Source: Sinomicrobium weinanense
GTDB taxonomy: Bacteria > Bacteroidota > Bacteroidia > Flavobacteriales > Flavobacteriaceae
Assembly (NCBI RefSeq): GCF_018863395.1
Contig: NZ_JAHKRR010000003.1
Span: forward strand, 1-64,000
DNA length: 64,000 bases
Direction of reading: 5' to 3'
A program made the translations under genes and the position numbers. The notes below the pieces were generated by a model. That model saw only the letters and a list, made by a program, of their open reading frames with translations. It was not told the origin of the DNA and made no database searches. Of the stretch, positions 1 to 64,000 are shown in pieces. Position 1 is the stretch's first letter, and each line of letters begins with the position of its first letter.

Positions 1-115
1 TGCCCTTGGGTATGTGCCTCCGGTTGAGTACGCAAAGAAAAATCTCAGCAAGGCTAGCCTTGCTGAGATGAATCAAAAAGATGATAAAATTGTACTAACT
101 AACAGTTCTAATTAG
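1..115 (+). pseudogene. C-terminal end of an IS3-type transposase (cut by window edge)
   Basis: Frame 2 is open from the first base to a TAG at 113-115. It encodes a tail beginning ALGYVPPVEYAKKNLS, which resembles the C-terminus of IS3-family DDE transposases (the usual pattern is H-x-x-LGY-x-x-P-x-E-[YF]). The rest of the gene lies outside the window, so whether the element is intact cannot be judged. A short palindrome (CTCAGCAAGG / CCTTGCTGAG) lies inside the coding part at about 44-67. Positions 116-334 hold no gene that I can see. Confidence 0.5.
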
Positions 116-334
116 GGGAAGCTTACAAGCCTTATTCATTACTCAAAATTATATATGGGTTTTCCAAAAATAATAGAACACTTCCTTATCGTATTATGGG
201 TTTCCGTAAGTAGTGGTAAAGAAGGCCTCGAAAATTGGCCAAACTGTCAAAAAGCAAGGCTTTCTTTTTCTAATTTACAAACTAATCGGTTGAATTAATT
301 TTATTCAATTCCGAAAGTGCTTATCTAACTGACG

Positions 335-364
335 AAAAAAGGCTCCCGAACGGAGAGCCTTTTT
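335..364 (-). terminator. Rho-independent terminator of the first SusCD operon
   Basis: A GGCTC/GAGCC stem (341-345 with 355-359) is flanked by A-runs and T-runs. It lies just after the stop of the last minus-strand gene, which ends at 384. Confidence 0.75.
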
Positions 365-383
365 CAGTTAAAGCTCAACAAAA

Positions 384-881
384 TCAATGTTCATCTTCTA
401 AAAAGCCACTTCTTTTAAACCCTGCTACCAAATAGGTATTTTCGTCATTCGCAAAAGTAACTTTAAATGCTACACTATCTACTACCGCTTTAGTATTTGA
501 AGCCATTCCTCCATCTTTGAACACTTTCCCCTCGGAAACAGTTGCTGCACCCTCTTCGTCATATACATTTTCGGTGTTTTGACCTGAAAATGTAAGCTCA
601 TCGACATTTGCCGACACTATCGCTTTTAATGGAAAAACACTATTGTGATCATCAACCCACATTGAAGCGTTATCCTCAGCAGTATTGTAAGTCGAAAACA
701 GAAAATAACCTGTTAAATTATCATTTCCACTTTCATCATAAACAGACACATACCAATCTCCGGACAACTCTTTGGTCTTCGACTCATATGGACTATAGTC
801 TTCATAGCCTTCTTCACTACATCCGTAGAAGCCTAAGGCAGCTATTAAAAAGGCAGATATAATTGTTATATTTTTTTTCAT
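384..881 (-). CDS. Lipid-binding-type lipoprotein of a SusCD operon
   Basis: A 165-residue lipoprotein. Its signal peptide (MKKNITIISAFLIAALGFYGC) ends at a lipobox-like cysteine at residue 21, followed by acidic residues as in surface lipoproteins of Bacteroidota. The mature part is beta-rich and resembles the small Lipid_bd (PF12888) family that often closes SusCD operons; this family call is from memory of sequence pattern, not from a search. It is the last gene of SusC-SusD-DUF5012-like-this, 10 bases downstream of its neighbour, and is followed by a terminator. Its likely role is an accessory surface component that helps capture the SusCD substrate. The substrate is unknown. Confidence 0.7.
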   Translation of the reverse strand: MKKNITIISAFLIAALGFYGCSEEGYEDYSPYESKTKELSGDWYVSVYDESGNDNLTGYFLFSTYNTAEDNASMWVDDHNSVFPLKAIVSANVDELTFSGQNTENVYDEEGAATVSEGKVFKDGGMASNTKAVVDSVAFKVTFANDENTYLVAGFKRSGFLEDEH

Positions 882-891
882 CTGTTTATTT

Positions 892-1539
892 TTATTGTTT
901 AGTCAACTCTATACCATCAAAAATTGGATACCCCGCTACTCTCAGGTCCCAACCAATGGTAACATCATCAATGATTAAACCGCCGGCATCCGGGTCGTTA
1001 TATTTATCGGCGGAAACATCTCCATAGGGCGATGGCTGTACGGGTATGACCAAAACACTGTCATTGACCTGCCCAAAAATTGCAGAAATACCATTTGAAG
1101 GAAACACATCCGGACAGTTGTAAAATCCATCTGCAATTTTCGTGATTGTCTGTGTTCCATCATTATCATTTCCCGGCTCATATTTCCCGCTCAAATCATT
1201 ATTCCTCACATTTTCTATTTGGTCGGTAACAATTACATACCGCAAAGCGGTACCGTCAAAGCCATCCGAATTGGTTGCGGAATAATTTAAGACATACAAC
1301 CCCTCTACATTGGTATCCACACTTCCTGTCGTAACTACCTCTATTTCCGTATCTCCTTCCATGGCGGTCACCACGTCTTCATAAGACGTGCCTTTTTCGA
1401 CAAGCACATACGGCCCCCCGGCCAATTCAAATGTCGGGTAAAACGTTATATCCGACTCTATAGGCCTTTCTTCTGAACAAGAAACAGCAAGAAATCCCAG
1501 TACTACAATTACAAGTATATTTATTTTAAAAATCTTCAT
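892..1539 (-). CDS. DUF5012-like surface lipoprotein
   Basis: A 215-residue lipoprotein with signal MKIFKINILVIVVLGFLAVSC and an acidic SEE after the cysteine. Residues of about 40-110 resemble the immunoglobulin-like DUF5011/DUF5012 module (pattern Y-V-x-x-G-x-x-Y-x-D-V ... G-x-Y-x-L-x-Y-x-A-x-N-S-D-G). A second region follows, ending in a G-[LI]-I-D-D-V motif. Such proteins accompany SusD in Bacteroidota uptake operons, presumably as glycan- or peptide-binding accessory lipoproteins on the cell surface. It lies between susD-like and the lipid-binding protein with short gaps (30 and 10 bases), so all are likely on one transcript. Function is inferred from family and position. Confidence 0.7.
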   Translation of the reverse strand: MKIFKINILVIVVLGFLAVSCSEERPIESDITFYPTFELAGGPYVLVEKGTSYEDVVTAMEGDTEIEVVTTGSVDTNVEGLYVLNYSATNSDGFDGTALRYVIVTDQIENVRNNDLSGKYEPGNDNDGTQTITKIADGFYNCPDVFPSNGISAIFGQVNDSVLVIPVQPSPYGDVSADKYNDPDAGGLIIDDVTIGWDLRVAGYPIFDGIELTKQ

Positions 1540-1569
1540 ATCGAATTTATTTTAATTGTACCTAATCCC

Positions 1570-3033
1570 TTATTCCTGTTTCTGATCCCACCATATTTTA
1601 TCTGTTATGGAAGATTTTTGCTCCATATTAGGATTTCTCGTAACCTCGGCATCCGGGTAGAATAACGAATTCGGAGTTTGTGTTCCGGGCAGGACCGAAT
1701 TAATAGAAGATATCAGGTTTCCCATTTCATAATCCTCAGAACCTGAAGCCACTGTTTCCGGATATTTTGTCCTGTTCACTTCAAAAAAGGCTTCTATATT
1801 ATTAATATAGGCCAGCGATGCCCATTTTTGTATCATGACCTGCCTGAGTGCAGTTTCTACATCCGCATCCGGAACATACTCATAATCCCCTCCGGGCGCA
1901 ATAAAGGGTTGGGCTGCTGCAGATGTTAACCCATAAGTTAAAAACGAATTTTCAACACCGGCATTATATTTTGCCTCAGCCCCGTTACCGGAAGCATATC
2001 TGATCAGTGCTTCGGCCTGTAAAAAGTTACTCTCAGATACTGTCATAAGATAAACAGGAGTTGTAGGTGTAACGTTAGGACGGGAGAAACTTGGGGCCTG
2101 TTCGGAAGCAAAAGCTGCCCGATTACCCTGATCCAACCCCCTATAAATTTCGGCATTATTCAAACGATATACCATATCTATTCTCGGATCTGAATGCGCC
2201 TGGTAAAATTGTAATAGTGAATTACTCGCAACGTTATTTACATCTCCCAGTCTGTCTAACTGCACATCATAAAAAGGATTGCTCTTATCAATTTCACCGT
2301 CATATGCCGAAAATTTGGCATCGGCAGATATAAAGTTATCTTCATTAATCAAGGACATTACCTCCGAGGAGCTAACACTGGATGTATACGACATACGCAA
2401 ATACAACTTAAGCATTAACGTATTGGCAAATTTCATCCAATTATCCATATCTGCATTATAAATAGCATCCTGCTTCCCAACCGAAGAAGGGGTTGGATTA
2501 GCCAAATATGCCGCTTTGGCATTTTTAATTTCAGCAATCAGGTTTTGATAAATTTCTTCTGATGGGTCCAAAGATGCAGTTATGTTATCGTTTCCCTGCA
2601 GGGCCTCTGAATACGGTATATCTCCAAACAGGTCTGTCAACACCTGAAAAGTATACGCTCTTAAAACCCTGGCGATAAACAAAGATCCTGCATCTCCGTC
2701 TTCATTGGATACACTTACCACATAATTCAAATCGTTTAAGCAGCCGGCATATAATTCCGTCCATAACCGATTTGCATAATCCGTATTAATATTATAGGTA
2801 TCTATGTTCAGATATTGGCTGGCACTGGGAGCTTGCGTATGGTATTGCGCAAAAAAACCACCCAAATTGGTTAAATTTCCGCCCATTACCGTGACAAGTG
2901 ATCCCTGTGCTGCGGTAAGGATATAACTTTTGTCCGGATTTGCAGGATTGTTTGGATCTGTATTAATATCCAAATCATTCTCACACGATACAATCAGGCA
3001 GAAAAGCATTAATATGTTGAATATTTTTTTCAT
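1570..3033 (-). CDS. SusD/RagB-like nutrient-binding lipoprotein (SusD-like_2 type)
   Basis: A 487-residue surface lipoprotein. Signal MKKIFNILMLFCLIVSC ends at the lipidated cysteine, followed by the ENDLDINTDPNNP segment typical of the SusD-like_2 group (PF12771). Helical TPR-like segments follow, for example FQVLTDLFGDIPYSEAL and WMKFANTLMLKLYLRMSY, a pattern strongly conserved in this group. SusD proteins form the hinged lid over their SusC barrel and bind the substrate before import. The gene starts 25 bases after the SusC stop, so translation is probably coupled. No degradative enzyme is encoded in this operon, so the ligand cannot be guessed. Confidence 0.93.
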   Translation of the reverse strand: MKKIFNILMLFCLIVSCENDLDINTDPNNPANPDKSYILTAAQGSLVTVMGGNLTNLGGFFAQYHTQAPSASQYLNIDTYNINTDYANRLWTELYAGCLNDLNYVVSVSNEDGDAGSLFIARVLRAYTFQVLTDLFGDIPYSEALQGNDNITASLDPSEEIYQNLIAEIKNAKAAYLANPTPSSVGKQDAIYNADMDNWMKFANTLMLKLYLRMSYTSSVSSSEVMSLINEDNFISADAKFSAYDGEIDKSNPFYDVQLDRLGDVNNVASNSLLQFYQAHSDPRIDMVYRLNNAEIYRGLDQGNRAAFASEQAPSFSRPNVTPTTPVYLMTVSESNFLQAEALIRYASGNGAEAKYNAGVENSFLTYGLTSAAAQPFIAPGGDYEYVPDADVETALRQVMIQKWASLAYINNIEAFFEVNRTKYPETVASGSEDYEMGNLISSINSVLPGTQTPNSLFYPDAEVTRNPNMEQKSSITDKIWWDQKQE

Positions 3034-3057
3034 CTTACTGTTTTTTGAGGTTTTTAC

Positions 3058-6000
3058 TTAAAATTTCGCTTTCAATGTAAGCCCCAAGCTTCTAGTGCTC
3101 GGATTTGCACTAAATTCTCCAAACTGACTTCTCAAATCCGTACCAAAAGTAGATGACTCAGGGTCTATGTACTGGTTACTTTCCGGTGTAAATAAAAGTA
3201 AATTCCTACCTACAATACTTATGGAAAGATCATCAAAAGGAGTTTGTTCTATAATGCTCTTCGCAAACCTGTAACTCAAAGTTACCTCACGTAATTTCAC
3301 GAAAGATTTGTCAATAACCGTTTCCCTGTCTAAAGCACTTGCACTGTGATAATCGTCCATATGTTCGGTATCTACGGCCGTAGTATTTTCCACATATGTG
3401 CCATCTTCCAGTTGTCTTACAGAATTAGGCACCACGAAGGGCTGCCTGTCATTTGTCATAGTCGTGATAGAATTTCCTGTAAACCTGGTTATGCTTGCCG
3501 TTCGCGAATACATCAATCCTCCCTGTCTGATATCAAGTGTAAAGCCCAAAGAGATTCCCTTATAAGAGAAATCATTTGAGATACCTAATGTATAATCATA
3601 CTGTGTATCTCCGTATACTTCTTTTTCGGGGGATGCAATAGGCACTCCGTTATTATCTACCACAATACGTCCGTCGGGATCTCTTAAGGGCACAGTTCCT
3701 TCTATTAATGCAAGCGGTTCTCCTTCTCTTGCGACCAACGTTGTGGTACTGAGCCCTCCCAAATCTACCTGTTCAATTCTGTCATCAAGTTCCTCTAGAA
3801 CCGCATCGTTTGTTCCAAAGTTCAGGGTAGATGTCCAGTTAAATCCATCCCTTTTCTTAAAGATGTCCAGCCTTAACAGAGCTTCTATACCTTTATTGGA
3901 AATGGTTCCTATATTAGCAGTCTGAGTAGTATACCCGGAAGAAGGAGAAAGCGGCAGGGCCAGTATCTGGTTTTCCACCTTGGCGTCGTAATACGTAAAG
4001 TCCAATCCTATCCTATTCTTAAAAAAGGACAATTCCGCTCCAATTTCAAATTCTTTTCTCCTTTCGGGCATCAAATCCGGGTTCTGCGCCCGGTTTCCTA
4101 CTTCCCAGGCATTTAGCCCTCCAGTAGCAAATCGTAAAGACCTGAATCCCTGATTATCCACATTTCCACGAACAAAGGTCGATTGGACCTGATACGGGTC
4201 CGTATCTACCCCGGTTTCTCCGTACCCGGCTCTAAGCTTTCCATAACTTATAATACCGGAAAGCGATTCAAATGTCCTTGTAAAGACCCAGCTGGCATTT
4301 ATACCACCATACAACACCGACCTGTTGGCCTTGGGAAGTGTAGAATACCAATCGTTCCGTATATTCCCGGTAAAGTACAGCATATCCTTATAGGATAAAG
4401 TAGTACTATTCAGCAAACCGACAAGCCTTCTCTTATTTACCGAAGATGCTACAGTAGGAGTACTTGCCGAATTCCCGAACGAATAATATCCAGGGATATC
4501 CTGTGTAGAAACACTCGCAGACGCCGCAGACGTATATCTTTCGTTATAGTTAAGCCCGAAATTAGACTGGATATTAACATCTTCACTCAGGTTTAAATCC
4601 AGATTATAAAAGATATCGTGATTCACCTGTTTTACAAATCTCATAAGTTCTCCATATGAACCGGGTTGTTCTGTACTCGATCCATCATTCGGACTACCCG
4701 GTTCGGCATCAACTATAGCCGCCCACTGTTTAAGGTAATCGCTATATTGGTCCAGGCCTAACCTGTAGGATACGTTAGACCAGTCATTTATTTTTGCGGT
4801 CAGGCTAACAGAACCATAGAACCTCTCTTTTTTATAAGAGTTACCATCCTCATTTAATGTAAAATACGGGTTAGTAACCCCATATGGTGTGTAGTAGTTT
4901 GACACATTATTAAAAGGATCGTTCTTATAATCCTTAAACTCCGTAATATCTATATCCGTAGGGATTTGCAAAAGGTTATTATAAACCGTCAAACCCTGCC
5001 CGGTAGCAACAGCACTCCCATCGGTATTAACATAGTTAAACGTTCCTCCGAACGTCAAAAAATCCAGTTCAGATTGAAAAGACAGTGCCAATGTATTCCT
5101 TTCATAAGAATCGGCTTTCGTAGGAAATATTCCATCGGTAGTCGTATTGGAATATGAAACTCTTCCCGAGGTACTCCCTTTACCACCTGAAACGGCAATA
5201 TTATTTATAAAGGAATTTCCTATATCAAAAAAATTTCTCAACTGGTCCTTCTGAAATGCATATGGTTTAATTTTTTGGGCATTATCAACAACATTCCCCC
5301 ATGGGATGACCCTATTGTCAAACCTTGGTCCCCAAGAACCATTCTCAATTAAATAGTGCTGGCCGTCCCAACCCTGTCCATATTTATCCTGATACTTAGG
5401 AACTCTTAATACATCAGAAAAGAAAACACTACTCGAATACTCTATGGATAGTTTTTCAGAACTCCCCTTTTTGGTAGTGATCAATATAACTCCATTTGCG
5501 GCTCTTGAACCATATAAAGAAGTTCCCGAGGCTCCCTTTAAAACAGTCAGAGATTCGATATCTTCGGGGTTAATATCTCCCGAACCTCTACCAAAGTCAT
5601 ATCCACCATTTAAATCATTATCAAAATTGGATTGATTGTTAATCGGCACCCCATCTACCACGTACAAGGGTTGATTTGAGCCTCCTAATGTGCTAAAGCC
5701 CCTGATTATCACACCCGAAGAAGAACCGGGATCCGTCGAAGCATTAGATATGACAACACCAGCCACTTTACCCTTAAGGGCATCAGATAAATTAGTTTGT
5801 GACCCCTTAACTATGTCATCAGACAATACCGTTGTGGTTGCAGACCCCACAGACGACCTTTCCCTTTGAATATTCATCGCGGTCACCACAACCTCTTCCA
5901 AAGCCTGTGCATCTTCTATCATCTGCACATCAATAGCCGAAGCAGTTGCAACGGTTCGTTCTTCGGTGGTCATACCTACATAGGTAAACACCAACACCTG

Positions 6001-6204
6001 CCCTTCACTGGCAGTAATACTGTAGTTCCCGTCAAAATCGGTCTGGGTACCCGTAGTGGTCCCTTTTATCACAATATTCACCCCCGGTAATGGCACACCC
6101 CCTGGGTCTGTGACATTACCCGTAATTGTCTTCTCCTGCGCAAAGGAGAACTGCATAATGAACGCTAACAAGAGCGTCAAAATCTGAGTAAACTTTGATC
6201 CCAT
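3058..6204 (-). CDS. SusC/RagA-family TonB-dependent outer-membrane transporter
   Basis: About 1,048 residues from the chosen ATG at 6204. An upstream in-frame start at 6234 would add ten residues before the signal peptide (MGSKFTQILTLLLAFIMQFSFAQ) and is less likely. Order: signal peptide; carboxypeptidase-regulatory-like beta domain (TGNVTDPGGVPLPGVNIVIKGT); linker with the EEVVVTAMNIQRE motif; TonB plug (SDALKGKVAGVVIS ... LYVVDGVPINN ... LKGASGTSLYGSRAANGVILITTKKG); then a 22-strand barrel ending in KAKF. It imports the ligand captured by the partner SusD, using TonB energy. It heads the four-gene operon and has no STN domain and no sigma/anti-sigma pair nearby. Confidence 0.95.
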   Translation of the reverse strand: MGSKFTQILTLLLAFIMQFSFAQEKTITGNVTDPGGVPLPGVNIVIKGTTTGTQTDFDGNYSITASEGQVLVFTYVGMTTEERTVATASAIDVQMIEDAQALEEVVVTAMNIQRERSSVGSATTTVLSDDIVKGSQTNLSDALKGKVAGVVISNASTDPGSSSGVIIRGFSTLGGSNQPLYVVDGVPINNQSNFDNDLNGGYDFGRGSGDINPEDIESLTVLKGASGTSLYGSRAANGVILITTKKGSSEKLSIEYSSSVFFSDVLRVPKYQDKYGQGWDGQHYLIENGSWGPRFDNRVIPWGNVVDNAQKIKPYAFQKDQLRNFFDIGNSFINNIAVSGGKGSTSGRVSYSNTTTDGIFPTKADSYERNTLALSFQSELDFLTFGGTFNYVNTDGSAVATGQGLTVYNNLLQIPTDIDITEFKDYKNDPFNNVSNYYTPYGVTNPYFTLNEDGNSYKKERFYGSVSLTAKINDWSNVSYRLGLDQYSDYLKQWAAIVDAEPGSPNDGSSTEQPGSYGELMRFVKQVNHDIFYNLDLNLSEDVNIQSNFGLNYNERYTSAASASVSTQDIPGYYSFGNSASTPTVASSVNKRRLVGLLNSTTLSYKDMLYFTGNIRNDWYSTLPKANRSVLYGGINASWVFTRTFESLSGIISYGKLRAGYGETGVDTDPYQVQSTFVRGNVDNQGFRSLRFATGGLNAWEVGNRAQNPDLMPERRKEFEIGAELSFFKNRIGLDFTYYDAKVENQILALPLSPSSGYTTQTANIGTISNKGIEALLRLDIFKKRDGFNWTSTLNFGTNDAVLEELDDRIEQVDLGGLSTTTLVAREGEPLALIEGTVPLRDPDGRIVVDNNGVPIASPEKEVYGDTQYDYTLGISNDFSYKGISLGFTLDIRQGGLMYSRTASITRFTGNSITTMTNDRQPFVVPNSVRQLEDGTYVENTTAVDTEHMDDYHSASALDRETVIDKSFVKLREVTLSYRFAKSIIEQTPFDDLSISIVGRNLLLFTPESNQYIDPESSTFGTDLRSQFGEFSANPSTRSLGLTLKAKF

Positions 6205-6560
6205 ATTACATATATTTGATTTAGCTATCAACAAATATCATAAAATTTATTCCAAAACAGCAAAATTTTAACATAACAAAAAGTTAATTCAATAACATAA
6301 ATTTTACGTAAATCATACTAATATAACACACAATCAATCACAACTTATTTATTATAAACGAAATACATTAAATTAAAACATAACCAACAGGTGTTAAACA
6401 ACACTAAAATATATGTTAATTTTATTTCCGTGAAGCATCAGAAAAAAGAGCTGAAAAAGTGAAAAAGTAGGAGAATACCCCGGCAAAGAACTATGGGATT
6501 GTAATGTGATCAGAGGAGTTTGATTTATGGCCCGAACGGGTCCATACAAAGCTTTAAAAA
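6205..6560. other. Intergenic region upstream of the first SusC
   Basis: AT-rich sequence with no credible coding frame. It must hold the promoter of the first SusCD operon, but I could not find a clean TAnnTTTG box on the minus strand. Confidence 0.5.
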
Positions 6561-6564
6561 TGAC

Positions 6565-6600
6565 AAATCCCGGACCAGTTTTCGAACCGGGCCGGGATTT
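6565..6600 (-). terminator. Hairpin terminator of the M13 peptidase gene
   Basis: AAATCCCGG (6565-6573) pairs with CCGGGATTT (6592-6600). On the minus strand it is followed by a T-rich tract, about 110 bases downstream of the peptidase stop. Confidence 0.65.
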
Positions 6601-6709
6601 GATATGCTATCGGGAAATATATGGGTTTATCCCATGAAGGATTTTGAATAAAACTATGTATTCCCAGGGTAAATTCCCTTAAAACAAACGATGGGTCATA
6701 AGTGTACAG

Positions 6710-8788
6710 CTACCATATCTTCACCCGTTTTTCAGGCTCCAGGTACATGGCATCTCCTTCTTTGACATCAAACGTCTCATAGAAAGCATCGATATTGAGA
6801 AGTGGCTGCGTGGCCCTGTACTGCCCGGGGGAATGCGGGTCTGTTTTTATTTGGTTTTTAAGGGCTTCATCCCTTGTCTTGGTCCTCCACACGGTAGCCC
6901 AGGACATAAAGAATCGCTGTTCGGGGCTATAACCGTCTATCGGGCCGGGGTTTCCATGTTCTTTCAGATACATTTGAAGGCCGTCATAGGCTGCATTTAC
7001 TCCGCCGAGGTCGCCTATGTTTTCTCCCAGGGTAAATTTACCGTTTATAAACACATCGGGCAGTACTTCGATACTGCTGTATTGTTCGGCCAGGTTACCT
7101 CCCAGTTTCTGAAACTGTTCGAAATCTTCGTCGGTCCACCATTTTTCCAGGTTTCCGTCCGCATCGTATTTGGCGCCCTGATCATCGAAGCTATGGGATA
7201 TCTCATGGCCGATCACTGCCCCTATCCCTCCGTAATTCACTGCGGCATCTGCGGTAAAATTAAAGAAAGGAGGTTGCAGGATGGCAGCGGGGAACACGAT
7301 CTCATTAAAAGAGGGATTAAAATAGGCGTTGACAATCTGGGGAGGCATATACCATTCGGTCTTGTCTACGGGCTTGCCCAGTTTTTCCACATCTTCCTTA
7401 AAGTTCCAGTTCGAAACGTTCAGCATATTTTCCATATAAGAACCTCCGTCTGCAGCAGTCCTGATCTCCAGTTCTGAATAGTCCTTCCATTTGTCGGGAT
7501 ACGCTATTTTTATGGTAACCTTATCCAGCTTTTCAATAGCCCTGGCCTTGGTTTCTTCATCCATCCAGGGTAATGCCTGTATACGGGCTTCGTAGGCCCG
7601 GATAACATTGGCTATCATTTCTTCGGCCTGGACCTTGGCCTCGGGCGGGAATTTTTTTTCTACATACAGCTTTCCGAGAGCCTCGCCCAGGGTCCAGTTG
7701 ATCGTTTGCAAGGCCCTTTTGTCCCTCGATTCCTGTTCTTTGGTCCCTTTCAGGGTTTTACTGTAAAATTCCCAATCTGCGGTCTCTATTTCTTCCGACA
7801 ACTGATCTGCTGCACGGTTCAGTGCTGTCCACCTCAGGTATGATTTCCAGTCATCCAGCTTTCCTTTGGCGAGGAACTCCGGCAATTGTTTAAAATATTT
7901 CACTTCGCCGATAACAACGGTATCTTCCTTTATACCGAGTGCTGAAAAATAATGGTCCCAGTTCACTCCCGGGGTTGTTTTTTTCAGATCTGCCACTGCT
8001 GTGGGATTATACCTCTTTTCCGGGTTTCGCCGCTCTACCTTGTCCAGCCTCGGGCTTGCCATTTTTGTTTCAAAGGCGAGTATGCGCTCTGCTTCTTTAG
8101 CCGCTGTTTCTTTATCATAATCGATAAATTGCAGCATACGGGCTATATGCGCCTTGTATTTTTCCCTTTTTTCCCTGGAATCTTCATCATCGGCAACATA
8201 ATAATCCCTGTCGGGCAACCCGAGCCTCCCTGCGTTGAGATAAACCACATTTTTATTACTGTCCTTGGCATCTGCCCCAACACTGATCCCGAAAAATCCT
8301 GCTCCCCCGTAGGGTTCCATTTCGGTAAGGTAAGCCAGAAGGTCTTCCGGAGAGCCGATAGCATTGATCTTGTCGAGGTAAGGTTTTAACGGTTTTATCC
8401 CCTGGGCATTCCTCGACTCCATGTCCATGATCGTCTGATAGAGATTAGCGGCCCTGGCCTGATCGGAACCGGGGTCCAGCGAAGTATCATTGACGGCTTC
8501 TTTCAGGATGGCCAGGGCATCCGTATTTGTCTTTTCCCGGAGCTCGAGAAAACTTCCCCAGCTGGTCTTATCGTCGGGGATCTCGGTAGCATCGAGCCAT
8601 CGTCCGTTCACAAACCGGAAAAAATCTTCCTGGGGTGCAACAGTGGTATCCATATATTCCAGGTTTATCCCGGGCACTTTTTCCACTTCCGCTTCCGCCA
8701 CCTCTTTTTTCTTTTCCTGTTTACACGAAACAATCATACCGAGGGCCAAAGCCCCCATAAGTACAGGTTTGGTACACGTTATTTTCAT
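6710..8788 (-). CDS. M13-family zinc metallopeptidase (PepO/neprilysin-like), lipoprotein
   Basis: 692 residues, normal for full-length M13 enzymes. An N-terminal lipoprotein signal (IVSCKQEKKK) tethers it to a membrane, probably facing the periplasm or cell surface. The catalytic zinc motif HEISH is at residues 528-532, followed by the ENIGDLGG motif that supplies the glutamate ligand near residue 590. The substrate-binding NAYFNPSFNEIVFPAAIL segment lies upstream, and the protein ends RVKIW like the C-x-x-[VI]-W tail of the family. It should cleave oligopeptides. It stands alone between a terminator and a 277-base intergenic region. Confidence 0.93.
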   Translation of the reverse strand: MKITCTKPVLMGALALGMIVSCKQEKKKEVAEAEVEKVPGINLEYMDTTVAPQEDFFRFVNGRWLDATEIPDDKTSWGSFLELREKTNTDALAILKEAVNDTSLDPGSDQARAANLYQTIMDMESRNAQGIKPLKPYLDKINAIGSPEDLLAYLTEMEPYGGAGFFGISVGADAKDSNKNVVYLNAGRLGLPDRDYYVADDEDSREKREKYKAHIARMLQFIDYDKETAAKEAERILAFETKMASPRLDKVERRNPEKRYNPTAVADLKKTTPGVNWDHYFSALGIKEDTVVIGEVKYFKQLPEFLAKGKLDDWKSYLRWTALNRAADQLSEEIETADWEFYSKTLKGTKEQESRDKRALQTINWTLGEALGKLYVEKKFPPEAKVQAEEMIANVIRAYEARIQALPWMDEETKARAIEKLDKVTIKIAYPDKWKDYSELEIRTAADGGSYMENMLNVSNWNFKEDVEKLGKPVDKTEWYMPPQIVNAYFNPSFNEIVFPAAILQPPFFNFTADAAVNYGGIGAVIGHEISHSFDDQGAKYDADGNLEKWWTDEDFEQFQKLGGNLAEQYSSIEVLPDVFINGKFTLGENIGDLGGVNAAYDGLQMYLKEHGNPGPIDGYSPEQRFFMSWATVWRTKTRDEALKNQIKTDPHSPGQYRATQPLLNIDAFYETFDVKEGDAMYLEPEKRVKIW

Positions 8789-9065
8789 CTGTTAATTTTT
8801 TGTTTATTTTTCAATGGTCAGATGTAACCTTTGATGACTAAAACAATCATTGCTTTATAGGTTAAAGATTATTTTAATCATGCCGGTTTCATTTATAACA
8901 CTTTTTTGATTATCAGGAAGCAAGTTAGTAAAAAAACATTTCTCCTGTGGTTTTGTTACAGCATTAACACGGAAATGATTTAAACCTTTTTCAAGTTATA
9001 CGTTTAATTCCTATACGATACTTTGTATAACCTCTATAAATCGCCTCAAAGAGAAGAACGGCTTT

Positions 9066-9569
9066 CTATTTCTTTTGCCGGAGCTTGTTTATCAATGCAT
9101 CGTCTGTTTCTTCCTTAATCTTTATCAGTGCTTCAATGTCATCGTTCGGCACCGTAACAGACAGTACGTAGTGCTTTATTTTCCACCGGCCGTTTTTCTT
9201 TACCAAAACCCCGGACCCCCTGCATATCTTCATTTGAGTATCCAGAAGCTCATCGAACCAGGCCATATCGCTTTCCGGGTCCAGGTACACATTTCTTTCC
9301 AGAGATGTAAAGCTCCAGGCCTTTCCCTTGTCGAAATAAGGTTTGGCAAAGGCCTTAAATGCATCTCCCTTCCAGTTCTCGGTGGCATCCGTACCTATAA
9401 ACACCGCATCGGAGGTCATATGACCGAAATAAGCCCCAAAATCGGCATTGGTCGCAGCCTGGTGCCAGGCATCAATAGTGGTATTGATCGCCTTTTCTGC
9501 TGTACTTTCCTGCCCTTTTATCCCGTAAGACAGGAAGATCATTATCAAAAGTGTGATTGTTCTTTTCAT
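9066..9569 (-). CDS. Secreted NTF2/SnoaL-like protein
   Basis: 167 residues with a cleavable signal peptide (MKRTITLLIMIFLSYGIKGQ). The rest fits the NTF2-like alpha+beta cone fold of the SnoaL_3 group: an N-terminal helix with AINTTIDAWHQAATNADFGAYFGHMTSDAVFIGTD, and strands with WRFKHY-like WKIKHYVLSV near the end. Family members include hydrolases, isomerases and plain binding proteins, and no catalytic residues can be assigned here. It was probably exported to the periplasm. It is separated from the lipoprotein gene to its right by about 97 bases containing short CGG-rich repeat fragments. Confidence 0.75.
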   Translation of the reverse strand: MKRTITLLIMIFLSYGIKGQESTAEKAINTTIDAWHQAATNADFGAYFGHMTSDAVFIGTDATENWKGDAFKAFAKPYFDKGKAWSFTSLERNVYLDPESDMAWFDELLDTQMKICRGSGVLVKKNGRWKIKHYVLSVTVPNDDIEALIKIKEETDDALINKLRQKK

Positions 9570-9666
9570 TTGTTTGTTTTTGGGACGGAAGACCGATGAC
9601 CGGTGACGGATGAGTGTTTCCGTTGATTTTTTAGTATGTTTTTAAAAGCTGTCCTGCTTTCCGGTT

Positions 9667-10242
9667 TTATTTCCTTATCCCGATACTGTCTGCCGGAATA
9701 CTGTCGGTTACCACCGAATCTCTTTCGGCCAGGGGTTTATTGGACAATTCGTCCAGGAATTCTTCTGTTACACTTCCCTGCATCATCACGTAGAGCTGCC
9801 GGTCCAGGGCATTGAAAGCATCGAGTATCTTCACTTTCTGTTTCATCAGGTAGCTTTCGGGCACCGGGTCCGGGGCTTCCAGCCTGGTTTGCATCAGGTA
9901 GGTCTTCAAAGCAGCCAGCCTGCTTTTTACGGAAGGATTGTCAAATTTTTCGGGAAAATCGGATGCTGCCAATTCCTTTTCCTTTTCCAGCAGGTTATCG
10001 AGCTGCAGGGGCACATCTCCCCCTTTTTCTTTCCTGAAATCGCGTATCGCCTTATGCAGTTCGGCATATGCCGCCCAGCGGTTCAGCTCTTCCTGTTTTT
10101 CCGCATCAAACTGACGGAGTTCCGGCAGGCTTATCTGAACGGCAGGTTCTTCTTTGACTTCCGGGGTATCGATCTCCTTCTTTTTTTCCTGGCATGCGAC
10201 CACAAAAAGTATGGTCAGAGCCAAAAATACATTCTTTATCAT
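9667..10242 (-). CDS. Lipoprotein of unknown function
   Basis: I chose the ATG at 10242 because it begins a standard lipoprotein signal (MIKNVFLALTILFVVAC); the frame stays open upstream to 10326, but that extension has no signal character. The mature part is highly charged and predicted helical, with heptad-like stretches (DAEKQEELNRWAAYAELHKAIRDF; DNLLEKEKELAASDF), so it may form a coiled coil in the periplasm. No family is recognised. It overlaps nothing and faces the divergent threonine dehydrogenase gene. Confidence 0.65.
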   Translation of the reverse strand: MIKNVFLALTILFVVACQEKKKEIDTPEVKEEPAVQISLPELRQFDAEKQEELNRWAAYAELHKAIRDFRKEKGGDVPLQLDNLLEKEKELAASDFPEKFDNPSVKSRLAALKTYLMQTRLEAPDPVPESYLMKQKVKILDAFNALDRQLYVMMQGSVTEEFLDELSNKPLAERDSVVTDSIPADSIGIRK

Positions 10243-10580
10243 TTTATATGGATATGCATACATTTTTACGAAGATACGGCATCCGGAAAATATATGGCAG
10301 GTGAAGCGGTTTAAACTTTTTTTCATTTTTTTAAAGTCTGGTGGTCCCGGGGAATCAGCGGAGATCTATATTTCTGATCTTGAGTTTTTTTTTGGCCATT
10401 GCCCGTCACTATCCTATCAATCTTTATCAATCTCATATCAACCTCCTACGGATCACCACGAGTCCTTATAAGACATAATCGCAAATCAGGTTTATGGTAC
10501 ATTTACCCCGGATTTATATTATTTTAAGCCGCAAAGTTTTTTGTTAAATATTATCTTTGCCGAAAATCAATTTTCACTTT

Positions 10581-11528
10581 ATGACTCCAAAGATCCTGAT
10601 CATAGGTGCATGCGGACAAATCGGTTCTGAACTGACCCTGGCCCTGAGAGAGATACACGGCGATAATCAAGTCATTGCCAGCGACATACGCGAAGGACAT
10701 GAGGAACTGATGCAATCCGGTCCTTTTGAGATCTTAGACGTGACAGACCAAGCGGCGATAGCCTCGTGTGTTCGAAAACATAAAATTACCGATGTCTATC
10801 TCATGGCGGCCATGTTGTCGGCCACAGCCGAAAAATATCCGGACAAGGGTTGGGATCTGAATATGAACTCGCTTTTTCACATTCTGAACCTGGCCAGGGA
10901 CAAGCAAATAGCCAAGATATTCTGGCCGAGTTCCATTGCCGTTTTCGGGCCTTCCACACCCAAGCAGAACACACCTCAGCAAACCGTAATGGAACCGTCT
11001 ACGGTTTACGGCATCAGCAAACTTGCCGGGGAGCGCTGGTGTGAATACTATTTTAGGAATTACGGAGTGGATGTGAGAAGTATACGCTATCCCGGCCTCA
11101 TCAGCTGGAAAACCAAGCCGGGGGGCGGCACTACCGATTATGCCATCGACATTTACCACAAGGCGCTGGAAAATGGTACTTACGAATGTTTCCTGAGCGG
11201 CGAAACTACCCTGCCCATGATGTATATGGACGATGCCATTACGGCTACCATCAATATCATGAAGGCCGATCCGCAATTGATAAAGATGCGGTCTTCCTAT
11301 AATCTTGCAGGCATCAGTTTTAACCCGGAAGAAATGGCCAGCTCCATAAAAAAGCACCTCCCGGATTTTACAATTAGTTATGCGCCCGATTTCCGGCAGA
11401 AGATCGCAGACACCTGGCCACAAAGCATTGACGATTCCAGGGCAAGGAAAGACTGGGGCTGGGAAGCCCGGTATGACCTCGATACGATCACGGAAAAAAT
11501 GTTGTCTAACCTGCAAAGCCTGGTGTAA
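10581..11528 (+). CDS. L-threonine 3-dehydrogenase, SDR (epimerase-like) type
   Basis: 315 residues from the ATG at 10581; an in-frame upstream start at 10557 adds a non-conserved stretch. N-terminal Rossmann motif GACGQIGSELT binds NAD; the catalytic Tyr-Lys pair is in STVYGISKLAGE. The motifs YPGLISWKTKPGGGTTDYA and TLPMMYMDDAI are characteristic of the short-chain-type threonine dehydrogenases described from Flavobacterium and relatives, and separate them from UDP-galactose epimerases. The product, 2-amino-3-ketobutyrate, is normally converted to glycine and acetyl-CoA; the ligase gene is not in this window. It is cytoplasmic and acts in threonine catabolism. Confidence 0.85.
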   Translation: MTPKILIIGACGQIGSELTLALREIHGDNQVIASDIREGHEELMQSGPFEILDVTDQAAIASCVRKHKITDVYLMAAMLSATAEKYPDKGWDLNMNSLFHILNLARDKQIAKIFWPSSIAVFGPSTPKQNTPQQTVMEPSTVYGISKLAGERWCEYYFRNYGVDVRSIRYPGLISWKTKPGGGTTDYAIDIYHKALENGTYECFLSGETTLPMMYMDDAITATINIMKADPQLIKMRSSYNLAGISFNPEEMASSIKKHLPDFTISYAPDFRQKIADTWPQSIDDSRARKDWGWEARYDLDTITEKMLSNLQSLV

Positions 11529-11574
11529 AATCCCATATGCTCCCCGATATCACTTAACCTAAACCAAACGCAAC

Positions 11575-11994
11575 ATGATCGTCAAAGAAAAGAAAGAGGT
11601 CCGCCCGTTTATCGGAATTTTGCTCTTTGTCATTTCCATTGTATTGTTCATTACCACTTGTCCGATCGGGCTGTTATACGGCCTGCTCCATACGACTATA
11701 CGGAAATCGGTGAAAGGATTGGGAGAATACACCCTGAAAATAGCTATTTCCATCGATCAGCTGGGCAATGTGGTGATGCAGCATATCCTCAACCTGCTGC
11801 TCATTAAAAAAGGCGGTTATAAATTCGGCAACCGGGACGAGACCATTTCCAGTGCCATAGGAAAGAACATTCAACTGGAAACACTGTCGGGCTTCGGTAA
11901 ATTCATAGACAGGATGCTCAACTTTATCGACCCCGATCACTCCCTGAACTCCATAGACTATTTTATAGAACCTGTGGAAAAGGCGTATAAATAA
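11575..11994 (+). CDS. Small membrane-anchored protein of unknown function
   Basis: 139 residues. One hydrophobic segment at about residues 11-37 (FIGILLFVISIVLFITTCPIGLLYGLL) is probably a membrane span or reentrant anchor. A soluble part follows with IAISIDQLGNVVMQHILNLLLI and DETISSAIGKN. I do not recognise the family. It follows threonine dehydrogenase in the same direction with a 46-base gap and may be cotranscribed. Codon use looks like the neighbours. Confidence 0.6.
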   Translation: MIVKEKKEVRPFIGILLFVISIVLFITTCPIGLLYGLLHTTIRKSVKGLGEYTLKIAISIDQLGNVVMQHILNLLLIKKGGYKFGNRDETISSAIGKNIQLETLSGFGKFIDRMLNFIDPDHSLNSIDYFIEPVEKAYK

Positions 11995-12071
11995 AAAACG
12001 ATCTCCGGAAAGCCAGGCCCTATTGTACTCGGGGTAAATACATCTTAAGTTTTCACTCCGCACGGTTTTAA

Positions 12072-12149
12072 GTTATTTCACAGAGCTTCACAAAGAAACA
12101 CAGAGGTACACTGAGCAATATTCTTTGTGGTTCTCTGTGGATTTGTGTA
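12072..12149. repeat. Dispersed intergenic repeat, copy 1
   Basis: Contains CACAGAGCTTCACAAAG, AACACAGAGGTACACTGAG and TTCTTTGTGGTTCTCTGTGG. A second, inverted copy of nearly the same sequence lies at 45856-45947. Confidence 0.8.
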
Positions 12150-12172
12150 CTAATTAAGATGCGGTTGCCCTG

Positions 12173-12571
12173 CTATTGTGCATACTGTCCTCGGTTATGG
12201 AGCAGTTTGGAAAGTACCTTTAATTTCAGTTCCCTGTATTTCCTGAGATGTTCCATGCAGGAATTCCTGTTCTTTTCGTGGTTGTTCAGGTAAAAAGCAT
12301 CGCACTGCATATCGTCGCATTCCAGGGCGTTTACCATACTGTTTTCATAGCGGCAAAGTGCGGCCATTTGCAGGGTATTTTCCCGGCGGATGTTATGAAG
12401 TTCACGGGATAGTGCGTCACTGCCCGGTATCCTGCTTTCCAGCCGTATCAAATATTCGATCTCCCGGGCTGTGAACTCCAGGTATTCCAGCCAGTTCCCG
12501 ATCTCCGTTTTGTCCTTTTTCTTCATAATGACCCCGTCGTCTTCGTGGGTATGAAATGGTCTTGAATACAT
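12173..12571 (-). CDS. Small hypothetical helical protein
   Basis: 132 residues, no signal peptide and no membrane span. The sequence is strongly helical and charged, with spaced Cys residues (ALECDDMQCD, SCMEHLRKYRELKLK). An internal Met at 12526 (MKKKDKTEIGNWLEYLEF) is a plausible alternative start. No family is recognised. It is on the minus strand, about 215 bases from the GreA/B-like gene on its right. Confidence 0.5.
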   Translation of the reverse strand: MYSRPFHTHEDDGVIMKKKDKTEIGNWLEYLEFTAREIEYLIRLESRIPGSDALSRELHNIRRENTLQMAALCRYENSMVNALECDDMQCDAFYLNNHEKNRNSCMEHLRKYRELKLKVLSKLLHNRGQYAQ

Positions 12572-12785
12572 AGTTATATGTTAAAACCGTTACGCATTTT
12601 AGCTCCAACTGTTATCCGGAGAGATCTTCTCTTTTGCTCCCGGTCCGAAACCTGCCTGAGCCGGAAGGGAAGGGATATATGAGGATTTTCCATTTCACTC
12701 TCGGAGCAAAGCGGTGGCCCGCCCGGAAATATCAGTATCGGAAGGGATAGCCCTCCAAAATGCGCAACGGTGAATTAAATATTTC

Positions 12786-13175
12786 TTATTCTTGTTCTAC
12801 TTCTACAATGGTCAGGGACCGGGAACCTGCGGGAAACTCCCAAACCAGGGTGTCCCCGGTGGCATACCCCATAACCGCCGCCCCCATTGGGGTGAGAATG
12901 GAAATTTTATTTTTCTTGATATCGCTGTCATTGGGCAATACCAGCTGAAAGCGTTTATTCCAACCCTCTCCGGATGTTATGGAAACAAAAGAATTGAACC
13001 GGATTACATCGTGCGGCATTTCTTCTTCATCACAGATACGTGCAGAGAGGAGTTCTTTATACAGATGCTTTATGGAATTCCGGAAAACATTATCCCCATA
13101 GTACCCCGAAAGCTGTATAAGCTGTTTTAAAAGCACGTATTCTTTCTTTTCAATGATCAGGTTTGTGTATTTCAT
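12786..13175 (-). CDS. GreA/GreB C-terminal-domain protein (Rnk-like)
   Basis: 129 residues from the ATG at 13175, which I prefer to the in-frame start at 13208 because the family begins with a short sequence such as MKYTNLIIEK. The C-terminal half matches the FKBP-like GreA/GreB C-terminal fold: VRFNSFVSI near residue 60 and ISILTPMGAAVMGYATGDTLVWEFP, the latter the standard G-x-A-[LV]-[LM]-G motif. The long GreA coiled coil is absent, as in Rnk and related proteins that bind RNA polymerase without cleaving RNA. It is probably a cytoplasmic modulator of transcription. The gene stands alone. Confidence 0.85.
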   Translation of the reverse strand: MKYTNLIIEKKEYVLLKQLIQLSGYYGDNVFRNSIKHLYKELLSARICDEEEMPHDVIRFNSFVSITSGEGWNKRFQLVLPNDSDIKKNKISILTPMGAAVMGYATGDTLVWEFPAGSRSLTIVEVEQE

Positions 13176-13206
13176 CTGTTCTTTTTTATTTACCCTTTCA
13201 AAGGTC

Positions 13207-13277
13207 ATGCTTCGATAAACTCAGTATAGTATTTACCGAAGTGTGATATACTGAGCTTGCCGAAGTGCTCAGCACAG
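13207..13277. repeat. Short palindromic repeat of the CTTCGA...CTCAG family
   Basis: Holds GCTTCGATAAACTCAG, TACTGAGCTTGCCGAAG and GTGCTCAGCACAGG. Relatives of these segments occur at 42513, 42690, 44760, 45482, 46980, 47170 and 53300 in this window. Confidence 0.7.
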
Positions 13278-13510
13278 GTATGTAATGCCATGAGAACGTT
13301 TTCGTCCCGAAAGCTTTTGGGAGGTTTGATATATCCGTTAACAGGCATTTCATGTCGAATTGTTACTCTTAAAAAAGCCTGTTTCCCCGGGCCAGGGCAA
13401 ATGCATCCCAACCAGGTAATTTTGAAGCGTCAGGGTTTCGGGTTTCAAGGTTTACAACTTATAGGTTCCCGAACGGAAATCTCTTTCAATCTACTCCATT
13501 TCAACCCTTC

Positions 13511-13614
13511 TCACATTCTCACTCTCTCACATTCTCACTCTCTCACATTCTCACATTCTCACTCTCTCACATTCTCACTCTCTCACATTCTCACATTCTC
13601 ACATTCTCACATTC
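13511..13614. repeat. Octamer tandem repeat, 13 units
   Basis: Thirteen uninterrupted 8-bp units, either TCACATTC (nine) or TCACTCTC (four). The run lies 36 bases beyond the 3' end of the glutamate dehydrogenase gene. An 8-bp unit is not a multiple of three, and no gene runs through it. Confidence 0.95.
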
Positions 13615-13649
13615 TCCAGGACAGGTTTCCAGACCTTGTTTCTTTTTTC

Positions 13650-14948
13650 TCATGGGAATATCCCCCTTTGCCTATAGGCCTGCTCCAGCCTTTCCATAGC
13701 TATGATAAAGGCAGCGGTACGCATGTCCACTTCACGGTCTTCTGTGACCTTCATCACCCTGGTAAAGGATTCCCTAAGTTTTTTACGGAGTTTTTCCATG
13801 ACCTCTTCCAGCTGCCAGATCTCTCCGTTGCGATTTTGAAGCCATTCAAAATAACTTCCGATCACTCCTCCGGAATTACAGAGAATATCGGGAATGATCG
13901 CCACGCCCCTGTCCAGCAGCATCTTTTCGGCCTGGACATCAGTGGGGCCATTAGCTCCTTCTGCAATGACCAGTGCTTTTATGTCCCCGGCGTTCTTTTC
14001 CGTGATCTGGTTTCCGAGGGCTGCGGGGATGCATATATCGCAATCCAGTGCAAAAAATTCGTCATTATTTATACGGTCCGCACCGGGAAATCCCGCAATC
14101 TTATGATCGTGCTGAGCCATATATTCGCTAAGCTCATCCACTACTATTCCGTCGGGATTGAAAATACTTCCCGAAGCATCCTGAACCGCGGTGAGCACAG
14201 CGCCTTCCATTTCCAGGAAAAGCGAGGCCCAGTAGCCCACATTGCCAAAGCCCTGGACAATGAATTTCCTGCCCTGCAGGTCTATATTGTTGTGTTCGGC
14301 CCAGAATTTTACACTCAGGTATACCCCATAACCCGTAGCCCGGTCCCGGCCTTCCGACCCTCCGGCACCAACAGGTTTCCCGGTAACGACATGCAGATTG
14401 GTAGAACGTTCGTTCGGGGATTTTGTAGACATATAAGTATCCAGTATCCAGGCCATGGTCTGGGCATTGGTATTGACGTCGGGCGCAGGGATATCGAGCT
14501 CCGGCCCTATATTATCGCCCAGGGCATAGGTAAACCTCCGGGTAATGCGCTCCAGTTCGCCAGTGGAATAACGCGAAGGGTCTATCTGTATACCTCCCTT
14601 GGCCCCTCCCAGCGGCAGGCCTGCCAGGGAAGTCTTCCAGGTCATCCACATGGCCAGCGCCCGGGCCGCGTCCAGGTCTACCGTAGGGTGATAGCGGAGC
14701 CCTCCTTTGTAAGGCCCAAGGGCATTATTGTGCTGCACTCGGTACCCCGTAAAGACTTCCACGCTACCGTTGTCCATCTTCACCGGAAAATGCACCACAA
14801 GCTCATTGTTGGTGATGCCCAGTATTTTTCTGATACTGGGATCCAGCCCGATCTTGTCGGATGCATTGTTGAACTGCCGCATTACGTTGTCCAGCATACC
14901 CTGTTTGGGCTTTTGTGTCTTTTCTTGTTTTTCCTCTTTGGTTATCAT
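13650..14948 (-). CDS. NAD(P)-dependent glutamate dehydrogenase family (Glu/Leu/Phe/Val dehydrogenase)
   Basis: 432 residues, typical of hexameric enzymes. The dimerisation/substrate domain contains YRVQHNNALGPYKGGLRYHP and the catalytic lysine motif LPLGGAKGGI, followed by the P-A-P-D-V-N-T motif near residue 160. The Rossmann domain carries VQGFGNVGYWAS. It interconverts glutamate and 2-oxoglutarate plus ammonia in the cytoplasm. The N-terminus has a lysine/glutamine-rich extension (MITKEEKQEKTQKPKQG). Cofactor preference cannot be read with certainty. It stands alone, with a tandem repeat downstream and a 544-base gene-free region upstream. Confidence 0.92.
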   Translation of the reverse strand: MITKEEKQEKTQKPKQGMLDNVMRQFNNASDKIGLDPSIRKILGITNNELVVHFPVKMDNGSVEVFTGYRVQHNNALGPYKGGLRYHPTVDLDAARALAMWMTWKTSLAGLPLGGAKGGIQIDPSRYSTGELERITRRFTYALGDNIGPELDIPAPDVNTNAQTMAWILDTYMSTKSPNERSTNLHVVTGKPVGAGGSEGRDRATGYGVYLSVKFWAEHNNIDLQGRKFIVQGFGNVGYWASLFLEMEGAVLTAVQDASGSIFNPDGIVVDELSEYMAQHDHKIAGFPGADRINNDEFFALDCDICIPAALGNQITEKNAGDIKALVIAEGANGPTDVQAEKMLLDRGVAIIPDILCNSGGVIGSYFEWLQNRNGEIWQLEEVMEKLRKKLRESFTRVMKVTEDREVDMRTAAFIIAMERLEQAYRQRGIFP

Positions 14949-15355
14949 TTTTGTGTGTCTTGTGTGTTAGTGAATGTATTAAACAGGCCGCACAGATGTA
15001 GGCGCGGCATTGTGCTGCACCATTGTGTGGTCGTATTCGCTGCAGGAAATCACAGAAGATTTTTCTTCCGTAAGTATGCACGAGTACAGATAATTGCAGG
15101 TCGTGCAAATACTTTTGCCATACTTTTCCATAATTGTTTCGGATTAATGTTACCCATTCCGGGCAAGAGGTGTGCCGGAAAATACAGGAAAGGAGCCTCA
15201 ACTCCGTAAAAAACTCATTTACAAATAGTTAATTTAGGATCTGAAAAAGGCCCAAAGGAAAGCACCGGGGGAATTTTTCCCGCAGAGGGGAATTTGTCCC
15301 CGGTATGGAAAAGGAGGCTACACGCCCCCGGAGAAGGACCTGGTGATCATTCTGT
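14949..15355. other. Gene-free region upstream of glutamate dehydrogenase
   Basis: No supported gene. It should contain the promoter of the dehydrogenase; I saw no clear -7/-33 pair. Confidence 0.4.
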
Positions 15356-15469
15356 CTGGTGCTCGTTTGCAACGAGTTCCAATTTTAGCATTTGTAATAC
15401 CTTTTTAAGCGCGTTATAAACGCTTCTTACGTAAGGTTCTCGTTTCCGCTTTGCTCAAACGAGCACCAG
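15356..15469. repeat. 114-bp element with 14-bp perfect terminal inverted repeats
   Basis: CTGGTGCTCGTTTG at 15356-15369 is the exact reverse complement of 15456-15469. The interior is non-coding. The size and ends suggest a MITE-like or intergenic repeat element next to the 3' end of the response-regulator gene; target duplication is not evident. Confidence 0.7.
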
Positions 15470-15492
15470 TGAGTCATTATTTACTACGGCAT

Positions 15493-16824
15493 TTACGGCA
15501 GCTTACTGCGAAGTGTTTTCCGGTCTATGCCCAGGATCTCCGCTGCCCTGGTCTTATTATTGTTTACGGCGCGCAATACCTTCTGAACATATTGCTTTTC
15601 CATCTCGACCAGGGGAACAAAGGCATCTTCCGGGAAATCTATCTGGAATTTCAGGGTATCGGGCAGGTCCCTGAGCTCGATCTGTCCGTCGCACATAATC
15701 ACGGCCCGCTGAATGACGTTCTCCAGTTCGCGGATATTCCCGGGCCAGTCGTACCTCAGCAAAACGTCCATGGCCTCGGGTACCAGCGACAACAGGCGGT
15801 CTTTGTATTCCACGCCGTATTTCCTGATATATTTTTCGACCAGCAGCGGAATATCCGTTTTTCTTTCGCGAAGCGAAGGTACATTGATCTCCACCACGGT
15901 GAGCCTGTAATAAAGATCTTCCCGGAATTTCTTCTGGCGGACCAGTTCCCGAAGGTCACTGTTCGTTGCTGCAATAACCCGGAGTTCTATTTTCTGCGGT
16001 TTCCGGGCCCCGACCCCGGTGACCTCCTTTTCCTGCAAGACCCGGAGCAACCCGTTTTGCACCTGCGGGGAGGCATTGCCGATCTCATCCAGGAAAATAG
16101 TTCCCTTATTTGCGGCCTGGAAAAAACCCATCCGGTTCTCAGAAGCCCCGGTAAAAGCCCCTTTTTCATAGCCAAAGAGTTCCGATTCCAGCAGGCTTTC
16201 CGGGATGGCACCACAATTCACAGCTACAAAAGGCTCCCTGGAAAACCTGCCGCTGTAATGGATGGCCCGGGCTATCAATTCCTTTCCCGTTCCGCTTTCT
16301 CCCTGTATGAGTACCGTAGCCCTGTTGTCCTTAACCCGGCCAATAATATCGTTGACCCTTTCAAACGCTTCCGACTTTCCGATCAGTTCGCCATAAGCAG
16401 CATTTCCCGTGTTTACGGTTGCCGGCCGTTTTCTCTTGTCCGTACTTTTGCCGGAGCTTTCGAGCGACTTGGTCACCGCACTCTGCAGTTCATCCCGGGT
16501 AAAGGGCTTGATCAGATAGTCTACCACCCCCGATTTCCCGATATTAAGGGCATTCTTCGTGGAAATATAGCCGGTAACGACCAGTACGGGCATATCCGGA
16601 TAGTGCTCGGCGGTATATTGTATAAGCTGAAAACCATCCACTCCCGGCATTTTCAGGTCGGTGACCAGCAGGTCCACGGCAGAATCGCGGAGGATAGAGA
16701 CTGCTTCCTTTACCGAAACCGCCTTATAGGTGTGGTAGTTCATGGATTGCAGGTGGCGTTGCACCAGCTCCAGAATGTGAACATCATCGTCTACGATCAG
16801 AATATTTTCCTTGCGATAACTCAT
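15493..16824 (-). CDS. Sigma-54-dependent response regulator (NtrC type)
   Basis: 443 residues. Receiver domain at 1-120 with acidic pocket VDDD, phospho-acceptor Asp56 in VTDLKMPG and the conserved Lys in LIKPF. AAA+ domain at about 148-380 with Walker A GESGTGKE, the sigma-54-contacting GAFTGA loop and GTIFLDEIG as Walker B. A Fis-type helix-turn-helix (NNNKTRAAEILGIDRKTLRSKL) closes the protein. It should activate sigma-54 promoters after phosphorylation by the kinase encoded just upstream; the two genes overlap by four bases (ATGA). Target genes are not evident in this window. Confidence 0.95.
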   Translation of the reverse strand: MSYRKENILIVDDDVHILELVQRHLQSMNYHTYKAVSVKEAVSILRDSAVDLLVTDLKMPGVDGFQLIQYTAEHYPDMPVLVVTGYISTKNALNIGKSGVVDYLIKPFTRDELQSAVTKSLESSGKSTDKRKRPATVNTGNAAYGELIGKSEAFERVNDIIGRVKDNRATVLIQGESGTGKELIARAIHYSGRFSREPFVAVNCGAIPESLLESELFGYEKGAFTGASENRMGFFQAANKGTIFLDEIGNASPQVQNGLLRVLQEKEVTGVGARKPQKIELRVIAATNSDLRELVRQKKFREDLYYRLTVVEINVPSLRERKTDIPLLVEKYIRKYGVEYKDRLLSLVPEAMDVLLRYDWPGNIRELENVIQRAVIMCDGQIELRDLPDTLKFQIDFPEDAFVPLVEMEKQYVQKVLRAVNNNKTRAAEILGIDRKTLRSKLP

Positions 16825-17930
16825 TCGGTCGGCTTTTTTGGAAAGTTTATGACAAATACGGTCCCCCCCTCTTTACGCGGTCGGTGAAATATGTGCCCCC
16901 CGTGACCGGAAATAATGCCGTGCACCACGCTAAGCCCCAGCCCGGACCCTTCTCCTGTAGGTTTGGTGGTAAAAAAGGGTTCGAAGATCCGGTCTCCCAC
17001 ATTTTCGGGGATCCCTTTTCCCTGGTCGGCTATTTCTATGGTTATGGCATCTTCGCCTTCATTTACATCAATATCTATACTTCCGTGTTCGGGCGAATAA
17101 TATACCGCATTCATGATCAGGTTGAACAATACCTGGGTGATCTGTATTTCATCGGCCTTTAATTCTGTTTTTTCATCACTGAAGTTTATATGATGTGTCA
17201 ACTGACGGTTTTGGAATGTCGGTTTCAGCAATTGCAACACATTCTCCACGATGGGCTTCAGGGCCACGGGTTTCATCATTTGCGGTACCTCACAGGTAAA
17301 AAACATCAGTTTTTTCACCACTTCCCTGCAAAATATGGCGCTTTCCCTGATCTTGTGAAGGTCGTCCGTTTCTTCCCGGCCTGTCATTCTGCCCTCCAGT
17401 AATTCGGCAAATCCGAGGATATTGGTAAGCGGTGTATTGAGCTCATGTGCGATACCCGCGGTGATCTCCCCGAGGATACTGAGCCGGTCTGCCCGCTCCA
17501 TTTGCCGTTTAATAGCAAGTTCGCTTTCCCTGATGCGCTTTCGTTCCAGGAGGTTGCCGACTTCCAGGCCAACATTGTCCAGCAGCCTTTTTTCTTCGTC
17601 CAGGAAATCGGACAGCGTGTATTTTTCTGCCGGGTATCCCACTTCTATGAATCCTTCCTCCTTGTTGAATACCCGGATGCCCGCCCTTATGGAGATACGT
17701 TCTCCCGGAGAAACAATTTCTGTAAATGTATAATCCCCGATCTTCATGACCACATTGGTGTCGTCCTCGAACTGCCATGCTTTTTTCAGGCAATGCCCGA
17801 TAGCGTCCAGAGAGATCTCCGGCCGGTCGTAATCGCAGTTCACAATAATGGAAGTGACCTCGTACAGGCAGGTGAGTTCCTTGATGCGCTCCTTGAGTTT
17901 TTTTTCTGCAGTTTCCATAGGCATTTGCAA
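16821..17930 (-). CDS. Soluble sensor histidine kinase
   Basis: 369 residues without membrane spans. Residues of about 15-130 look GAF-like (KELTCLYEVTSIIVN ... VGLEVGNLLERKRI), followed by a coiled coil and the H-box AGIAHELNTPLTN with phospho-acceptor His162. The HATPase domain shows N, G1 (IADQGKGIPE), F (FEPFFTTKPTGEGSGLGLS) and G2 boxes. It is therefore a cytoplasmic kinase sensing an internal signal. It overlaps the response-regulator start by four bases and forms an operon with it. A TACTTTTG -7-like box lies at 17941-17948 on the minus strand, very close to the start codon, with no partner -33 box. Confidence 0.92.
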   Translation of the reverse strand: MQMPMETAEKKLKERIKELTCLYEVTSIIVNCDYDRPEISLDAIGHCLKKAWQFEDDTNVVMKIGDYTFTEIVSPGERISIRAGIRVFNKEEGFIEVGYPAEKYTLSDFLDEEKRLLDNVGLEVGNLLERKRIRESELAIKRQMERADRLSILGEITAGIAHELNTPLTNILGFAELLEGRMTGREETDDLHKIRESAIFCREVVKKLMFFTCEVPQMMKPVALKPIVENVLQLLKPTFQNRQLTHHINFSDEKTELKADEIQITQVLFNLIMNAVYYSPEHGSIDIDVNEGEDAITIEIADQGKGIPENVGDRIFEPFFTTKPTGEGSGLGLSVVHGIISGHGGHIFHRPRKEGGTVFVINFPKKPTE

Positions 17931-18044
17931 TCCGTGTGTCCAAAAGTAAGAAACTGTTTTGATTTTATCGCCCGGTTCTTTTATATGTTGGTAAGGGCTG
18001 AAATTAAAAGATTGAAGAAGATTGATCCGGCTACGCCGGAAGAT

Positions 18045-18081
18045 TGAATGAGATTGAATGATTTAAAATCAATCTCATTCA
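18045..18081 (-). terminator. Long hairpin after the ECF sigma gene
   Basis: TGAATGAGATTG (18045-18056) pairs perfectly with CAATCTCATTCA (18070-18081). It lies 13 bases beyond the sigma gene stop. It belongs to a family of CAATCTCATTCA repeats (another near 44580-44625), so it may be a mobile repeat acting as a terminator. Confidence 0.55.
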
Positions 18082-18093
18082 ACCCGTGGAAGA

Positions 18094-18687
18094 CTAAGCT
18101 GTGTTGAGCAGGAGCCTTTCCTGTTTTTTAAGCGTCCGCAACAGGAAAATGAGAAACAGCTCTTCGTCTTTAAATGCCTCCCGGATCTTTTGAAAGGCTA
18201 TACGCATCTGCGATTCTACGGTCTTTACCGATATGCCCAGGATCTCGGAGATCTCACGGTATTTGAGCCCCTCGATCTTGTTCATTTCCAGGATCCTTTT
18301 ACAACGGTCCGGCAATGTGTCTATGGTCATTTTTAGCCTTTGAATGCGTTTTTCTATGAGTTCTTCGCTTTCCTTTTCATTTTCCTCAATAGCCCTGGCC
18401 TTGAGCTGGTCGAGCAATGAATACCGGAGCTTTTTCCTCCTGAAATGATCTACATAAAGATGATAGGCAGTGGCGAACAGGTAACTTTTCGGGGAATCGT
18501 TTTCATCAATTTTTTTCCGGTTCAGCCAAAAATTGACAAAAGCCTGCTGGGTGATGTCCTCGGCCATGTCCCTGTCCATAACATAAGACAAGGTATAGGC
18601 AAAAAGCCTGTTGTAATATTCCGTAAAAAAGGTATAAAAGGCTTTTTCATCATCTTCCTTAATGGATTTGATTATGCTTTTATTCAT
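18094..18687 (-). CDS. ECF RNA polymerase sigma factor (FecI type)
   Basis: 197 residues. Sigma-70 region 2 is seen at about 8-75 (FYTFFTEYYNRLFAYTLSYVMDRDMAEDITQQAFVNFWLNR) and region 4 at about 125-180 (LPDRCKRILEMNKIEGLKYREISEILGISVKTVESQM). This is the group that partners FecR anti-sigma factors and drives SusCD operons in Bacteroidota. It is divergent from the FecR gene across 284 bases. A signal relayed from the STN domain of the downstream SusC through FecR presumably frees it to transcribe the operon at 18972-29406. Confidence 0.93.
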   Translation of the reverse strand: MNKSIIKSIKEDDEKAFYTFFTEYYNRLFAYTLSYVMDRDMAEDITQQAFVNFWLNRKKIDENDSPKSYLFATAYHLYVDHFRRKKLRYSLLDQLKARAIEENEKESEELIEKRIQRLKMTIDTLPDRCKRILEMNKIEGLKYREISEILGISVKTVESQMRIAFQKIREAFKDEELFLIFLLRTLKKQERLLLNTA

Positions 18688-18971
18688 TCTGAGTTGGTTA
18701 AAGAAACTGCTTTAATTTTATCCTTTGGCTCTTTTATGCGTCTTTTTCCGCCATATTTCAGCTATTTCTCGGTCCGTAGCTATGGCTATGCACCTCAAAA
18801 TACCTTCATCTGACGAAAAAATACACTATAAAATATTCCAAAAACAAAATCAAAACAGTTTCTGGGTTTAGACTAAAAAAATTCCTTTAAAACATAAATA
18901 TTATAAAAAAAATTAATTTATTGTTAAGGGTTTTATTGAAATTAACGTAATAGATTAAAAATAAGATTAAC

Positions 18972-20126
18972 TTGGAAGCATTAATCGTTAAATTTTTATC
19001 TGATTCTTTGAAACCGGGAGAACTGATAAGGCTCCGGGAGTGGTTGACAATGCCCGGAAATCAAAAAATTTTTGAAAACTATGTTAAATCTAACCAGGAC
19101 CTGTTACTCCTGTTCCACAATGGTAAGAAAGATGAAGCCTATTCAAAAATATGGAATAAAATCAATGAAAAGGAAAAACCCGTTAAAAAATTAAATACCA
19201 AAAAGTTAAGCTACACCATGGCCGCTGCCGTTTTGGTGTTTATTCTGGGATCCGTTTTTTTGATCCGTACCTATTTATCCCCGGAAAACAACACCGGCGA
19301 TCTTGTTCCTTCCCGTAAATCGGTCGTCCTGAAGCTGAGTAACGGCGAGAGCCTTATCCTGGACCCGGACGATACCCTGGTAAACGTTACCAGTAATGGT
19401 ATGGTAAAAAGCCGTCACCGGTCTAACCAGCTCAATTACCACAACCCGCAATTAAAAACTACGGGAGAGCCTGAACTCAATATTATCGAAGTCCCCAACG
19501 GAAACCGGTTTAAGCTGGTACTGGCCGATAGTACAGTAGTACATTTAAATGCAGGAGCCACCTTAAAATACCCGGTATATTTCCGCAAAACGGGAAACAG
19601 GGAAATAAGCCTCAACGGGGAAGCCTACTTTGAGGTTGCCAAAGATAAAGAACGGCCGTTCGTGGTAAGATCTGACGATCTGGAAATTGAAGTTTTAGGC
19701 ACCAGGTTCAATTTTTCGAGCTATCAGGACAAGGAGCTATCGGAGGTGGTCCTGGTAGAAGGCTCGGTAAAGATGAAACCGAATCTTCCGGATCATCCTT
19801 CTGTCAGCGAAGTGGTATTAAAACCCGGGTTTAAGGGAGCGTTAAACAATGCATCAGAAACCATCGAGGTAGAAGAAGTCGACACCTATTTATACACGGC
19901 CTGGATCAATGGCAAGCTCATATTCCGAAACAAGACCTTTAATGAGATCCTCGAAACCCTGGAAAGGCATTACAATGTAAAGATCGTCAATGAAAACCAG
20001 GAACTGGGAAGATCGAAGTTCAACACCAGCTTCGGGGATGTAAAGTTAGAGCGGATCCTTTTTTACTTCGAAAAAATGTATGGGATCAGTTACGAGATCA
20101 AAGAAGATAAAATCGTCATAAAATAA
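18972..20126 (+). CDS. FecR-family anti-sigma factor
   Basis: 384 residues. The start is TTG at 18972: the frame meets a TAG at 18951-18953 and has no ATG until codon 28, which would remove the conserved N-terminal LIVKFLSDSLKPGELIRLREWL segment that binds the sigma factor. One transmembrane helix lies at about 78-100 (LSYTMAAAVLVFILGSVFLI). The periplasmic FecR domain follows, with VPNGNRFKLVLADSTVVHLNAGATLKYP and GEAYFEVAKDKERPFVV, and a C-terminal DUF4974-like segment (FNEILETLERHYNVKI). It transmits the SusC signal across the inner membrane to the ECF sigma factor. Confidence 0.93.
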   Translation: MEALIVKFLSDSLKPGELIRLREWLTMPGNQKIFENYVKSNQDLLLLFHNGKKDEAYSKIWNKINEKEKPVKKLNTKKLSYTMAAAVLVFILGSVFLIRTYLSPENNTGDLVPSRKSVVLKLSNGESLILDPDDTLVNVTSNGMVKSRHRSNQLNYHNPQLKTTGEPELNIIEVPNGNRFKLVLADSTVVHLNAGATLKYPVYFRKTGNREISLNGEAYFEVAKDKERPFVVRSDDLEIEVLGTRFNFSSYQDKELSEVVLVEGSVKMKPNLPDHPSVSEVVLKPGFKGALNNASETIEVEEVDTYLYTAWINGKLIFRNKTFNEILETLERHYNVKIVNENQELGRSKFNTSFGDVKLERILFYFEKMYGISYEIKEDKIVIK

Positions 20127-20180
20127 AAAAATGCCTATGTAACAACTTAAACAGACACCATAACGCATCTCCATAAAAAA

Positions 20181-20209
20181 ATCGGAAAATGTTAGCCCCA
20201 TTTCCCGAT
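20181..20209 (+). terminator. Hairpin between fecR-like and susC-like genes
   Basis: ATCGGAAAAT pairs with ATTTCCCGAT with one mismatch, within the 138-base gap. No U-run follows, so partial attenuation or a processing site is as likely as termination. Confidence 0.35.
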
Positions 20210-20264
20210 TCGATACGATGCGATTAATCCTTAGTAATTAACCACTCATAAACATTACAAAAGT

Positions 20265-23200
20265 ATGAAAAAACTTCTTAAGCGTAAAAGGAATTTTCAG
20301 CTATTAAAATTTGACCTTAAGATGAAGCTAAGTGCGCTCTTCCTCTTTACAGCACTTTTTGCCATGCATGCAAATAACTCTTATTCGCAGCGCAACAAGG
20401 TTACCTTGAACGTTAATCAGAAATCTGTCCACCAGGTTTTGGAACAGATAGAACGCAAAACAGATTACCAGTTTAGCTACAAACTGGAAGATGTGGACCT
20501 GAACAGAAAAGTAACATTAAAAGTATCTGACGAATTAGTGACCAGGGTACTTGATGTTATTTTTGATCACTCGGATACCGAATATACTATCATAGACAAA
20601 CAGGTGTTTCTCTTAAAAAGAAAAAGGCCGGCTCCGGCCGATCCCCCCACTTCAGGCCTCCGGGCACAAGCACCCGTACAACTCCGGGTTACGGGTACCG
20701 TAGTTGACGATAAAAACATACCGCTACCTGCCGTGAACATTCTTGAAAAAGGCACAAACAACGGAACATCCACAGATTTTGACGGCAATTATTCCATAAC
20801 GGTCGGGGAAGGAGCCGTACTCGTATTTTCCACCATCGGATTTGAAACCCGGGAAGTTAGCGTAGGCAGTGAAACCACCGTCAATGTCAGTTTAAAGCCC
20901 GCCACAGAACAACTGGGAGAAGTAGTAGTTACGGCACTCGGCATTAAAAAGGAAAAACGCGCGCTCACCTATGCAGTCACCGAAGTTGACGGAGAGCAGT
21001 TCACCCAGGCCAAAGAAACGAACCTGGCCAATGCCCTCTCGGGCAGAATAGCCGGTGTCAATGTGTCCAGCCTGGCAACCGGGGCCGGTGGTTCGAGCAG
21101 GGTTGTTATCCGCGGTAATACCTCCCTGTCCGGAAATAACCAGCCTTTGTATGTCATTAATGGCATGCCCATGGACAATACCACGATGGGAGGCAGTGCC
21201 ACTACAAGCGGCGGCGGGTTTAATATCGATCACGGCGACGGGACCGGCGGTATTAATCCGGATGACATCGAGTCCATAAGTGTGCTGAAAGGAGCCACCG
21301 CGGCTGCTCTATACGGTTCAAGAGCATCGAACGGGGCCATCATCATTACCACAAAAAAGGGGGCGTTACAACAAGGGCTCGGCATAGAAATAAATTCCAG
21401 CTTTACCCTGGACTCCCCTATGGATTTTACCGACTGGCAATACGAATACGGCCAGGGCAACGGAGGAAAAAAGCCTGCCAATCAATCAGAAGCCGTTACC
21501 TGGGGCCGGAGGAACTGGGGGGCCAGGATAGACGGTTCTCCCTATATCGCTTTTGACGGGCAGGAACATCCTTATACGGGCAAGAAGAACAATATTAAAA
21601 ATTTCTACGATACCGGGAGCACTTTTACCAATACCGTAGCGATCAGCGGTGGCGGGGAAACCACCAGTTACAGGTTTTCCGCATCAGACACGGACAACAA
21701 AGGTTTGGTGCCGAACAATACCTTTAACAGGCGGATCTTCAGTTTAAACTTCAATTCCAGGATCGGGGAAAAATTAACCCTGGAAGGCATGGTGCAGTTC
21801 AATAAGTCCAAAGCCTATAACAAATCGAGTGCAGGCGATGCCACCGGTAACCCCAACTGGGTAAATATGCTGGCCAATACGGTAGATGTCCGATGGCTCG
21901 ATCCCGGCTATGACGAAAATGGCACCGAGGTGGAATGGAATGAAACCCCTTATGCCTCAAATCCGTATTTCGTGGCCAATAAATTCAAAAATAACGAGGT
22001 GAGGGAGCGCTTTATAGGCCAGTTCTCCTTAAACTATCAGTTAACGGACAACCTGTCTGTCAAAGGTTCGGTAAGTAAGGACTATACCGATTTCAATTTT
22101 ACGGCCATACTGCCTACCGGAACACTTTACACCATCAATGCGGCAGGTGAATATCACGGTTTTGACCTCATGGTCAGTGAAACCAACAGCATGTTGAACA
22201 TTAATTACAACAAAGACCTGTCTGAAGACATAAACCTCGGGGCCATGATCGGGGGAAATATCAGAAAGTACAAAAATGAACAAACCTCTTATGACGGCAC
22301 CCAGTTCATTATCCCGGATTTTTACAGTTTCACCAACCTGGCCACAAGCACCACCGTGCCAACCAACAAGCACTTAACGACGAACTCTCTTTTTGCTTCG
22401 CTGGATTTGAGTTACAAAAACTTTCTCTACCTGAATGCTACGGCTAGGCAGGACTGGTTTTCAACCTTAACGGCTTCGGACGGCAGCAATAGCGATAACA
22501 GCATTTTTTACCCTTCTGTCGGTGCCGGATTTATATTTTCGCAGGTATTAAAATTACCCGAATGGATCAGTTACGGAAAACTCAGGGGTTCCTGGGCCCA
22601 GGTCGGCGGAGGCCTGCCCGATCCCTATACCTTAAGTGAGAGCTATACCATGACACCGAGTAGCGGAGAGCCGTTACAACAGGTCACCCAGGTTTCCGGG
22701 CAGCGTTTGCTGGCCAACTCAAACCTGCGGCCCTATACTTCCACGACCTACGAATTTGGCCTGGAAGCCAAAATGTTCAACAACCGGTTCGGTTTCGATA
22801 TCGCCTACTACGATAAAACAACTACCGACGATATTGTAAATGCACAATTGCCGGTAACCACAGGTTATGAATACACCTATTTCAATGTAGGTAAGGTAGC
22901 CAACCAGGGTGTAGAATTAACGCTGGACGGAACTCCCGTGAGAAACGATAATTTTACCTGGAATGTCAACTACAACCTGGCTTACAACAAAAGCGAGGTA
23001 CAGCAGCTGGCCGAAGGGCTAAACACCATCTCGGTAGCCAGCAGTGTAAATAACTGGGCAGAGATCCATCACGAGGTCGGGGAGCCTTTTGGTATTATTA
23101 AAGGCTATTCCATGCAGCGCGATGAAGCAGGGAACATCGTTTTTGATTCCTCATCCGGGTTTCCCGTAAAAAGTGAACTGAAGAAGATCGGAAATTCTGT

Positions 23201-23723
23201 TGCCCCTCTTTCTATGGGTTTTAACAACAGGTTTACCTACAAGAACTTTACGCTCGATGTATTGGTCGATGGCAAGTTCGGCAACGATGTTTTTTCCGTA
23301 TTGAACATCTATGCCACGCGTTTCGGCCTCTCCAAAAGAACGCTGGAAGGGCGCGAAGACGGTTTAACACTGACAGGGGTTGACCAAAGCGGCAATCCTT
23401 ATACCAACCATATCCCTTCAACAGATATCCGGTCGTATTATCAGAACCTGAGAAATTATTCCGACCAGTTTGTATACGACGGGAGTTTTGTAAAACTGAG
23501 GCAGGTGGTTTTCAGCTACAATATTCCCGTAGAGAAGTTAAAACTTTTCAAATTGCAATCGGCCTCCATATCGTTCATCGCCAGAAACCTGGCCCTGCTT
23601 TACAGCAAGACCGACAATTTTGATCCGGAATCGTCATACACCAACAGTAACGCACAGGGTTTCGAATCTTTTGCCCTGCCGAGAACAAGGAGTTACGGAT
23701 TAAACCTGAAGCTAAAATTTTAA
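20265..23723 (+). CDS. SusC/RagA-family transporter with STN signalling domain
   Basis: 1,152 residues. Long-n-region signal peptide ending near SYSQ (residue 42). STN domain at about 45-122 (VTLNVNQKSVHQVLEQIERKTDYQFSY), the part that contacts FecR. Carboxypeptidase-regulatory-like domain at about 143-215. Linker LGEVVVTALGIKKEKRAL. Plug (NALSGRIAGVNVSS ... LYVINGMPMDN ... LKGATAAALYGSRASNGAIIITTKKG), then a beta barrel ending LKLKF. It should import the substrate of the downstream exported enzymes, and its STN domain makes the operon substrate-inducible through FecR and the ECF sigma factor. Confidence 0.95.
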   Translation: MKKLLKRKRNFQLLKFDLKMKLSALFLFTALFAMHANNSYSQRNKVTLNVNQKSVHQVLEQIERKTDYQFSYKLEDVDLNRKVTLKVSDELVTRVLDVIFDHSDTEYTIIDKQVFLLKRKRPAPADPPTSGLRAQAPVQLRVTGTVVDDKNIPLPAVNILEKGTNNGTSTDFDGNYSITVGEGAVLVFSTIGFETREVSVGSETTVNVSLKPATEQLGEVVVTALGIKKEKRALTYAVTEVDGEQFTQAKETNLANALSGRIAGVNVSSLATGAGGSSRVVIRGNTSLSGNNQPLYVINGMPMDNTTMGGSATTSGGGFNIDHGDGTGGINPDDIESISVLKGATAAALYGSRASNGAIIITTKKGALQQGLGIEINSSFTLDSPMDFTDWQYEYGQGNGGKKPANQSEAVTWGRRNWGARIDGSPYIAFDGQEHPYTGKKNNIKNFYDTGSTFTNTVAISGGGETTSYRFSASDTDNKGLVPNNTFNRRIFSLNFNSRIGEKLTLEGMVQFNKSKAYNKSSAGDATGNPNWVNMLANTVDVRWLDPGYDENGTEVEWNETPYASNPYFVANKFKNNEVRERFIGQFSLNYQLTDNLSVKGSVSKDYTDFNFTAILPTGTLYTINAAGEYHGFDLMVSETNSMLNINYNKDLSEDINLGAMIGGNIRKYKNEQTSYDGTQFIIPDFYSFTNLATSTTVPTNKHLTTNSLFASLDLSYKNFLYLNATARQDWFSTLTASDGSNSDNSIFYPSVGAGFIFSQVLKLPEWISYGKLRGSWAQVGGGLPDPYTLSESYTMTPSSGEPLQQVTQVSGQRLLANSNLRPYTSTTYEFGLEAKMFNNRFGFDIAYYDKTTTDDIVNAQLPVTTGYEYTYFNVGKVANQGVELTLDGTPVRNDNFTWNVNYNLAYNKSEVQQLAEGLNTISVASSVNNWAEIHHEVGEPFGIIKGYSMQRDEAGNIVFDSSSGFPVKSELKKIGNSVAPLSMGFNNRFTYKNFTLDVLVDGKFGNDVFSVLNIYATRFGLSKRTLEGREDGLTLTGVDQSGNPYTNHIPSTDIRSYYQNLRNYSDQFVYDGSFVKLRQVVFSYNIPVEKLKLFKLQSASISFIARNLALLYSKTDNFDPESSYTNSNAQGFESFALPRTRSYGLNLKLKF

Positions 23724-23734
23724 CTGAAACACCT

Positions 23735-23800
23735 CGGAAGTCGGAAGCTCGAAGCTCGAAGTAAATATACTTCGGACACCGGACATCGGACTTCGGACCT
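23735..23800 (+). repeat. CGGAAG/CTTCGG repeat with a hairpin between SusC and SusD genes
   Basis: Degenerate units CGGAAG, CTCGAAG, CTTCGGAC and CATCGGAC fill the gap. A perfect stem CGAAGTA/TACTTCG (23757-23763 with 23768-23774) has a 4-base loop. It may tune the SusC:SusD ratio. Confidence 0.6.
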
Positions 23801-23814
23801 CAAAAACAAACACT

Positions 23815-25350
23815 ATGAAAACACTTTATACAAAACACCTTTTGGCCTTATTGGTATGTGCACCCTTGCTTATGGTGTCGTGCGACAAGAGCTTTGAAGA
23901 AGAAAACACCAATCCGGACGCTTCTACGAAGGTGGAACCGGAATACATGTTCAGCAAATCCCTTTACGATGCGCTCAATAACAGCACCAGTGCTGCATAT
24001 GAGTTTTCCAGCGGCGGTTTTGTACAACACTTTGCCACCTATCTGGAAGTCCCGGGCCTGGGCGACAAATACGTCTATACCTCCGGCACATATCCCTATG
24101 CCTACTTTTCCGGAGCCTATGTTGACGGGATCAATGAAATACAAAAGACCATCCAGGCTCTGGAAGATGATGCAGACAAAGTGAATATGCGTGCCATAGC
24201 CAATATCTGGAAAGTATATATTTTTCACCGGATAACGGACCTGTACGGAATGGCCCCCTATACCGAAGCCGTTACCGCCTACGGGGAAGCCAATTACAGC
24301 CCGGCCTACGACACCCAGGAAGACATCTATACCCATATGCTTTCTACCCTGCAAACTTCAATTGATGAATTTGACAACAGTAAGGAAAGTTTTGGCAGCG
24401 GCGACCTCATCTATGGAGGGGATACCGGAAAATGGAAAAAATTCGCCTATTCCCTCATGTTCCGCCTGGCGATGCGCATGACCAAGGTAGATGCCGCCTC
24501 TGCGCAGACCTGGGCACAGGCCGCTATTGCCGGAGGGGTCATAGAGAACGCCGCAGACAATGCCATTATAGCATATGTAGGCGGACAGGAGATCAATTCA
24601 AACCCCATTTCCTACCAGTTGCGCAATAATAATTACAGCGAGGCCAACCAGGGAACGAGCAATACCGAAGGCGGAAAATTTTCAGAGACCTTTATCAGCC
24701 ACCTCAAAGAAAACAACGACCCCCGTTTAACATCCATCGCCGCGGTCTGGGTCAATGGCATACAGGACACTACCGCCTCCATGCAACAAGGTATGCCCAA
24801 TGGCCTGGTAAACAGGCCTGCCGATTTTGCCTCATTGTCCGAGCCCAATTTAGGGACGTTCCTCTCTCTTACCGCATCGTTGCTGGTTATAGGAAGCCCG
24901 GAAATGAACCTGTTGCTGGCCGAATGTGCCGCCAGGGGATGGGTTTCCGGAGACCCGTCTGCCTATTACGAAAAAGCAGTGACCGATGCCATGAATAATA
25001 TGGGCGTGCTTTACGGCAGTGCAGCGGCCATTTCAAACGACAGGATCCGGAATTATATAGAAGATCACCCCCTGCCCTCGTCCTTCGAAGCACAAATGGA
25101 AGCCATTCATACCCAGTTCTGGGTATCCGTTTTCCCCGATGAGATAGAAGTCTATTCGAACTGGAGAAGAACGGGATATCCGAAATTGGCCCCGGTAAAT
25201 GTCACCGGGAATCTGACTAACGGAACCATTCCGCGGAGATTAACTTATCCACCAAGCGAAATAAGCGTAAATTCAGAAAGCTACCGGGAAGCCATTGAAC
25301 TCCAGGGAGCAGACAATTTTACGACAAGGGTTTGGTGGGATGTCGAATAA
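23815..25350 (+). CDS. SusD/RagB-like lipoprotein (SusD-like_2 type)
   Basis: 511 residues. Lipoprotein signal MKTLYTKHLLALLVCAPLLMVSC, then DKSFEEENTNPDAS, the acidic N-terminus and N-T-x-P motif of this group. Helical core with IFHRITDLYGMAPYTEAV and WKKFAYSLMFRLAMRMTKV, as in other SusD-like_2 proteins; C-terminus ends TRVWWDVE, like the WW-D terminus of the first SusD in this window. It binds the ligand at the surface and hands it to the SusC encoded upstream. Next in the operon are the exported PLP enzymes and amidohydrolase. Confidence 0.93.
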   Translation: MKTLYTKHLLALLVCAPLLMVSCDKSFEEENTNPDASTKVEPEYMFSKSLYDALNNSTSAAYEFSSGGFVQHFATYLEVPGLGDKYVYTSGTYPYAYFSGAYVDGINEIQKTIQALEDDADKVNMRAIANIWKVYIFHRITDLYGMAPYTEAVTAYGEANYSPAYDTQEDIYTHMLSTLQTSIDEFDNSKESFGSGDLIYGGDTGKWKKFAYSLMFRLAMRMTKVDAASAQTWAQAAIAGGVIENAADNAIIAYVGGQEINSNPISYQLRNNNYSEANQGTSNTEGGKFSETFISHLKENNDPRLTSIAAVWVNGIQDTTASMQQGMPNGLVNRPADFASLSEPNLGTFLSLTASLLVIGSPEMNLLLAECAARGWVSGDPSAYYEKAVTDAMNNMGVLYGSAAAISNDRIRNYIEDHPLPSSFEAQMEAIHTQFWVSVFPDEIEVYSNWRRTGYPKLAPVNVTGNLTNGTIPRRLTYPPSEISVNSESYREAIELQGADNFTTRVWWDVE

Positions 25351-25367
25351 TAAAAACACCAATACTT

Positions 25368-25592
25368 ATGAAAACACATCGAAGAAGCGCTTTGCACAAG
25401 ATTGCAACTTCAATTTTCGGTTTAAAAGTAAATGTATACCTCGCCGACCTGCACGATTATAAGGCCATGAATGAAGTATACCGGGGCAAATTCGGAAAAA
25501 ACCCTCCCGTCCGGACCACAGTGGCCGTTTACGGAGGCGTTCCCGGAGATTCCCTCGTGGAAATGGATTGTATAGCGACCCTGAAATCATAA
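25368..25592 (+). pseudogene. RidA/YjgF-family remnant (internal deletion)
   Basis: 74 residues from ATG 25368. From residue 19 on it matches the C-terminal half of RidA proteins: LKVNVYLADLHDYKAMNEVYRGKF, PVRTTVAVYG with the substrate-binding Arg, and LVEMDCIATLK with the conserved Glu. RidA proteins are about 130 residues; here the first 60-70 are replaced by a short MKTHRRSALHKIATSIFG start that could be the leader of an exported ancestor fused by deletion. RidA removes reactive enamines/imines made by PLP lyases, which fits the neighbouring PLP enzymes. The fragment is unlikely to fold as the normal trimer. Confidence 0.7.
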
Positions 25593-25596
25593 AGCC

Positions 25597-26829
25597 ATGA
25601 TAAGCAGACGCAGACTCATACAGCAATTATCGGCCCTCCCCCTCATGGGAGGCCTGATGTCTTTTGACCTGGCCGGGGCATCCCGGCTCATACAGCCCGG
25701 CGCAACCACACCTGCTACCCGTAATTATTTCCAGGAGTTGGGAATCCGGACATTTATCAACGCGGCAGGCACCTATACTTCCATGACAGGCTCCCTGATG
25801 ACCGATGAGGTAAAACAGGCATACCTGGAGACCTCCGAAGATTTTGTCGATATCGATGAACTCCAGGACAAAGTCGGTGAACGCATAGCATCCCTGTTGG
25901 GGTGCGAAGCAGCTACGGTAACTTCGGGCGCGTCTTCGGCCATCACCTTAGGCACGGCCGGGGTGCTTACCGGGACAGACCCGGAAAAAGCGAAAAAGTT
26001 GCCCCACCTGCAAGGCACCGGTATGAAGACCGAAGTCATTATGCAGCGCAAGCATTATATAGATTACGCTCATGCCATGGAAAACTGCGGGGTAAAAATT
26101 GTATATGTAGACACCAAAGACGAACTGAAAAAGGCCATCAACAGGAATACGGCCATGTACTATTTCGTGAATTTCCTGAATTACGAAGGACAGATCCAGT
26201 GGGAGGATGTCCTCGAAGTTTGCCAGGCACACAAGATCCCGACAATGATAGACTGTGCAGCCGATGCACCTCCTGCAGAAAGCCTTTCGAAATACACCGA
26301 CATGGGATTTGATATGGTCTGTTTTTCCGGGGGAAAAGGCCTTCGTGGCCCACAGAGTGCCGGGGTACTGTTAGGTAAAAAGAAGTATATCGAGGCTGCC
26401 AGGGTAAGCGCCCCGCCAAGGGCAAATACCGTTGGCAGGGGCATGAAGGTCAACAAGGAAGAGATCGTAGCCATGATGGTAGCCATTGAAAGCTATCTGA
26501 AGCGCGACCATAAAAAGGATTGGGCCCTATGGGAAAACCAGGTCAATCTCATAAAAAAAGGAGTTGACGATATCCCCGGGCTCAAGGCCAAAATAGATGT
26601 GCCTGTTCTGGCCAATGTGGTGCCTACCCTGAACCTTTCATGGAACACGAAACAGGTAAAGATCTCCGGAGATCAATTGAAAGAAGAAATGCGGAAGGGA
26701 CATCCTTCCATAGAAATTGCAGGAGGCGGCAAAAACTCGGTCAGTATTACCACCTGGATGCTAAAACCCGGCCAGGAACGCATTGTCGCTTCCAGGCTAT
26801 CCGAAATCCTACATCAAAAAAGTATGTAA
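25597..26829 (+). CDS. Exported SelA-like PLP-dependent enzyme 1
   Basis: 410 residues. The N-terminus (ISRRRLIQQLSALPLMGGLMSF) resembles a twin-arginine signal, suggesting export after folding with cofactor. The rest is a fold-type I PLP enzyme of the SelA/DgaE group (the latter includes D-glucosaminate-6-phosphate ammonia-lyase): N-terminal INAAGTYTSMTGS, cofactor-cradling TSGASSAITLG, Asp in MIDCAADAPP, and the Schiff-base lysine Lys247 in SGGKGLRGPQSAG. It probably eliminates or transfers an amino group on a small amino acid or amino-sugar acid; the substrate is unknown. Its stop overlaps the amidohydrolase start (TAATG). A paralogue lies at 28165-29406. Confidence 0.82.
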   Translation: MISRRRLIQQLSALPLMGGLMSFDLAGASRLIQPGATTPATRNYFQELGIRTFINAAGTYTSMTGSLMTDEVKQAYLETSEDFVDIDELQDKVGERIASLLGCEAATVTSGASSAITLGTAGVLTGTDPEKAKKLPHLQGTGMKTEVIMQRKHYIDYAHAMENCGVKIVYVDTKDELKKAINRNTAMYYFVNFLNYEGQIQWEDVLEVCQAHKIPTMIDCAADAPPAESLSKYTDMGFDMVCFSGGKGLRGPQSAGVLLGKKKYIEAARVSAPPRANTVGRGMKVNKEEIVAMMVAIESYLKRDHKKDWALWENQVNLIKKGVDDIPGLKAKIDVPVLANVVPTLNLSWNTKQVKISGDQLKEEMRKGHPSIEIAGGGKNSVSITTWMLKPGQERIVASRLSEILHQKSM

Positions 26830-28094
26830 TGCAAAAAAGAAAAATAACCCTCAGCCTCATCATATGTATCTTATTTCCCCTATGCCATGCCATTGCCCAG
26901 AAATATGACCTCTTACTCCAGGGGGGCACAGTGATAGACCCGAAAAACAAGATACACGAAAAAGTAATGGATATAGCCATTGCCAATGATACCATTGTGG
27001 CCATATCTGACCACCTGGACCCGGGAGATGCCCGGAAAGTCATTTCCGTAAAAGGCCTGTATGTCACTCCCGGCCTTATAGACCTCCACAGCCACCATTT
27101 TTTTGGCACCGAAGAAGATCACTACCTCTGTAACGGTTTTTATGCCGTACAACCGGATGCCTTTACCTTCCGTTCGGGAGTCACTACGGTGGTCGATGCC
27201 GGAAGTCCGGGATGGAAGAGTTTTGAGAAATTCAAAAAACAGACCATCGACCATTCCAAAACAAGGGTCCTCGCCTTTTTGAATATTGTGGGCGAAGGTA
27301 TGCGCGGCGGTGTGTGGGAACAGGACCTCCGGGACATGAATGCAAAAATGACCGCCATGACCATTGCACAGCATCCGGAATTGGTGGGCATAAAAGTAGC
27401 ACATTATTCCGGGGCAGAGTGGGCCCCTATTGAACGTGCCGTAGCGGCCGGAAAACTAACCAATACTCCCGTAATGATAGATTTCGGAGGCCATGAACCA
27501 CCGCTCTCCCTCACCAGGTTATTACTGGAAGAATTGCGCCCCGGCGATATTTTTACCCATATGTATGCCAACCTTGCCGATGTCCGTATGACCCTTATCA
27601 ACCCCGAAACCGGGGAACTTTACGATTATGCCACCAAAGCAAGGGCCAGGGGCATTGTCTTTGACGTGGGCCACGGCGGGGGCAGCTTTGAATTTTCCCA
27701 GGCCGTGCCCGCTGTAAAAAAAGGGTTCTTTCCGGATGCCATCAGTACAGACCTGCATACGGAGAGTATGAACGCAGGGATGAAAGACCTGCTGAACGTC
27801 ATGTCCAAATTCCTGAATCTCGGCATGCCCCTTCCCGATGTCATTAAGGCCTCAAGCTGGAAACCCGCCCAGGTGATCCACCGTGAAGAATTGGGAAGCC
27901 TCAGCAAAGGGAGCGCCGCAGATATTGCCGTTTTGTCCGTGTTAAAAGGGGACTTCGGTTTTGTAGATAGTGCAGGCAACAAGATGAAAGGCACTCAAAA
28001 ACTGCAATGCGAAATGACCCTGAGGGCCGGGAAGGTGGTATATGACCTCAACGGGTTGTCCAGCCCGTTGTGGAATACAGCAGGCGCCCGCTAA
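26829..28094 (+). CDS. Exported amidohydrolase/deacetylase-type metallohydrolase
   Basis: 421 residues from ATG 26829; the frame is open further upstream but the chosen start begins a Sec signal peptide (MQKRKITLSLIICILFPLCHAIAQ) and overlaps the previous stop by one base. Amidohydrolase-superfamily features: HSH at 87-89 in GLIDLHSHH, likely carbamylated Lys189 (GIKVAHYSG), His222, His244 (IFTHMY), GHGGGSFEF, and the catalytic Asp308 in ISTDLH. It resembles the EF_0837-type group (TIGR03583) that is encoded beside SelA/DgaE-like PLP enzymes in other phyla. Likely periplasmic, removing an acyl group or opening a cyclic amide before the PLP enzymes act. Confidence 0.85.
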   Translation: MQKRKITLSLIICILFPLCHAIAQKYDLLLQGGTVIDPKNKIHEKVMDIAIANDTIVAISDHLDPGDARKVISVKGLYVTPGLIDLHSHHFFGTEEDHYLCNGFYAVQPDAFTFRSGVTTVVDAGSPGWKSFEKFKKQTIDHSKTRVLAFLNIVGEGMRGGVWEQDLRDMNAKMTAMTIAQHPELVGIKVAHYSGAEWAPIERAVAAGKLTNTPVMIDFGGHEPPLSLTRLLLEELRPGDIFTHMYANLADVRMTLINPETGELYDYATKARARGIVFDVGHGGGSFEFSQAVPAVKKGFFPDAISTDLHTESMNAGMKDLLNVMSKFLNLGMPLPDVIKASSWKPAQVIHREELGSLSKGSAADIAVLSVLKGDFGFVDSAGNKMKGTQKLQCEMTLRAGKVVYDLNGLSSPLWNTAGAR

Positions 28095-28164
28095 CCCCAA
28101 AAAAATCTTTTCGGATATTTGAAAAAGAGAACCTTATAATACACCACAACCAAAACCGAACTAA

Positions 28165-29406
28165 ATGAAACGAAGAGACCTCATAAAAGGACTGCCATTA
28201 TTCCCCCTGATGGGAAGTATAACAGGAGGACTACTCTCCCCGGGCCTGCTGTTTGCAGCCCAAAAAACTCCCCGGCCCGATACCCCCGACTATTTTGAAG
28301 AACTGGGCGTTACACGTGTCATTAACGCCGCAGCCACAATGACCTATTTATCCGGTTCTTTAATGTTGCCCGAAGTCCTGGAGGCCCTTACGGCCACCGC
28401 CCACGACTTTGCCAATATGCACGAATTGCAGGATAAGGCAGGAGCGAAAATTGCAGAGATGTTGCATTGTGAAGCTGCCATGGTAACTTCCGGTGCCGCC
28501 TGTGCACTCGTTTTGGGGACCGCTGCGGCCATAACCGGAACGGATGAAAACAAACGTAAGCAGATCCCCAATCTCCCCGGGCCCCGGCCGGAAGTGATCA
28601 TGCAAAAAAAACACCGCTATGTTTTTGACCAGGCCATCACTACCACAGGGGCAAAGATCGTCGAAGTAGAAAATGCAGAAGAAATGGAAAAAGCGATCAA
28701 TGAAAGAACGGTCATGACCCTCTTCTTTAATGCCGCAGTATCGTGGTATGGCGGAAAAGACAGTATTGGCCATGAAGAATTTATCGCTATTTCCAAACGC
28801 CATAACATCCCGTCATTTATCGATGCCGCTGCAGATGTGCCTCCCGTAGAAAACTTATTCAAGTATCAGAAAATGGGATTTGACCTCGTAACATTTTCCG
28901 GGGGTAAAATGATCCGGGGCCCGCAAAGCGCCGGACTGCTTTTCGGCAGAAAAGACCTTATCGAAGCCGCAAAATTAAACCACAGCCCCCACGAAGCTCC
29001 CATAGGAAGGCCCATGAAGGTCAACAAAGAAGAGATCTTTGGCATGTATGCCGCTTTAAAAGCATACCTGGAAAGAGACCATAAAAAAGAATGGCAGGAC
29101 TGGCTCAACAGGATATCTTCCATCAGGAATATTATAGAAGATGTTCCCGGGCTCACCACACAGGTACATGTACCGGCCGGCCCTGCAAATGTATTGCCCG
29201 CACTGGATGTCTTCTGGGAAGAGGACAAGATAAAAATAAGCCCGAAAGAAATCTATGAAAAACTCAAAAGCGGACAACCGAGTATCATGACCAGCCTGGC
29301 CACCAGAAATGATAAAGAAATACTGAATGTCGGTGTGGCCCTGTTAAAACCGGAACAGGTAAATATAGTAGCTAACAGGATAAAAGAAATACTGCAGACC
29401 GCCTGA
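28165..29406 (+). CDS. Exported SelA-like PLP-dependent enzyme 2
   Basis: 413 residues, paralogous to the protein at 25597-26829 along its full length. N-terminus MKRRDLIKGLPLFPLMGSITGG fits a Tat signal (RRxLIK). Shared blocks: VINAAATMTYLSGSLM, ELQDKAGAKIAEMLHCEAAMVTSGAACALVLGTAAAITGTD, IDAAADVPP, and Lys248 in SGGKMIRGPQSAG. It differs around the HSPHEAPIG segment, where paralogue 1 has APPRANTVG, suggesting different substrate pockets. It lies 70 bases after the amidohydrolase and ends the operon. Role inferred: a second PLP-dependent lyase or racemase/epimerase of the same periplasmic pathway. Confidence 0.82.
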   Translation: MKRRDLIKGLPLFPLMGSITGGLLSPGLLFAAQKTPRPDTPDYFEELGVTRVINAAATMTYLSGSLMLPEVLEALTATAHDFANMHELQDKAGAKIAEMLHCEAAMVTSGAACALVLGTAAAITGTDENKRKQIPNLPGPRPEVIMQKKHRYVFDQAITTTGAKIVEVENAEEMEKAINERTVMTLFFNAAVSWYGGKDSIGHEEFIAISKRHNIPSFIDAAADVPPVENLFKYQKMGFDLVTFSGGKMIRGPQSAGLLFGRKDLIEAAKLNHSPHEAPIGRPMKVNKEEIFGMYAALKAYLERDHKKEWQDWLNRISSIRNIIEDVPGLTTQVHVPAGPANVLPALDVFWEEDKIKISPKEIYEKLKSGQPSIMTSLATRNDKEILNVGVALLKPEQVNIVANRIKEILQTA

Positions 29407-29700
29407 CCGGTTATCCGGTATTCGGCCACCGGTCATCAGCCATTCGCCGGTCGATTTGAACCGTTTTTTAAAGTACATGACAAAACAATACCCATTTGAT
29501 TTTCCATATGTTTAACGGGTATTTCCCGCAGATGGCGCAGATTTTCGCAGAGCGCACTGTCTGGCTGTAACCGGAAATATATGCGCCAATAGCTGCTGCC
29601 AAAACTCCGGAATGGAGATTATGAACATTTGAAACACGGTACCATCATAACAAAAGCACATCCCGGACTATCTGCCGGTTGCCGTACACTCCCGATCACT

Positions 29701-32085
29701 TTATTCATCCCTCAAACTATCCGCCGGATTGGCCACTGCCGCCCTGATGGCTTGCCAACTCACCGTTAAGATGGCTATCAACGCCGCCAGCCCTCCCGTC
29801 AGGGCAAATACCCACCATTCGATACCGATTCGGTACGAATAGCTGACTAACCACTTGTTCATAGCATACCAGGCGATAGGGGAAGCGATGACAAAAGATA
29901 ACATTACCAGTTTCAGAAAATCCCTGGACAATAGCCGTGTAACGCTCCATACCGATGCGCCAAGCACCTTCCGTACCCCGATTTCTTTGGTGCGGCTCTC
30001 TGCCATGTAAGCCGCTAACCCGAACAGGCCCAGGCACGAGATTACAATGGTAAGTATGGCAAACAGTCCGGCCAGCTTTCCCGAACGCTCGGCATTCCTG
30101 AATTTCAGTGCATAATTTTCATCGGCAAACACATATTCAAACGGGTATTGCGGATTGTATACTTTGAAAATCCTTTCCATCCGGGCGAGGTTGTCGGTTG
30201 TGCTGTTATCCGGGTTCAGCTTTACGTGCAGGATGTTCGGCGAGTACCCGGCGGGCCCGTTTATCATCATCGGGCTGATGGTTCGCTCGAAAGGTGACTG
30301 CAGGATGAAATCCTTAATGACCCCAACCACATGGAAGTACTCGGTGGTCCCCACCCATTTCATACGCGTTCCGATGGGATCCTTAAGTCGCATGGCTTTC
30401 ACAGCAGCCTCATTCAAGAGGATTGCCATACTGTCGGTGGGATATTTGTACACATCGATATCGCGGCCTTCAACCAATTCGATGCCGAAGGTCTCAGTGA
30501 AACCGGCATCCGTGCCCAACCGTACAAAGTCAATTTTCTCATCAGCTTTCGTGCTACCTTCCCAATGGAATCCCCAACTGTCGCTCCACTGCTGGGTAAT
30601 GGGATTGGCCGAAAGGGAAACGGATGTTGTGGCATTGCTTGCTAGTAATTCGTTTTTAATGGAAGTATAATTCTTCTCCATATCCCCTTGAAAAAAGAGG
30701 TATACCAGGTTATTACGGTTGTACCCGGCATCCCGGTTCAGCCCGTATTGGATCTGTCGGTAAACGATGATGGTAGCGATAATGAGGATACTGGCAAAGG
30801 TAAACTGTATGGTGACCAATATTTTCCGCGGAGCGATCAGGGCATTTTCCTTCTTGAAGGTCCCTTTGAGTACACTTACCGGGTTGAATGAGGAGAGGTA
30901 AAAGGCCGGATAGCTGCCCGCAACCAGACCGGTGAGCAGGATAAACCCAAGAGCAGACAGCCAGAAAAGCGGGTTACCATATGGAACGAACAATTCTTTC
31001 CCGACCAACTGGTTGAAACCACCCAAACTCAATTGAACGATCAGCAGCGCTATAAAGAACGAAAAGATACTCAACAGGATGCTTTCGATAAGAAATTGGG
31101 TAATTAACAGGGTTTTGCTCACACCGACGACCTTCCGGATCCCCACTTCCTTCGCACGCCGTTCGCTCCGTGCGGTGCTCAGGTTCATGAAGTTGATACA
31201 CGCGATCAGCAAAATGAATGCAGCAAGCACTATAAATAGCCTTACGGTGACCAGGTTTCCCGCTACCAATCTGCCGTCTTCCGACTTGTTGTACAGGTAA
31301 TAGCGGCTCAGTGGCTGCGTAAACACCTCGGTTGTGGATGCGTTTGCCGTCTCTTTCGTATGGTCTATCGTGATGGTCCTTATTTTCCGGTCAAAAGCCG
31401 CCTGGCTTGCTCCCGGTTTCAGCAGCGTATACGTTTTGACCGAGTTGTTGCCCCAAAACGTATCGTTCCAGCCCAACCTGTCCATATGTTCCCAGGGGAG
31501 CAGGTAATCGAACGCCAATAACGTATTGTTCGGCAGGTCTTTCAGGATACCGGTTACCGTGACGTTTCGGTTGCCATCAATGCGGATGGTCTTGCCCATG
31601 GCATCGGTATTGCCAAAGAGGGTTTTAGCGAATTGCTCGGTCAGGACAATACCGTGCCCGTCTGCCAATGCTGCGGAGGCATTTCCTCGTATCAATGGAA
31701 AACTGAAGACGTTGAAAAAACCACTATCCGTAAAGGCACCTCTGGCATTCAGGTTTTTATCCCCAACCGTAAATAGGAACGTGATGTTGTTGAACCGAAC
31801 GGCATCCTCCACCTCAGGATAGTCTGCTTTCAGGGTGGGGGCCAGTATTTTTGGGGTATTGTTCCATGCCCAGCGGTTGCCTTCGGAATCGGCATCGCGG
31901 TTGTACATGGCATAAATACGGTCTTCCTTTTCGTGAAACCGCTCCATGCCCAGCTCATTCCGGATCCAAAGGATAATCAACAAGGCAGCCGCCATGCCCA
32001 CGGATAATCCAGTCACGTTGATCAACGAATAGGTCTTGCTTTTAGCAAAGTTCCGGAATAATGTACTTAAATAATTCCTGATCAT
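29701..32085 (-). CDS. MacB/FtsX-type ABC transporter permease
   Basis: 794 residues: an N-terminal transmembrane helix (SLINVTGLSVGMAAALLIILWI), MacB-like periplasmic core, three helices near residue 280-390 with the FtsX motif RAKEVGIRKVVGVSKTLLITQFLIESILL, a second periplasmic core, and a C-terminal FtsX repeat (RTKEIGVRKVLGASVWSVTRLLSRDFLKLV). This double-FtsX architecture is common in Bacteroidota and may act in mechanotransmission or lipoprotein/peptide export. No ATPase gene is adjacent, so it probably uses a subunit encoded elsewhere or is an orphan permease. Confidence 0.9.
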   Translation of the reverse strand: MIRNYLSTLFRNFAKSKTYSLINVTGLSVGMAAALLIILWIRNELGMERFHEKEDRIYAMYNRDADSEGNRWAWNNTPKILAPTLKADYPEVEDAVRFNNITFLFTVGDKNLNARGAFTDSGFFNVFSFPLIRGNASAALADGHGIVLTEQFAKTLFGNTDAMGKTIRIDGNRNVTVTGILKDLPNNTLLAFDYLLPWEHMDRLGWNDTFWGNNSVKTYTLLKPGASQAAFDRKIRTITIDHTKETANASTTEVFTQPLSRYYLYNKSEDGRLVAGNLVTVRLFIVLAAFILLIACINFMNLSTARSERRAKEVGIRKVVGVSKTLLITQFLIESILLSIFSFFIALLIVQLSLGGFNQLVGKELFVPYGNPLFWLSALGFILLTGLVAGSYPAFYLSSFNPVSVLKGTFKKENALIAPRKILVTIQFTFASILIIATIIVYRQIQYGLNRDAGYNRNNLVYLFFQGDMEKNYTSIKNELLASNATTSVSLSANPITQQWSDSWGFHWEGSTKADEKIDFVRLGTDAGFTETFGIELVEGRDIDVYKYPTDSMAILLNEAAVKAMRLKDPIGTRMKWVGTTEYFHVVGVIKDFILQSPFERTISPMMINGPAGYSPNILHVKLNPDNSTTDNLARMERIFKVYNPQYPFEYVFADENYALKFRNAERSGKLAGLFAILTIVISCLGLFGLAAYMAESRTKEIGVRKVLGASVWSVTRLLSRDFLKLVMLSFVIASPIAWYAMNKWLVSYSYRIGIEWWVFALTGGLAALIAILTVSWQAIRAAVANPADSLRDE

Positions 32086-32562
32086 ATTTTTTAGTGTTCA
32101 ATGGTCGAGTTCCGGTATTCCGCAAGTTGGTTCATGGGTTCTGCTTTGCTTCTGCCCATGGCCACACTCCGCCCTATTCCCATGGTCTTGCCCAAAATAC
32201 TGAACATGAACTACGCCAAAGGTATAAATATCTGATTTTTTGCAACATATATTAAAAACACCGGGGCAAAAGTGTTCGGCACCGGACACTTTCTGTTCGT
32301 ATTCGGACGGATTACAGCATGTTACCCCTGCAAATTCTGATGTTCAACATTAAAGTAGAATATGGCCCGATATCCGGAAGATAAGACAATCATCGCCCAA
32401 CCGGGCTACCGGGGGACAACCTGTTATAATACGTTAAACCATCCGGCAGGTTTGGGATCCCGGGGAAACGGATATGCAACATAAGGTCAATGCATCATCG
32501 GGTAAGAAAGTAGATTTCGTCGATTTCCTCTTGTCCTCCACGCCCTGCAATACGTGCAATAA
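32086..32562. other. Gene-free region left of the mobile island
   Basis: No convincing coding frame on either strand. It contains short CGGTCATTCGG-like and CCGGGGA-rich stretches. It probably includes the promoter of the permease gene and the chromosomal side, or older island debris, next to the left repeat. Confidence 0.4.
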
Positions 32563-32733
32563 CAGTCTATAGACTTTATCGAAATCCCGGAAAAACCGGA
32601 ATCTGACGGAAAAAGTTATCGAACCACCCGAATGAATGTGGCTTCCTGCCATATCTTCAAGGCAGGCAATGGATTAGATGAAAATAAAAACAGGAAAAGC
32701 GACCATTTTAATCACTTTTCCTGTTACGTAGCC
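32563..32733 (+). pseudogene. 3' remnant of a second large serine recombinase gene
   Basis: Translating from 32563 gives IEIPEKPESDGKSYRTTRMN and then HIF...ENKNRKSDHFNHFSC, which aligns with the C-terminus of the intact recombinase at 40809-42377 (SIFPEKLEFDG, YRT, RMNV, RIF, ENKNRKSDHFNHFSC). A TAA at 32560-32562 closes the frame upstream, and the rest of the gene is gone. It includes the left copy of the 45-bp repeat and suggests an earlier, related element used the same site. Confidence 0.75.
32680..32724. repeat. Left 45-bp direct repeat of the island (putative att site)
   Basis: Identical to 42291-42335; near-identity extends to 54 bp. Contains the CAGGAAAAG/CTTTTCCTG stem. The right copy is the natural terminator of tRNA-Arg, so this copy probably marks the left end of an integrated element. 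Confidence 0.75.
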
Positions 32734-32814
32734 GACACCGAACAAATCTCGAAATATTTTGTTGAAGATTTGGAGCGATTGGCGGGGTTAAATCCGGAAG
32801 TCGAGGTTCTATAA

Positions 32815-33210
32815 ATGCTTTACGATACACCTATAATCATTCCAAAAATTTTCCGCAATACCGCTTGGTGGATTATCTATATTATTAGAGTAGAGAGAAC
32901 ATTTCCCAACACAAGAGGAGAAAAAGCGCAGCAAAGGTAGTGCCCGCCGTCAACTCCGAGCGCATAATGACGGGTGTGCCACCCGTCACCCTCCGGGACT
33001 TATAGCTCTCCGTTTCCTTGCTGGGCACTTCTGCTTCGCTTTCTTTTTTTCCTCTTTTTTTCTTTTGGGAAATGTTTTTTAAGAGTGGCAGGGCGGGAAG
33101 AAAACAGGAGGCATCACTCAGTGGTTTGGGAGAAACGTGGGGGTTATATAGCCTTATCCAATTTGGCACAAATAGGTAGTTTCAGTTTTGCAAGATTTTA
33201 TCTAATTGTC
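32815..33210. other. Region without a supported gene inside the island's left end
   Basis: An open minus-strand frame at 32885-33169 encodes a lysine/glutamate-rich stretch followed by a hydrophobic end (FAALFLLLCWEMFSLL). There is no recognisable family, and I do not call it a gene. Confidence 0.4.
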
Positions 33211-33239
33211 AAAAAAACAAAACCGCCTTAAAAGCGGTC
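33211..33239 (-). terminator. Terminator of the 220-residue unknown gene
   Basis: ACCGC (33222-33226) pairs with GCGGT (33234-33238), followed on the minus strand by TTTTGTTTTTTT. It lies 25 bases after the stop. Confidence 0.8.
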
Positions 33240-33263
33240 ATGAATAATAGTAGCTACTGGGTT

Positions 33264-33926
33264 TTATTTTAATATGTGCTTTCTCATTTTCATCCCCATT
33301 TTACTAATCACATAAACCAGCATGTTCTTATTATTATCGTCTATGATTACCGAGTCGCCATACATTGACTTTATATCCATGATAATTGGTGTCATAAGTC
33401 CAAGCGAACTAAGGTTTGCTTGGATTTCTTTCGGTAAATCATCGTTTTTCTCCATTTTGGAAAATAGCAATAAGTCATCGATAAATGCTTTTTCTATAAT
33501 TGAGCAAAATTGTGTAAGCTCAGATTTTGAAATTTCCGTCTTCAAGTATGCAGCAAAAATATTCGCAATGAAATGGGTTTTATCGAGTTCATCTATTTTG
33601 TCAAGAATCATTATCAAAGTCTGCCCAATTTTGGTTTTTTCTTTTCTGTCTGAAGTGATTTTCTCAAGAAACTCTTCTTTGTCTTTTGGTTTTATTTGCT
33701 CAAACTCTTTGATGAACTTATAAACTTTCATCGCAAATAGAGCATCTCTTATACCCTGCACAGTTTTTATGCTTTTATAAAAGATGGAAAAGAATGGAAT
33801 TTCTTTAAGAAGATCATTTTCAATGAATTGGTCAATCGTTAGTTCGGCTATATCGACACCCAAATTCAAAGATTTATCAGTTATTGTTTCGAAAAGAGAA
33901 ATTTCAAGATTAGAATTTTTACTCAT
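33264..33926 (-). CDS. Unknown helical island protein
   Basis: 220 residues, AT-rich coding, no signal peptide. The protein is predicted largely helical (LFETITDKSLNLGVDIAELTIDQFI ... FYKSIKTVQGIRDALFAMKVYKFIKEFEQI ... KTKIGQTLIMILDKIDELDKTHFIANIFAAYLK). The central KIGQTLIMILDKIDELDK block could pack against a membrane or partner. I do not recognise a named family. It has its own terminator and lies beside a RelA/SpoT-domain gene and an IS remnant in the island, so a defence or toxin role is possible but unproved. Confidence 0.65.
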   Translation of the reverse strand: MSKNSNLEISLFETITDKSLNLGVDIAELTIDQFIENDLLKEIPFFSIFYKSIKTVQGIRDALFAMKVYKFIKEFEQIKPKDKEEFLEKITSDRKEKTKIGQTLIMILDKIDELDKTHFIANIFAAYLKTEISKSELTQFCSIIEKAFIDDLLLFSKMEKNDDLPKEIQANLSSLGLMTPIIMDIKSMYGDSVIIDDNNKNMLVYVISKMGMKMRKHILK

Positions 33927-34079
33927 TTTAAGTTTTTTTGCCTTGCAGCTAACGATTCTCGACTATGAGTAGTTGCATGGGTTAGTATTAAACTTTGAAA
34001 GTATACTCCAAACTGAAAAATCAGCGAGGATTTTTAGAAGTAGGCCAGAACAAGCAATTACTTATAACCATTGTGCCTG

Positions 34080-34943
34080 CTGTTGCACAAGTTAGCAAAA
34101 AAATGATATAGGGTTGATATTATCCTTATCTAAGCAAGGTATCTTGGAGTATGCAAAGTAAAAAACAGTATCAGGAAAAGCTTTTCAATCAATTTCAGTT
34201 AAGTGATCGGGTACCCAAAGACAATTTCTACCGTCGGTTAAAAGAAGTATTGGATTTAAATTATTTATATCCACTTACCAAACAATATTATGGCAGCAGT
34301 GGACAAAAGAGCATCGATCCGGTAGTGTTCTTTAAACTCTGTCTGGTGGGCTATTTAGAAAACATTACCAGCGACCGTCAGCTTATAACGCATCGCAGTA
34401 TGCGTTTGGACATTTTGTTCTTTTTGGACTATGATATCGATGGGGATCTTCCCTAGCACTCGACCATCAGCCGCACCCGACAATTGTTTCCTGAAGCCGT
34501 GTTTGAAGAAGTTTTCACCAAGGTATTTGAACTATGTGTATCAGCCGGGATGGTCAGCGGCCACACCCAAGCTATTGACAGTGCGCCTGTAAAAGCCAAT
34601 GCTTCAATGGACAGCCTGGAACTGAAAGTACCTGAAGAAGAGTTAGAGTCGCATCTTCGAAAAGTGCGCCATATCAGTAAACACGACAAAGATAAACCAT
34701 TACGTCAGGCCAAAGCGAACAAAGCAGATAGAGAGCAGCAAACTCTGTCGGCCAGTAAAAAAGAATTGTAGGATATTAACAGCAGAAATATCAAGTGGGC
34801 AAAGGAACAGGATGGGCGTCCCGGAGCTGGTAATAAAGGAGCGAGGTATACCAGTAACAAAACCCATTACAGTCCTACCGATCCCGATGCCCGTATTAGT
34901 GTCAAACCGGGCAAAGCCAGGAAATTAGTGGGTTGTGCAACAG
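34080..34943 (+). mobile_element. Internally deleted IS1182-type insertion sequence
   Basis: Perfect 11-bp terminal inverted repeats: CTGTTGCACAA at 34080-34090 and TTGTGCAACAG at 34933-34943. The 864-bp element holds only the first two-thirds of a transposase frame, which stops matching the family right before the right end, so the 3' part was lost by internal deletion. No target duplication is visible. Confidence 0.75.
34151..34927 (+). pseudogene. Broken IS1182-family transposase
   Basis: One frame encodes the family N-terminus (FQLSDRVPKDNFYRRLKEVLDLNYLYPLTKQYYG, VFFKLCLVGYLENITSDRQL) and the central AGMVSGHTQAIDSAPVKANAS and YTSNKTHYSPTDPDARISVKPGKARKL segments. It is interrupted by TAG at 34454-34456, where related proteins have Trp (DLPWHST), and by TAG at 34769-34771. 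The frame ends at KARKL, lacking the C-terminal third with the last catalytic acidic residue. It cannot make an active transposase. Confidence 0.85.
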
Positions 34944-34949
34944 TTACCG

Positions 34950-34961
34950 GTGTTGTGGTTA
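34950..34961 (+). repeat. 12-bp inverted repeat, copy at the 3' side of the RelA/SpoT-HEPN gene
   Basis: GTGTTGTGGTTA, 10 bases beyond the stop of the gene. The exact reverse complement lies at 36236-36247. Confidence 0.7.
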
Positions 34962-34971
34962 GGTTAGTACT

Positions 34972-36219
34972 TTATTTCAGTTCATTGGTTAATTTAAGTC
35001 TAATATTTTCGTCTTGTATTGCTAAAATACATTTCGCAACAATTGCTTTTAAGTCTTTGTAATATTTCTCAAGTTGTTCGTTTGAAAACGATTCGTAACC
35101 GTGAAGCATTTGATTTCGTATTTTTCTTAATCGATGTATTTGGTTTTTTTCTTTTTGAGTTAAATGAGAAACTTCTCCAACTATATCTAAATTTGGAATG
35201 AAATTTTTACGATTCTTGTTTCCATTTTCATGATTTAATTGAGCTATCACTTTTTCAAACACAATCCAAGTTTTTGTAAATAATTCAAATCCAGAAACCT
35301 TCTTTTTGTCAGTTGTTATTTGACTAAAATATTTTTTCAGATTATCATTTTTTTCGTTGAGTGCAATAATATTTTGAAAAAGTTGGTCGGAAAAGGTCTC
35401 GTTTATATTGAGATTAATTTTACTAATTGCTTCTTGTATTTGGTTAGTGTCAATTTTGTCAATCGCTTTTAAATAATTATTTAAGTATTCTGTATTACCG
35501 AAATTAATTTTCTTAAAATTGTTTTTATAATTAGAGAAAATCAAATTTGTTAAATCATACTTATCGGTTATTTCAGCTTGTTTTGTAGTTCTTTCAGTAA
35601 TTGCTTTCTGTAGTCTTTCCAATGCAATTTCTCCAGTTAATACTAAACCATTTATTTCGTCTAATATTGACAGCTCTTCTTCGGTCAGATTTCCAGAAAA
35701 CGGTTTGTAGACTAAATCATGTTCAACTTCAGACCAAGCGTGCATTAAAACACTTGCTACTTGTATTTCAAAAACGGTATTAGTGAATCTTTTCTCAACT
35801 TCGTCAGATTTTTTTAGTCTCACACGATAATGAGTTGCCCAATAACCTGAAAACCGCTTATTATGCTTTGGCTTATGTGGATTTTCAGGAAATGTTTTGG
35901 TTTCTTCAATATCAAATAACTCTTCGATAACTTGCCCAACAACTTCTCTGTCAGACGGGAAATATAGAGCCACTCTTATTCCAGCCAAATCAACTATATC
36001 TTTTTCAATTGCTCGTTTCGATTTGTAGTTTTTCTTTTGGTTACGCTGTACGACTTTTTCCTTAAGTCTGTCGATTCTTTTAGCTCGATTTGAAATGATG
36101 GCTTTTAAACCTCTATTTATAATTTCAGTTTCTAATACATCGTGTCCAAGACGTGCAAGTTGTCTATAGAAATCATATTCCTTTTCGTATTGTGTTATGA
36201 AATTATCAATTATACTCAT
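34972..36219 (-). CDS. RelA/SpoT-domain protein with HEPN-like C-terminal motif
   Basis: 415 residues. Residues of about 40-175 form a RelA/SpoT nucleotidyltransferase domain: KSKRAIEKDIVDLAGIRVALYF (Asp77, Gly80, Arg82), GYWATHYRVRL (Tyr126, His130), and EIQVASVLMHAWSEVEHDLVYK with Glu151 and Gln153. No HD hydrolase or TGS/ACT domain is present. A helical C-terminal region ends with RNQMLH at 368-373, the R-x4-H pattern of HEPN ribonucleases. Such stand-alone synthetases make alarmones or pyrophosphorylate tRNA, often as toxins. It is flanked by a 12-bp inverted repeat in a mobile island. A toxin/defence role is inferred. Confidence 0.78.
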   Translation of the reverse strand: MSIIDNFITQYEKEYDFYRQLARLGHDVLETEIINRGLKAIISNRAKRIDRLKEKVVQRNQKKNYKSKRAIEKDIVDLAGIRVALYFPSDREVVGQVIEELFDIEETKTFPENPHKPKHNKRFSGYWATHYRVRLKKSDEVEKRFTNTVFEIQVASVLMHAWSEVEHDLVYKPFSGNLTEEELSILDEINGLVLTGEIALERLQKAITERTTKQAEITDKYDLTNLIFSNYKNNFKKINFGNTEYLNNYLKAIDKIDTNQIQEAISKINLNINETFSDQLFQNIIALNEKNDNLKKYFSQITTDKKKVSGFELFTKTWIVFEKVIAQLNHENGNKNRKNFIPNLDIVGEVSHLTQKEKNQIHRLRKIRNQMLHGYESFSNEQLEKYYKDLKAIVAKCILAIQDENIRLKLTNELK

Positions 36220-36235
36220 TTAGTTTCTTCGGTAT

Positions 36236-36247
36236 TAACCACAACAC
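36236..36247 (+). repeat. 12-bp inverted repeat, copy at the 5' side of the RelA/SpoT-HEPN gene
   Basis: TAACCACAACAC, 16 bases upstream of the start codon; exact reverse complement of 34950-34961. Confidence 0.7.
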
Positions 36248-36522
36248 TCAAATATACACAATTCACGACTTCAGTTTACTTGAAAGTATTTAATCTTATA
36301 AAACATCAATATTCACATGGTTTTAGAAAACTTTGATATATTCATTATTTTATATATCGTTAATTATTTTGTATATCAAACTTTAAAACATCTCTTCCTC
36401 CGACCAATATATAGCCATTATCAAAATAAATTTTACGGCTTTCCGTAATATCAAAAAAATCCCGGCCTCCATAAAAAACAGAAGCCAGGAATCGGTCCGC
36501 AGAAAACCTGAAAAGGAGAAGA
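36248..36522. other. AT-rich intergenic segment
   Basis: No gene supported. It holds the presumed promoter of the RelA/SpoT-domain gene. Confidence 0.4.
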
Positions 36523-36732
36523 TTAAATAAAGATCATGGCCAGGACAGCCATGACCAAAACACCTGCTATCATACCAAACAGGAAGCAGATATAAGGCAA
36601 GCGAAGCCAATCTGTTGCTTTAAGGTGTTCGGTGCTTGTATTAATATCATTATCGTAGTAATTTTTACACATAGTCAATAATCGTCTGAAACTCCTATGA
36701 TATTCTTTCAAAATCTCTTCCAGACATTCCAT
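36523..36732 (-). CDS. Small single-span membrane protein
   Basis: 69 residues: a charged N-terminal half (MECLEEILKEYHRSFRRLLTM) and one transmembrane helix at about 44-69 (LPYICFLFGMIAGVLVMAVLAMIF). No family recognised. Its composition and the clear membrane span support a real gene, but it is short and not in an operon with a known gene, so confidence is modest. Confidence 0.45.
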   Translation of the reverse strand: MECLEEILKEYHRSFRRLLTMCKNYYDNDINTSTEHLKATDWLRLPYICFLFGMIAGVLVMAVLAMIFI

Positions 36733-36879
36733 TTATCGATAGTGCACGCCACACCTGATTGGCCGGGTGCATTTTTGAATTCGGGGCAAGCCACGAGTTG
36801 TTGTTCTTCCAAACCCGTGGCCTACACTTTAAAATTACCGAATCCCCGGGCGTGAGCTTTTGTAGTTATGGTTAATAGA

Positions 36880-37194
36880 TCATTTATCTATCAGTCGGGC
36901 TATCTTCGATTCCGGGACGAACTCTTTTACCTTTTCCCGGAAAGCCATGCGCTCCCATACTGTATTGCCTTCCTCAGAGCATACTTTTTTGAAGTTATCC
37001 AGTCTGGAAACTAAAAAGGAAATCACATCATCGGGGACACGTACTTCTTTGATCTTGTTTCGCTTTCTATTCATTCGTAGTAGCAAATACCTGGAATTAG
37101 CATAGCTTTTCGAAAAGATGGCCCATTCAAAGTACCTCACGATAGCGATGGGTTCCTGGCTGTCTATCAAATTTTTGACCTCTGTACTCTTCAT
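36880..37194 (-). CDS. Small hypothetical island protein
   Basis: 104 residues, basic, no signal peptide or membrane span. Mixed alpha/beta pattern (IAIVRYFEWAIFSKSYANSRYLLLRMNRKRNKIKEVRVPDDVISFLVSRLDNFKKV). Not recognised. It lies 147 bases from the small membrane protein in the same direction and upstream of the long hairpin at 37424-37533. Confidence 0.5.
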   Translation of the reverse strand: MKSTEVKNLIDSQEPIAIVRYFEWAIFSKSYANSRYLLLRMNRKRNKIKEVRVPDDVISFLVSRLDNFKKVCSEEGNTVWERMAFREKVKEFVPESKIARLIDK

Positions 37195-37423
37195 TGACGA
37201 GCGATTTTAAGATTAATGAAAAGGTGTAGAGGTAGTAGATGGATAAGTGGAGTATTTAAAAGAAAGGAAAAGGCGTCCCTCTTCCTTTCCTACTACCCCA
37301 AAATAACAGGACAAAACTGCCCCGTTATGCTTTAATGTGCGAAAACTCCAAAAGGTTTTTGTAGATAGCTTTTTGCTAAAGAGAAGTAGAGTAACAAAAA
37401 AATAGGCGTGGAACTCAACTTAC

Positions 37424-37533
37424 CGGATGAAGGTACTGGTATACCTGTACACGAATAAGTGAGCCCACGCCCGGGTCGTGAGCTTTATCACTTATCATCT
37501 CGCGTACATAAAAAATTACCAGTTTTTCATCCG
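37424..37533. other. Long nested hairpin (structured RNA or DNA site)
   Basis: The 110-nt segment folds on itself in nested stems: CGGATGA (37424-37430) with TCATCCG (37527-37533); ACTGGTA (37435-37441) with TACCAGT (37517-37523); GTACACGA (37447-37454) with TCGCGTAC (37500-37507, one mismatch); ATAAGTGA (37455-37462) with TCACTTAT (37488-37495); and an apical CACG/CGTG helix around a CCCGGG loop. It lies between a minus-strand and a plus-strand gene and is not followed by a T-run, so it is not a simple terminator. Type (ncRNA, origin, recombination site) is undecided. Confidence 0.7.
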
Positions 37534-37579
37534 AGACTCTAAGCGAATAGCTTCTAATATTTTTCTATAAGAAGTGTCG

Positions 37580-37621
37580 CAAATATATGTAACGTTGAAC
37601 AAATATATACAAAAACGTTTT
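37580..37621 (+). promoter_or_regulatory. Putative operator/promoter of the HTH gene
   Basis: A direct repeat, CAAATATATGTAACGTT (37580-37596) and CAAATATATACAAAAACGTT (37600-37619), plus the palindrome AAAACGTTTT (37612-37621), lies 50-90 bases before the HTH start. This suits autoregulation; no biochemical support can be seen. Confidence 0.4.
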
Positions 37622-37671
37622 GTCATCCAAATGGATTACAAAAATAAAATTATTATTTCCAAAATTGCAGT

Positions 37672-37953
37672 ATGGCAGAACTTTCAAAAGAGGATATAAT
37701 TTTAGCTAATAAAATAGCCAAGAGAATTAAACAACTCCGCATTCAAAGCACCGGAGTTAAACAAATAGATTTCGCCAATAAGTACAATATTGACCGACAA
37801 ATAGTAAGCCGATGGGAAAGCCTGATAGTCGTTGATCCAAAAACGGGTAAACCAAAAGGACGGGGAGTTACTATTTATACAGTGGAGAAATTCTGTAAAT
37901 TACTTGGCATTACTCTAAAAGATTTCTTCAATGATCCGATATTTCTCAAATAA
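37672..37953 (+). CDS. XRE-family helix-turn-helix regulator
   Basis: 93 residues. HTH at about 17-75 (IKQLRIQSTGVKQIDFANKYNIDRQIVSRWESL ... GVTIYTVEKFCKLLGITLKDFF), with the recognition helix NIDRQIVSRWE. The insert VDPKTGKPKGRG between helix 3 and 4 is longer than in the simplest Cro-type proteins, but seen in Bacteroidota island regulators. It probably represses itself or other island genes; a repeated CAAATATAT/ACGTT motif lies just upstream. It is convergent with the fic gene. Confidence 0.85.
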   Translation: MAELSKEDIILANKIAKRIKQLRIQSTGVKQIDFANKYNIDRQIVSRWESLIVVDPKTGKPKGRGVTIYTVEKFCKLLGITLKDFFNDPIFLK

Positions 37954-37988
37954 AAACACTTAGGTCAGGACACTACCTTTTGTTTACA

Positions 37989-39095
37989 TTATAAAAGACC
38001 ACCAGGATAATCTATATTCAAATAGTACCTTGTCCCCTTCCGCTCACCTGTTCTTATAAAAGCCTCCAGCTCTACTAACTTTTGCAGATCACGTGTTGCG
38101 GTGGAAGCCGTAGTTTTAGTAATACGCCTGTAATTATCAGCACTTAATCCTCCCTGAAATCCATGAATCCCCTCTTTAAAGATCCGCGCCACTACTTTTT
38201 GCTGTCTTTCGTTTAACTTGGCCTCAAAACGCTGATAAAACCCTGCTTTTTCGATAAGAAAGTTTATCCTGCCCTGTGTATAGTTCTGGGCCTGAAGAAC
38301 CATTTTACAGAAATACACCAACCATTCCGTAATATCCAGCCTGGTACTGTTTTGATGAAGCGCTTCATAATACTTCTTTTTGTCGTGTTCAATGGTATGG
38401 GAAATTGCAATAAGTGTAGGTCTTTGCAAACTTTGGGATAATGCTTTTTCCGAAACAGCACGGCCTATTCTCCCATTCCCATCCTCAAATGGGTGAATAC
38501 TTTCAAAATAGAGATGGGCAATCCCCGCCCGGGTAAGTGGATCGAGGCTTTCGGTACTATTGAACCATGAAATGAAAAGGTCCATCTCTTTTTTCACCTG
38601 ATGTGAAGGCGGAGCCTCATAATGGATTCTCGGACGATTCATAGGGCCGGATACAATTTGCATTGCATCGTCATGGGTCCTATAGCTTCCTATGTCCAGC
38701 AGATCACGACGCCCTTTGGCTAACATGGCATGCCATTGGCATAATTGCTCATGGGATAAAGGGGTATGATAATTTTTATACAGATCAATCATCATTTCAG
38801 AAATTCCTTGCTCAGCCGGTGAAATCCGACGTACATCCCCTTTTAGTCCAAAATGTTTTCGAATGGAAGATTGCAACGAATCCCTGTTGAGCAGCTCCCC
38901 TTCTATTTCAGAGGTTTTATATGCTTCATCACTAATCAGCATAACTTTCAATACATCCTGATCTTTACTACTTACGTGTTTAAGACTGCCGTACAACATT
39001 CCTGCATTATGCAAAAAATCTTTCTCATAAGCCGTTAAAAGGGTTGTATCATAGGTAAAATCCGGCCAGTTTTTATGTTGCCAATTCCATGCCAT
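37989..39095 (-). CDS. Fic-family protein (DUF4172-Fic-winged helix)
   Basis: 368 residues. DUF4172-like N-terminus (MAWNWQHKNWPDFTYD) carrying the inhibitory-helix motif TSEIEG at 61-66, which matches the [ST]-x3-E-[GN] autoinhibition signature of class II Fic proteins. Complete catalytic motif HPFEDGNGRIGR at 201-212. A C-terminal winged-helix (RRITKTTASTATRDLQKLVELEAFIRTGERKGTRYYLN) suggests DNA binding. It transfers AMP to protein hydroxyls; the target is unknown. A perfect 28-bp palindrome upstream suggests autorepression. Confidence 0.92.
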   Translation of the reverse strand: MAWNWQHKNWPDFTYDTTLLTAYEKDFLHNAGMLYGSLKHVSSKDQDVLKVMLISDEAYKTSEIEGELLNRDSLQSSIRKHFGLKGDVRRISPAEQGISEMMIDLYKNYHTPLSHEQLCQWHAMLAKGRRDLLDIGSYRTHDDAMQIVSGPMNRPRIHYEAPPSHQVKKEMDLFISWFNSTESLDPLTRAGIAHLYFESIHPFEDGNGRIGRAVSEKALSQSLQRPTLIAISHTIEHDKKKYYEALHQNSTRLDITEWLVYFCKMVLQAQNYTQGRINFLIEKAGFYQRFEAKLNERQQKVVARIFKEGIHGFQGGLSADNYRRITKTTASTATRDLQKLVELEAFIRTGERKGTRYYLNIDYPGGLL

Positions 39096-39113
39096 GGGCT
39101 ATATTATTTATAT

Positions 39114-39166
39114 TATAGCTCAATATACATATTAAACATGAGCTATAAAAATATTTTTATAGCTCA
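39114..39166 (-). promoter_or_regulatory. Operator of the fic gene: palindrome plus third half-site
   Basis: 39139-39166 is a perfect palindrome of half-site TGAGCTATAAAAAT and its complement. An additional TATAGCTCA half-site is at 39114-39122, 19 bases before the fic start. Three copies of the same half-site upstream of a gene for a winged-helix protein point to autoregulation. Confidence 0.65.
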
Positions 39167-39622
39167 CTAACTATTGCGTTATCCATATTTCAATCCAAAC
39201 GCCCTCCTTACTAAGGTCACCCCCCTGTTTACCTTTTGCCCATATCAAAGGGAAAGCCCTGTCCCAAAAGCCCCATATCTTACCTGAACTAATACTATTT
39301 TGCATAGACAACATCTTTATATATCCATTCTATTACCGTAACTACGTAGCTACACATGCACAGCCGTGCATACCTAAATAAATTTAATCATCTATACATC
39401 GGCATGTAGATATCTATATACCGTTTTTTGCCAAGTTGTCCTGTTATGGCTTCCTGTAGCACTGTTTGGCCACGTCCAACAGTATAGTCCTTCCATCATC
39501 TGTCCTTTACTTTGTTTTAAGGATTTTTCGGGTTTTCAGGGGTAGGGGGTAGCTTCGGGCTAACCATCTTAGCTAAATTCTATCCGTACCGAAGGGCGGA
39601 TTTTTGTGTTCACCGGAACGCA
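39167..39622. other. Gene-free region upstream of the mobilisation gene
   Basis: No supported gene. A hairpin GGTAGC/GCTAACC is at 39548-39565, followed by the candidate transfer origin. Confidence 0.45.
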
Positions 39623-39691
39623 GCAAGTTGTGTTTTGAGCTGCTCGAATTGCATTCCGCAGCGCAAAACAACTTGCCCTTGCAAGGGGCTG
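39623..39691 (+). other. Candidate transfer origin (oriT)
   Basis: A large imperfect inverted repeat, GCAAGTTGTGTTTTGAGCTGC (first 20 bases at 39623-39642) with GCAGCGCAAAACAACTTGC (39658-39676), and the adjacent near-palindrome CCCTTGCAAGGGG, lie directly upstream of a MobC-like gene, as oriT regions do in Bacteroidota mobilisable elements. No nick site can be proved from sequence. Confidence 0.5.
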
Positions 39692-39740
39692 AAAACCCCT
39701 CCGAAGTCGGGATTTTGTAGAACTTAAAAATGGGTACATC

Positions 39741-40190
39741 ATGGACGAAAGAAACAACAATGAGAAAAGAAAACGATTATGGAAAGGCGGGCGAAAACCC
39801 AAAAATGACCCTGCGGTTTACCGCTATTCCATATCGCTCAACGCGGCGGACAACGCCCGTTTTCTATCACTTTTTGAAAAGTCGGGTATGAAAGTTAAAG
39901 CTCATTTTATTACGGCCTGTATCTTCCAAAAAACGGTAAAGACCGTGAAAATCGACAAGGCGGCCATGGATTATTACATGCGGCTCACCACTTTGTATGG
40001 CCAGTTCCGTGCCGTAGGCGTAAACTATAACCAGATCGTAAAATTACTTTATCGCAATTTTTCCGAGAAGAAAGCTGCCGCTTATCTATACAGACTGGAA
40101 AAACAGACCGCGCAGATGGCAGTGTTATGTCAAAGGATTATCAAGTTAACAGAAGAATTTGAAGCAAAATATTTAGGAAAAGACAGATAA
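39741..40190 (+). CDS. MobC-like relaxosome accessory protein
   Basis: 149 residues. N-terminal basic segment KRKRLWKGGRKPKNDPAVYRYSISLNAADNARF, then FLSLFEKSGMKVKAHFITACIF and DYYMRLTTLYGQFRAVGVNYNQIVKLL, ending in a coiled coil. This is the ribbon-helix-helix-like MobA/MobC accessory family of Bacteroidota conjugative and mobilisable elements, which binds oriT and helps the relaxase. No relaxase gene follows, so the transfer module is incomplete; mobilisation would need a relaxase supplied in trans. Confidence 0.82.
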   Translation: MDERNNNEKRKRLWKGGRKPKNDPAVYRYSISLNAADNARFLSLFEKSGMKVKAHFITACIFQKTVKTVKIDKAAMDYYMRLTTLYGQFRAVGVNYNQIVKLLYRNFSEKKAAAYLYRLEKQTAQMAVLCQRIIKLTEEFEAKYLGKDR

Positions 40191-40583
40191 GATAATGGCA
40201 ATCGGCAAAGGATAGAACCTTTGGAGCACTTATATCTCCTTTCAATATGCTTCACAAGCTGGGTTAGATCAATCAAAACTTCATTATAATGGTTGTTGCA
40301 AGGTAAAGCAGATGTTTATGGTGTTCATAAAAACTGTTTTGCAACAAAAAACAAACTATATTTTGTCAATAAATAACGTTTAGTGTCAAAATATAGTTCA
40401 CATAGTATATATCCTCTACCCAAAGGGGATTGAGATTGGGATTTGACTTCCCTTCCTTGTCAATAGTATCCATGGGTTATCTCCCATAATCGCCAACACA
40501 CGACAAATAAGACCCCTCGATGCCATAATCCCAAGTCTCCCTATCTCTACATCTATTTTTAATGTAGCAGATACATCGCAGGG
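40191..40583. other. Gene-free region between mobC-like and the small recombinase-associated gene
   Basis: No supported coding frame. Where other elements of this kind carry the relaxase gene, nothing remains here except non-coding sequence. Confidence 0.5.
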
Positions 40584-40745
40584 ATGCACGGAAAAAAAGA
40601 AATAAAGAAAATGCCCATCGGGGAAGCCATGGAACTCCTCCGGAAGGAGGGTATTGTCGTAGACAGGGAAGAAGCAGAACTCATCATGGAGTTCCTGTAC
40701 AACCTTACGATGATCGTTATCCGGGAATACTTTGATGCAGAATAG
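40584..40745 (+). CDS. 53-residue conserved-looking small protein before the recombinase
   Basis: Too short for most gene finders. ATG at 40584, TAG at 40743-40745, sequence MHGKKEIKKMPIGEAMELLR... then DREEAELIMEFLYNLTMIVI. It is acidic, helical, without a signal. Small proteins of this type often precede integrases in Bacteroidota elements; role unknown (possible directionality or regulatory factor). It lies 63 bases upstream of the recombinase in the same direction. Confidence 0.6.
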   Translation: MHGKKEIKKMPIGEAMELLRKEGIVVDREEAELIMEFLYNLTMIVIREYFDAE

Positions 40746-40808
40746 TTTATTTCGTATCTTAGCTACTATCTTCAGCAGTTTAGTGCACCCAACCACAATA
40801 AATTATCT

Positions 40809-42377
40809 ATGAAAATAGCAGATTTATACATCCGTGTTTCCACTGATGAGCAGGCGGACAAAGGATATTCCCAAAGAGACCAGGAAGAGCGGTTAAGGCG
40901 TTTCTGTTCCGCAAACGGAATCACCATTGGACAGGTTATTCGTGAAGACTATTCCGCCAAGACCTTCAATCGTCCTGAATGGATAAAGCTGCTGGCCAAT
41001 CTTAAAAAGAAAAGTTCGAAAACGAATCTCATCCTTTTTACAAAATGGGATCGCTTCAGCCGCAATGCGGGGGATGCCTACCAGATGATAAGCACATTGA
41101 CAAAGCTGGGTGTGGAACCACAAGCCGTGGAGCAACCTCTTGACCTTACCATCCCGGAGAACAAAATGATGCTTGCTATTTATTTGGCTGCTCCTGAAGT
41201 GGAAAATGACCGCAGGGCGCTCAATACCTTCTATGGTATGCGCAGGGCAAAGAAAGAAGGGCGTCTGATGGGGAGAGCTCCATTTGGATATATCAATAGA
41301 AGCAAAGAAGATAGCCAAAAGTATGTCGCCGTAAAAGAACCCGAGGCATCAAGTTTGCGATGGGCATTCAATGAAATCGCCAAAGGGGTCTTGGCTGCTG
41401 ACCAGGTTCGTAAAGAAATGAATAGACTTTGCTCAAAAAAACTAAGCAGAAGTGCTTTCCATGTAGCTGTCCGCAACCCGTTGTACTGCGGTAAGATATT
41501 CATCGAGAAATTTAAGGACGAGGAAGCTCATTTTGTACAGGCACAACACGAACCATTGATAACCGAAGTGCTTTTCAATAAAGTACAGCAGATGCTGGAT
41601 GGTAACAAAAGAGCGGAGCGCCCGAACACCAAAGTCCTTTCCGATACCAATTTACCTTTACGGGGCTTTCTGACCTGCCCCAGATGTGGGCACAACCTGA
41701 CTGGTAGTGCATCCAGGGGAAGTACCGGTCGTTGCTACTATTATTATCACTGCTCATCTACCTGTGGTTTCCGGCAAAAAGCCAAAGTAGCCAATGATGT
41801 TTTCGAGAAAGGTCTGTCTCAATTGAAGATCAACAATGGCATAAACAATATTCTTAAAAAACTGCTGCTTGACAACTACAAACAGTTTGTAAAAAATCCG
41901 ATGGACGAACGGAAAAGGATTTCAGAAAAGATAGATATGCTGAATGCAAAACTTTCCGTTGCGAGGAACAAGCTGCTCGCCGAAACCCTGGATGATGAAG
42001 ATTACCTTAAAATCAAAAAAGAGTGCAAAGCGCAGATCGAAAAACTGGAAGAACAATTAAGTAAAAAGGGGTTAGAAACTCAAGGCATCAACATCAACGA
42101 ACTGTTAGACAAGGCATTAAAAGGTGCCGAAAACATCGCAAAACTGTATGGAGATGGGGGAATCAGAACCCGAAGGGATATCATTAGTTCGATATTCCCT
42201 GAAAAACTGGAATTTGACGGAACAAATTATCGAACTTTTCGGATGAACGTAATTGCACATCGTATCTTTCAGATAAACAATGAATTACCAGAAAATAAAA
42301 ACAGGAAAAGCGACCATTTTAATCACTTTTCCTGTCAAGTAGCCCCGCCAAGAATCGAACTTGGATCTAAAGTTTAG
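40809..42377 (+). CDS. Large serine recombinase (island integrase)
   Basis: 522 residues. Resolvase domain with the nucleophile Ser11 (LYIRVSTDEQ) and the catalytic DRFSRNA region; Recombinase domain (GRAPFGYINR ... NPLYCGKIFIEKF); zinc ribbon with CPRCGHN and HCSSTCGF around 288-325; and a coiled coil at about 385-425. It catalyses site-specific integration/excision. Its last codons run through the 45-bp repeat and into the antisense strand of tRNA-Arg (VAPPRIELGSKV), so its C-terminus was probably altered by integration. Part of an element ending at this tRNA. Confidence 0.92.
   Translation: MKIADLYIRVSTDEQADKGYSQRDQEERLRRFCSANGITIGQVIREDYSAKTFNRPEWIKLLANLKKKSSKTNLILFTKWDRFSRNAGDAYQMISTLTKLGVEPQAVEQPLDLTIPENKMMLAIYLAAPEVENDRRALNTFYGMRRAKKEGRLMGRAPFGYINRSKEDSQKYVAVKEPEASSLRWAFNEIAKGVLAADQVRKEMNRLCSKKLSRSAFHVAVRNPLYCGKIFIEKFKDEEAHFVQAQHEPLITEVLFNKVQQMLDGNKRAERPNTKVLSDTNLPLRGFLTCPRCGHNLTGSASRGSTGRCYYYYHCSSTCGFRQKAKVANDVFEKGLSQLKINNGINNILKKLLLDNYKQFVKNPMDERKRISEKIDMLNAKLSVARNKLLAETLDDEDYLKIKKECKAQIEKLEEQLSKKGLETQGININELLDKALKGAENIAKLYGDGGIRTRRDIISSIFPEKLEFDGTNYRTFRMNVIAHRIFQINNELPENKNRKSDHFNHFSCQVAPPRIELGSKV
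42291..42335 (-). terminator. Right 45-bp repeat; terminator of tRNA-Arg and putative att site
   Basis: On the minus strand CAGGAAAAG...CTTTTCCTG forms a 9-bp stem followed by TTTTTATTTTC, immediately after the tRNA 3' end. The sequence is identical to 32680-32724 at the other end of the island. Confidence 0.8.
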
Positions 42378-42411
42378 GAAACTTCTATTCTATCCATTGA
42401 ACTACGGGGCC
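42340..42411 (-). tRNA. tRNA-Arg (anticodon CCU)
   Basis: Minus strand: acceptor GGCCCCG with CGGGGCT, D arm GTTCAATGGATAGAAT, anticodon loop TTCCTAA (anticodon CCT), T arm CCAAG-TTCGATT-CTTGG, discriminator A; CCA is not encoded. A perfect hairpin (AAGAGTTG/CAACTCTT, 42415-42434) lies right before the 5' end. Its 3' end adjoins the island repeat, a common integration site. Confidence 0.95.
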
Positions 42412-42466
42412 TCCAAGAGTTGGATACAACTCTTACAAAACAGTACAGTAAGTTTAAAACTTAAAA

Positions 42467-42497
42467 CAAAAAAGCAACCGTAAGTTGCTTTTTTTTC
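42467..42497 (-). terminator. Terminator after the tRNA-Asn genes
   Basis: GCAAC (42474-42478) with GTTGC (42484-42488), A-run on the left and T-run on the right; works in both directions and separates tRNA-Asn from tRNA-Arg. Confidence 0.75.
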
Positions 42498-42500
42498 TTT

Positions 42501-42566
42501 GCTCCTCCTCTTGGGCTTCCTTCGGCTACGCTCAGGATAAACTTCTCACCCAAAAGTATTCGCTTT
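42501..42566. repeat. Repeat unit with duplicated tRNA-Asn 3' end (unit A)
   Basis: 42501-42517 copies the last 16 bases of tRNA-Asn plus one flanking base (GCTCCTCCTCTTGGGCT on the plus strand). It is followed by TCCTTCGGC...CTCAGGATAAAC...CTTCTCACCCAAAAG, then the true tRNA. Unit length 66 bp. Confidence 0.75.
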
Positions 42567-42567
42567 G

Positions 42568-42641
42568 CTCCTCCTCTTGGGCTCGAACCAAGGACCCTCT
42601 GATTAACAGTCAGATGCTCTAACCAACTGAGCTAAGGAGGA
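42568..42641 (-). tRNA. tRNA-Asn (anticodon GUU), copy 1
   Basis: 74 nt. Acceptor TCCTCCT/AGGAGGA, D arm GCTCAGTTGGTTAGAGC, anticodon arm CTGACTGTTAATCAG (anticodon GTT), T arm CTTGG-TTCGAGC-CCAAG, discriminator G, no encoded CCA. Identical to the copy at 42818-42891. Confidence 0.97.
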
Positions 42642-42678
42642 AAATATCTTCAATACTACACGTTATGAACGTTTTTTT

Positions 42679-42816
42679 GCTCCTCCTCTTGGGCTTCCTT
42701 CGGCGAAGTTTATACTGAGTTTACCTGTACTGAGCCTGTCGAAGTATCGAAGTGCTCAGGATAAACATTTCGGCTCTGCTCAATGCATCGCTTCTCACCC
42801 AAAAGTCATCGCTTTT
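42679..42816. repeat. Repeat unit with duplicated tRNA-Asn 3' end (unit B)
   Basis: Same design as unit A but 138 bp: tRNA 3' fragment at 42679-42695, then a longer run of CTTCGGCGAAG, ACTGAGCCTGTCGAAG, GTGCTCAGGATAAAC and CTTCTCACCCAAAAG before the second tRNA-Asn. Confidence 0.75.
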
Positions 42817-42817
42817 G

Positions 42818-42891
42818 CTCCTCCTCTTGGGCTCGAACCAAGGACCCTCTGATTAACAGTCAGATGCTCTAACCAACTGAGCTAAGGAGGA
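42818..42891 (-). tRNA. tRNA-Asn (anticodon GUU), copy 2
   Basis: Same 74 bases as copy 1. A TATTTTTG box (42912-42919 on the complement) lies about 20 bases upstream and could serve as its -7 element. Confidence 0.97.
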
Positions 42892-42911
42892 AAATCACTG
42901 CCGTCTATATT

Positions 42912-42919
42912 CAAAAATA
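42912..42919 (-). promoter_or_regulatory. Putative -7 box for the tRNA-Asn transcript
   Basis: TATTTTTG on the minus strand fits the Bacteroidota TAnnTTTG consensus and would start RNA about 14 bases before tRNA-Asn copy 2. No matching -33 box is seen. Confidence 0.35.
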
Positions 42920-42950
42920 ATGACAGTTAAACCTGTTTTTTCACTAGGCG

Positions 42951-42986
42951 GGTGCAAATATATATATTATTTTTATTTTTTGCACC
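42951..42986 (-). terminator. Hairpin after rseP-like gene
   Basis: GGTGCAAA (42951-42958) pairs with TTTGCACC (42979-42986) in an AT-rich context 30 bases beyond the rseP stop. Confidence 0.5.
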
Positions 42987-43015
42987 AAATAAAAAGGATT
43001 TTTAGGCACAAATAA

Positions 43016-44374
43016 TCACTTGAACAACCACCTGTAAATATCGTTTCCATTAGCAAACAATACCAGGGCCATCAGTACAAAGAATCCCGCGATCTGGGCG
43101 TATTCCAGGAACTTGTCGCTGGGTTTTCTTCCCGACACCATTTCGTAGAGCAGGAACATCACATGTCCGCCATCCAGCGCGGGTATGGGTAACAGGTTGA
43201 GCACTCCCAGCATAATGGACAACAGGGCGGTTATTTCCCAGAATGCCTGCCAGCTCCACGTTTGCGGAAAAAGGTCGAAGATCGCTTTGAATCCGCCTAC
43301 ACCTTTATATGCCCCGGTTTCGGGGTTAAAGATCATTTTCAGTTGTTTTCCGTAGCTCACCAATCGGTCCTTTCCTTTTTGAAGGCCCCTGGGGATCGAT
43401 TCCATAAACGTATATTGTTTTCTGCTCACCTCGTACAGCCCCAGTCGCTCCAGGTTGGTAAGCCCCAGTCCGGGAGCATAGAATATCCCCATTTTCCCGG
43501 TATCGTCTACCGTCAGATCTACTTTTATTTCTTTATCGTCCCGTTTTACTACGGCGGGTACAGTCTGTCCTGTTAAACCTTCTACCCTGGCCAACGCCTC
43601 ATCGGCATAAGTGATCTTTTCTCCGTTAAGGCTTACCAGTATGTCCCTGGTTTTTATCACCCCTGCATTCGGAGAATCTTCATCAGTCCCCATGATCACA
43701 AAAGGTATACGCACCCCCATAATAGGGCCAGCGCCTTCTTTTCCTTCCCTGCTTTTCATCAGCTGGTCGATAAAATCTACGGGCATCATTATTTTCTTTA
43801 TATCCCCGTTCCTTTCCACCGTTACTTCTTTACTTAGCAGGAGCCTTTCGGTAGATCCCGAAAAATTCTCTATCGGCTTGCCATCAATGGACACCAGCTT
43901 ATCACCGGTACGAAATCCGATATCTTCCATTGCGCTGTTGGTCACCCAGATCCCGTCTTTGACATTGTCATTTTGTATGTACCGTTCGCCATAGGCATAA
44001 GCGATGCCAATATAAATGATAAAAGCCAGGATAAAGTTTACCGTGACCCCTCCCAGCATAATAATAAGTCGCTGCCAGGCCGGTTTGGAACGGAATTCCC
44101 AGGGCTGGGGCGGTTGCTCCATCTGCTCCTTGTCCATACTCTCGTCGATCATCCCGGATATTTTTACATATCCTCCCAGGGGCAGCCAGCCTATGCCGTA
44201 AACCGTTTCTCCTATCTTCTTTTTGAACAGGGCAAACTTCACGTCAAAGAACAAAAAGAACTTTTCTACCCTCGTACCAAAAAGCCGGGCGGGAATAAAA
44301 TGCCCGAACTCGTGCAGCACGATCAGCAAAGAAAGGCTCAACAAAAACTGACTTAGCTTAATAACTATATCCAT
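43016..44374 (-). CDS. rseP: Site-2 intramembrane metalloprotease RseP
   Basis: 452 residues. First membrane helix with the zinc motif HEFGH (VLHEFGHFIPARLFGTRVEKF); two PDZ-like regions in between (about 110-280, e.g. GFRTGDKLVSIDGKPIENF and AGVIKTRDILVSLNGEKI); C-terminal helices with the second metal motif NLLPIPALDGGHVMF, the N-x-x-P-x-P-x-LDGG signature. RseP cleaves anti-sigma factors and signal-peptide remnants inside the inner membrane. In Bacteroidota it could also process FecR-type anti-sigma factors such as the one at 18972. Monocistronic here, with a hairpin after the stop. Confidence 0.95.
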   Translation of the reverse strand: MDIVIKLSQFLLSLSLLIVLHEFGHFIPARLFGTRVEKFFLFFDVKFALFKKKIGETVYGIGWLPLGGYVKISGMIDESMDKEQMEQPPQPWEFRSKPAWQRLIIMLGGVTVNFILAFIIYIGIAYAYGERYIQNDNVKDGIWVTNSAMEDIGFRTGDKLVSIDGKPIENFSGSTERLLLSKEVTVERNGDIKKIMMPVDFIDQLMKSREGKEGAGPIMGVRIPFVIMGTDEDSPNAGVIKTRDILVSLNGEKITYADEALARVEGLTGQTVPAVVKRDDKEIKVDLTVDDTGKMGIFYAPGLGLTNLERLGLYEVSRKQYTFMESIPRGLQKGKDRLVSYGKQLKMIFNPETGAYKGVGGFKAIFDLFPQTWSWQAFWEITALLSIMLGVLNLLPIPALDGGHVMFLLYEMVSGRKPSDKFLEYAQIAGFFVLMALVLFANGNDIYRWLFK

Positions 44375-44986
44375 GGTGTTTCGTTAATGATCTAAAACGC
44401 ACAAAAGTAATCTTTTCGTATAACTTAATAAAACTTATCAGAAAGAACTCCCCGGGTTTTAAGAATGTTTTAGGTATTATCTTTCTCTTTCTGTGTTTTT
44501 TGCATCCTTTCCGCCTGTAAAAAGATTGATTGGAGATTGGAATGCTCAGGCAAAACCAGTTTCCCAGGCCAGCGGGATTCAATCTTCTATCAATCTCATT
44601 CAGTCTCCTGTCAATCTTTTATAAAAGAAAGCTGTTTAATACATGACAAAAAACACATCGACTTAGCAAAAATCGGGCTTACGAACACCTCTTTATCGTC
44701 AGCCCGGCTAAAAAGTCCTCCCCCGGCCTCCCGATATACATCGGGACAGGCTCTCCCATGCTTCGACTACACTCAGCACAAGCGGAGGGGAGCCCATAGC
44801 TCCTCCCCTTGGGGGAGGTTGGGAGGGGACAAACGCCAAAAAAAAATAAATTGATCATTTTTAGCAAGTTATAAAGTTTTATCATGTACTAAAAGAAAGT
44901 TGATAAACCATGAATAATTTTCGCCGGATATTTTCCGCCTGTGCCAACCTATTCCCTACTTTTACCCCTGAAATATTTCGTTTGAC
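44375..44986. other. Intergenic region packed with short repeats
   Basis: No gene. It contains a CAATCTCATTCAGTCTCC-type repeat (about 44525-44625), a CTTCGACTACACTCAGCACAAG copy (44762-44783), the palindromic CTCCCCTTGGGGGAG with GGTTGGGAGGGG after it (about 44803-44829), and an AT-rich stretch before thyA that should hold its promoter. Confidence 0.6.
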
Positions 44987-45832
44987 ATGAAACAATACCA
45001 TCAACTGCTAGAACATATCTTAGAACACGGAAACGACAAACAGGACCGTACCGGTACGGGAACCCGCAGTGTCTTTGGCTACCAGATGCGGTTTGATCTC
45101 AGTGAGGGCTTCCCCCTGGTCACCACCAAAAAGCTGCACCTCAAATCCATTATATACGAACTCCTCTGGTTTCTGAACGGCGATACCAATGTAAAATACC
45201 TGCAGGAAAACGGGGTACGTATATGGAACGAATGGGCCGATGGGAACGGCGATCTGGGCCCCGTATACGGCCATCAGTGGCGCAACTGGAACAGTAAAGA
45301 CATCGACCAGATCTCCGAAGTGATACACACCCTGAAAAACAACCCCGACAGCCGCCGTATGCTGGTTACTGCCTGGAACCCCGAGGTTATGCCCGATACT
45401 TCGGTCTCTTTTGCGGAAAACGTGGCTAACAATAAGGCCGCACTACCGCCGTGCCATGCTTTTTTCCAGTTTTATGTGGCCCCTTCGACAGGCTCAGGGC
45501 AAGCTCGAAAACTTTCCTGTCAGCTCTACCAACGCAGCGCCGATGTCTTCCTCGGAGTGCCTTTTAACATTGCTTCTTACGCCTTGTTCACCATGATGAT
45601 GGCACAGGTATGCGGGTACGAAGCCGGGGACTTTATCCATACCTTCGGCGATGTTCATATCTACAACAATCATACGGAACAGGTCAAACTCCAGCTGAGC
45701 CGGCAACCGAAACCGCTACCCAGAATGACGCTCAATCCCGAAGTAAAAGATATTTTCAGCTTTAAGTTCGGGGACTTCACCCTTACGGGGTACGATCCGC
45801 ATCCGCATATCAAAGGTGCCGTTGCCGTGTAG
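44987..45832 (+). CDS. thyA: Thymidylate synthase with a repeat-derived in-frame insertion
   Basis: 281 residues, longer than the usual 264. All motifs are present: RTGTGT phosphate loop, active-site Cys156 in [33 protein letters not shown], and C-terminal KGAVAV. It methylates dUMP using methylenetetrahydrofolate; folA, which recycles the dihydrofolate product, lies two genes downstream. The odd part is residues 166-174, PSTGSGQAR, where family members have only two residues (Asp-Gly type) between FYVA and KLSCQLY. This stretch is encoded by a copy of the dispersed CTTCGACAGGCTCAG repeat and adds seven residues next to the active site. Confidence 0.95.
45482..45508 (+). repeat. Palindromic repeat inserted in thyA
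   Basis: 27 bases whose CTTCGACAGGCTCAG core also occurs, inverted, between the tRNA-Asn genes (42730-42744). TTCGA/TCGAA ends and GCT/AGC inner pairs form an imperfect hairpin. It is 9 codons long and keeps frame. Confidence 0.85.
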
Positions 45833-45855
45833 CAGGCAAACGCATCTTGGCTATT

Positions 45856-45947
45856 ACACAAAGTTTCACAGAGTTCCACAGAGAACCACAAAGAATATTG
45901 CTCTGTGTACCTCTGTGTTTCTTGGTGAAGCTCTGCGGAATAACCCA
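45856..45947. repeat. Dispersed intergenic repeat, copy 2
   Basis: Inverted copy of 12072-12149 (CACAGAGAACCACAAAG, AATATTGCTCTGTGTACC, GTGAAGCTCTGCGGAA), directly after thyA. Confidence 0.8.
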
Positions 45948-46054
45948 AACCCATGCAGAATGAAAACTTATGATACGCTTACCCTGATCACAGACGGCAT
46001 TTTAGGATTTTTCAATCAAAAATTGTGTAAATTTGCTATATAAGCTATAATCTT

Positions 46055-46438
46055 ATGTGGTTTAAAAGCAAAAAAACAAAGAAAGTTGACGAGGAACAGT
46101 ACGAACTCCTCAAAAATGCGGAAGCCAGGATACGCCAGAAAAAAAGGTTGTACAATCATTTTGTAATCTTCCTTATCGGCAGTATTTTCCTCATTATCGC
46201 CAATAAGATCCTGAAGTACGGAGAGCAATACAACTGGTTTGTATGGGCCATTACGTTCTGGGCTTTCTTATTTGTCATCCACTTTTTTAATGTATTTGTC
46301 ACCCATAGGTTTATGGGAAAGGAATGGGAAAAGGTCCAGCGCGAAAAACTCGTCGAAAAGCAAAAGGCAAAGATCGTTAAGATAGAAAAAGATGTGGAAC
46401 AGGAATTCCTGGATTCCGACCTCAACAAAACAGAATAA
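46055..46438 (+). CDS. 2TM-domain membrane protein
   Basis: 127 residues. N-terminal charged helix (EEQYELLKNAEARIRQKKRLYNHF), two adjacent membrane helices at about 37-55 and 64-84 (FVIFLIGSIFLIIAN; WFVWAITFWAFLFVIHFFNVFV), then RFMGKEWEKVQREKL and a basic coiled tail. This matches the 2TM domain family (PF13239) common in Flavobacteriia, sometimes linked to LytTR histidine kinases. Function unknown. It ends 3 bases before folA and is probably cotranscribed with it. Confidence 0.88.
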   Translation: MWFKSKKTKKVDEEQYELLKNAEARIRQKKRLYNHFVIFLIGSIFLIIANKILKYGEQYNWFVWAITFWAFLFVIHFFNVFVTHRFMGKEWEKVQREKLVEKQKAKIVKIEKDVEQEFLDSDLNKTE

Positions 46439-46441
46439 AGC

Positions 46442-46933
46442 ATGGTGACCATCATAGCCGCTGCTGCGGAGAACAATGCCCTGGGTAAAGACAATGACCT
46501 CGTATGGCACTTACCTGACGATTTTAAACGGTTTAAATCCCTCACCACGGGCCATCATATCATTATGGGAAGAAAAACCTTTGAGAGCTTTCCCAAACCC
46601 CTCCCTAACCGTACCCATATTGTGGTTACCCGTCAAAAAGATTATCAGGGAGAAGGGTGTATTACCGTACACTCCATAGAAGAGGCCCTGCAACTTGCCC
46701 GGGAAGACGACCAGCCCTTTATCATAGGCGGCGGAGAGATATATAAACTGGGAATGCCATACGCTGATAAAATTGAACTCTCCAGGGTCCACGCCGGTTT
46801 TGAAGCGGATACCTTCTTTCCTGAAATTGATCTGAATCAATGGGAATTAATAACTTCGGAATATCATCCTAAAGACGAAAAACATCAATACGACTTTACA
46901 TACCTTACCTATATAAGGAAATCCCTGTCTTAG
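46442..46933 (+). CDS. folA: Dihydrofolate reductase
   Basis: 163 residues. N-terminal IIAAAAENNALGKDNDLVWHLPDDFKRFKSLT with the Met20-loop and the substrate Asp26-type residue (LPDDF); NADPH motifs IIMGRKTFESFP and HIVVTRQ; GGGEIYKLG near residue 99. It reduces dihydrofolate to tetrahydrofolate, closing the cycle with thymidylate synthase encoded upstream; thyA-2TM-folA point the same way. Normal length and motifs. Confidence 0.95.
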   Translation: MVTIIAAAAENNALGKDNDLVWHLPDDFKRFKSLTTGHHIIMGRKTFESFPKPLPNRTHIVVTRQKDYQGEGCITVHSIEEALQLAREDDQPFIIGGGEIYKLGMPYADKIELSRVHAGFEADTFFPEIDLNQWELITSEYHPKDEKHQYDFTYLTYIRKSLS

Positions 46934-47216
46934 CCAAGAGTATCTTCCCCCAAAAAAAAGAATCTCCAAGAGCTCCTCCTACTTCGACAAGTGCTCAGCA
47001 CAGGCTTTGTGACGAAGGGAGGTGGTCCCGATCTCTGATCGGGAGCGGAGAGCCTGTCCTGAGATATCGGGAGTTAGAAAGCCCAAGCCATAGGAAAACA
47101 TAAGTGTTTAGCGATAATCCCCAAGCTTAGGCCGTGTCAAACTCCCCGACCCCCTAAAGTGGGCCACCCTGCTTCAGCAGACTCAGCACAGGTCTTCATC
47201 TGAAGCGGGGAGCTTC
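46934..47216. repeat. Intergenic repeat cluster
   Basis: Contains ACTTCGACAAGTGCTCAGCACAGG, of which the core is shared with other copies; an inverted pair GATCTCTGATC/GATCGGGAG near 47030-47045; and GCTTCAGCAGACTCAGCACAGG with its complement GAAGC near 47171-47205. No gene. Confidence 0.6.
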
Positions 47217-47246
47217 AAAAAAAAGGCCGTGCAATGCACAACCTTT
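47217..47246 (-). terminator. Terminator of the capsule export operon
   Basis: On the minus strand AAGGTTGTGCA/TGCACGGCCTT forms a stem followed by a run of T, about 35 bases after the Wzc stop. Confidence 0.8.
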
Positions 47247-47279
47247 CAGAGAACCTTAAATTTAAAACCTTTCGGCCCC

Positions 47280-49658
47280 TTAACTATATTTCTTCATAAT
47301 CCGCTTCCACCAGGGTTTGGTCTCCTGGCCATAGCCATAGCCATAACCATAGCCATATCCTTTTTTGGCATCCGTATCATTGATCAGGATGGCCATATTG
47401 GGGAGGCGTTTTTCCTTGTAGAGATTTTCCGGGATCACTAGCAGACGTTTATCCAGGTAACCGGCACGGCATACATAGACAAAGACATCGGCATACTTAC
47501 TGATAAGCAGCGTGTCTGTCACCAGGCTTACCGGGGCAGTATCCACTACGATATAATCATAGCGATCTTCCAGCTCGGCAAACAACCGCCCTACCTTGTC
47601 ACTCATCAGCAACTCTGCCGGGTTGGGTGGTATAACCCCCGAAGTAAGCACATCCAGGTGGTCGAAGCCTTCCTTATTGAATTTAAAGATCATATCGTTC
47701 AAAGAAGTCTCTCCGTTGGTCAGGTAATTGGTGAGACCTCGAGAATGTGGGAATTCCACATATTCCGTAAGCTTGGGGTTACGGATATCCATCCCGACCA
47801 CTAACACTTTCTTACCAGACAAAGCCAAAGTTCCTGCAAGGTTGATCGATACAAAGGTCTTTCCTTCTCCACCTACTGTTGAGGTGACAAATATTTTTTT
47901 CGCCTTGCCCTTGCCTGCATTGGCCAGCATAAAATCCAGGTTGGTCCGTAATATCCGGAAAGCTTCTGCCGTACTGCTACGGCTGTCCATGGAAATGATC
48001 TCTTCACTCGTTTGAGACTTAGGTACATCCCCCAGAAAAGGCACAGTAAGCCTACCTTCGATATCTTTACGTCCCTGTAGCTTGGTATCCAACAGGTCTT
48101 TTAAATATATTGTCCCGAAAGGAATTAAAAGCCCTAACATAAATGAAGCTAGCAATATAATCTTATTTTTAGGAGACACAGGCTTATCTGCACCATAAGC
48201 CGCATCAATGATCTTGGAATTAGGAGCCGTGACCTCCAGAGAAATAGCGGTCTCTTCCTTCTTTTGCAATAAATAAAGATACAATGTCTCCTTGATTTGT
48301 TGCTGACGCTCTATGCCTCGATAACGTCTTTCTTGCCCAGGCACATTGGATATTCTGGAACTCAGAAGGTTTTCCTGCTGTTTTAAATCATTCAGAGCAA
48401 TGGTCTGAGATGTTTTCAAATTGTTCAGGGTTTGTCTTATGGTTTGTCGGAGCTTAGATATTTGACTATCCAGGTTTACAATCACCGGGTTGTTTTCAGT
48501 AGAGCCCTCCATCAACCGGCTCCTCTCCTGTACCAACTTGTTATATTCCATAATCAATGGACTTATACTGGTATTCTCTGTCCCTACATTGGCTGGTATG
48601 AGGCTACTGTTATCCTGAATATCCGCTAAGTAATCAATTAAAAAATTAGTCAATTGTAGCTGGGTTTCCACCTCTACAATACGCTTAGCATAATCACTGG
48701 CATTCCCTAGGGCTATCTCTGCCTCAGAAGTAATATCTGTCAGTTGATTGGTTTCCTTAAAGTTCTCCACATTTTCCTCCACTTCTCCCAATTCGGCCTC
48801 TATAAGCGCCAAACGTTTTTCGATAAACCTAGCCGTGTTCCCGGAAACCAGATTCTTATCTGCAACAACATCAATATTATACTGTTCTATTAAGGTATTA
48901 AGGATATCTTGGGCCTTTTGCCTAACCACATCTTCAAGTTTTAACTGAATGACACTGGTGTTCTGCCCTGTTGGAGCTATTTCTATTCTATCCCTATAAG
49001 CTAATGTAACCTTTGCCAGAGGTTTAATAACCACATCCACCTCTTTACTACTTAGTTCTTCAACTCTATCAAATCGCGGCAATATCATCATGTTTCCAAC
49101 ACCAGAATTCAGTTTTTCTCCAAACCCATATTTCCCCATGTTATTTCCATCTTCATCAAATAAAGTAAAACCCATCTCCGTGTTTATCTTCACTGTAAAA
49201 GTAGTATCTACTTCATACAACACGGAGTCTGGTACAGAAAAATTAATATGTATAGGAGTATTTTTATATGCCTCAGAAGTTCGTATATTTCCTTTAACAA
49301 AATAAGAGACATTTATACCCAGCTTTTTAATTACATTTTCCATTAAGGTCCTGGATTTTAGCACCTCTATTTCATTATCCACACTATTAGTCACATTACC
49401 AAATAAGCCAATATCCTGGAAAGCTGAAAGTTCAGAAGTTATCCCTCCTTTTTTATCATCTTTTATCATTATGGAAGCAGAAACACTATAATGTGGCGTA
49501 GTGTAACGGAGATAAAGCAAAGCAAAAGCTATACAAAAAACCACACTAAGGACAAACCATTTCCAATGGACAAGGTAAGCCTCTAACTGATCTCTCAAGC
49601 TTACTTCTTCATCTCCAGCCGGCCTTATAGGCTGCTGTATTTGTTGATCTGATTGCAT
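47280..49658 (-). CDS. Capsule chain-length regulator/tyrosine autokinase (Wzc/CpsCD type)
   Basis: 792 residues. Wzz domain with helices near the N-terminus (WFVLSVVFCIAFALLYLRYT) and before the kinase (IILLASFMLGLLIPFGTIYL), periplasmic coiled coils between, then a BY-kinase with Walker A TSTVGGEGKT (about residue 590), Walker A' VLVVGMDIRNPK and Walker B IVVDTAP. The C-terminal tyrosine cluster is YGYGYGYGYGQ, encoded by a hexamer repeat. It controls polymer length and gates the Wza exporter through autophosphorylation. It is the last gene of dehydratase-wza-wzc, 14 bases after wza. The matching phosphatase was not found here. Confidence 0.95.
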   Translation of the reverse strand: MQSDQQIQQPIRPAGDEEVSLRDQLEAYLVHWKWFVLSVVFCIAFALLYLRYTTPHYSVSASIMIKDDKKGGITSELSAFQDIGLFGNVTNSVDNEIEVLKSRTLMENVIKKLGINVSYFVKGNIRTSEAYKNTPIHINFSVPDSVLYEVDTTFTVKINTEMGFTLFDEDGNNMGKYGFGEKLNSGVGNMMILPRFDRVEELSSKEVDVVIKPLAKVTLAYRDRIEIAPTGQNTSVIQLKLEDVVRQKAQDILNTLIEQYNIDVVADKNLVSGNTARFIEKRLALIEAELGEVEENVENFKETNQLTDITSEAEIALGNASDYAKRIVEVETQLQLTNFLIDYLADIQDNSSLIPANVGTENTSISPLIMEYNKLVQERSRLMEGSTENNPVIVNLDSQISKLRQTIRQTLNNLKTSQTIALNDLKQQENLLSSRISNVPGQERRYRGIERQQQIKETLYLYLLQKKEETAISLEVTAPNSKIIDAAYGADKPVSPKNKIILLASFMLGLLIPFGTIYLKDLLDTKLQGRKDIEGRLTVPFLGDVPKSQTSEEIISMDSRSSTAEAFRILRTNLDFMLANAGKGKAKKIFVTSTVGGEGKTFVSINLAGTLALSGKKVLVVGMDIRNPKLTEYVEFPHSRGLTNYLTNGETSLNDMIFKFNKEGFDHLDVLTSGVIPPNPAELLMSDKVGRLFAELEDRYDYIVVDTAPVSLVTDTLLISKYADVFVYVCRAGYLDKRLLVIPENLYKEKRLPNMAILINDTDAKKGYGYGYGYGYGQETKPWWKRIMKKYS
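47329..47360 (-). repeat. Hexamer tandem repeat encoding the Tyr-Gly tail of Wzc
   Basis: About five CCATAG/CCATAA units on the plus strand encode alternating Tyr-Gly. Slippage by one unit would keep frame and change the number of phosphorylatable tyrosines. Confidence 0.8.
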
Positions 49659-49672
49659 TATAGAACTACTGA

Positions 49673-50467
49673 TTATCGTGTTAAAATGGAAATTAACGAA
49701 ATTATAATAGAAGCCACCGATACGATGACCGATGCATTCCTATTGTAGGCTGAAGCCTGCACTTGTGCTCCGTTAGGCTCTACGTATATCACATCGTTTT
49801 GTTGCAGATAGTAATATGGGGATTCAAGCATGTCCTTTTTTGTCAGATCTACTCTCGTATAAGTTTTTTGTCCATTTTTATCCCGTATAACCAAAATGTT
49901 ATCCCTCTTACCATATACAGTAAGATCACCTGCCAACCCTAGTGCCTCCGGTATGGTAATACGTTCGTTGGGAATGGTATAGGATCCAGGCCTGGCCACT
50001 TCCCCCAGTACCGTAACCTTGTAATTCATGATCCGTATATTTACAATAGGATCTTTAACATAATGAGATATTTTGCCTCTTAGTAAGTTAATTGCTTCCT
50101 TACGGGTAAGACCTCCTAACTGCACAGTACCTATTACAGGGAACTCTATATTTCCTTCATTGTCTACAAGGTAAGTTTGGTATTGAGTCCTTCCTGCAGC
50201 AACTCCATCCGCTCCCATAAAAGCTACCACTGGCAAATTAAATAACTCCACAGTTTCTCTATTAACTGCAGAAACAGTAATCGTCAATAAATCATCAGGC
50301 TGTAATACAGGATCATAGATAACTTTACTAGCCAGTTTATCAATATCTTCAATATCTTGAAAATATACGATATTCTTGCGTGAGGCACAGGAGGTCATTA
50401 AGACAACACTAAAGATCACTAATAAAAAAGAAGGGGCGTGGTAGGGCACTAAACATCTTATTCTCAT
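49673..50467 (-). CDS. Wza-like polysaccharide export lipoprotein
   Basis: 264 residues. Lipoprotein signal ending FSVVLMTSC; Poly_export domain (LQPDDLLTITVSAVNRETVELFNLPV ... GNIEFPVIGTVQLGGLTRKEAINLLRGKI); SLBB domain (KVTVLGEVARPGSYTIPNERITIPEALGLAGDL). A C-terminal hydrophobic helix (ASVIVSVASIIISLISIL) probably replaces the amphipathic barrel helix of Wza. It forms the outer-membrane channel for the polymer and docks onto the Wzc kinase encoded next. A TATATTTG -7-like box lies 70 bases upstream. Confidence 0.92.
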   Translation of the reverse strand: MRIRCLVPYHAPSFLLVIFSVVLMTSCASRKNIVYFQDIEDIDKLASKVIYDPVLQPDDLLTITVSAVNRETVELFNLPVVAFMGADGVAAGRTQYQTYLVDNEGNIEFPVIGTVQLGGLTRKEAINLLRGKISHYVKDPIVNIRIMNYKVTVLGEVARPGSYTIPNERITIPEALGLAGDLTVYGKRDNILVIRDKNGQKTYTRVDLTKKDMLESPYYYLQQNDVIYVEPNGAQVQASAYNRNASVIVSVASIIISLISILTR

Positions 50468-50537
50468 TATCTCTCGTTTATATCACTTCACTCACTCTTT
50501 TAACGACTAAACAGGGCAAAGCGTATATTATTTGCTG

Positions 50538-50545
50538 CAAATATA
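50538..50545 (-). promoter_or_regulatory. Putative -7 box upstream of wza-like gene
   Basis: TATATTTG on the minus strand matches TAnnTTTG, in the 129-base gap before the wza-like gene. No clear -33 box. Confidence 0.4.
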
Positions 50546-50596
50546 ACATTTGCGAATTAAAATTCTACTTTAAAAGTTAAAGGGATATTAATTCTG

Positions 50597-52666
50597 TTAT
50601 CCGGAGAAGCCTATACGGTGTTTTCCCGTACCATACAGTTCCTTCCGCTCCTTTTCAGAAATCTCTGCGGGAAGAACTCCCTCAGACACTGTCTTTATAC
50701 TACCATTGTCCAGGGATTCAAACAAAGAATTCATGCTTTTATACTCAGGAACGAGGTTTTTCATACGTTTTACCGTCTTGTCATTTTTATACCGCTTAGC
50801 CACCTCAAAAATGGAAAGTATAGCTTTGTTTACATACTCAAAATCGTCGATAGTTTCTGTGGCGATCATGATCTTTTCATGATGAGTAGGAAGTGTTTTC
50901 GCCTTGTCACTCAGCAATTCTTCATATAGCTTTTCTCCAGGTCTAAGTCCGGTCACTTTGATCTCTATATCTTCTTCGGGGATAAAACCAGCCAGGCGGA
51001 TCATCTTAGTGGCCAGGTCCATGATCTTTACGGCTTCGCCCATATCAAAGATAAAGATCTCCCCGCCTTTCCCCATGGCCCCAGCCTCCAGTACCAGGCG
51101 GCAGGCTTCGGGAATGGTCATAAAATAGCGGATAATATCCGGATGAGTAATGGTTATTGGTCCGCCTTTGGCGATCTGCTCCTTGAACAGGGGAACTACC
51201 GAACCATTAGAACCCAGTACATTGCCAAAACGGGTAGTGATAAAGCGGGTTGTCTTTTTCTCTTTTTCCTTATTCGTAAAGTACAGGGATTGTACATACA
51301 TCTCGGCAATCCGTTTGGAAGCGCCCATAACGTTGCTCGGGTTTACGGCCTTGTCCGTAGACACCATCACAAATTTTTCTGCCTTGTGTTCCACAGCCAG
51401 GTCGGCCATATTTTTGGTCCCCATGATATTGACAAACACCGCTTCGGAAGGATTTTCTTCCATAAGAGGCACGTGCTTATAGGCTGCAGCATGATAGACC
51501 ACATGCGGGGAAAACGCTTCAAAGACACGGTTCATCCGTTCGTAATTCCGAACATCTCCCATCACTGCCTCATACCGAACCTCATCAGGCAAGTTGTTCA
51601 GTTCAAGCCGCAACTGATGGAGAGGGGTTTCGGCCTGGTCTACGATAATAAGAAGCTCGGGGTCGTATTTTAATACCTGGCGTACGATCTCGCTACCTAT
51701 GGAGCCCGCTGCCCCGGTAACCAGCACTCTTTTCCCCTTGAGTTCTTTGGAAATACTTTTGTTATCAAGAACAATAGGTTTCCGCTCCAGCAGGTCCTCG
51801 ATCTGTATGTTTTTGATCTGTCTCGAAAAATCCTGTTCGTTTTCCCAGTCAGACACCAATGGTGCTGTAAATACCTTATACCCGTTCTCGAGGCAATCGT
51901 CTACCAGTTCTATTTTTTCTGCCTTGGTAAGATGCCTGTCTGCCAGGATCACCCCTTGTGCTCCGCGGGCCCTCAGCAGTACGGATATACGCTTGTTCTT
52001 GCTAAGTATGGGAAGGTCCAGGATACGCTTGCTGGTATTATGGTTGCTTTTATCTACAAAACCCAGTATCTTAAACCGGGCCGGCTGTTCCGTACGGATC
52101 GCATTGGCCACCGATATAGCGTTGGAATCCGCCCCGAAAATAAGTACCTTGGTCTTTTCCGCCTTCCTGGTCTCACCGAAATACGTGTGAAACACCTGCT
52201 TGACCACAACCCGGAACAGGAACAGGAATGCAAAAGAAATGATAAAGTACATAAACAGCCCCGGCACGAGGAAAAGTTTTTCCCCGGTAATAAGATAACT
52301 CGCATAGCTGATACCTGCCAGGGTAACAAAAGAAGCAAAAGTGGAAAACAGCAGTTTTAAACCGTCGATATACGAAGAATACCGTATCAGGCCAGCATAG
52401 GTCCGGAACAGGAGAAAATACACCGTATTTACTCCAACCACCATAAGCAATTCTTCCATACGGGTCAGCCGGGTGTAAAAACTAAGGGTAAGCCCCTGCA
52501 GCAACAGGAAAGTCACCACAGCAGCACACACCAGTATGGAAATATCAATTCCCAAAATAATCCACCGGGGCAGGTAGCCTATGTTCTTCAGGTCCAGTTT
52601 TCTTCTCCCGGGTTCAAAGACCAGCTTTACTCCCTGCCTCAATTTATCCCAACTTACTTTTTTCAT
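50597..52666 (-). CDS. Membrane UDP-sugar 4,6-dehydratase (PglF/CapD/WbpM family)
   Basis: 689 residues. Four to five membrane helices at about 30-165 (IILGIDISILVCAAVVTFLLL, YFIISFAFLFLFRVVV), a CoA-binding-like Rossmann domain at about 170-290 (VLIFGADSNAISVANAI), then the NAD-binding dehydratase domain (VLVTGAAGSIGSEIVRQVL, VYHAAAYKHVPLME, STDKAVNPSNVMGASKR, GNVLGSNGSVVPLF). It converts UDP-GlcNAc to the 4-keto-6-deoxy sugar, the substrate of the PglE-like aminotransferase at 53486-54616. Its product would feed the PglC-like priming transferase. Confidence 0.92.
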   Translation of the reverse strand: MKKVSWDKLRQGVKLVFEPGRRKLDLKNIGYLPRWIILGIDISILVCAAVVTFLLLQGLTLSFYTRLTRMEELLMVVGVNTVYFLLFRTYAGLIRYSSYIDGLKLLFSTFASFVTLAGISYASYLITGEKLFLVPGLFMYFIISFAFLFLFRVVVKQVFHTYFGETRKAEKTKVLIFGADSNAISVANAIRTEQPARFKILGFVDKSNHNTSKRILDLPILSKNKRISVLLRARGAQGVILADRHLTKAEKIELVDDCLENGYKVFTAPLVSDWENEQDFSRQIKNIQIEDLLERKPIVLDNKSISKELKGKRVLVTGAAGSIGSEIVRQVLKYDPELLIIVDQAETPLHQLRLELNNLPDEVRYEAVMGDVRNYERMNRVFEAFSPHVVYHAAAYKHVPLMEENPSEAVFVNIMGTKNMADLAVEHKAEKFVMVSTDKAVNPSNVMGASKRIAEMYVQSLYFTNKEKEKKTTRFITTRFGNVLGSNGSVVPLFKEQIAKGGPITITHPDIIRYFMTIPEACRLVLEAGAMGKGGEIFIFDMGEAVKIMDLATKMIRLAGFIPEEDIEIKVTGLRPGEKLYEELLSDKAKTLPTHHEKIMIATETIDDFEYVNKAILSIFEVAKRYKNDKTVKRMKNLVPEYKSMNSLFESLDNGSIKTVSEGVLPAEISEKERKELYGTGKHRIGFSG

Positions 52667-53485
52667 ATACTACGAAAATTGCCCGATAAAACTCAAAAAA
52701 CAAGTCCCTTTTGACCTTCAAGATCAATAAAGATATTAAAAAAATCCTTGTTTTGTTAAAATAAACCTAATTTTTAAGCATTCATACACATAAAAAGGGA
52801 AAAACACCCTTTTTAAATTGTCGTATTTTCTTTCGATAAAGAAATCTGTTTCCTGCGAATATAAGATTTTTTTTCTTTATTAACGTTTCGTTAAGATGAA
52901 TTGGATGTTATGAAATCGCTTTCCACATATTTCTTCTCAACTGTTAAATCTTCAACCAAATATCAACACTTCTTCAGTATGAATCACCTTAATACCTTCC
53001 GTCCTTTCCCTATTTAGATCAGTCACCGGAAAATATCGTTGATCTTCTTACCGTTTTCGAAAACGGGAAAATACACCGGCTCAATTTCAGAAAGGTTTAA
53101 ACGGTATATCCCGGATATAAAAACGTCATATGCCGAAAATATTGCATCATCACAAAAAAATACCCTACAAATACCGGTAACATAAATTTCTTCTCAGGTA
53201 TTCAGGGTATTGCCATACAATCCGTAGTGCATTATGATCTAAAATACTGCAATATATCTCAGTTTTTATATTTATAATATCATATATCTTATAAGCTCCT
53301 CTACTTCGATAAACTCAGCACAGGCTCTTGTGACTAATATCATTACAGAGGTCTTCTAAAGAGAAGAGCTATCAGCTATTACGAATGATTTTCCCTTTTT
53401 AGCCGGAGATTAATCCTCAACGGATCAGAACTCAAAAGTGTTGTTAATTATAACCAGCCTGTAAACATCAATCGCTATAGATTTA
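52667..53485. other. 819-bp gene-free gap inside the capsule cluster
   Basis: No supported gene. AT-rich leader near 52667-52900 should hold the promoter of the dehydratase; a CTTCGATAAACTCAGCACAGG-type repeat (core at about 53303-53323) lies further right. The gap splits the cluster into two transcription units. Confidence 0.5.
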
Positions 53486-54616
53486 CTACAAATTCAGAAA
53501 TTTCATTACTGCAGAACGAATACGATCCCTGTCTGTATCCGTGAGATTAGAACCGGAGGGAAGACATAGGCCCTTATCAAAAATATCTTCGGCTATCCCA
53601 CCTCCGTAATAAGGAGCCTCCTTAAAAACCGGCTGTAGGTGCATGGGTTTCCATATGGGCCGGCTTTCTATGTTATCTTCTTCCATGGCCAGGCGCAAGG
53701 CTTCGCGTTGTTCAAAACTTTCGGTCAGGATCGCCGTCAGCCAGTGGTTACAAAAATAATCTTCATCCGGCTCCTTCAAAAGTGTAATTCCTTCCACATC
53801 GGAGAAGACCTCCGTATAAAAAGCATGCATGGCCCGGCGTTGTGCTACCCGTTCTTCAAGCACTTCCATCTGCCCACGTCCTATCCCGGCACAAATGTTG
53901 CTCATCCTGTAATTATACCCTATATGGCTGTGCTGGTAATGCGCCGCCTGGTCCCTGGCCTGCGTGGCAAGGAACACTGCTCTTTTCTTCAAACCTTCAT
54001 CCGGGCACACCAAAGCACCACCACCGGAAGTAGTAATGATCTTATTTCCGTTAAATGACAAAATAGCCATTGGCCCGAAAGTACCACAATTTTGCCCCTT
54101 ATAATGACTCCCCAGGGCTTCAGCTGCATCTTCTATTACAGGTATGCTATATTTACCTGCAACGGCATGTATCTCATCCACTTTATAAGGCATACCATAA
54201 AGATGTACTGCAATAATGGCCTTGGGTTTCTTCCCAAGAGCTATCCTGTCTTTTATGGCTTCTTCCAAAGCATCGGGGCATATATTCCAGGTATCGGGTT
54301 CACTGTCCACAAAAACAGGAGTCGCGCCCTGGTATACGATGGGGTTTGCCGAAGCCGAAAAGGTCAGACTCTGACAAATCACTTCATCACCGGCCTCAAC
54401 CCCCGAAAGGATCAGGGCCAAATGCAGGGCTGCAGTACCGGCGCTTACTGCTGCTATCTTTTTTTCTTCTCTGAGAAAGCTTTCAAGGTCTGCCTCCAGA
54501 CCATTGACATTAGGACCCAACGGGGCAACCCAATTATCGTCAAATGCTTCTTTTATATACTTTTGCTCTGTGCCTCCCATATGGGGGGAAGAGAGCCAGA
54601 TTTTAGGATTATCCAT
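53486..54616 (-). CDS. DegT/DnrJ-family sugar aminotransferase (PglE-like)
   Basis: 376 residues. The start matches the group, with IWLSSPHMGGTEQKYIKEAF and NWVAPLGPNVNG; PLP residues include SAGTAALHLAL, AAEALGSHY and the Schiff-base Lys in SFNGNKIITTSGGGALV. Enzymes of this type aminate UDP-4-keto-6-deoxy-GlcNAc on the way to UDP-bacillosamine. Partners present: the dehydratase at 50597 and the PglC-like transferase at 56735. The usual hexapeptide acetyltransferase PglD is missing. Confidence 0.92.
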   Translation of the reverse strand: MDNPKIWLSSPHMGGTEQKYIKEAFDDNWVAPLGPNVNGLEADLESFLREEKKIAAVSAGTAALHLALILSGVEAGDEVICQSLTFSASANPIVYQGATPVFVDSEPDTWNICPDALEEAIKDRIALGKKPKAIIAVHLYGMPYKVDEIHAVAGKYSIPVIEDAAEALGSHYKGQNCGTFGPMAILSFNGNKIITTSGGGALVCPDEGLKKRAVFLATQARDQAAHYQHSHIGYNYRMSNICAGIGRGQMEVLEERVAQRRAMHAFYTEVFSDVEGITLLKEPDEDYFCNHWLTAILTESFEQREALRLAMEEDNIESRPIWKPMHLQPVFKEAPYYGGGIAEDIFDKGLCLPSGSNLTDTDRDRIRSAVMKFLNL

Positions 54617-54705
54617 ATACTGATTATCTTTTTATCTCTTTTGAAATTTTACATTCGGCAGTTGGTCTCTTAAAAAGAATGACCTCCTTTAATCCTCCGA
54701 TAACA

Positions 54706-55737
54706 TCATGCCCTATATAAAGGAAAAAAGCCTGCTGCTTTTGTCACATCAACATTATTTTGTGCAACCAATTGATCATATTTTGCCTGGTCGACAATAA
54801 GGTTCCAAACCTGAAATTGAAAATTATTTTTCGAAAATCCCGATTTAAACCGGTATAAAGAGTCCTCATCACTTCCGCCTACGCCACCTCCCAAATGTAA
54901 GTACTCCAGTCCCAGTTCATTCCCCAGCAAGCGGGCCTCATCCAATATTAACTTCATCGGGGTATCGCGTATGTATGCATCCCTGGTCCCGGCCAAATGA
55001 TACTGCATTATTTTATCTGTAAGAGTAAACACCGCCCCCGCTGCTATTTCTCCGTCTTTAACAGCTACCAGCAACCGGGAATTAAAGCAGGGATTGTCCA
55101 ATAGCTTTTTAAAATAATCTTCATCGAAATAATAATATGCTTTAGCCTCCACCCGGTCCATGGTCTGATGGTAGATCTCCACAAACACTTTTAATTCTTC
55201 CGGGTGAATTTCCCGCACACTATATCCTTTCTTTTTTTTGAGCTGGTTTATTTCAGATTTGTTTGACTTTCTATAGTCCTTTCTTTGTTCCTCAAGGGGA
55301 AGTGTTAGATCGATTGCGATCGTTTTATTGAGATCTAATACTTGTCCGAAATCATTAAAAAACGGCATCGTTTCCATTAAAGGATGAAGACGCGAGAAAG
55401 CGCTTATAATATTCTCCTTTTTTAAATATGTCAATAGCTCCGCCTGAAATTGCCTTATAAATTCCGGAGAAAATTCATCAAAGCTCTTAGATGCTACAGG
55501 CCCGCAATAACCATATGCAGATGTGGCATCGTACCAATCCGTTTGGGGAATTTTCCGTATAAGCAAAGGCAAAGCTATTGTATTGCCTTCCTGTGTCCCT
55601 ACAAATAATAAGGCTTTGTCCTCACTATTGGTTTCTAATGAATGATAACAGGAAGTATGATGGAAATCATATATTATACTCTTTGAAATTATTTGCTGCC
55701 ATTCGTTGTCTTTTACACTTAGAACGGAAAAGTCCAT
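54706..55737 (-). CDS. FemAB/GNAT-like acyl- or aminoacyltransferase
   Basis: 343 residues. N-terminal region with FHHTSCYHSLETNSEDKALLF, and a C-terminal GNAT-like half with YRKSNKSEINQLKKKKGYSV, LLVAVKDGEIAAGAVFTLTDKIMQYHLAGTRDAYIRDTPMKLILDEA and LHLGGGVGG. It fits the FemAB-like/GNAT_6 group found in exopolysaccharide clusters. It may N-acylate a 4-amino sugar or link an amino acid to one; this would supply the step otherwise done by PglD, but that is inference. It lies between sulfotransferase and aminotransferase genes. Confidence 0.75.
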   Translation of the reverse strand: MDFSVLSVKDNEWQQIISKSIIYDFHHTSCYHSLETNSEDKALLFVGTQEGNTIALPLLIRKIPQTDWYDATSAYGYCGPVASKSFDEFSPEFIRQFQAELLTYLKKENIISAFSRLHPLMETMPFFNDFGQVLDLNKTIAIDLTLPLEEQRKDYRKSNKSEINQLKKKKGYSVREIHPEELKVFVEIYHQTMDRVEAKAYYYFDEDYFKKLLDNPCFNSRLLVAVKDGEIAAGAVFTLTDKIMQYHLAGTRDAYIRDTPMKLILDEARLLGNELGLEYLHLGGGVGGSDEDSLYRFKSGFSKNNFQFQVWNLIVDQAKYDQLVAQNNVDVTKAAGFFPLYRA

Positions 55738-55748
55738 TTTCTTTAATT

Positions 55749-56738
55749 TTACAGGTTTTCAAATTCAGGGAATAATTGTAGTACTCTATCTTTAGCTTTC
55801 AGGAATTTTGTCTTTTCGCCCTCAGAAACTTCAGCGATTCTTTTTTGAAAAGGCTGTACGTTTAAAATTTCCGGATTAAAAGAAGTGTCGTGGGTATTTA
55901 GCAATTCTCCTATTTCTCCGAGAAAACTAGCCGGGTCTTCACAAATATCCTCATGCCGAAAAAACAATTTATTTTTCTGCGGTACTTTATCTAGCTGATT
56001 GAAATATTCGTATTCCAGGGCCAGTATCTGGCCGGATATCTGGGCATACACATCCAATTCTTTTAAACGTTCATATTGAAGAGGTTTTATGGAGCCCCAT
56101 GTATTGACATCCCCATTTAGTTTTTTCCGCAACTTCAGAATGGATAGTGCATTATCCAGAAAATTACGTTTTATATATATAAAGCAGGTCTTAGGCATTA
56201 CCTGACAAACTTTTGCCGCATGGAACCCCAATAAGAAAGATTTAAAAACTGCCGGCCTGTCAAATCGGTAACATATGTTGTTTAGGATGATACTCAGATC
56301 TTCCCAATCAATTTCTTTCTCATGCTCCTTTTCCTGTTGTTGTAAACCCGGATATTTTAAATGATAATTCCAGAAATACCCAAACTCATGAGGTTCCCTG
56401 ATCGCATCAGTACGCCCGAATGAGGACTTAAAATTGCTAACGTATTCCAGCCCCAATAATTTTTTTGATAGTTCTATGCCATATACCGGAGCTTTCCAAT
56501 AGGTAGCTATAAAATTATTGATATACCCTACAGGTAAAAAAGACGAAATGAGTTGAGATGCCAAAGTAGTCCCGGATCGGGGCGCTCCCAAGATATGCAG
56601 TGTAGGATATATATGCCCGTGGTCTTCCAATAAAGCACCCTGTTCTTTGAACAGGGCCTCATTCATGGAAACAAGTACTTTTTCAAACCATTGATCCTTC
56701 AAAAATTCTCCGGACAGCTTCTGCTCCTCTCTTTTCAT
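55749..56738 (-). CDS. Sulfotransferase
   Basis: 329 residues. The 5'-phosphosulfate-binding loop is LGAPRSGTTLASQLIS (about residues 50-65). A later segment has CFIYIKRNFLDNALSILKLR, matching the 3'-phosphate-binding R-x7-S region of PAPS sulfotransferases. It should transfer sulfate from PAPS to the polysaccharide or its lipid-linked repeat unit in the cytoplasm. It overlaps the PglC-like gene by 4 bases and precedes the FemAB-like gene by 11, so all are cotranscribed. Confidence 0.85.
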   Translation of the reverse strand: MKREEQKLSGEFLKDQWFEKVLVSMNEALFKEQGALLEDHGHIYPTLHILGAPRSGTTLASQLISSFLPVGYINNFIATYWKAPVYGIELSKKLLGLEYVSNFKSSFGRTDAIREPHEFGYFWNYHLKYPGLQQQEKEHEKEIDWEDLSIILNNICYRFDRPAVFKSFLLGFHAAKVCQVMPKTCFIYIKRNFLDNALSILKLRKKLNGDVNTWGSIKPLQYERLKELDVYAQISGQILALEYEYFNQLDKVPQKNKLFFRHEDICEDPASFLGEIGELLNTHDTSFNPEILNVQPFQKRIAEVSEGEKTKFLKAKDRVLQLFPEFENL

Positions 56739-57358
56739 CCCTGCTGCTTATTTTTTATATATTCATCAAAAGGTATTTCAAAATTTCCTCCTTCCGGATT
56801 GGTATCTTTTCGCTTCAAAACATTTACTGCTGTTTGAAAAATAATTTTCATGTCCAGCAAAAAACTTTGATTTTCCACATACCAAACATCCATGTTTAAC
56901 TTTTTGTCCCAACTAAGATTACTACGTCCATTGGCCTGGGCATATCCTGTAATTCCCGGAAGGACTTCATGCCGTTTGTTTTGCCCCTCTGTGAAATAAG
57001 GCAAGTAACGCATTCGTAATGGCCTTGGACCTACAATACTCATTTCTCCTTTCAATACGTTGAGCAAACTGGGCAACTCATCTAAACTGGTAGCCCTTAA
57101 TTTTTTACCAAATGAAGGCAATCTTTGTTCATTGGGCAATAAATTACCCTCTACATCCTTTTCATTCGTCATAGAACGAAATTTATACAGGTAAAACGGG
57201 TTACCGTTTTTTCCGGGACGTTCTTGTTTAAATAGAATCGGATAATTTAATTTACATAGTATAACTACGACTATGACTATTAAGATTGGACTTAATAACA
57301 TTAAACTTATAAAAGCTATAAAAAAGTCTATCACACGCTTAAAAAAAGCTCGGTACAT
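56735..57358 (-). CDS. Initiating phosphoglycosyl transferase (PglC-like)
   Basis: 207 residues. A single N-terminal reentrant helix (RVIDFFIAFISLMLLSPILIVIVVVIL), LFKQERPGKNGNPFYLYKFRSM, catalytic Asp-Glu in ATSLDELPSLLNVLKGEMSIVGPRPL, and LPGITGYAQANGR. Monotopic enzymes of this type move a sugar phosphate, often diNAc-bacillosamine-phosphate, from UDP to undecaprenyl phosphate and start the repeat unit. The stop overlaps the sulfotransferase start (ATGA-type, 56735-56738). Confidence 0.92.
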   Translation of the reverse strand: MYRAFFKRVIDFFIAFISLMLLSPILIVIVVVILCKLNYPILFKQERPGKNGNPFYLYKFRSMTNEKDVEGNLLPNEQRLPSFGKKLRATSLDELPSLLNVLKGEMSIVGPRPLRMRYLPYFTEGQNKRHEVLPGITGYAQANGRSNLSWDKKLNMDVWYVENQSFLLDMKIIFQTAVNVLKRKDTNPEGGNFEIPFDEYIKNKQQG

Positions 57359-57370
57359 ACGCCTTATTTA

Positions 57371-58510
57371 TTATTCTTCATATATCTTTTTAATCCCTTC
57401 CCATATAACATTTTGATCAAATCCCTTCGCCCAAATCTTACCATTTTCTCCATATATTCTTAACATTTCCACATTATCCATTAATGATAACATTTTGTTT
57501 TTCAACACCTCAGAATTCTTAATTTCTTTAATCAAAACACCATTATAAGAATCACTCACTGCGTCTTTACAACCAGTAACATCATTGCCTATTATTGGTA
57601 TTCCCATTGCAGCAGCTTGTATAAATACATTTCCAAAACCTTCTGCCCATGTAGGTAATACGAAACAATCAAACAAAGACATATATATAGGCATTTGCTC
57701 AAACGGCTTTCTTCCAACCATAATTATGCCTGGGTGAGAATTATATTTATCTATAAGCTCCTTATCGGAAACTTGTGTTGCCTCAATCCCTCCAACCATC
57801 ATTAAACGAACATCTGTCCTTTCTCCATAAAGTCCTTGAAACGCTTCATAAAGTTCATTAACCCCCTTCCGGTCATTAAACCTGCCAACAAAACCAAATG
57901 TAAAAAACCCATTTATAGCATATCGAGTTTTATATTCAGTTTTCAAATTTTCAGTTATTTTCTCCGGCATGAACAAGGAAAGATCGAGTCCATTACTACT
58001 ACCATTCCCTATAACAATCGTTTTATTCTCTCTGAAAATACCATGCTCTTTTCCAAGTACCTCTATGGACTTGCTGATGCAAATAATCCGATGACTATAT
58101 TTAGCTATAATCCTTTCAAAAAACATTAAGAGACGTTTAGTTTTCCCCGACTCACTTTCATATCTAAAACCCCGGCAAGTATATATTCGCTTTTTAACAT
58201 TACACAATTTACCCGCAAGCATACCCAAAAGGCTAATTTTAGGGGTCCCTACATTTATGATATCAGGTTTTACCCTTATAAAATGGAGGATTATCACATA
58301 TAATGCCTTAAAATCACTCCACAAACTAATCTCTCTTTTAATGTCCACCGGTAATAGTGTACACCCTTCTTCTAAACAGAATTGAATAGTTTTTTCAGTT
58401 TTTGGAGCAAGCAAAAACACGTTATATCCACGAACAATGAAATATTTAATTTGTCCTTTTAATAAACTAATGCTGTTTGGAGCAGTAATTCCGACTATTA
58501 ATTTTTTCAT
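57371..58510 (-). CDS. Glycosyltransferase family 4 (first in repeat assembly?)
   Basis: 379 residues from ATG 58510; a TTG three codons upstream is less likely. GT-B fold: N-terminal ITAPNSISLLKGQIKYFIVRGYNVFLLAP; C-terminal nucleotide-sugar site FTFGFVGRFNDRKGVNEL and the ExxE motif EGFGNVFIQAAAMGIPIIG. The N-terminal FIRVKPDIINVGTPKISLLGMLAG segment is typical of the PglA-like group that adds the second sugar. It lies next to the PglC-like gene. Confidence 0.85.
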   Translation of the reverse strand: MKKLIVGITAPNSISLLKGQIKYFIVRGYNVFLLAPKTEKTIQFCLEEGCTLLPVDIKREISLWSDFKALYVIILHFIRVKPDIINVGTPKISLLGMLAGKLCNVKKRIYTCRGFRYESESGKTKRLLMFFERIIAKYSHRIICISKSIEVLGKEHGIFRENKTIVIGNGSSNGLDLSLFMPEKITENLKTEYKTRYAINGFFTFGFVGRFNDRKGVNELYEAFQGLYGERTDVRLMMVGGIEATQVSDKELIDKYNSHPGIIMVGRKPFEQMPIYMSLFDCFVLPTWAEGFGNVFIQAAAMGIPIIGNDVTGCKDAVSDSYNGVLIKEIKNSEVLKNKMLSLMDNVEMLRIYGENGKIWAKGFDQNVIWEGIKKIYEE

Positions 58511-58556
58511 CTTATACAATTAAGTCCATCTTCCATTATTTCTATAAGAAAATACA

Positions 58557-59651
58557 TTATTTCCCGTCAATTACATTTATATATTTATCAACTATTTTTC
58601 CCCACTCAAAATCAAAAGATCTTTGATAAGCCATTTTACTGATTTTTTGGTACAAAGGTATTATTTGCTCTATTCGTTCGGCAAGTTCCTCTTGGGAAGT
58701 ACTATCACATGAAAATCCAACTTCTCCCTCTTCAAAGAAACCGTCCATTCCTTCTCCTTTAGTGTAAATAATCGGGAGGCCACGACTAATAGCTTCAGTA
58801 TACACTGCTCCAAATGTTTCTGATTTAGAAAGAAGTACAAAAATATCGTTATTATCATATACTGTTTTAAGTTCCTCTTTAGAATTTAATTTACCTAAAT
58901 ACACTACTTTATTATCTGGAGGTAGTTGTTTATTTATCTTTTTAAAGTCCATTTCAAGGGTGTTTTCCCCCACTATGGTAAGCGTATATCCTCGTTTGTG
59001 TTTTCTTTTCATAAATTCCAAAAGGATATCCAAGTTCTTCCGAGGAATAATTTGACCAACAAATAATAATCTTATATGTTCGTTTAACTTTTTTTCTTTT
59101 CGGTTACTCATTTCTTCCTCGATCCAATATGGAGCAAGGCCATTAGGTAAAAGATAAAATTTCTTGTTATCCAACTCTGGATAAATTTCTTCAATCTTAA
59201 CCTTAAGTGAAGGTGAAATAAAAAAAACAGCCTTAGCTTTAGTGAGAATTATACGACCTATTGCTTTAAAAATAACACTACGCCTTATGAATAACGTTAT
59301 ATCTGTAATTCGTACAGAAACAACATACTCCTTTTTCTTTAATAAGCTTAAGATATAGGTTGGGATACCGTCACTCATAAGAGTATGTCCATGTAAATAA
59401 CTAAAATCTTGATATTTCTTTTTATAAAACAATCGAATTACTTTCCATACTTTGGTCACAAAAATTGTCTTATCTATTCTACCAAAAACATAATCAATAT
59501 CTATCCCCGGAATATCATCATCTCTAAAGTGTTTATATACAGGAATAAGAAATTGATCTTTACGTTTCTTTAAAAGTTCCTTATATAGGTTATAATGAAT
59601 TTTATTACTTAAAAAATAGCTATTAATGTGCAAGGCAGTCTTTGAAAACAT
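58557..59651 (-). CDS. Glycosyltransferase family 4
   Basis: 364 residues, GT-B fold. Motifs: IRLLFVGQIIPRKNLDIL, LSKSETFGAVYTEAISRGLPIIY (E-x7-E). Sugar and linkage cannot be read from sequence. Part of a tightly packed run with strongly AT-rich codon use, unlike the more GC-rich housekeeping genes to the left, suggesting recent transfer of this section. Confidence 0.85.
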   Translation of the reverse strand: MFSKTALHINSYFLSNKIHYNLYKELLKKRKDQFLIPVYKHFRDDDIPGIDIDYVFGRIDKTIFVTKVWKVIRLFYKKKYQDFSYLHGHTLMSDGIPTYILSLLKKKEYVVSVRITDITLFIRRSVIFKAIGRIILTKAKAVFFISPSLKVKIEEIYPELDNKKFYLLPNGLAPYWIEEEMSNRKEKKLNEHIRLLFVGQIIPRKNLDILLEFMKRKHKRGYTLTIVGENTLEMDFKKINKQLPPDNKVVYLGKLNSKEELKTVYDNNDIFVLLSKSETFGAVYTEAISRGLPIIYTKGEGMDGFFEEGEVGFSCDSTSQEELAERIEQIIPLYQKISKMAYQRSFDFEWGKIVDKYINVIDGK

Positions 59652-59697
59652 AAAAAGGATGTATTACAAAGTTATTATCTTTTGTCAAGTTCAGAAT

Positions 59698-60864
59698 CTA
59701 ATAATGCTGTGAAGCTTTTCGTTGTAGCTTTTTAAACTGTTTGTCTTTTGTAGGGTCTACGTTACCTTTCCTAATCCATTTTTTATTTCCTTTAGCGTAT
59801 GGTAACAACCATTCATATGCCTTTTTAATGCTTTTTCCTTGAGGAGTTTTATAATTCCATAAATCTATATCTACTTTATCTGCCATATGTGCAATATTGA
59901 AAAGGAGATTAAGGTTTGCTACTGAATATCTCCAAGGTTCAGTCCTCCTTAATTCAAAAGGCTGTTGACCATTATCTGATATCTGAGTATCTATTCGGGG
60001 AATAACCTTTTCATTTACAATCATTTTCGCTATACTATCTTGTCCTGTAAATATTGCATAGGCAATCACTTGCATATCGTAAGAGGCTCCTATATTATTA
60101 GATTGGGTCATTCCTTGCATACCTATTTTACTGGTTAACATCCAGGTCAACAACTCTGAAAACCATTTTTTTATCTCCTCAGTATCTTTTTTTGACCAAC
60201 TATCAGAACCTTCAATAAGCAATATACCATCTATAGCTTTAATTAAGTGCTGTGTATCGATAAAAACCATTGACCTTCCCTTGGCTTTTCTGCCAGGAAC
60301 AATCTGTCCATACTTAAATCTTGGACGTAGGCTTTTATCCTTATCTATAAACCACAAACGTCCAAGTTGAGCAGCCTTCTTTGCATACCTTTCATCCTTG
60401 GTATGATAATATGCCAAACCTAGGGCACGTACATCAAAACAAAATTGACGCATATATATATCATCCTTTTTGGGATTTGATCTTTCAGGGTTGGTTTTCC
60501 CATCTTTATGAATATAAGGAAATCCATCCTTAGTATTTGGATTAGGCCAATAATAAGGAGCTACACTATAAAATTCTCTCTTGTCACCATTGGGAGGGAC
60601 ATCTTCTTTATCTGCCGGGGCATGGATTTTTCTTTTGAGGGCTTTGTCAGCATTTTTAAGAATACTTTTAATCTTTTCCTCTTTATTGAGAGAGCTAGAT
60701 AAACGTGAAAACAAACCTTTGTTCTTAAGTCTAATAATGTCGGTCATTTCTTGATCCAACAGAAGAAATTTGTTCTCTTCTTGCGTATATGCTTTATTGA
60801 CAAGCAATAAAAGCCATAGGATTATTAAACTATTTATCCACTTCTTTCTTTTTTTTAGTCTCAT
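59698..60864 (-). CDS. Alginate-lyase-family protein in the capsule cluster
   Basis: 388 residues from ATG 60864 (a TTG two codons upstream is open but weaker). Signal/anchor helix WINSLIILWLLLLVNKAYTQ. The mature part matches the alginate_lyase (PF05426) alpha-toroid family: VAPYYWPNPNTKDG, NNIGASYDMQVIAYAIF, and RRTEPWRYSVANLNLLFNIA. In alginate clusters AlgL-type lyases trim polymer in the periplasm. Here it may trim a uronic-acid-containing polysaccharide made by the cluster. Catalytic residues (Asn, His/Tyr) seem present in the N-N-I-G and R-x-E-P-W-R-Y blocks, but substrate is unknown. Confidence 0.8.
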   Translation of the reverse strand: MRLKKRKKWINSLIILWLLLLVNKAYTQEENKFLLLDQEMTDIIRLKNKGLFSRLSSSLNKEEKIKSILKNADKALKRKIHAPADKEDVPPNGDKREFYSVAPYYWPNPNTKDGFPYIHKDGKTNPERSNPKKDDIYMRQFCFDVRALGLAYYHTKDERYAKKAAQLGRLWFIDKDKSLRPRFKYGQIVPGRKAKGRSMVFIDTQHLIKAIDGILLIEGSDSWSKKDTEEIKKWFSELLTWMLTSKIGMQGMTQSNNIGASYDMQVIAYAIFTGQDSIAKMIVNEKVIPRIDTQISDNGQQPFELRRTEPWRYSVANLNLLFNIAHMADKVDIDLWNYKTPQGKSIKKAYEWLLPYAKGNKKWIRKGNVDPTKDKQFKKLQRKASQHY

Positions 60865-60876
60865 ATACAAATTTCT

Positions 60877-61989
60877 TTATGGGTTTTCCTCAAAAATATA
60901 ATCTAAATATTCTTGAGCTATTTTTTCCGTATAAAAATCTTTAGCCCTTTCTATCAATACATCGGGATTATGGGGAGTGCTTAAAGTGTCTATCATAGCA
61001 TTTGCCATTTCTTGAAGGTTTCCAACCGAAACCAATTTACCGTATTTTCCATCTTCTAAAATTTCTGCTGGTCCGCTGGGGCAATTCGTAGATATAATAG
61101 GGGTCCCCACACCCATAGCTTCTACAATAACGTTACCAAAACCTTCCCATATAGAAGATAAGACAAAGGCTGATGCTCGTCGAATATAATATTGCGGATT
61201 ATGCACAAAGCCCAAAAGAAAAACATCTTTTTCTAAGTTTAATTCAGTAATTAAATTTTCTAATTCTTTACGTAAAGGACCTTCACCCAAGATAATCAAT
61301 GCAACATCCATTTTCTGTTTGACTATATGATAAGATTTAATTAAAGTAAAAAAATCTTTTGCTTTAGTAAGCCTCCCCACGCCAATAATATATTTTTTAT
61401 CTTCGCGTAACAGTTGTTCATATGTCAGGGGTATTTGGACATCCCTAAGTTCGGTGTATGGTTTATAAACTGGGTTATAAATAACTTCTACCTCAGTGCG
61501 TTTTACATTTGCCCATTTTGCAAAATCATCAGCTACTCCTTTAGAAACAGCAATAAATTTATTTGGAACCTTATATAATAGTTTAGATAGTATCTCAATG
61601 AATATACTCTTTTTTCTTACACCTATCTGTTCCTTGTTTTCGGCACTCACATTGGTATGAATAGAAATTACAGGTTGAACTTTCCTATATGATATTAAGC
61701 ACCCGATCACATTTAAAATATCTTGTCTTTGTCTCGATGAAATTGAAACCATAGGCTTTTCTTTGTTAAGATAAGAAATATACCTTACCATTCGCCCTAA
61801 ATAAGACCCACCATGAACAAAAATACGAACCTCCTTCGGGATTTGATCCATATATTCCCCGTCGTCCTTATATAGGAAGAGATCAACCATTATTCCTTTT
61901 TTTACAAATTCTTCCACAAGGTGGAGAGTAAGTTTTCCAATACCCCCCAGCCCCATGTTTCCAACAAAAAAACAGATTCTTTTTTGCAT
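60877..61989 (-). CDS. Glycosyltransferase family 4
   Basis: 370 residues. N-terminal ICFFVGNMGLGGIGKLTLHLVEEFVKKG (donor/acceptor domain), central YIIGVGRLTKAKDFFTLIKSY, and C-terminal SSIWEGFGNVIVEAMGVGTPIISTNCPSGPAEIL, the E-x7-E donor motif followed by the typical G-P-x-E-I-L loop of GT4 enzymes. AT-rich like its neighbours. It starts 224 bases from the polymerase gene. Confidence 0.9.
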   Translation of the reverse strand: MQKRICFFVGNMGLGGIGKLTLHLVEEFVKKGIMVDLFLYKDDGEYMDQIPKEVRIFVHGGSYLGRMVRYISYLNKEKPMVSISSRQRQDILNVIGCLISYRKVQPVISIHTNVSAENKEQIGVRKKSIFIEILSKLLYKVPNKFIAVSKGVADDFAKWANVKRTEVEVIYNPVYKPYTELRDVQIPLTYEQLLREDKKYIIGVGRLTKAKDFFTLIKSYHIVKQKMDVALIILGEGPLRKELENLITELNLEKDVFLLGFVHNPQYYIRRASAFVLSSIWEGFGNVIVEAMGVGTPIISTNCPSGPAEILEDGKYGKLVSVGNLQEMANAMIDTLSTPHNPDVLIERAKDFYTEKIAQEYLDYIFEENP

Positions 61990-62213
61990 TTATAAATGGA
62001 TTATTAGTACTAAATTAAGATAATACTTTATTTTATTCTGTAATAAAACCCTAGGCTTTTGCATTTACAATATCTACTTCACCTTCCGAAAAAAATTACT
62101 TACCCAGTCGGTTTTAACATAAAATATATAACAGCTTTGGAACAAAGCACATAATTATCTTTAGAATTCGTTTAAAAAATATATAATTAACTTATTTAGA
62201 AACTATTTCTTTT

Positions 62214-63629
62214 TTATAGCATTTCCTTAGCCACTACATATAAAGCAAAAGCACCTAATTGAAAAAGAACTATGTTTTGTATAAGTGTTTTTCGCTTTTT
62301 TTTATCTAAATTATAATAAATATAAGCAGCAACTAGATATAAAATTGGATAAGCTCCCATCATCCTTCTATACTCATAAGAACCTGTACATACGGCTACA
62401 AGCAATAAAACAGCTATGGCAAGAGCATATTTCAATTGCTGAGGAATAATTGTTCTATATTTTTTATAAAAGAATCCATATATCAACACCCCCCATACCA
62501 ATATCCAATACATTTGAGATATAACAAGGGGGAATAACAGGTATTGATTTTGACCGATAACACTTACATAAATAGCCCTATCTGGGGGATAAGGATAGGT
62601 TTGACTGATCACAATATTACCAAAAGGCTGAAGAACACCTGGAAGGCGGTTAACTAAAGCTGTAAAACCACTAGATTTTTCAAATTTTCTTTCATGATAC
62701 TCCTGATAAAGTTCCACTTTTTCTACAGTGTCTTCGCCATATGCTTCAAAGTTAAAAACTATGGAGGCTACAAAACCCATTATAAAAACTATTCCTAAGA
62801 GAAAAGAAGCAATTTTATTTTTAAATTTTTTAATCCTAACAAAAAGATATGCAGAAATAAACGCTATAAAGAAGAGACCATGTTGCATCCTAAACTGTGC
62901 AACTAAAAACCCAACTAAAACAAGTAGAATTAAGTTACGAAATTTCCATTCACTCATAAAAATATAAAAGCCTATCACAAAAAATAAAAGTATGTGGGGA
63001 TCTCTGGTATACGTTCCGGAAAAGGCAAAGATGTGAGTAAGAAGCCCAAAAGTAACCGCAATTATCCATGTTCGCTTATGGGGCAAATACAAACGACCTA
63101 TATTGTAGAGAAAGATTATAGTCATCGCGCACGTAAATACTATTTGGGTTTTTTGTAAAACTATACTGTTTACCTCTCCCATCATATTCGCAATCCGGCC
63201 CAATAGCCATGACAAAAACGCAAAACCAGGATAATTTTTAATCCTATAAAACTCCCAATCAAACATTTCCAGGTTAACTTTTTGCCTTATTAAAGAATCT
63301 GTCACTGTATAAAAATCTAGGCTATCAAAATGAAAAAAGAAATCTGAATTTGGGTCTCTGACATACACATAATTAGTAATGATCATATACAGATAATAGA
63401 TCGTAAAAAACAGTAGCCAAAGTCTGTAGGATTCATGTCTATTTACCCTTGGAAAAGAAATCTTTATCAACAGCACCCCCAACAAAAACCACAACCCCGT
63501 CACTATAAACACCGCAATATTATTCTCTATCAATAACACTATAGAAGTAATAAGCAATAAGAGAATTCCTGAAAATACGGGCCTTTTTCTTTTTGGTGGA
63601 ATAATCATAATACTACTACTGCTACTCAT
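62214..63629 (-). CDS. Polytopic membrane protein, likely repeat-unit polymerase (Wzy-like)
   Basis: 471 residues from ATG 63629; a TTG at 63683 is open but gives a non-membrane, less likely extension. About ten to twelve hydrophobic helices, with a large loop (FEAYGEDTVEKVELYQEYHERKFEKSSGFTALVNRLPG). EYRRMMGAYP near the end and YTRDPHILLFFVIGFYIFMSE are noteworthy. Size, topology and place in the cluster suggest the O-unit polymerase; I recognise no sequence motif that proves it. A glycosyltransferase of the GT-C type is an alternative. Confidence 0.65.
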   Translation of the reverse strand: MSSSSSIMIIPPKRKRPVFSGILLLLITSIVLLIENNIAVFIVTGLWFLLGVLLIKISFPRVNRHESYRLWLLFFTIYYLYMIITNYVYVRDPNSDFFFHFDSLDFYTVTDSLIRQKVNLEMFDWEFYRIKNYPGFAFLSWLLGRIANMMGEVNSIVLQKTQIVFTCAMTIIFLYNIGRLYLPHKRTWIIAVTFGLLTHIFAFSGTYTRDPHILLFFVIGFYIFMSEWKFRNLILLVLVGFLVAQFRMQHGLFFIAFISAYLFVRIKKFKNKIASFLLGIVFIMGFVASIVFNFEAYGEDTVEKVELYQEYHERKFEKSSGFTALVNRLPGVLQPFGNIVISQTYPYPPDRAIYVSVIGQNQYLLFPLVISQMYWILVWGVLIYGFFYKKYRTIIPQQLKYALAIAVLLLVAVCTGSYEYRRMMGAYPILYLVAAYIYYNLDKKKRKTLIQNIVLFQLGAFALYVVAKEML

Positions 63630-63690
63630 ATGCCTTATATTAATATCAAGTAAACAACAACCATATACAGGTATAACTGTCAATAAAATT

Positions 63691-64000
63691 CTACGGGATT
63701 ATTACTTTTTTTGTCCAAATATTTTTAACCCGTGATATCAAAGATCTGTAAATATATTTTAACAGCTTTGGCAAAAAATTCTCTATAGGCATTCCAGTTT
63801 CTACTCTTCTCAAATTGTTATAATGAAAAGCCTTCTTGGGTTTACCCCTCACTATGCACCTACATATTTCATAGATATATAAATCATTCATTCTTTGATT
63901 AATCGCCAACACGACATCTTCTTTCTGCTTAAAAGTTAGCTTGAATATTTTATATAATTCAAATCTTGTCGCTCTCTTTATTCTTGCGGATTTCATGGAA
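63691..64000 (-). CDS. C-terminal part of an unidentified capsule-cluster gene (cut by window edge)
   Basis: The frame is open to the right edge, so the Met at 63996 may be internal. The visible 101 residues are basic and helical (RATRFELYKIFKLTFKQKEDVVLAINQRMNDLYIYEICRCIV) and end KNIWTKKVIIP. This could be the C-terminal end of a glycosyltransferase, but no motif confirms it. Confidence 0.45.
   Translation of the reverse strand, partial: SMKSARIKRATRFELYKIFKLTFKQKEDVVLAINQRMNDLYIYEICRCIVRGKPKKAFHYNNLRRVETGMPIENFLPKLLKYIYRSLISRVKNIWTKKVIIP

Follow-up and report, generated by a model that had tools for sequence, protein, structure and literature searches.

The window analysed here is a 64,000-nt stretch of the Sinomicrobium weinanense genome (Flavobacteriaceae; contig NZ_JAHKRR010000003.1, positions 1 to 64,000), and the feature under study lies in an intergenic region of a mobilisable island. 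On one side of the feature is a divergent gene for an XRE-type HTH regulator (HTH_3; 37672-37953, plus strand), followed by a gene for a Fic-domain protein (DUF4172 and Fic, with SoFic as the best PADLOC hit; 37989-39095, minus strand). On the other side, the first gene of the operon codes for a protein of 104 amino acids (36880-37194, minus strand), which had no match in Pfam, NCBIfam or PADLOC but recurs behind six other copies of the element described below. Two further hairpins (37262-37326, minus strand) are located between the element and this gene, and are conserved among loci with this gene family. Downstream of the operon is a gene for a RelA/SpoT-domain protein with a weak HEPN/Csx1-like C-terminus (34972-36219, minus strand), which may represent toxin or defence cargo. 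A broken transposase consisting of a DUF772 fragment and a following piece in separate frames, an IS remnant, is present at 34151-34771 (plus strand). A MobC-like gene and a serine recombinase (39741-42891) end next to a cluster of three tRNA genes, which is the likely integration site of the island.

Structure, strand and distribution of the RNA

The earlier note described a 110-nt multi-stem hairpin at 37424-37533, and this observation was confirmed. The predicted folding energy is -41.7 kcal/mol on the plus strand (z -6.55) and -47.2 kcal/mol on the minus strand (z -7.09), with none of 200 shuffled sequences folding as well, and the outer boundary is exactly stem P1 (37424-37431 with 37526-37533). 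However, the note requires correction on several points. The RNA is on the minus strand, which the note did not read; it is longer, spanning about 185 nt (37394-37582; covariance model R1 match, 198.9 bits), with the hairpin as its central part; a T-run, stated to be absent, is located directly after it on the minus strand (TATTTTTTT, 37396-37404); and the element is not unique.

No Rfam 15 family matched the region at the gathering cut-off, and none matched the RNA at E<=5. We identified five copies in this genome (contig and position C23:37455, C23:360316, C12:424951, C3:76161 and C2:44183), with 78-100% identity over approximately 150 bp, while a search of a plasmid collection yielded only one distant copy, on a Rhizosphaericola plasmid. 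A DNA search of 60 relatives recovered the element in 14 genomes, with up to seven copies per genome. A covariance model built from 40 copies identified it in 38 of 199 genomes of the family and in 54 of 395 sampled genomes of the phylum, and 102 homologues were aligned. An exact 23-mer from the apex occurs in 110 stretches of named Bacteroidota genomes, including Sinomicrobium, Aequorivita, Allomuricauda/Flagellimonas, Mesonia, Leeuwenhoekiella, Maribacter, Salegentibacter, Echinicola, Niabella and Marinilabilia. Three IMG/VR viral contigs (loci L366, L367 and L368) also carry the core motif.

The RNA starts at a promoter -7 element of the Bacteroidota TAnnTTTG type (TATATTTG, 37576-37587, minus strand). 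This motif was found in 87 of 107 homologues, in 86 of them at the identical position, as compared to 1% of the control windows. The 5' hairpin P0 (37543-37580, minus strand) is supported by covariation, and is followed by P1, in which the sequence is hypervariable but the pairing is conserved (7 of 7 pairs with changes on both sides, 96% paired). Inside P1 are two conserved cores, (G)AAAACTGGYA-TTTT (37511-37527, minus strand) and GGTATRCCAGTACC (37432-37445, minus strand), each of which can form a small hairpin of its own (GGUA/UACC in the second core), and the loops of which pair with each other to form P2. Across the family, the cores read GAAAACUGGyA-UUUU and GGUAurCCAGUACC. Segment A (37477-37508, minus strand) contains the 5' strands of P3, P4 and P5, and the apical loop is the palindrome CCCGGG (37470-37475, minus strand), replaced by CCTAGG or CCGCGG in other copies. 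A kissing-loop dimer via this loop is suggestive, but some copies lack a palindrome.

Over the 102 homologues, 95.8% of the cells are paired and 34 of 41 pairs show compensatory changes, with a covariation score of 0.397 as compared to 0.127 in shuffled alignments and at most 0.053 in slid controls. The alignment was fitted to the model, and the percentage of paired cells therefore leans towards it, but the compensations in P1 are plain in the raw sequences. A pseudoknot (GUCUC with GAGA) and the two core hairpins have weaker support. G-U cells outnumber A-C cells by 208 to 40, which fixes the strand. The absence of conservation or covariation in homologues had been named in the note as an outcome that would refute its reading, and these results did not refute it.

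Segment B (GGCGTGGGCTCACTTAT, 37455-37471, minus strand), which represents the 3' strands of P5 and P4, is also complementary to a tail, segment C (GTAAGTTGAGTTCCACGCC, 37405-37423, minus strand), which is followed by the U-run TATTTTTTT (37396-37404). In the window, 16 pairs can be formed between B and C. Across the 102 homologues 91.5% of these are paired, 8 pairs have changes on both sides, none of 500 shuffles reached this level, and slid controls were 29-51% paired. Since the tail columns were unpaired in the covariance model, this is not a fitting artefact. The ratio of G-U to A-C cells is 184 to 22, and a U-rich stretch follows in most copies. Thus, a GC-rich stem with the shape of an intrinsic terminator (B:C) and a competing stem (A:B) share segment B, and both are conserved by covariation. 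The median predicted energies are -58.5 kcal/mol for the whole RNA and -31.3 kcal/mol for the part from B to the end, suggesting that the rod (A:B) wins at equilibrium in the unbound full-length RNA, and that a separate terminator can form when A is not available.

Genomic context and the match to a dCas12f guide RNA

In 85 of 107 loci, an XRE-type gene diverges directly upstream (representatives hit HTH_3 or HTH_26). Strong inverted repeats were identified in the region between in 29% of the loci, as compared to 4% in shuffled sequences and 0% in control regions. In the window, this repeat (TTTTGTAATCC..GGATGACAAAA, 37618-37643) is a candidate operator of the XRE regulator, with binding inferred; the sequence differs between loci. 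The next gene of 90 amino acids or more is on the same strand in 98 of 105 loci, as expected of a leader. The downstream genes code for SusC/SusD transporters in 51 of 107 loci and for sigma-E and a dead Cas12f protein (dCas12f) in 11, while others code for sigma/FecR/SusC, small unknown proteins, such as the 104-aa protein in the window, and HEPN proteins. In some loci (L035, L039, L048 and L056), short open reading frames, several ending in LF-KKPK-like motifs, are located between the leader and SusC.

The 365-aa dCas12f protein scored below the cut-off of the NCBIfam model guided_TnpB, but is similar over its full length to the proteins named "Nuclease-deactivated Cas12f" in PDB entries 9n9c, 9n9m, 9n9o and 9n9q (E 9e-193 to 9n9c), and the top hits with Foldseek were 9n9m and 9n9c. 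An AlphaFold model was of low confidence (pLDDT 58), and the identity thus rests on sequence. By inspection, the protein ends before the zinc ribbon and the third RuvC motif, and the usual acidic RuvC residues are replaced. Its sigma partner matches chain C (RpoE) of 9n9q (E 2e-106). Both are encoded intact in this genome (locus L007). All seven full-length dCas12f copies found by the first protein search are located behind the leader.

Directly 3' of the dCas12f gene is a second conserved RNA, GAGGGTGCTTGTACACCC..GGTGAG..CTCACTAAATG..ATACAAC, followed by a guide. The guides differ between copies while the scaffold does not, which sets the boundary between them. In this genome, the guide is GCGTGGGCTCTCTTAT, which corresponds to segment B with one mismatch; the matching part in the window is GCGTGGGCTCACTTAT (37455-37470, minus strand), preceded by a G at 37471. 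RNA-guided transcription of this kind reportedly depends on a G 5' of the target and starts at a fixed spacing. Allowing for two mismatches, the 5' G plus guide was found in the 5.36-Mb genome only at the five leaders (1, 1, 1, 1 and 2 mismatches) and at the guide gene itself, where C replaces the G. The next sites have three mismatches and are about as many as obtained with a reversed-pattern control. Guide position 11 mismatches all five leaders. Over 13 guide/target pairs, positions 1-10 match in 11-13 pairs, but positions 11-12 in only 7.

We also compared guides and leaders in other genomes. In genomes G002, G004, G152 and G161, the leaders are likewise among the best-matching sites, whereas the diverged leaders of Leeuwenhoekiella polynyae (G171) are not. 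In the latter genome, however, a diverged leader (L158, GCGTGACATTC) is met by a diverged guide (GCGTGACATCTG). Another locus, L345, has an array of six guides, several of which are of the leader type. In genome G127, the sigma-E/dCas12f operon is associated with an XRE gene and a different, unrelated hairpin leader (locus L242, 3660-3790), a strand of which matches the local guides with an 11-nt seed after G, providing a second instance of the same design. On the other hand, many leader-bearing genomes lack dCas12f, and most of those searched have no intact copy, which means that the leader must also work without it. Genomes G026 and G160, which keep leaders, contain decayed remnants of dCas12f and its guide RNA (L245 and L246). 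Also, 8 of about 23 distinct dCas12f loci with readable guides, or about a third, show no guide that matches this leader, although this count was made by eye and some guides may have been missed by the search pattern.

Interpretation and comparison with known systems

Taken together, the hairpin is the middle of a conserved 5' leader RNA located between a divergent XRE regulator and the operon that it heads. The comparative data demonstrate the promoter, the structure and its strand, the distribution of homologues, the alternative pairing, the position in front of operons, the match to the guide and the identity of dCas12f and its sigma factor. What we infer from sequence alone is that the XRE protein binds the locus-specific repeat and controls the promoter, that the leader is a transcription attenuator in which termination is regulated by the pairing of B with A (read-through) or with C (terminator), and that the same DNA is bound by the RNA-guided sigma factor as a landing site for initiation. 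We consider this combined reading to be probable. In this view, the guide lies in the same direction as the operon, and transcripts started by the complex downstream of B would lack A and B, and would bypass both the XRE promoter and the terminator. Since the sigma-E/dCas12f operon carries the same leader, the scheme would be self-activating and would tie all leader-marked operons, including SusCD transporters and mobile-island cargo, into one regulon. More tentatively, and with slightly less than even odds in our judgement, a mobile RNA-guided sigma factor may use the switching strand of a widespread attenuator as its address, overriding the local regulator and the attenuator to switch on all such operons at once, with guides and leaders co-evolving. 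If so, the recently solved complex would have a concrete natural regulon that can be read from sequence, and whether RNA-guided initiation bypasses an attenuator would become open to a clean test. In addition, the element represents an uncatalogued structured RNA family in Bacteroidota, with over a hundred examples, at the head of outer-membrane nutrient transporters and island cargo.

A possible, although less favoured, alternative is that the leader is only an attenuator or a riboswitch in which the core senses a protein or a metabolite, and that the guide match is a secondary co-option in some lineages that is not needed in this genome. The many leaders in genomes without dCas12f, the strongly conserved core (GAAAACUGG../GGUAUxCCAGUACC) and the conserved switch are consistent with this view. 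However, this genome encodes an intact sigma-E/dCas12f operon with a guide for which the leaders are the only close sites apart from its own gene, the core is largely explained by two alternative pairings so that no ligand pocket is evident, and the varied downstream genes suggest no ligand. It is unlikely that the element is a stand-alone trans-acting small RNA that ends at the U-run, with B:C simply as its terminator, in the way that the Bacteroides FopS sRNAs act on susC mRNAs. The U-run, the multiple copies and the association with SusC would fit, but the next gene is mostly on the same strand, and a free small RNA would not need a second conserved pairing of B with A.

The initial idea that the leader is itself the guide or tracr RNA of dCas12f, prompted by the 11 dCas12f operons that it heads, was rejected as very unlikely, since a separate scaffold with variable guides was found 3' of dCas12f, and the leader has no variable 3' guide and occurs without dCas12f. 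The interpretation in the earlier note was partly supported: its suggestion of a structured non-coding RNA is strongly supported by conservation and covariation, but a single-strand recombination or replication site and a retron-like RNA are not supported. The location in a mobilisable island with MobC and a serine recombinase could suggest an oriT, a single-strand origin, a recombination site, a retron msr-msd or a MITE. However, Pfam scans of the flanking genes in the window and of representative homologous loci revealed no reverse transcriptase family, the copies are located at promoter-proximal positions of operons rather than at mob genes or element ends, the G-U/A-C asymmetry shows selection on an RNA of one strand, and compensatory changes were observed in promoter-linked copies including SusCD loci. 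These readings are therefore considered highly improbable.

Among known systems, the dCas12f and sigma factor encoded in this genome are full-length homologues of the sigma-E/dCas12f RNA-guided transcription system (PDB 9n9c, 9n9m, 9n9o, 9n9q), with a guide RNA 3' of dCas12f. The element in the window would be a target site and leader, not part of the machine, and it is not known to us that the natural target is a conserved structured leader family shared by many operons. The promoter-proximal position, the mutually exclusive stems and the U-run are shared with transcription attenuators, terminator-antiterminator leaders and riboswitches, but no leader peptide or ligand was recognised, there is no Rfam match, and part of the putative switch doubles as a predicted RNA-guided DNA target. 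The TldR proteins, TnpB-like nuclease-dead repressors (PMC13418256), also represent nuclease-dead proteins of the TnpB/Cas12f family used as RNA-guided transcription factors, but the Bacteroidota protein identified here is paired with a sigma factor, is expected to activate and has its own guide RNA scaffold. Rfp18 was also considered and judged to be different. Finally, the FopS/GibS sRNAs of Bacteroides thetaiotaomicron (PMC11697453) are likewise a multicopy RNA family linked to genes for SusC-like transporters, but FopS sRNAs are trans-acting repressors of translation, while the RNA described here lies in cis upstream of the operons and has a long covarying fold.
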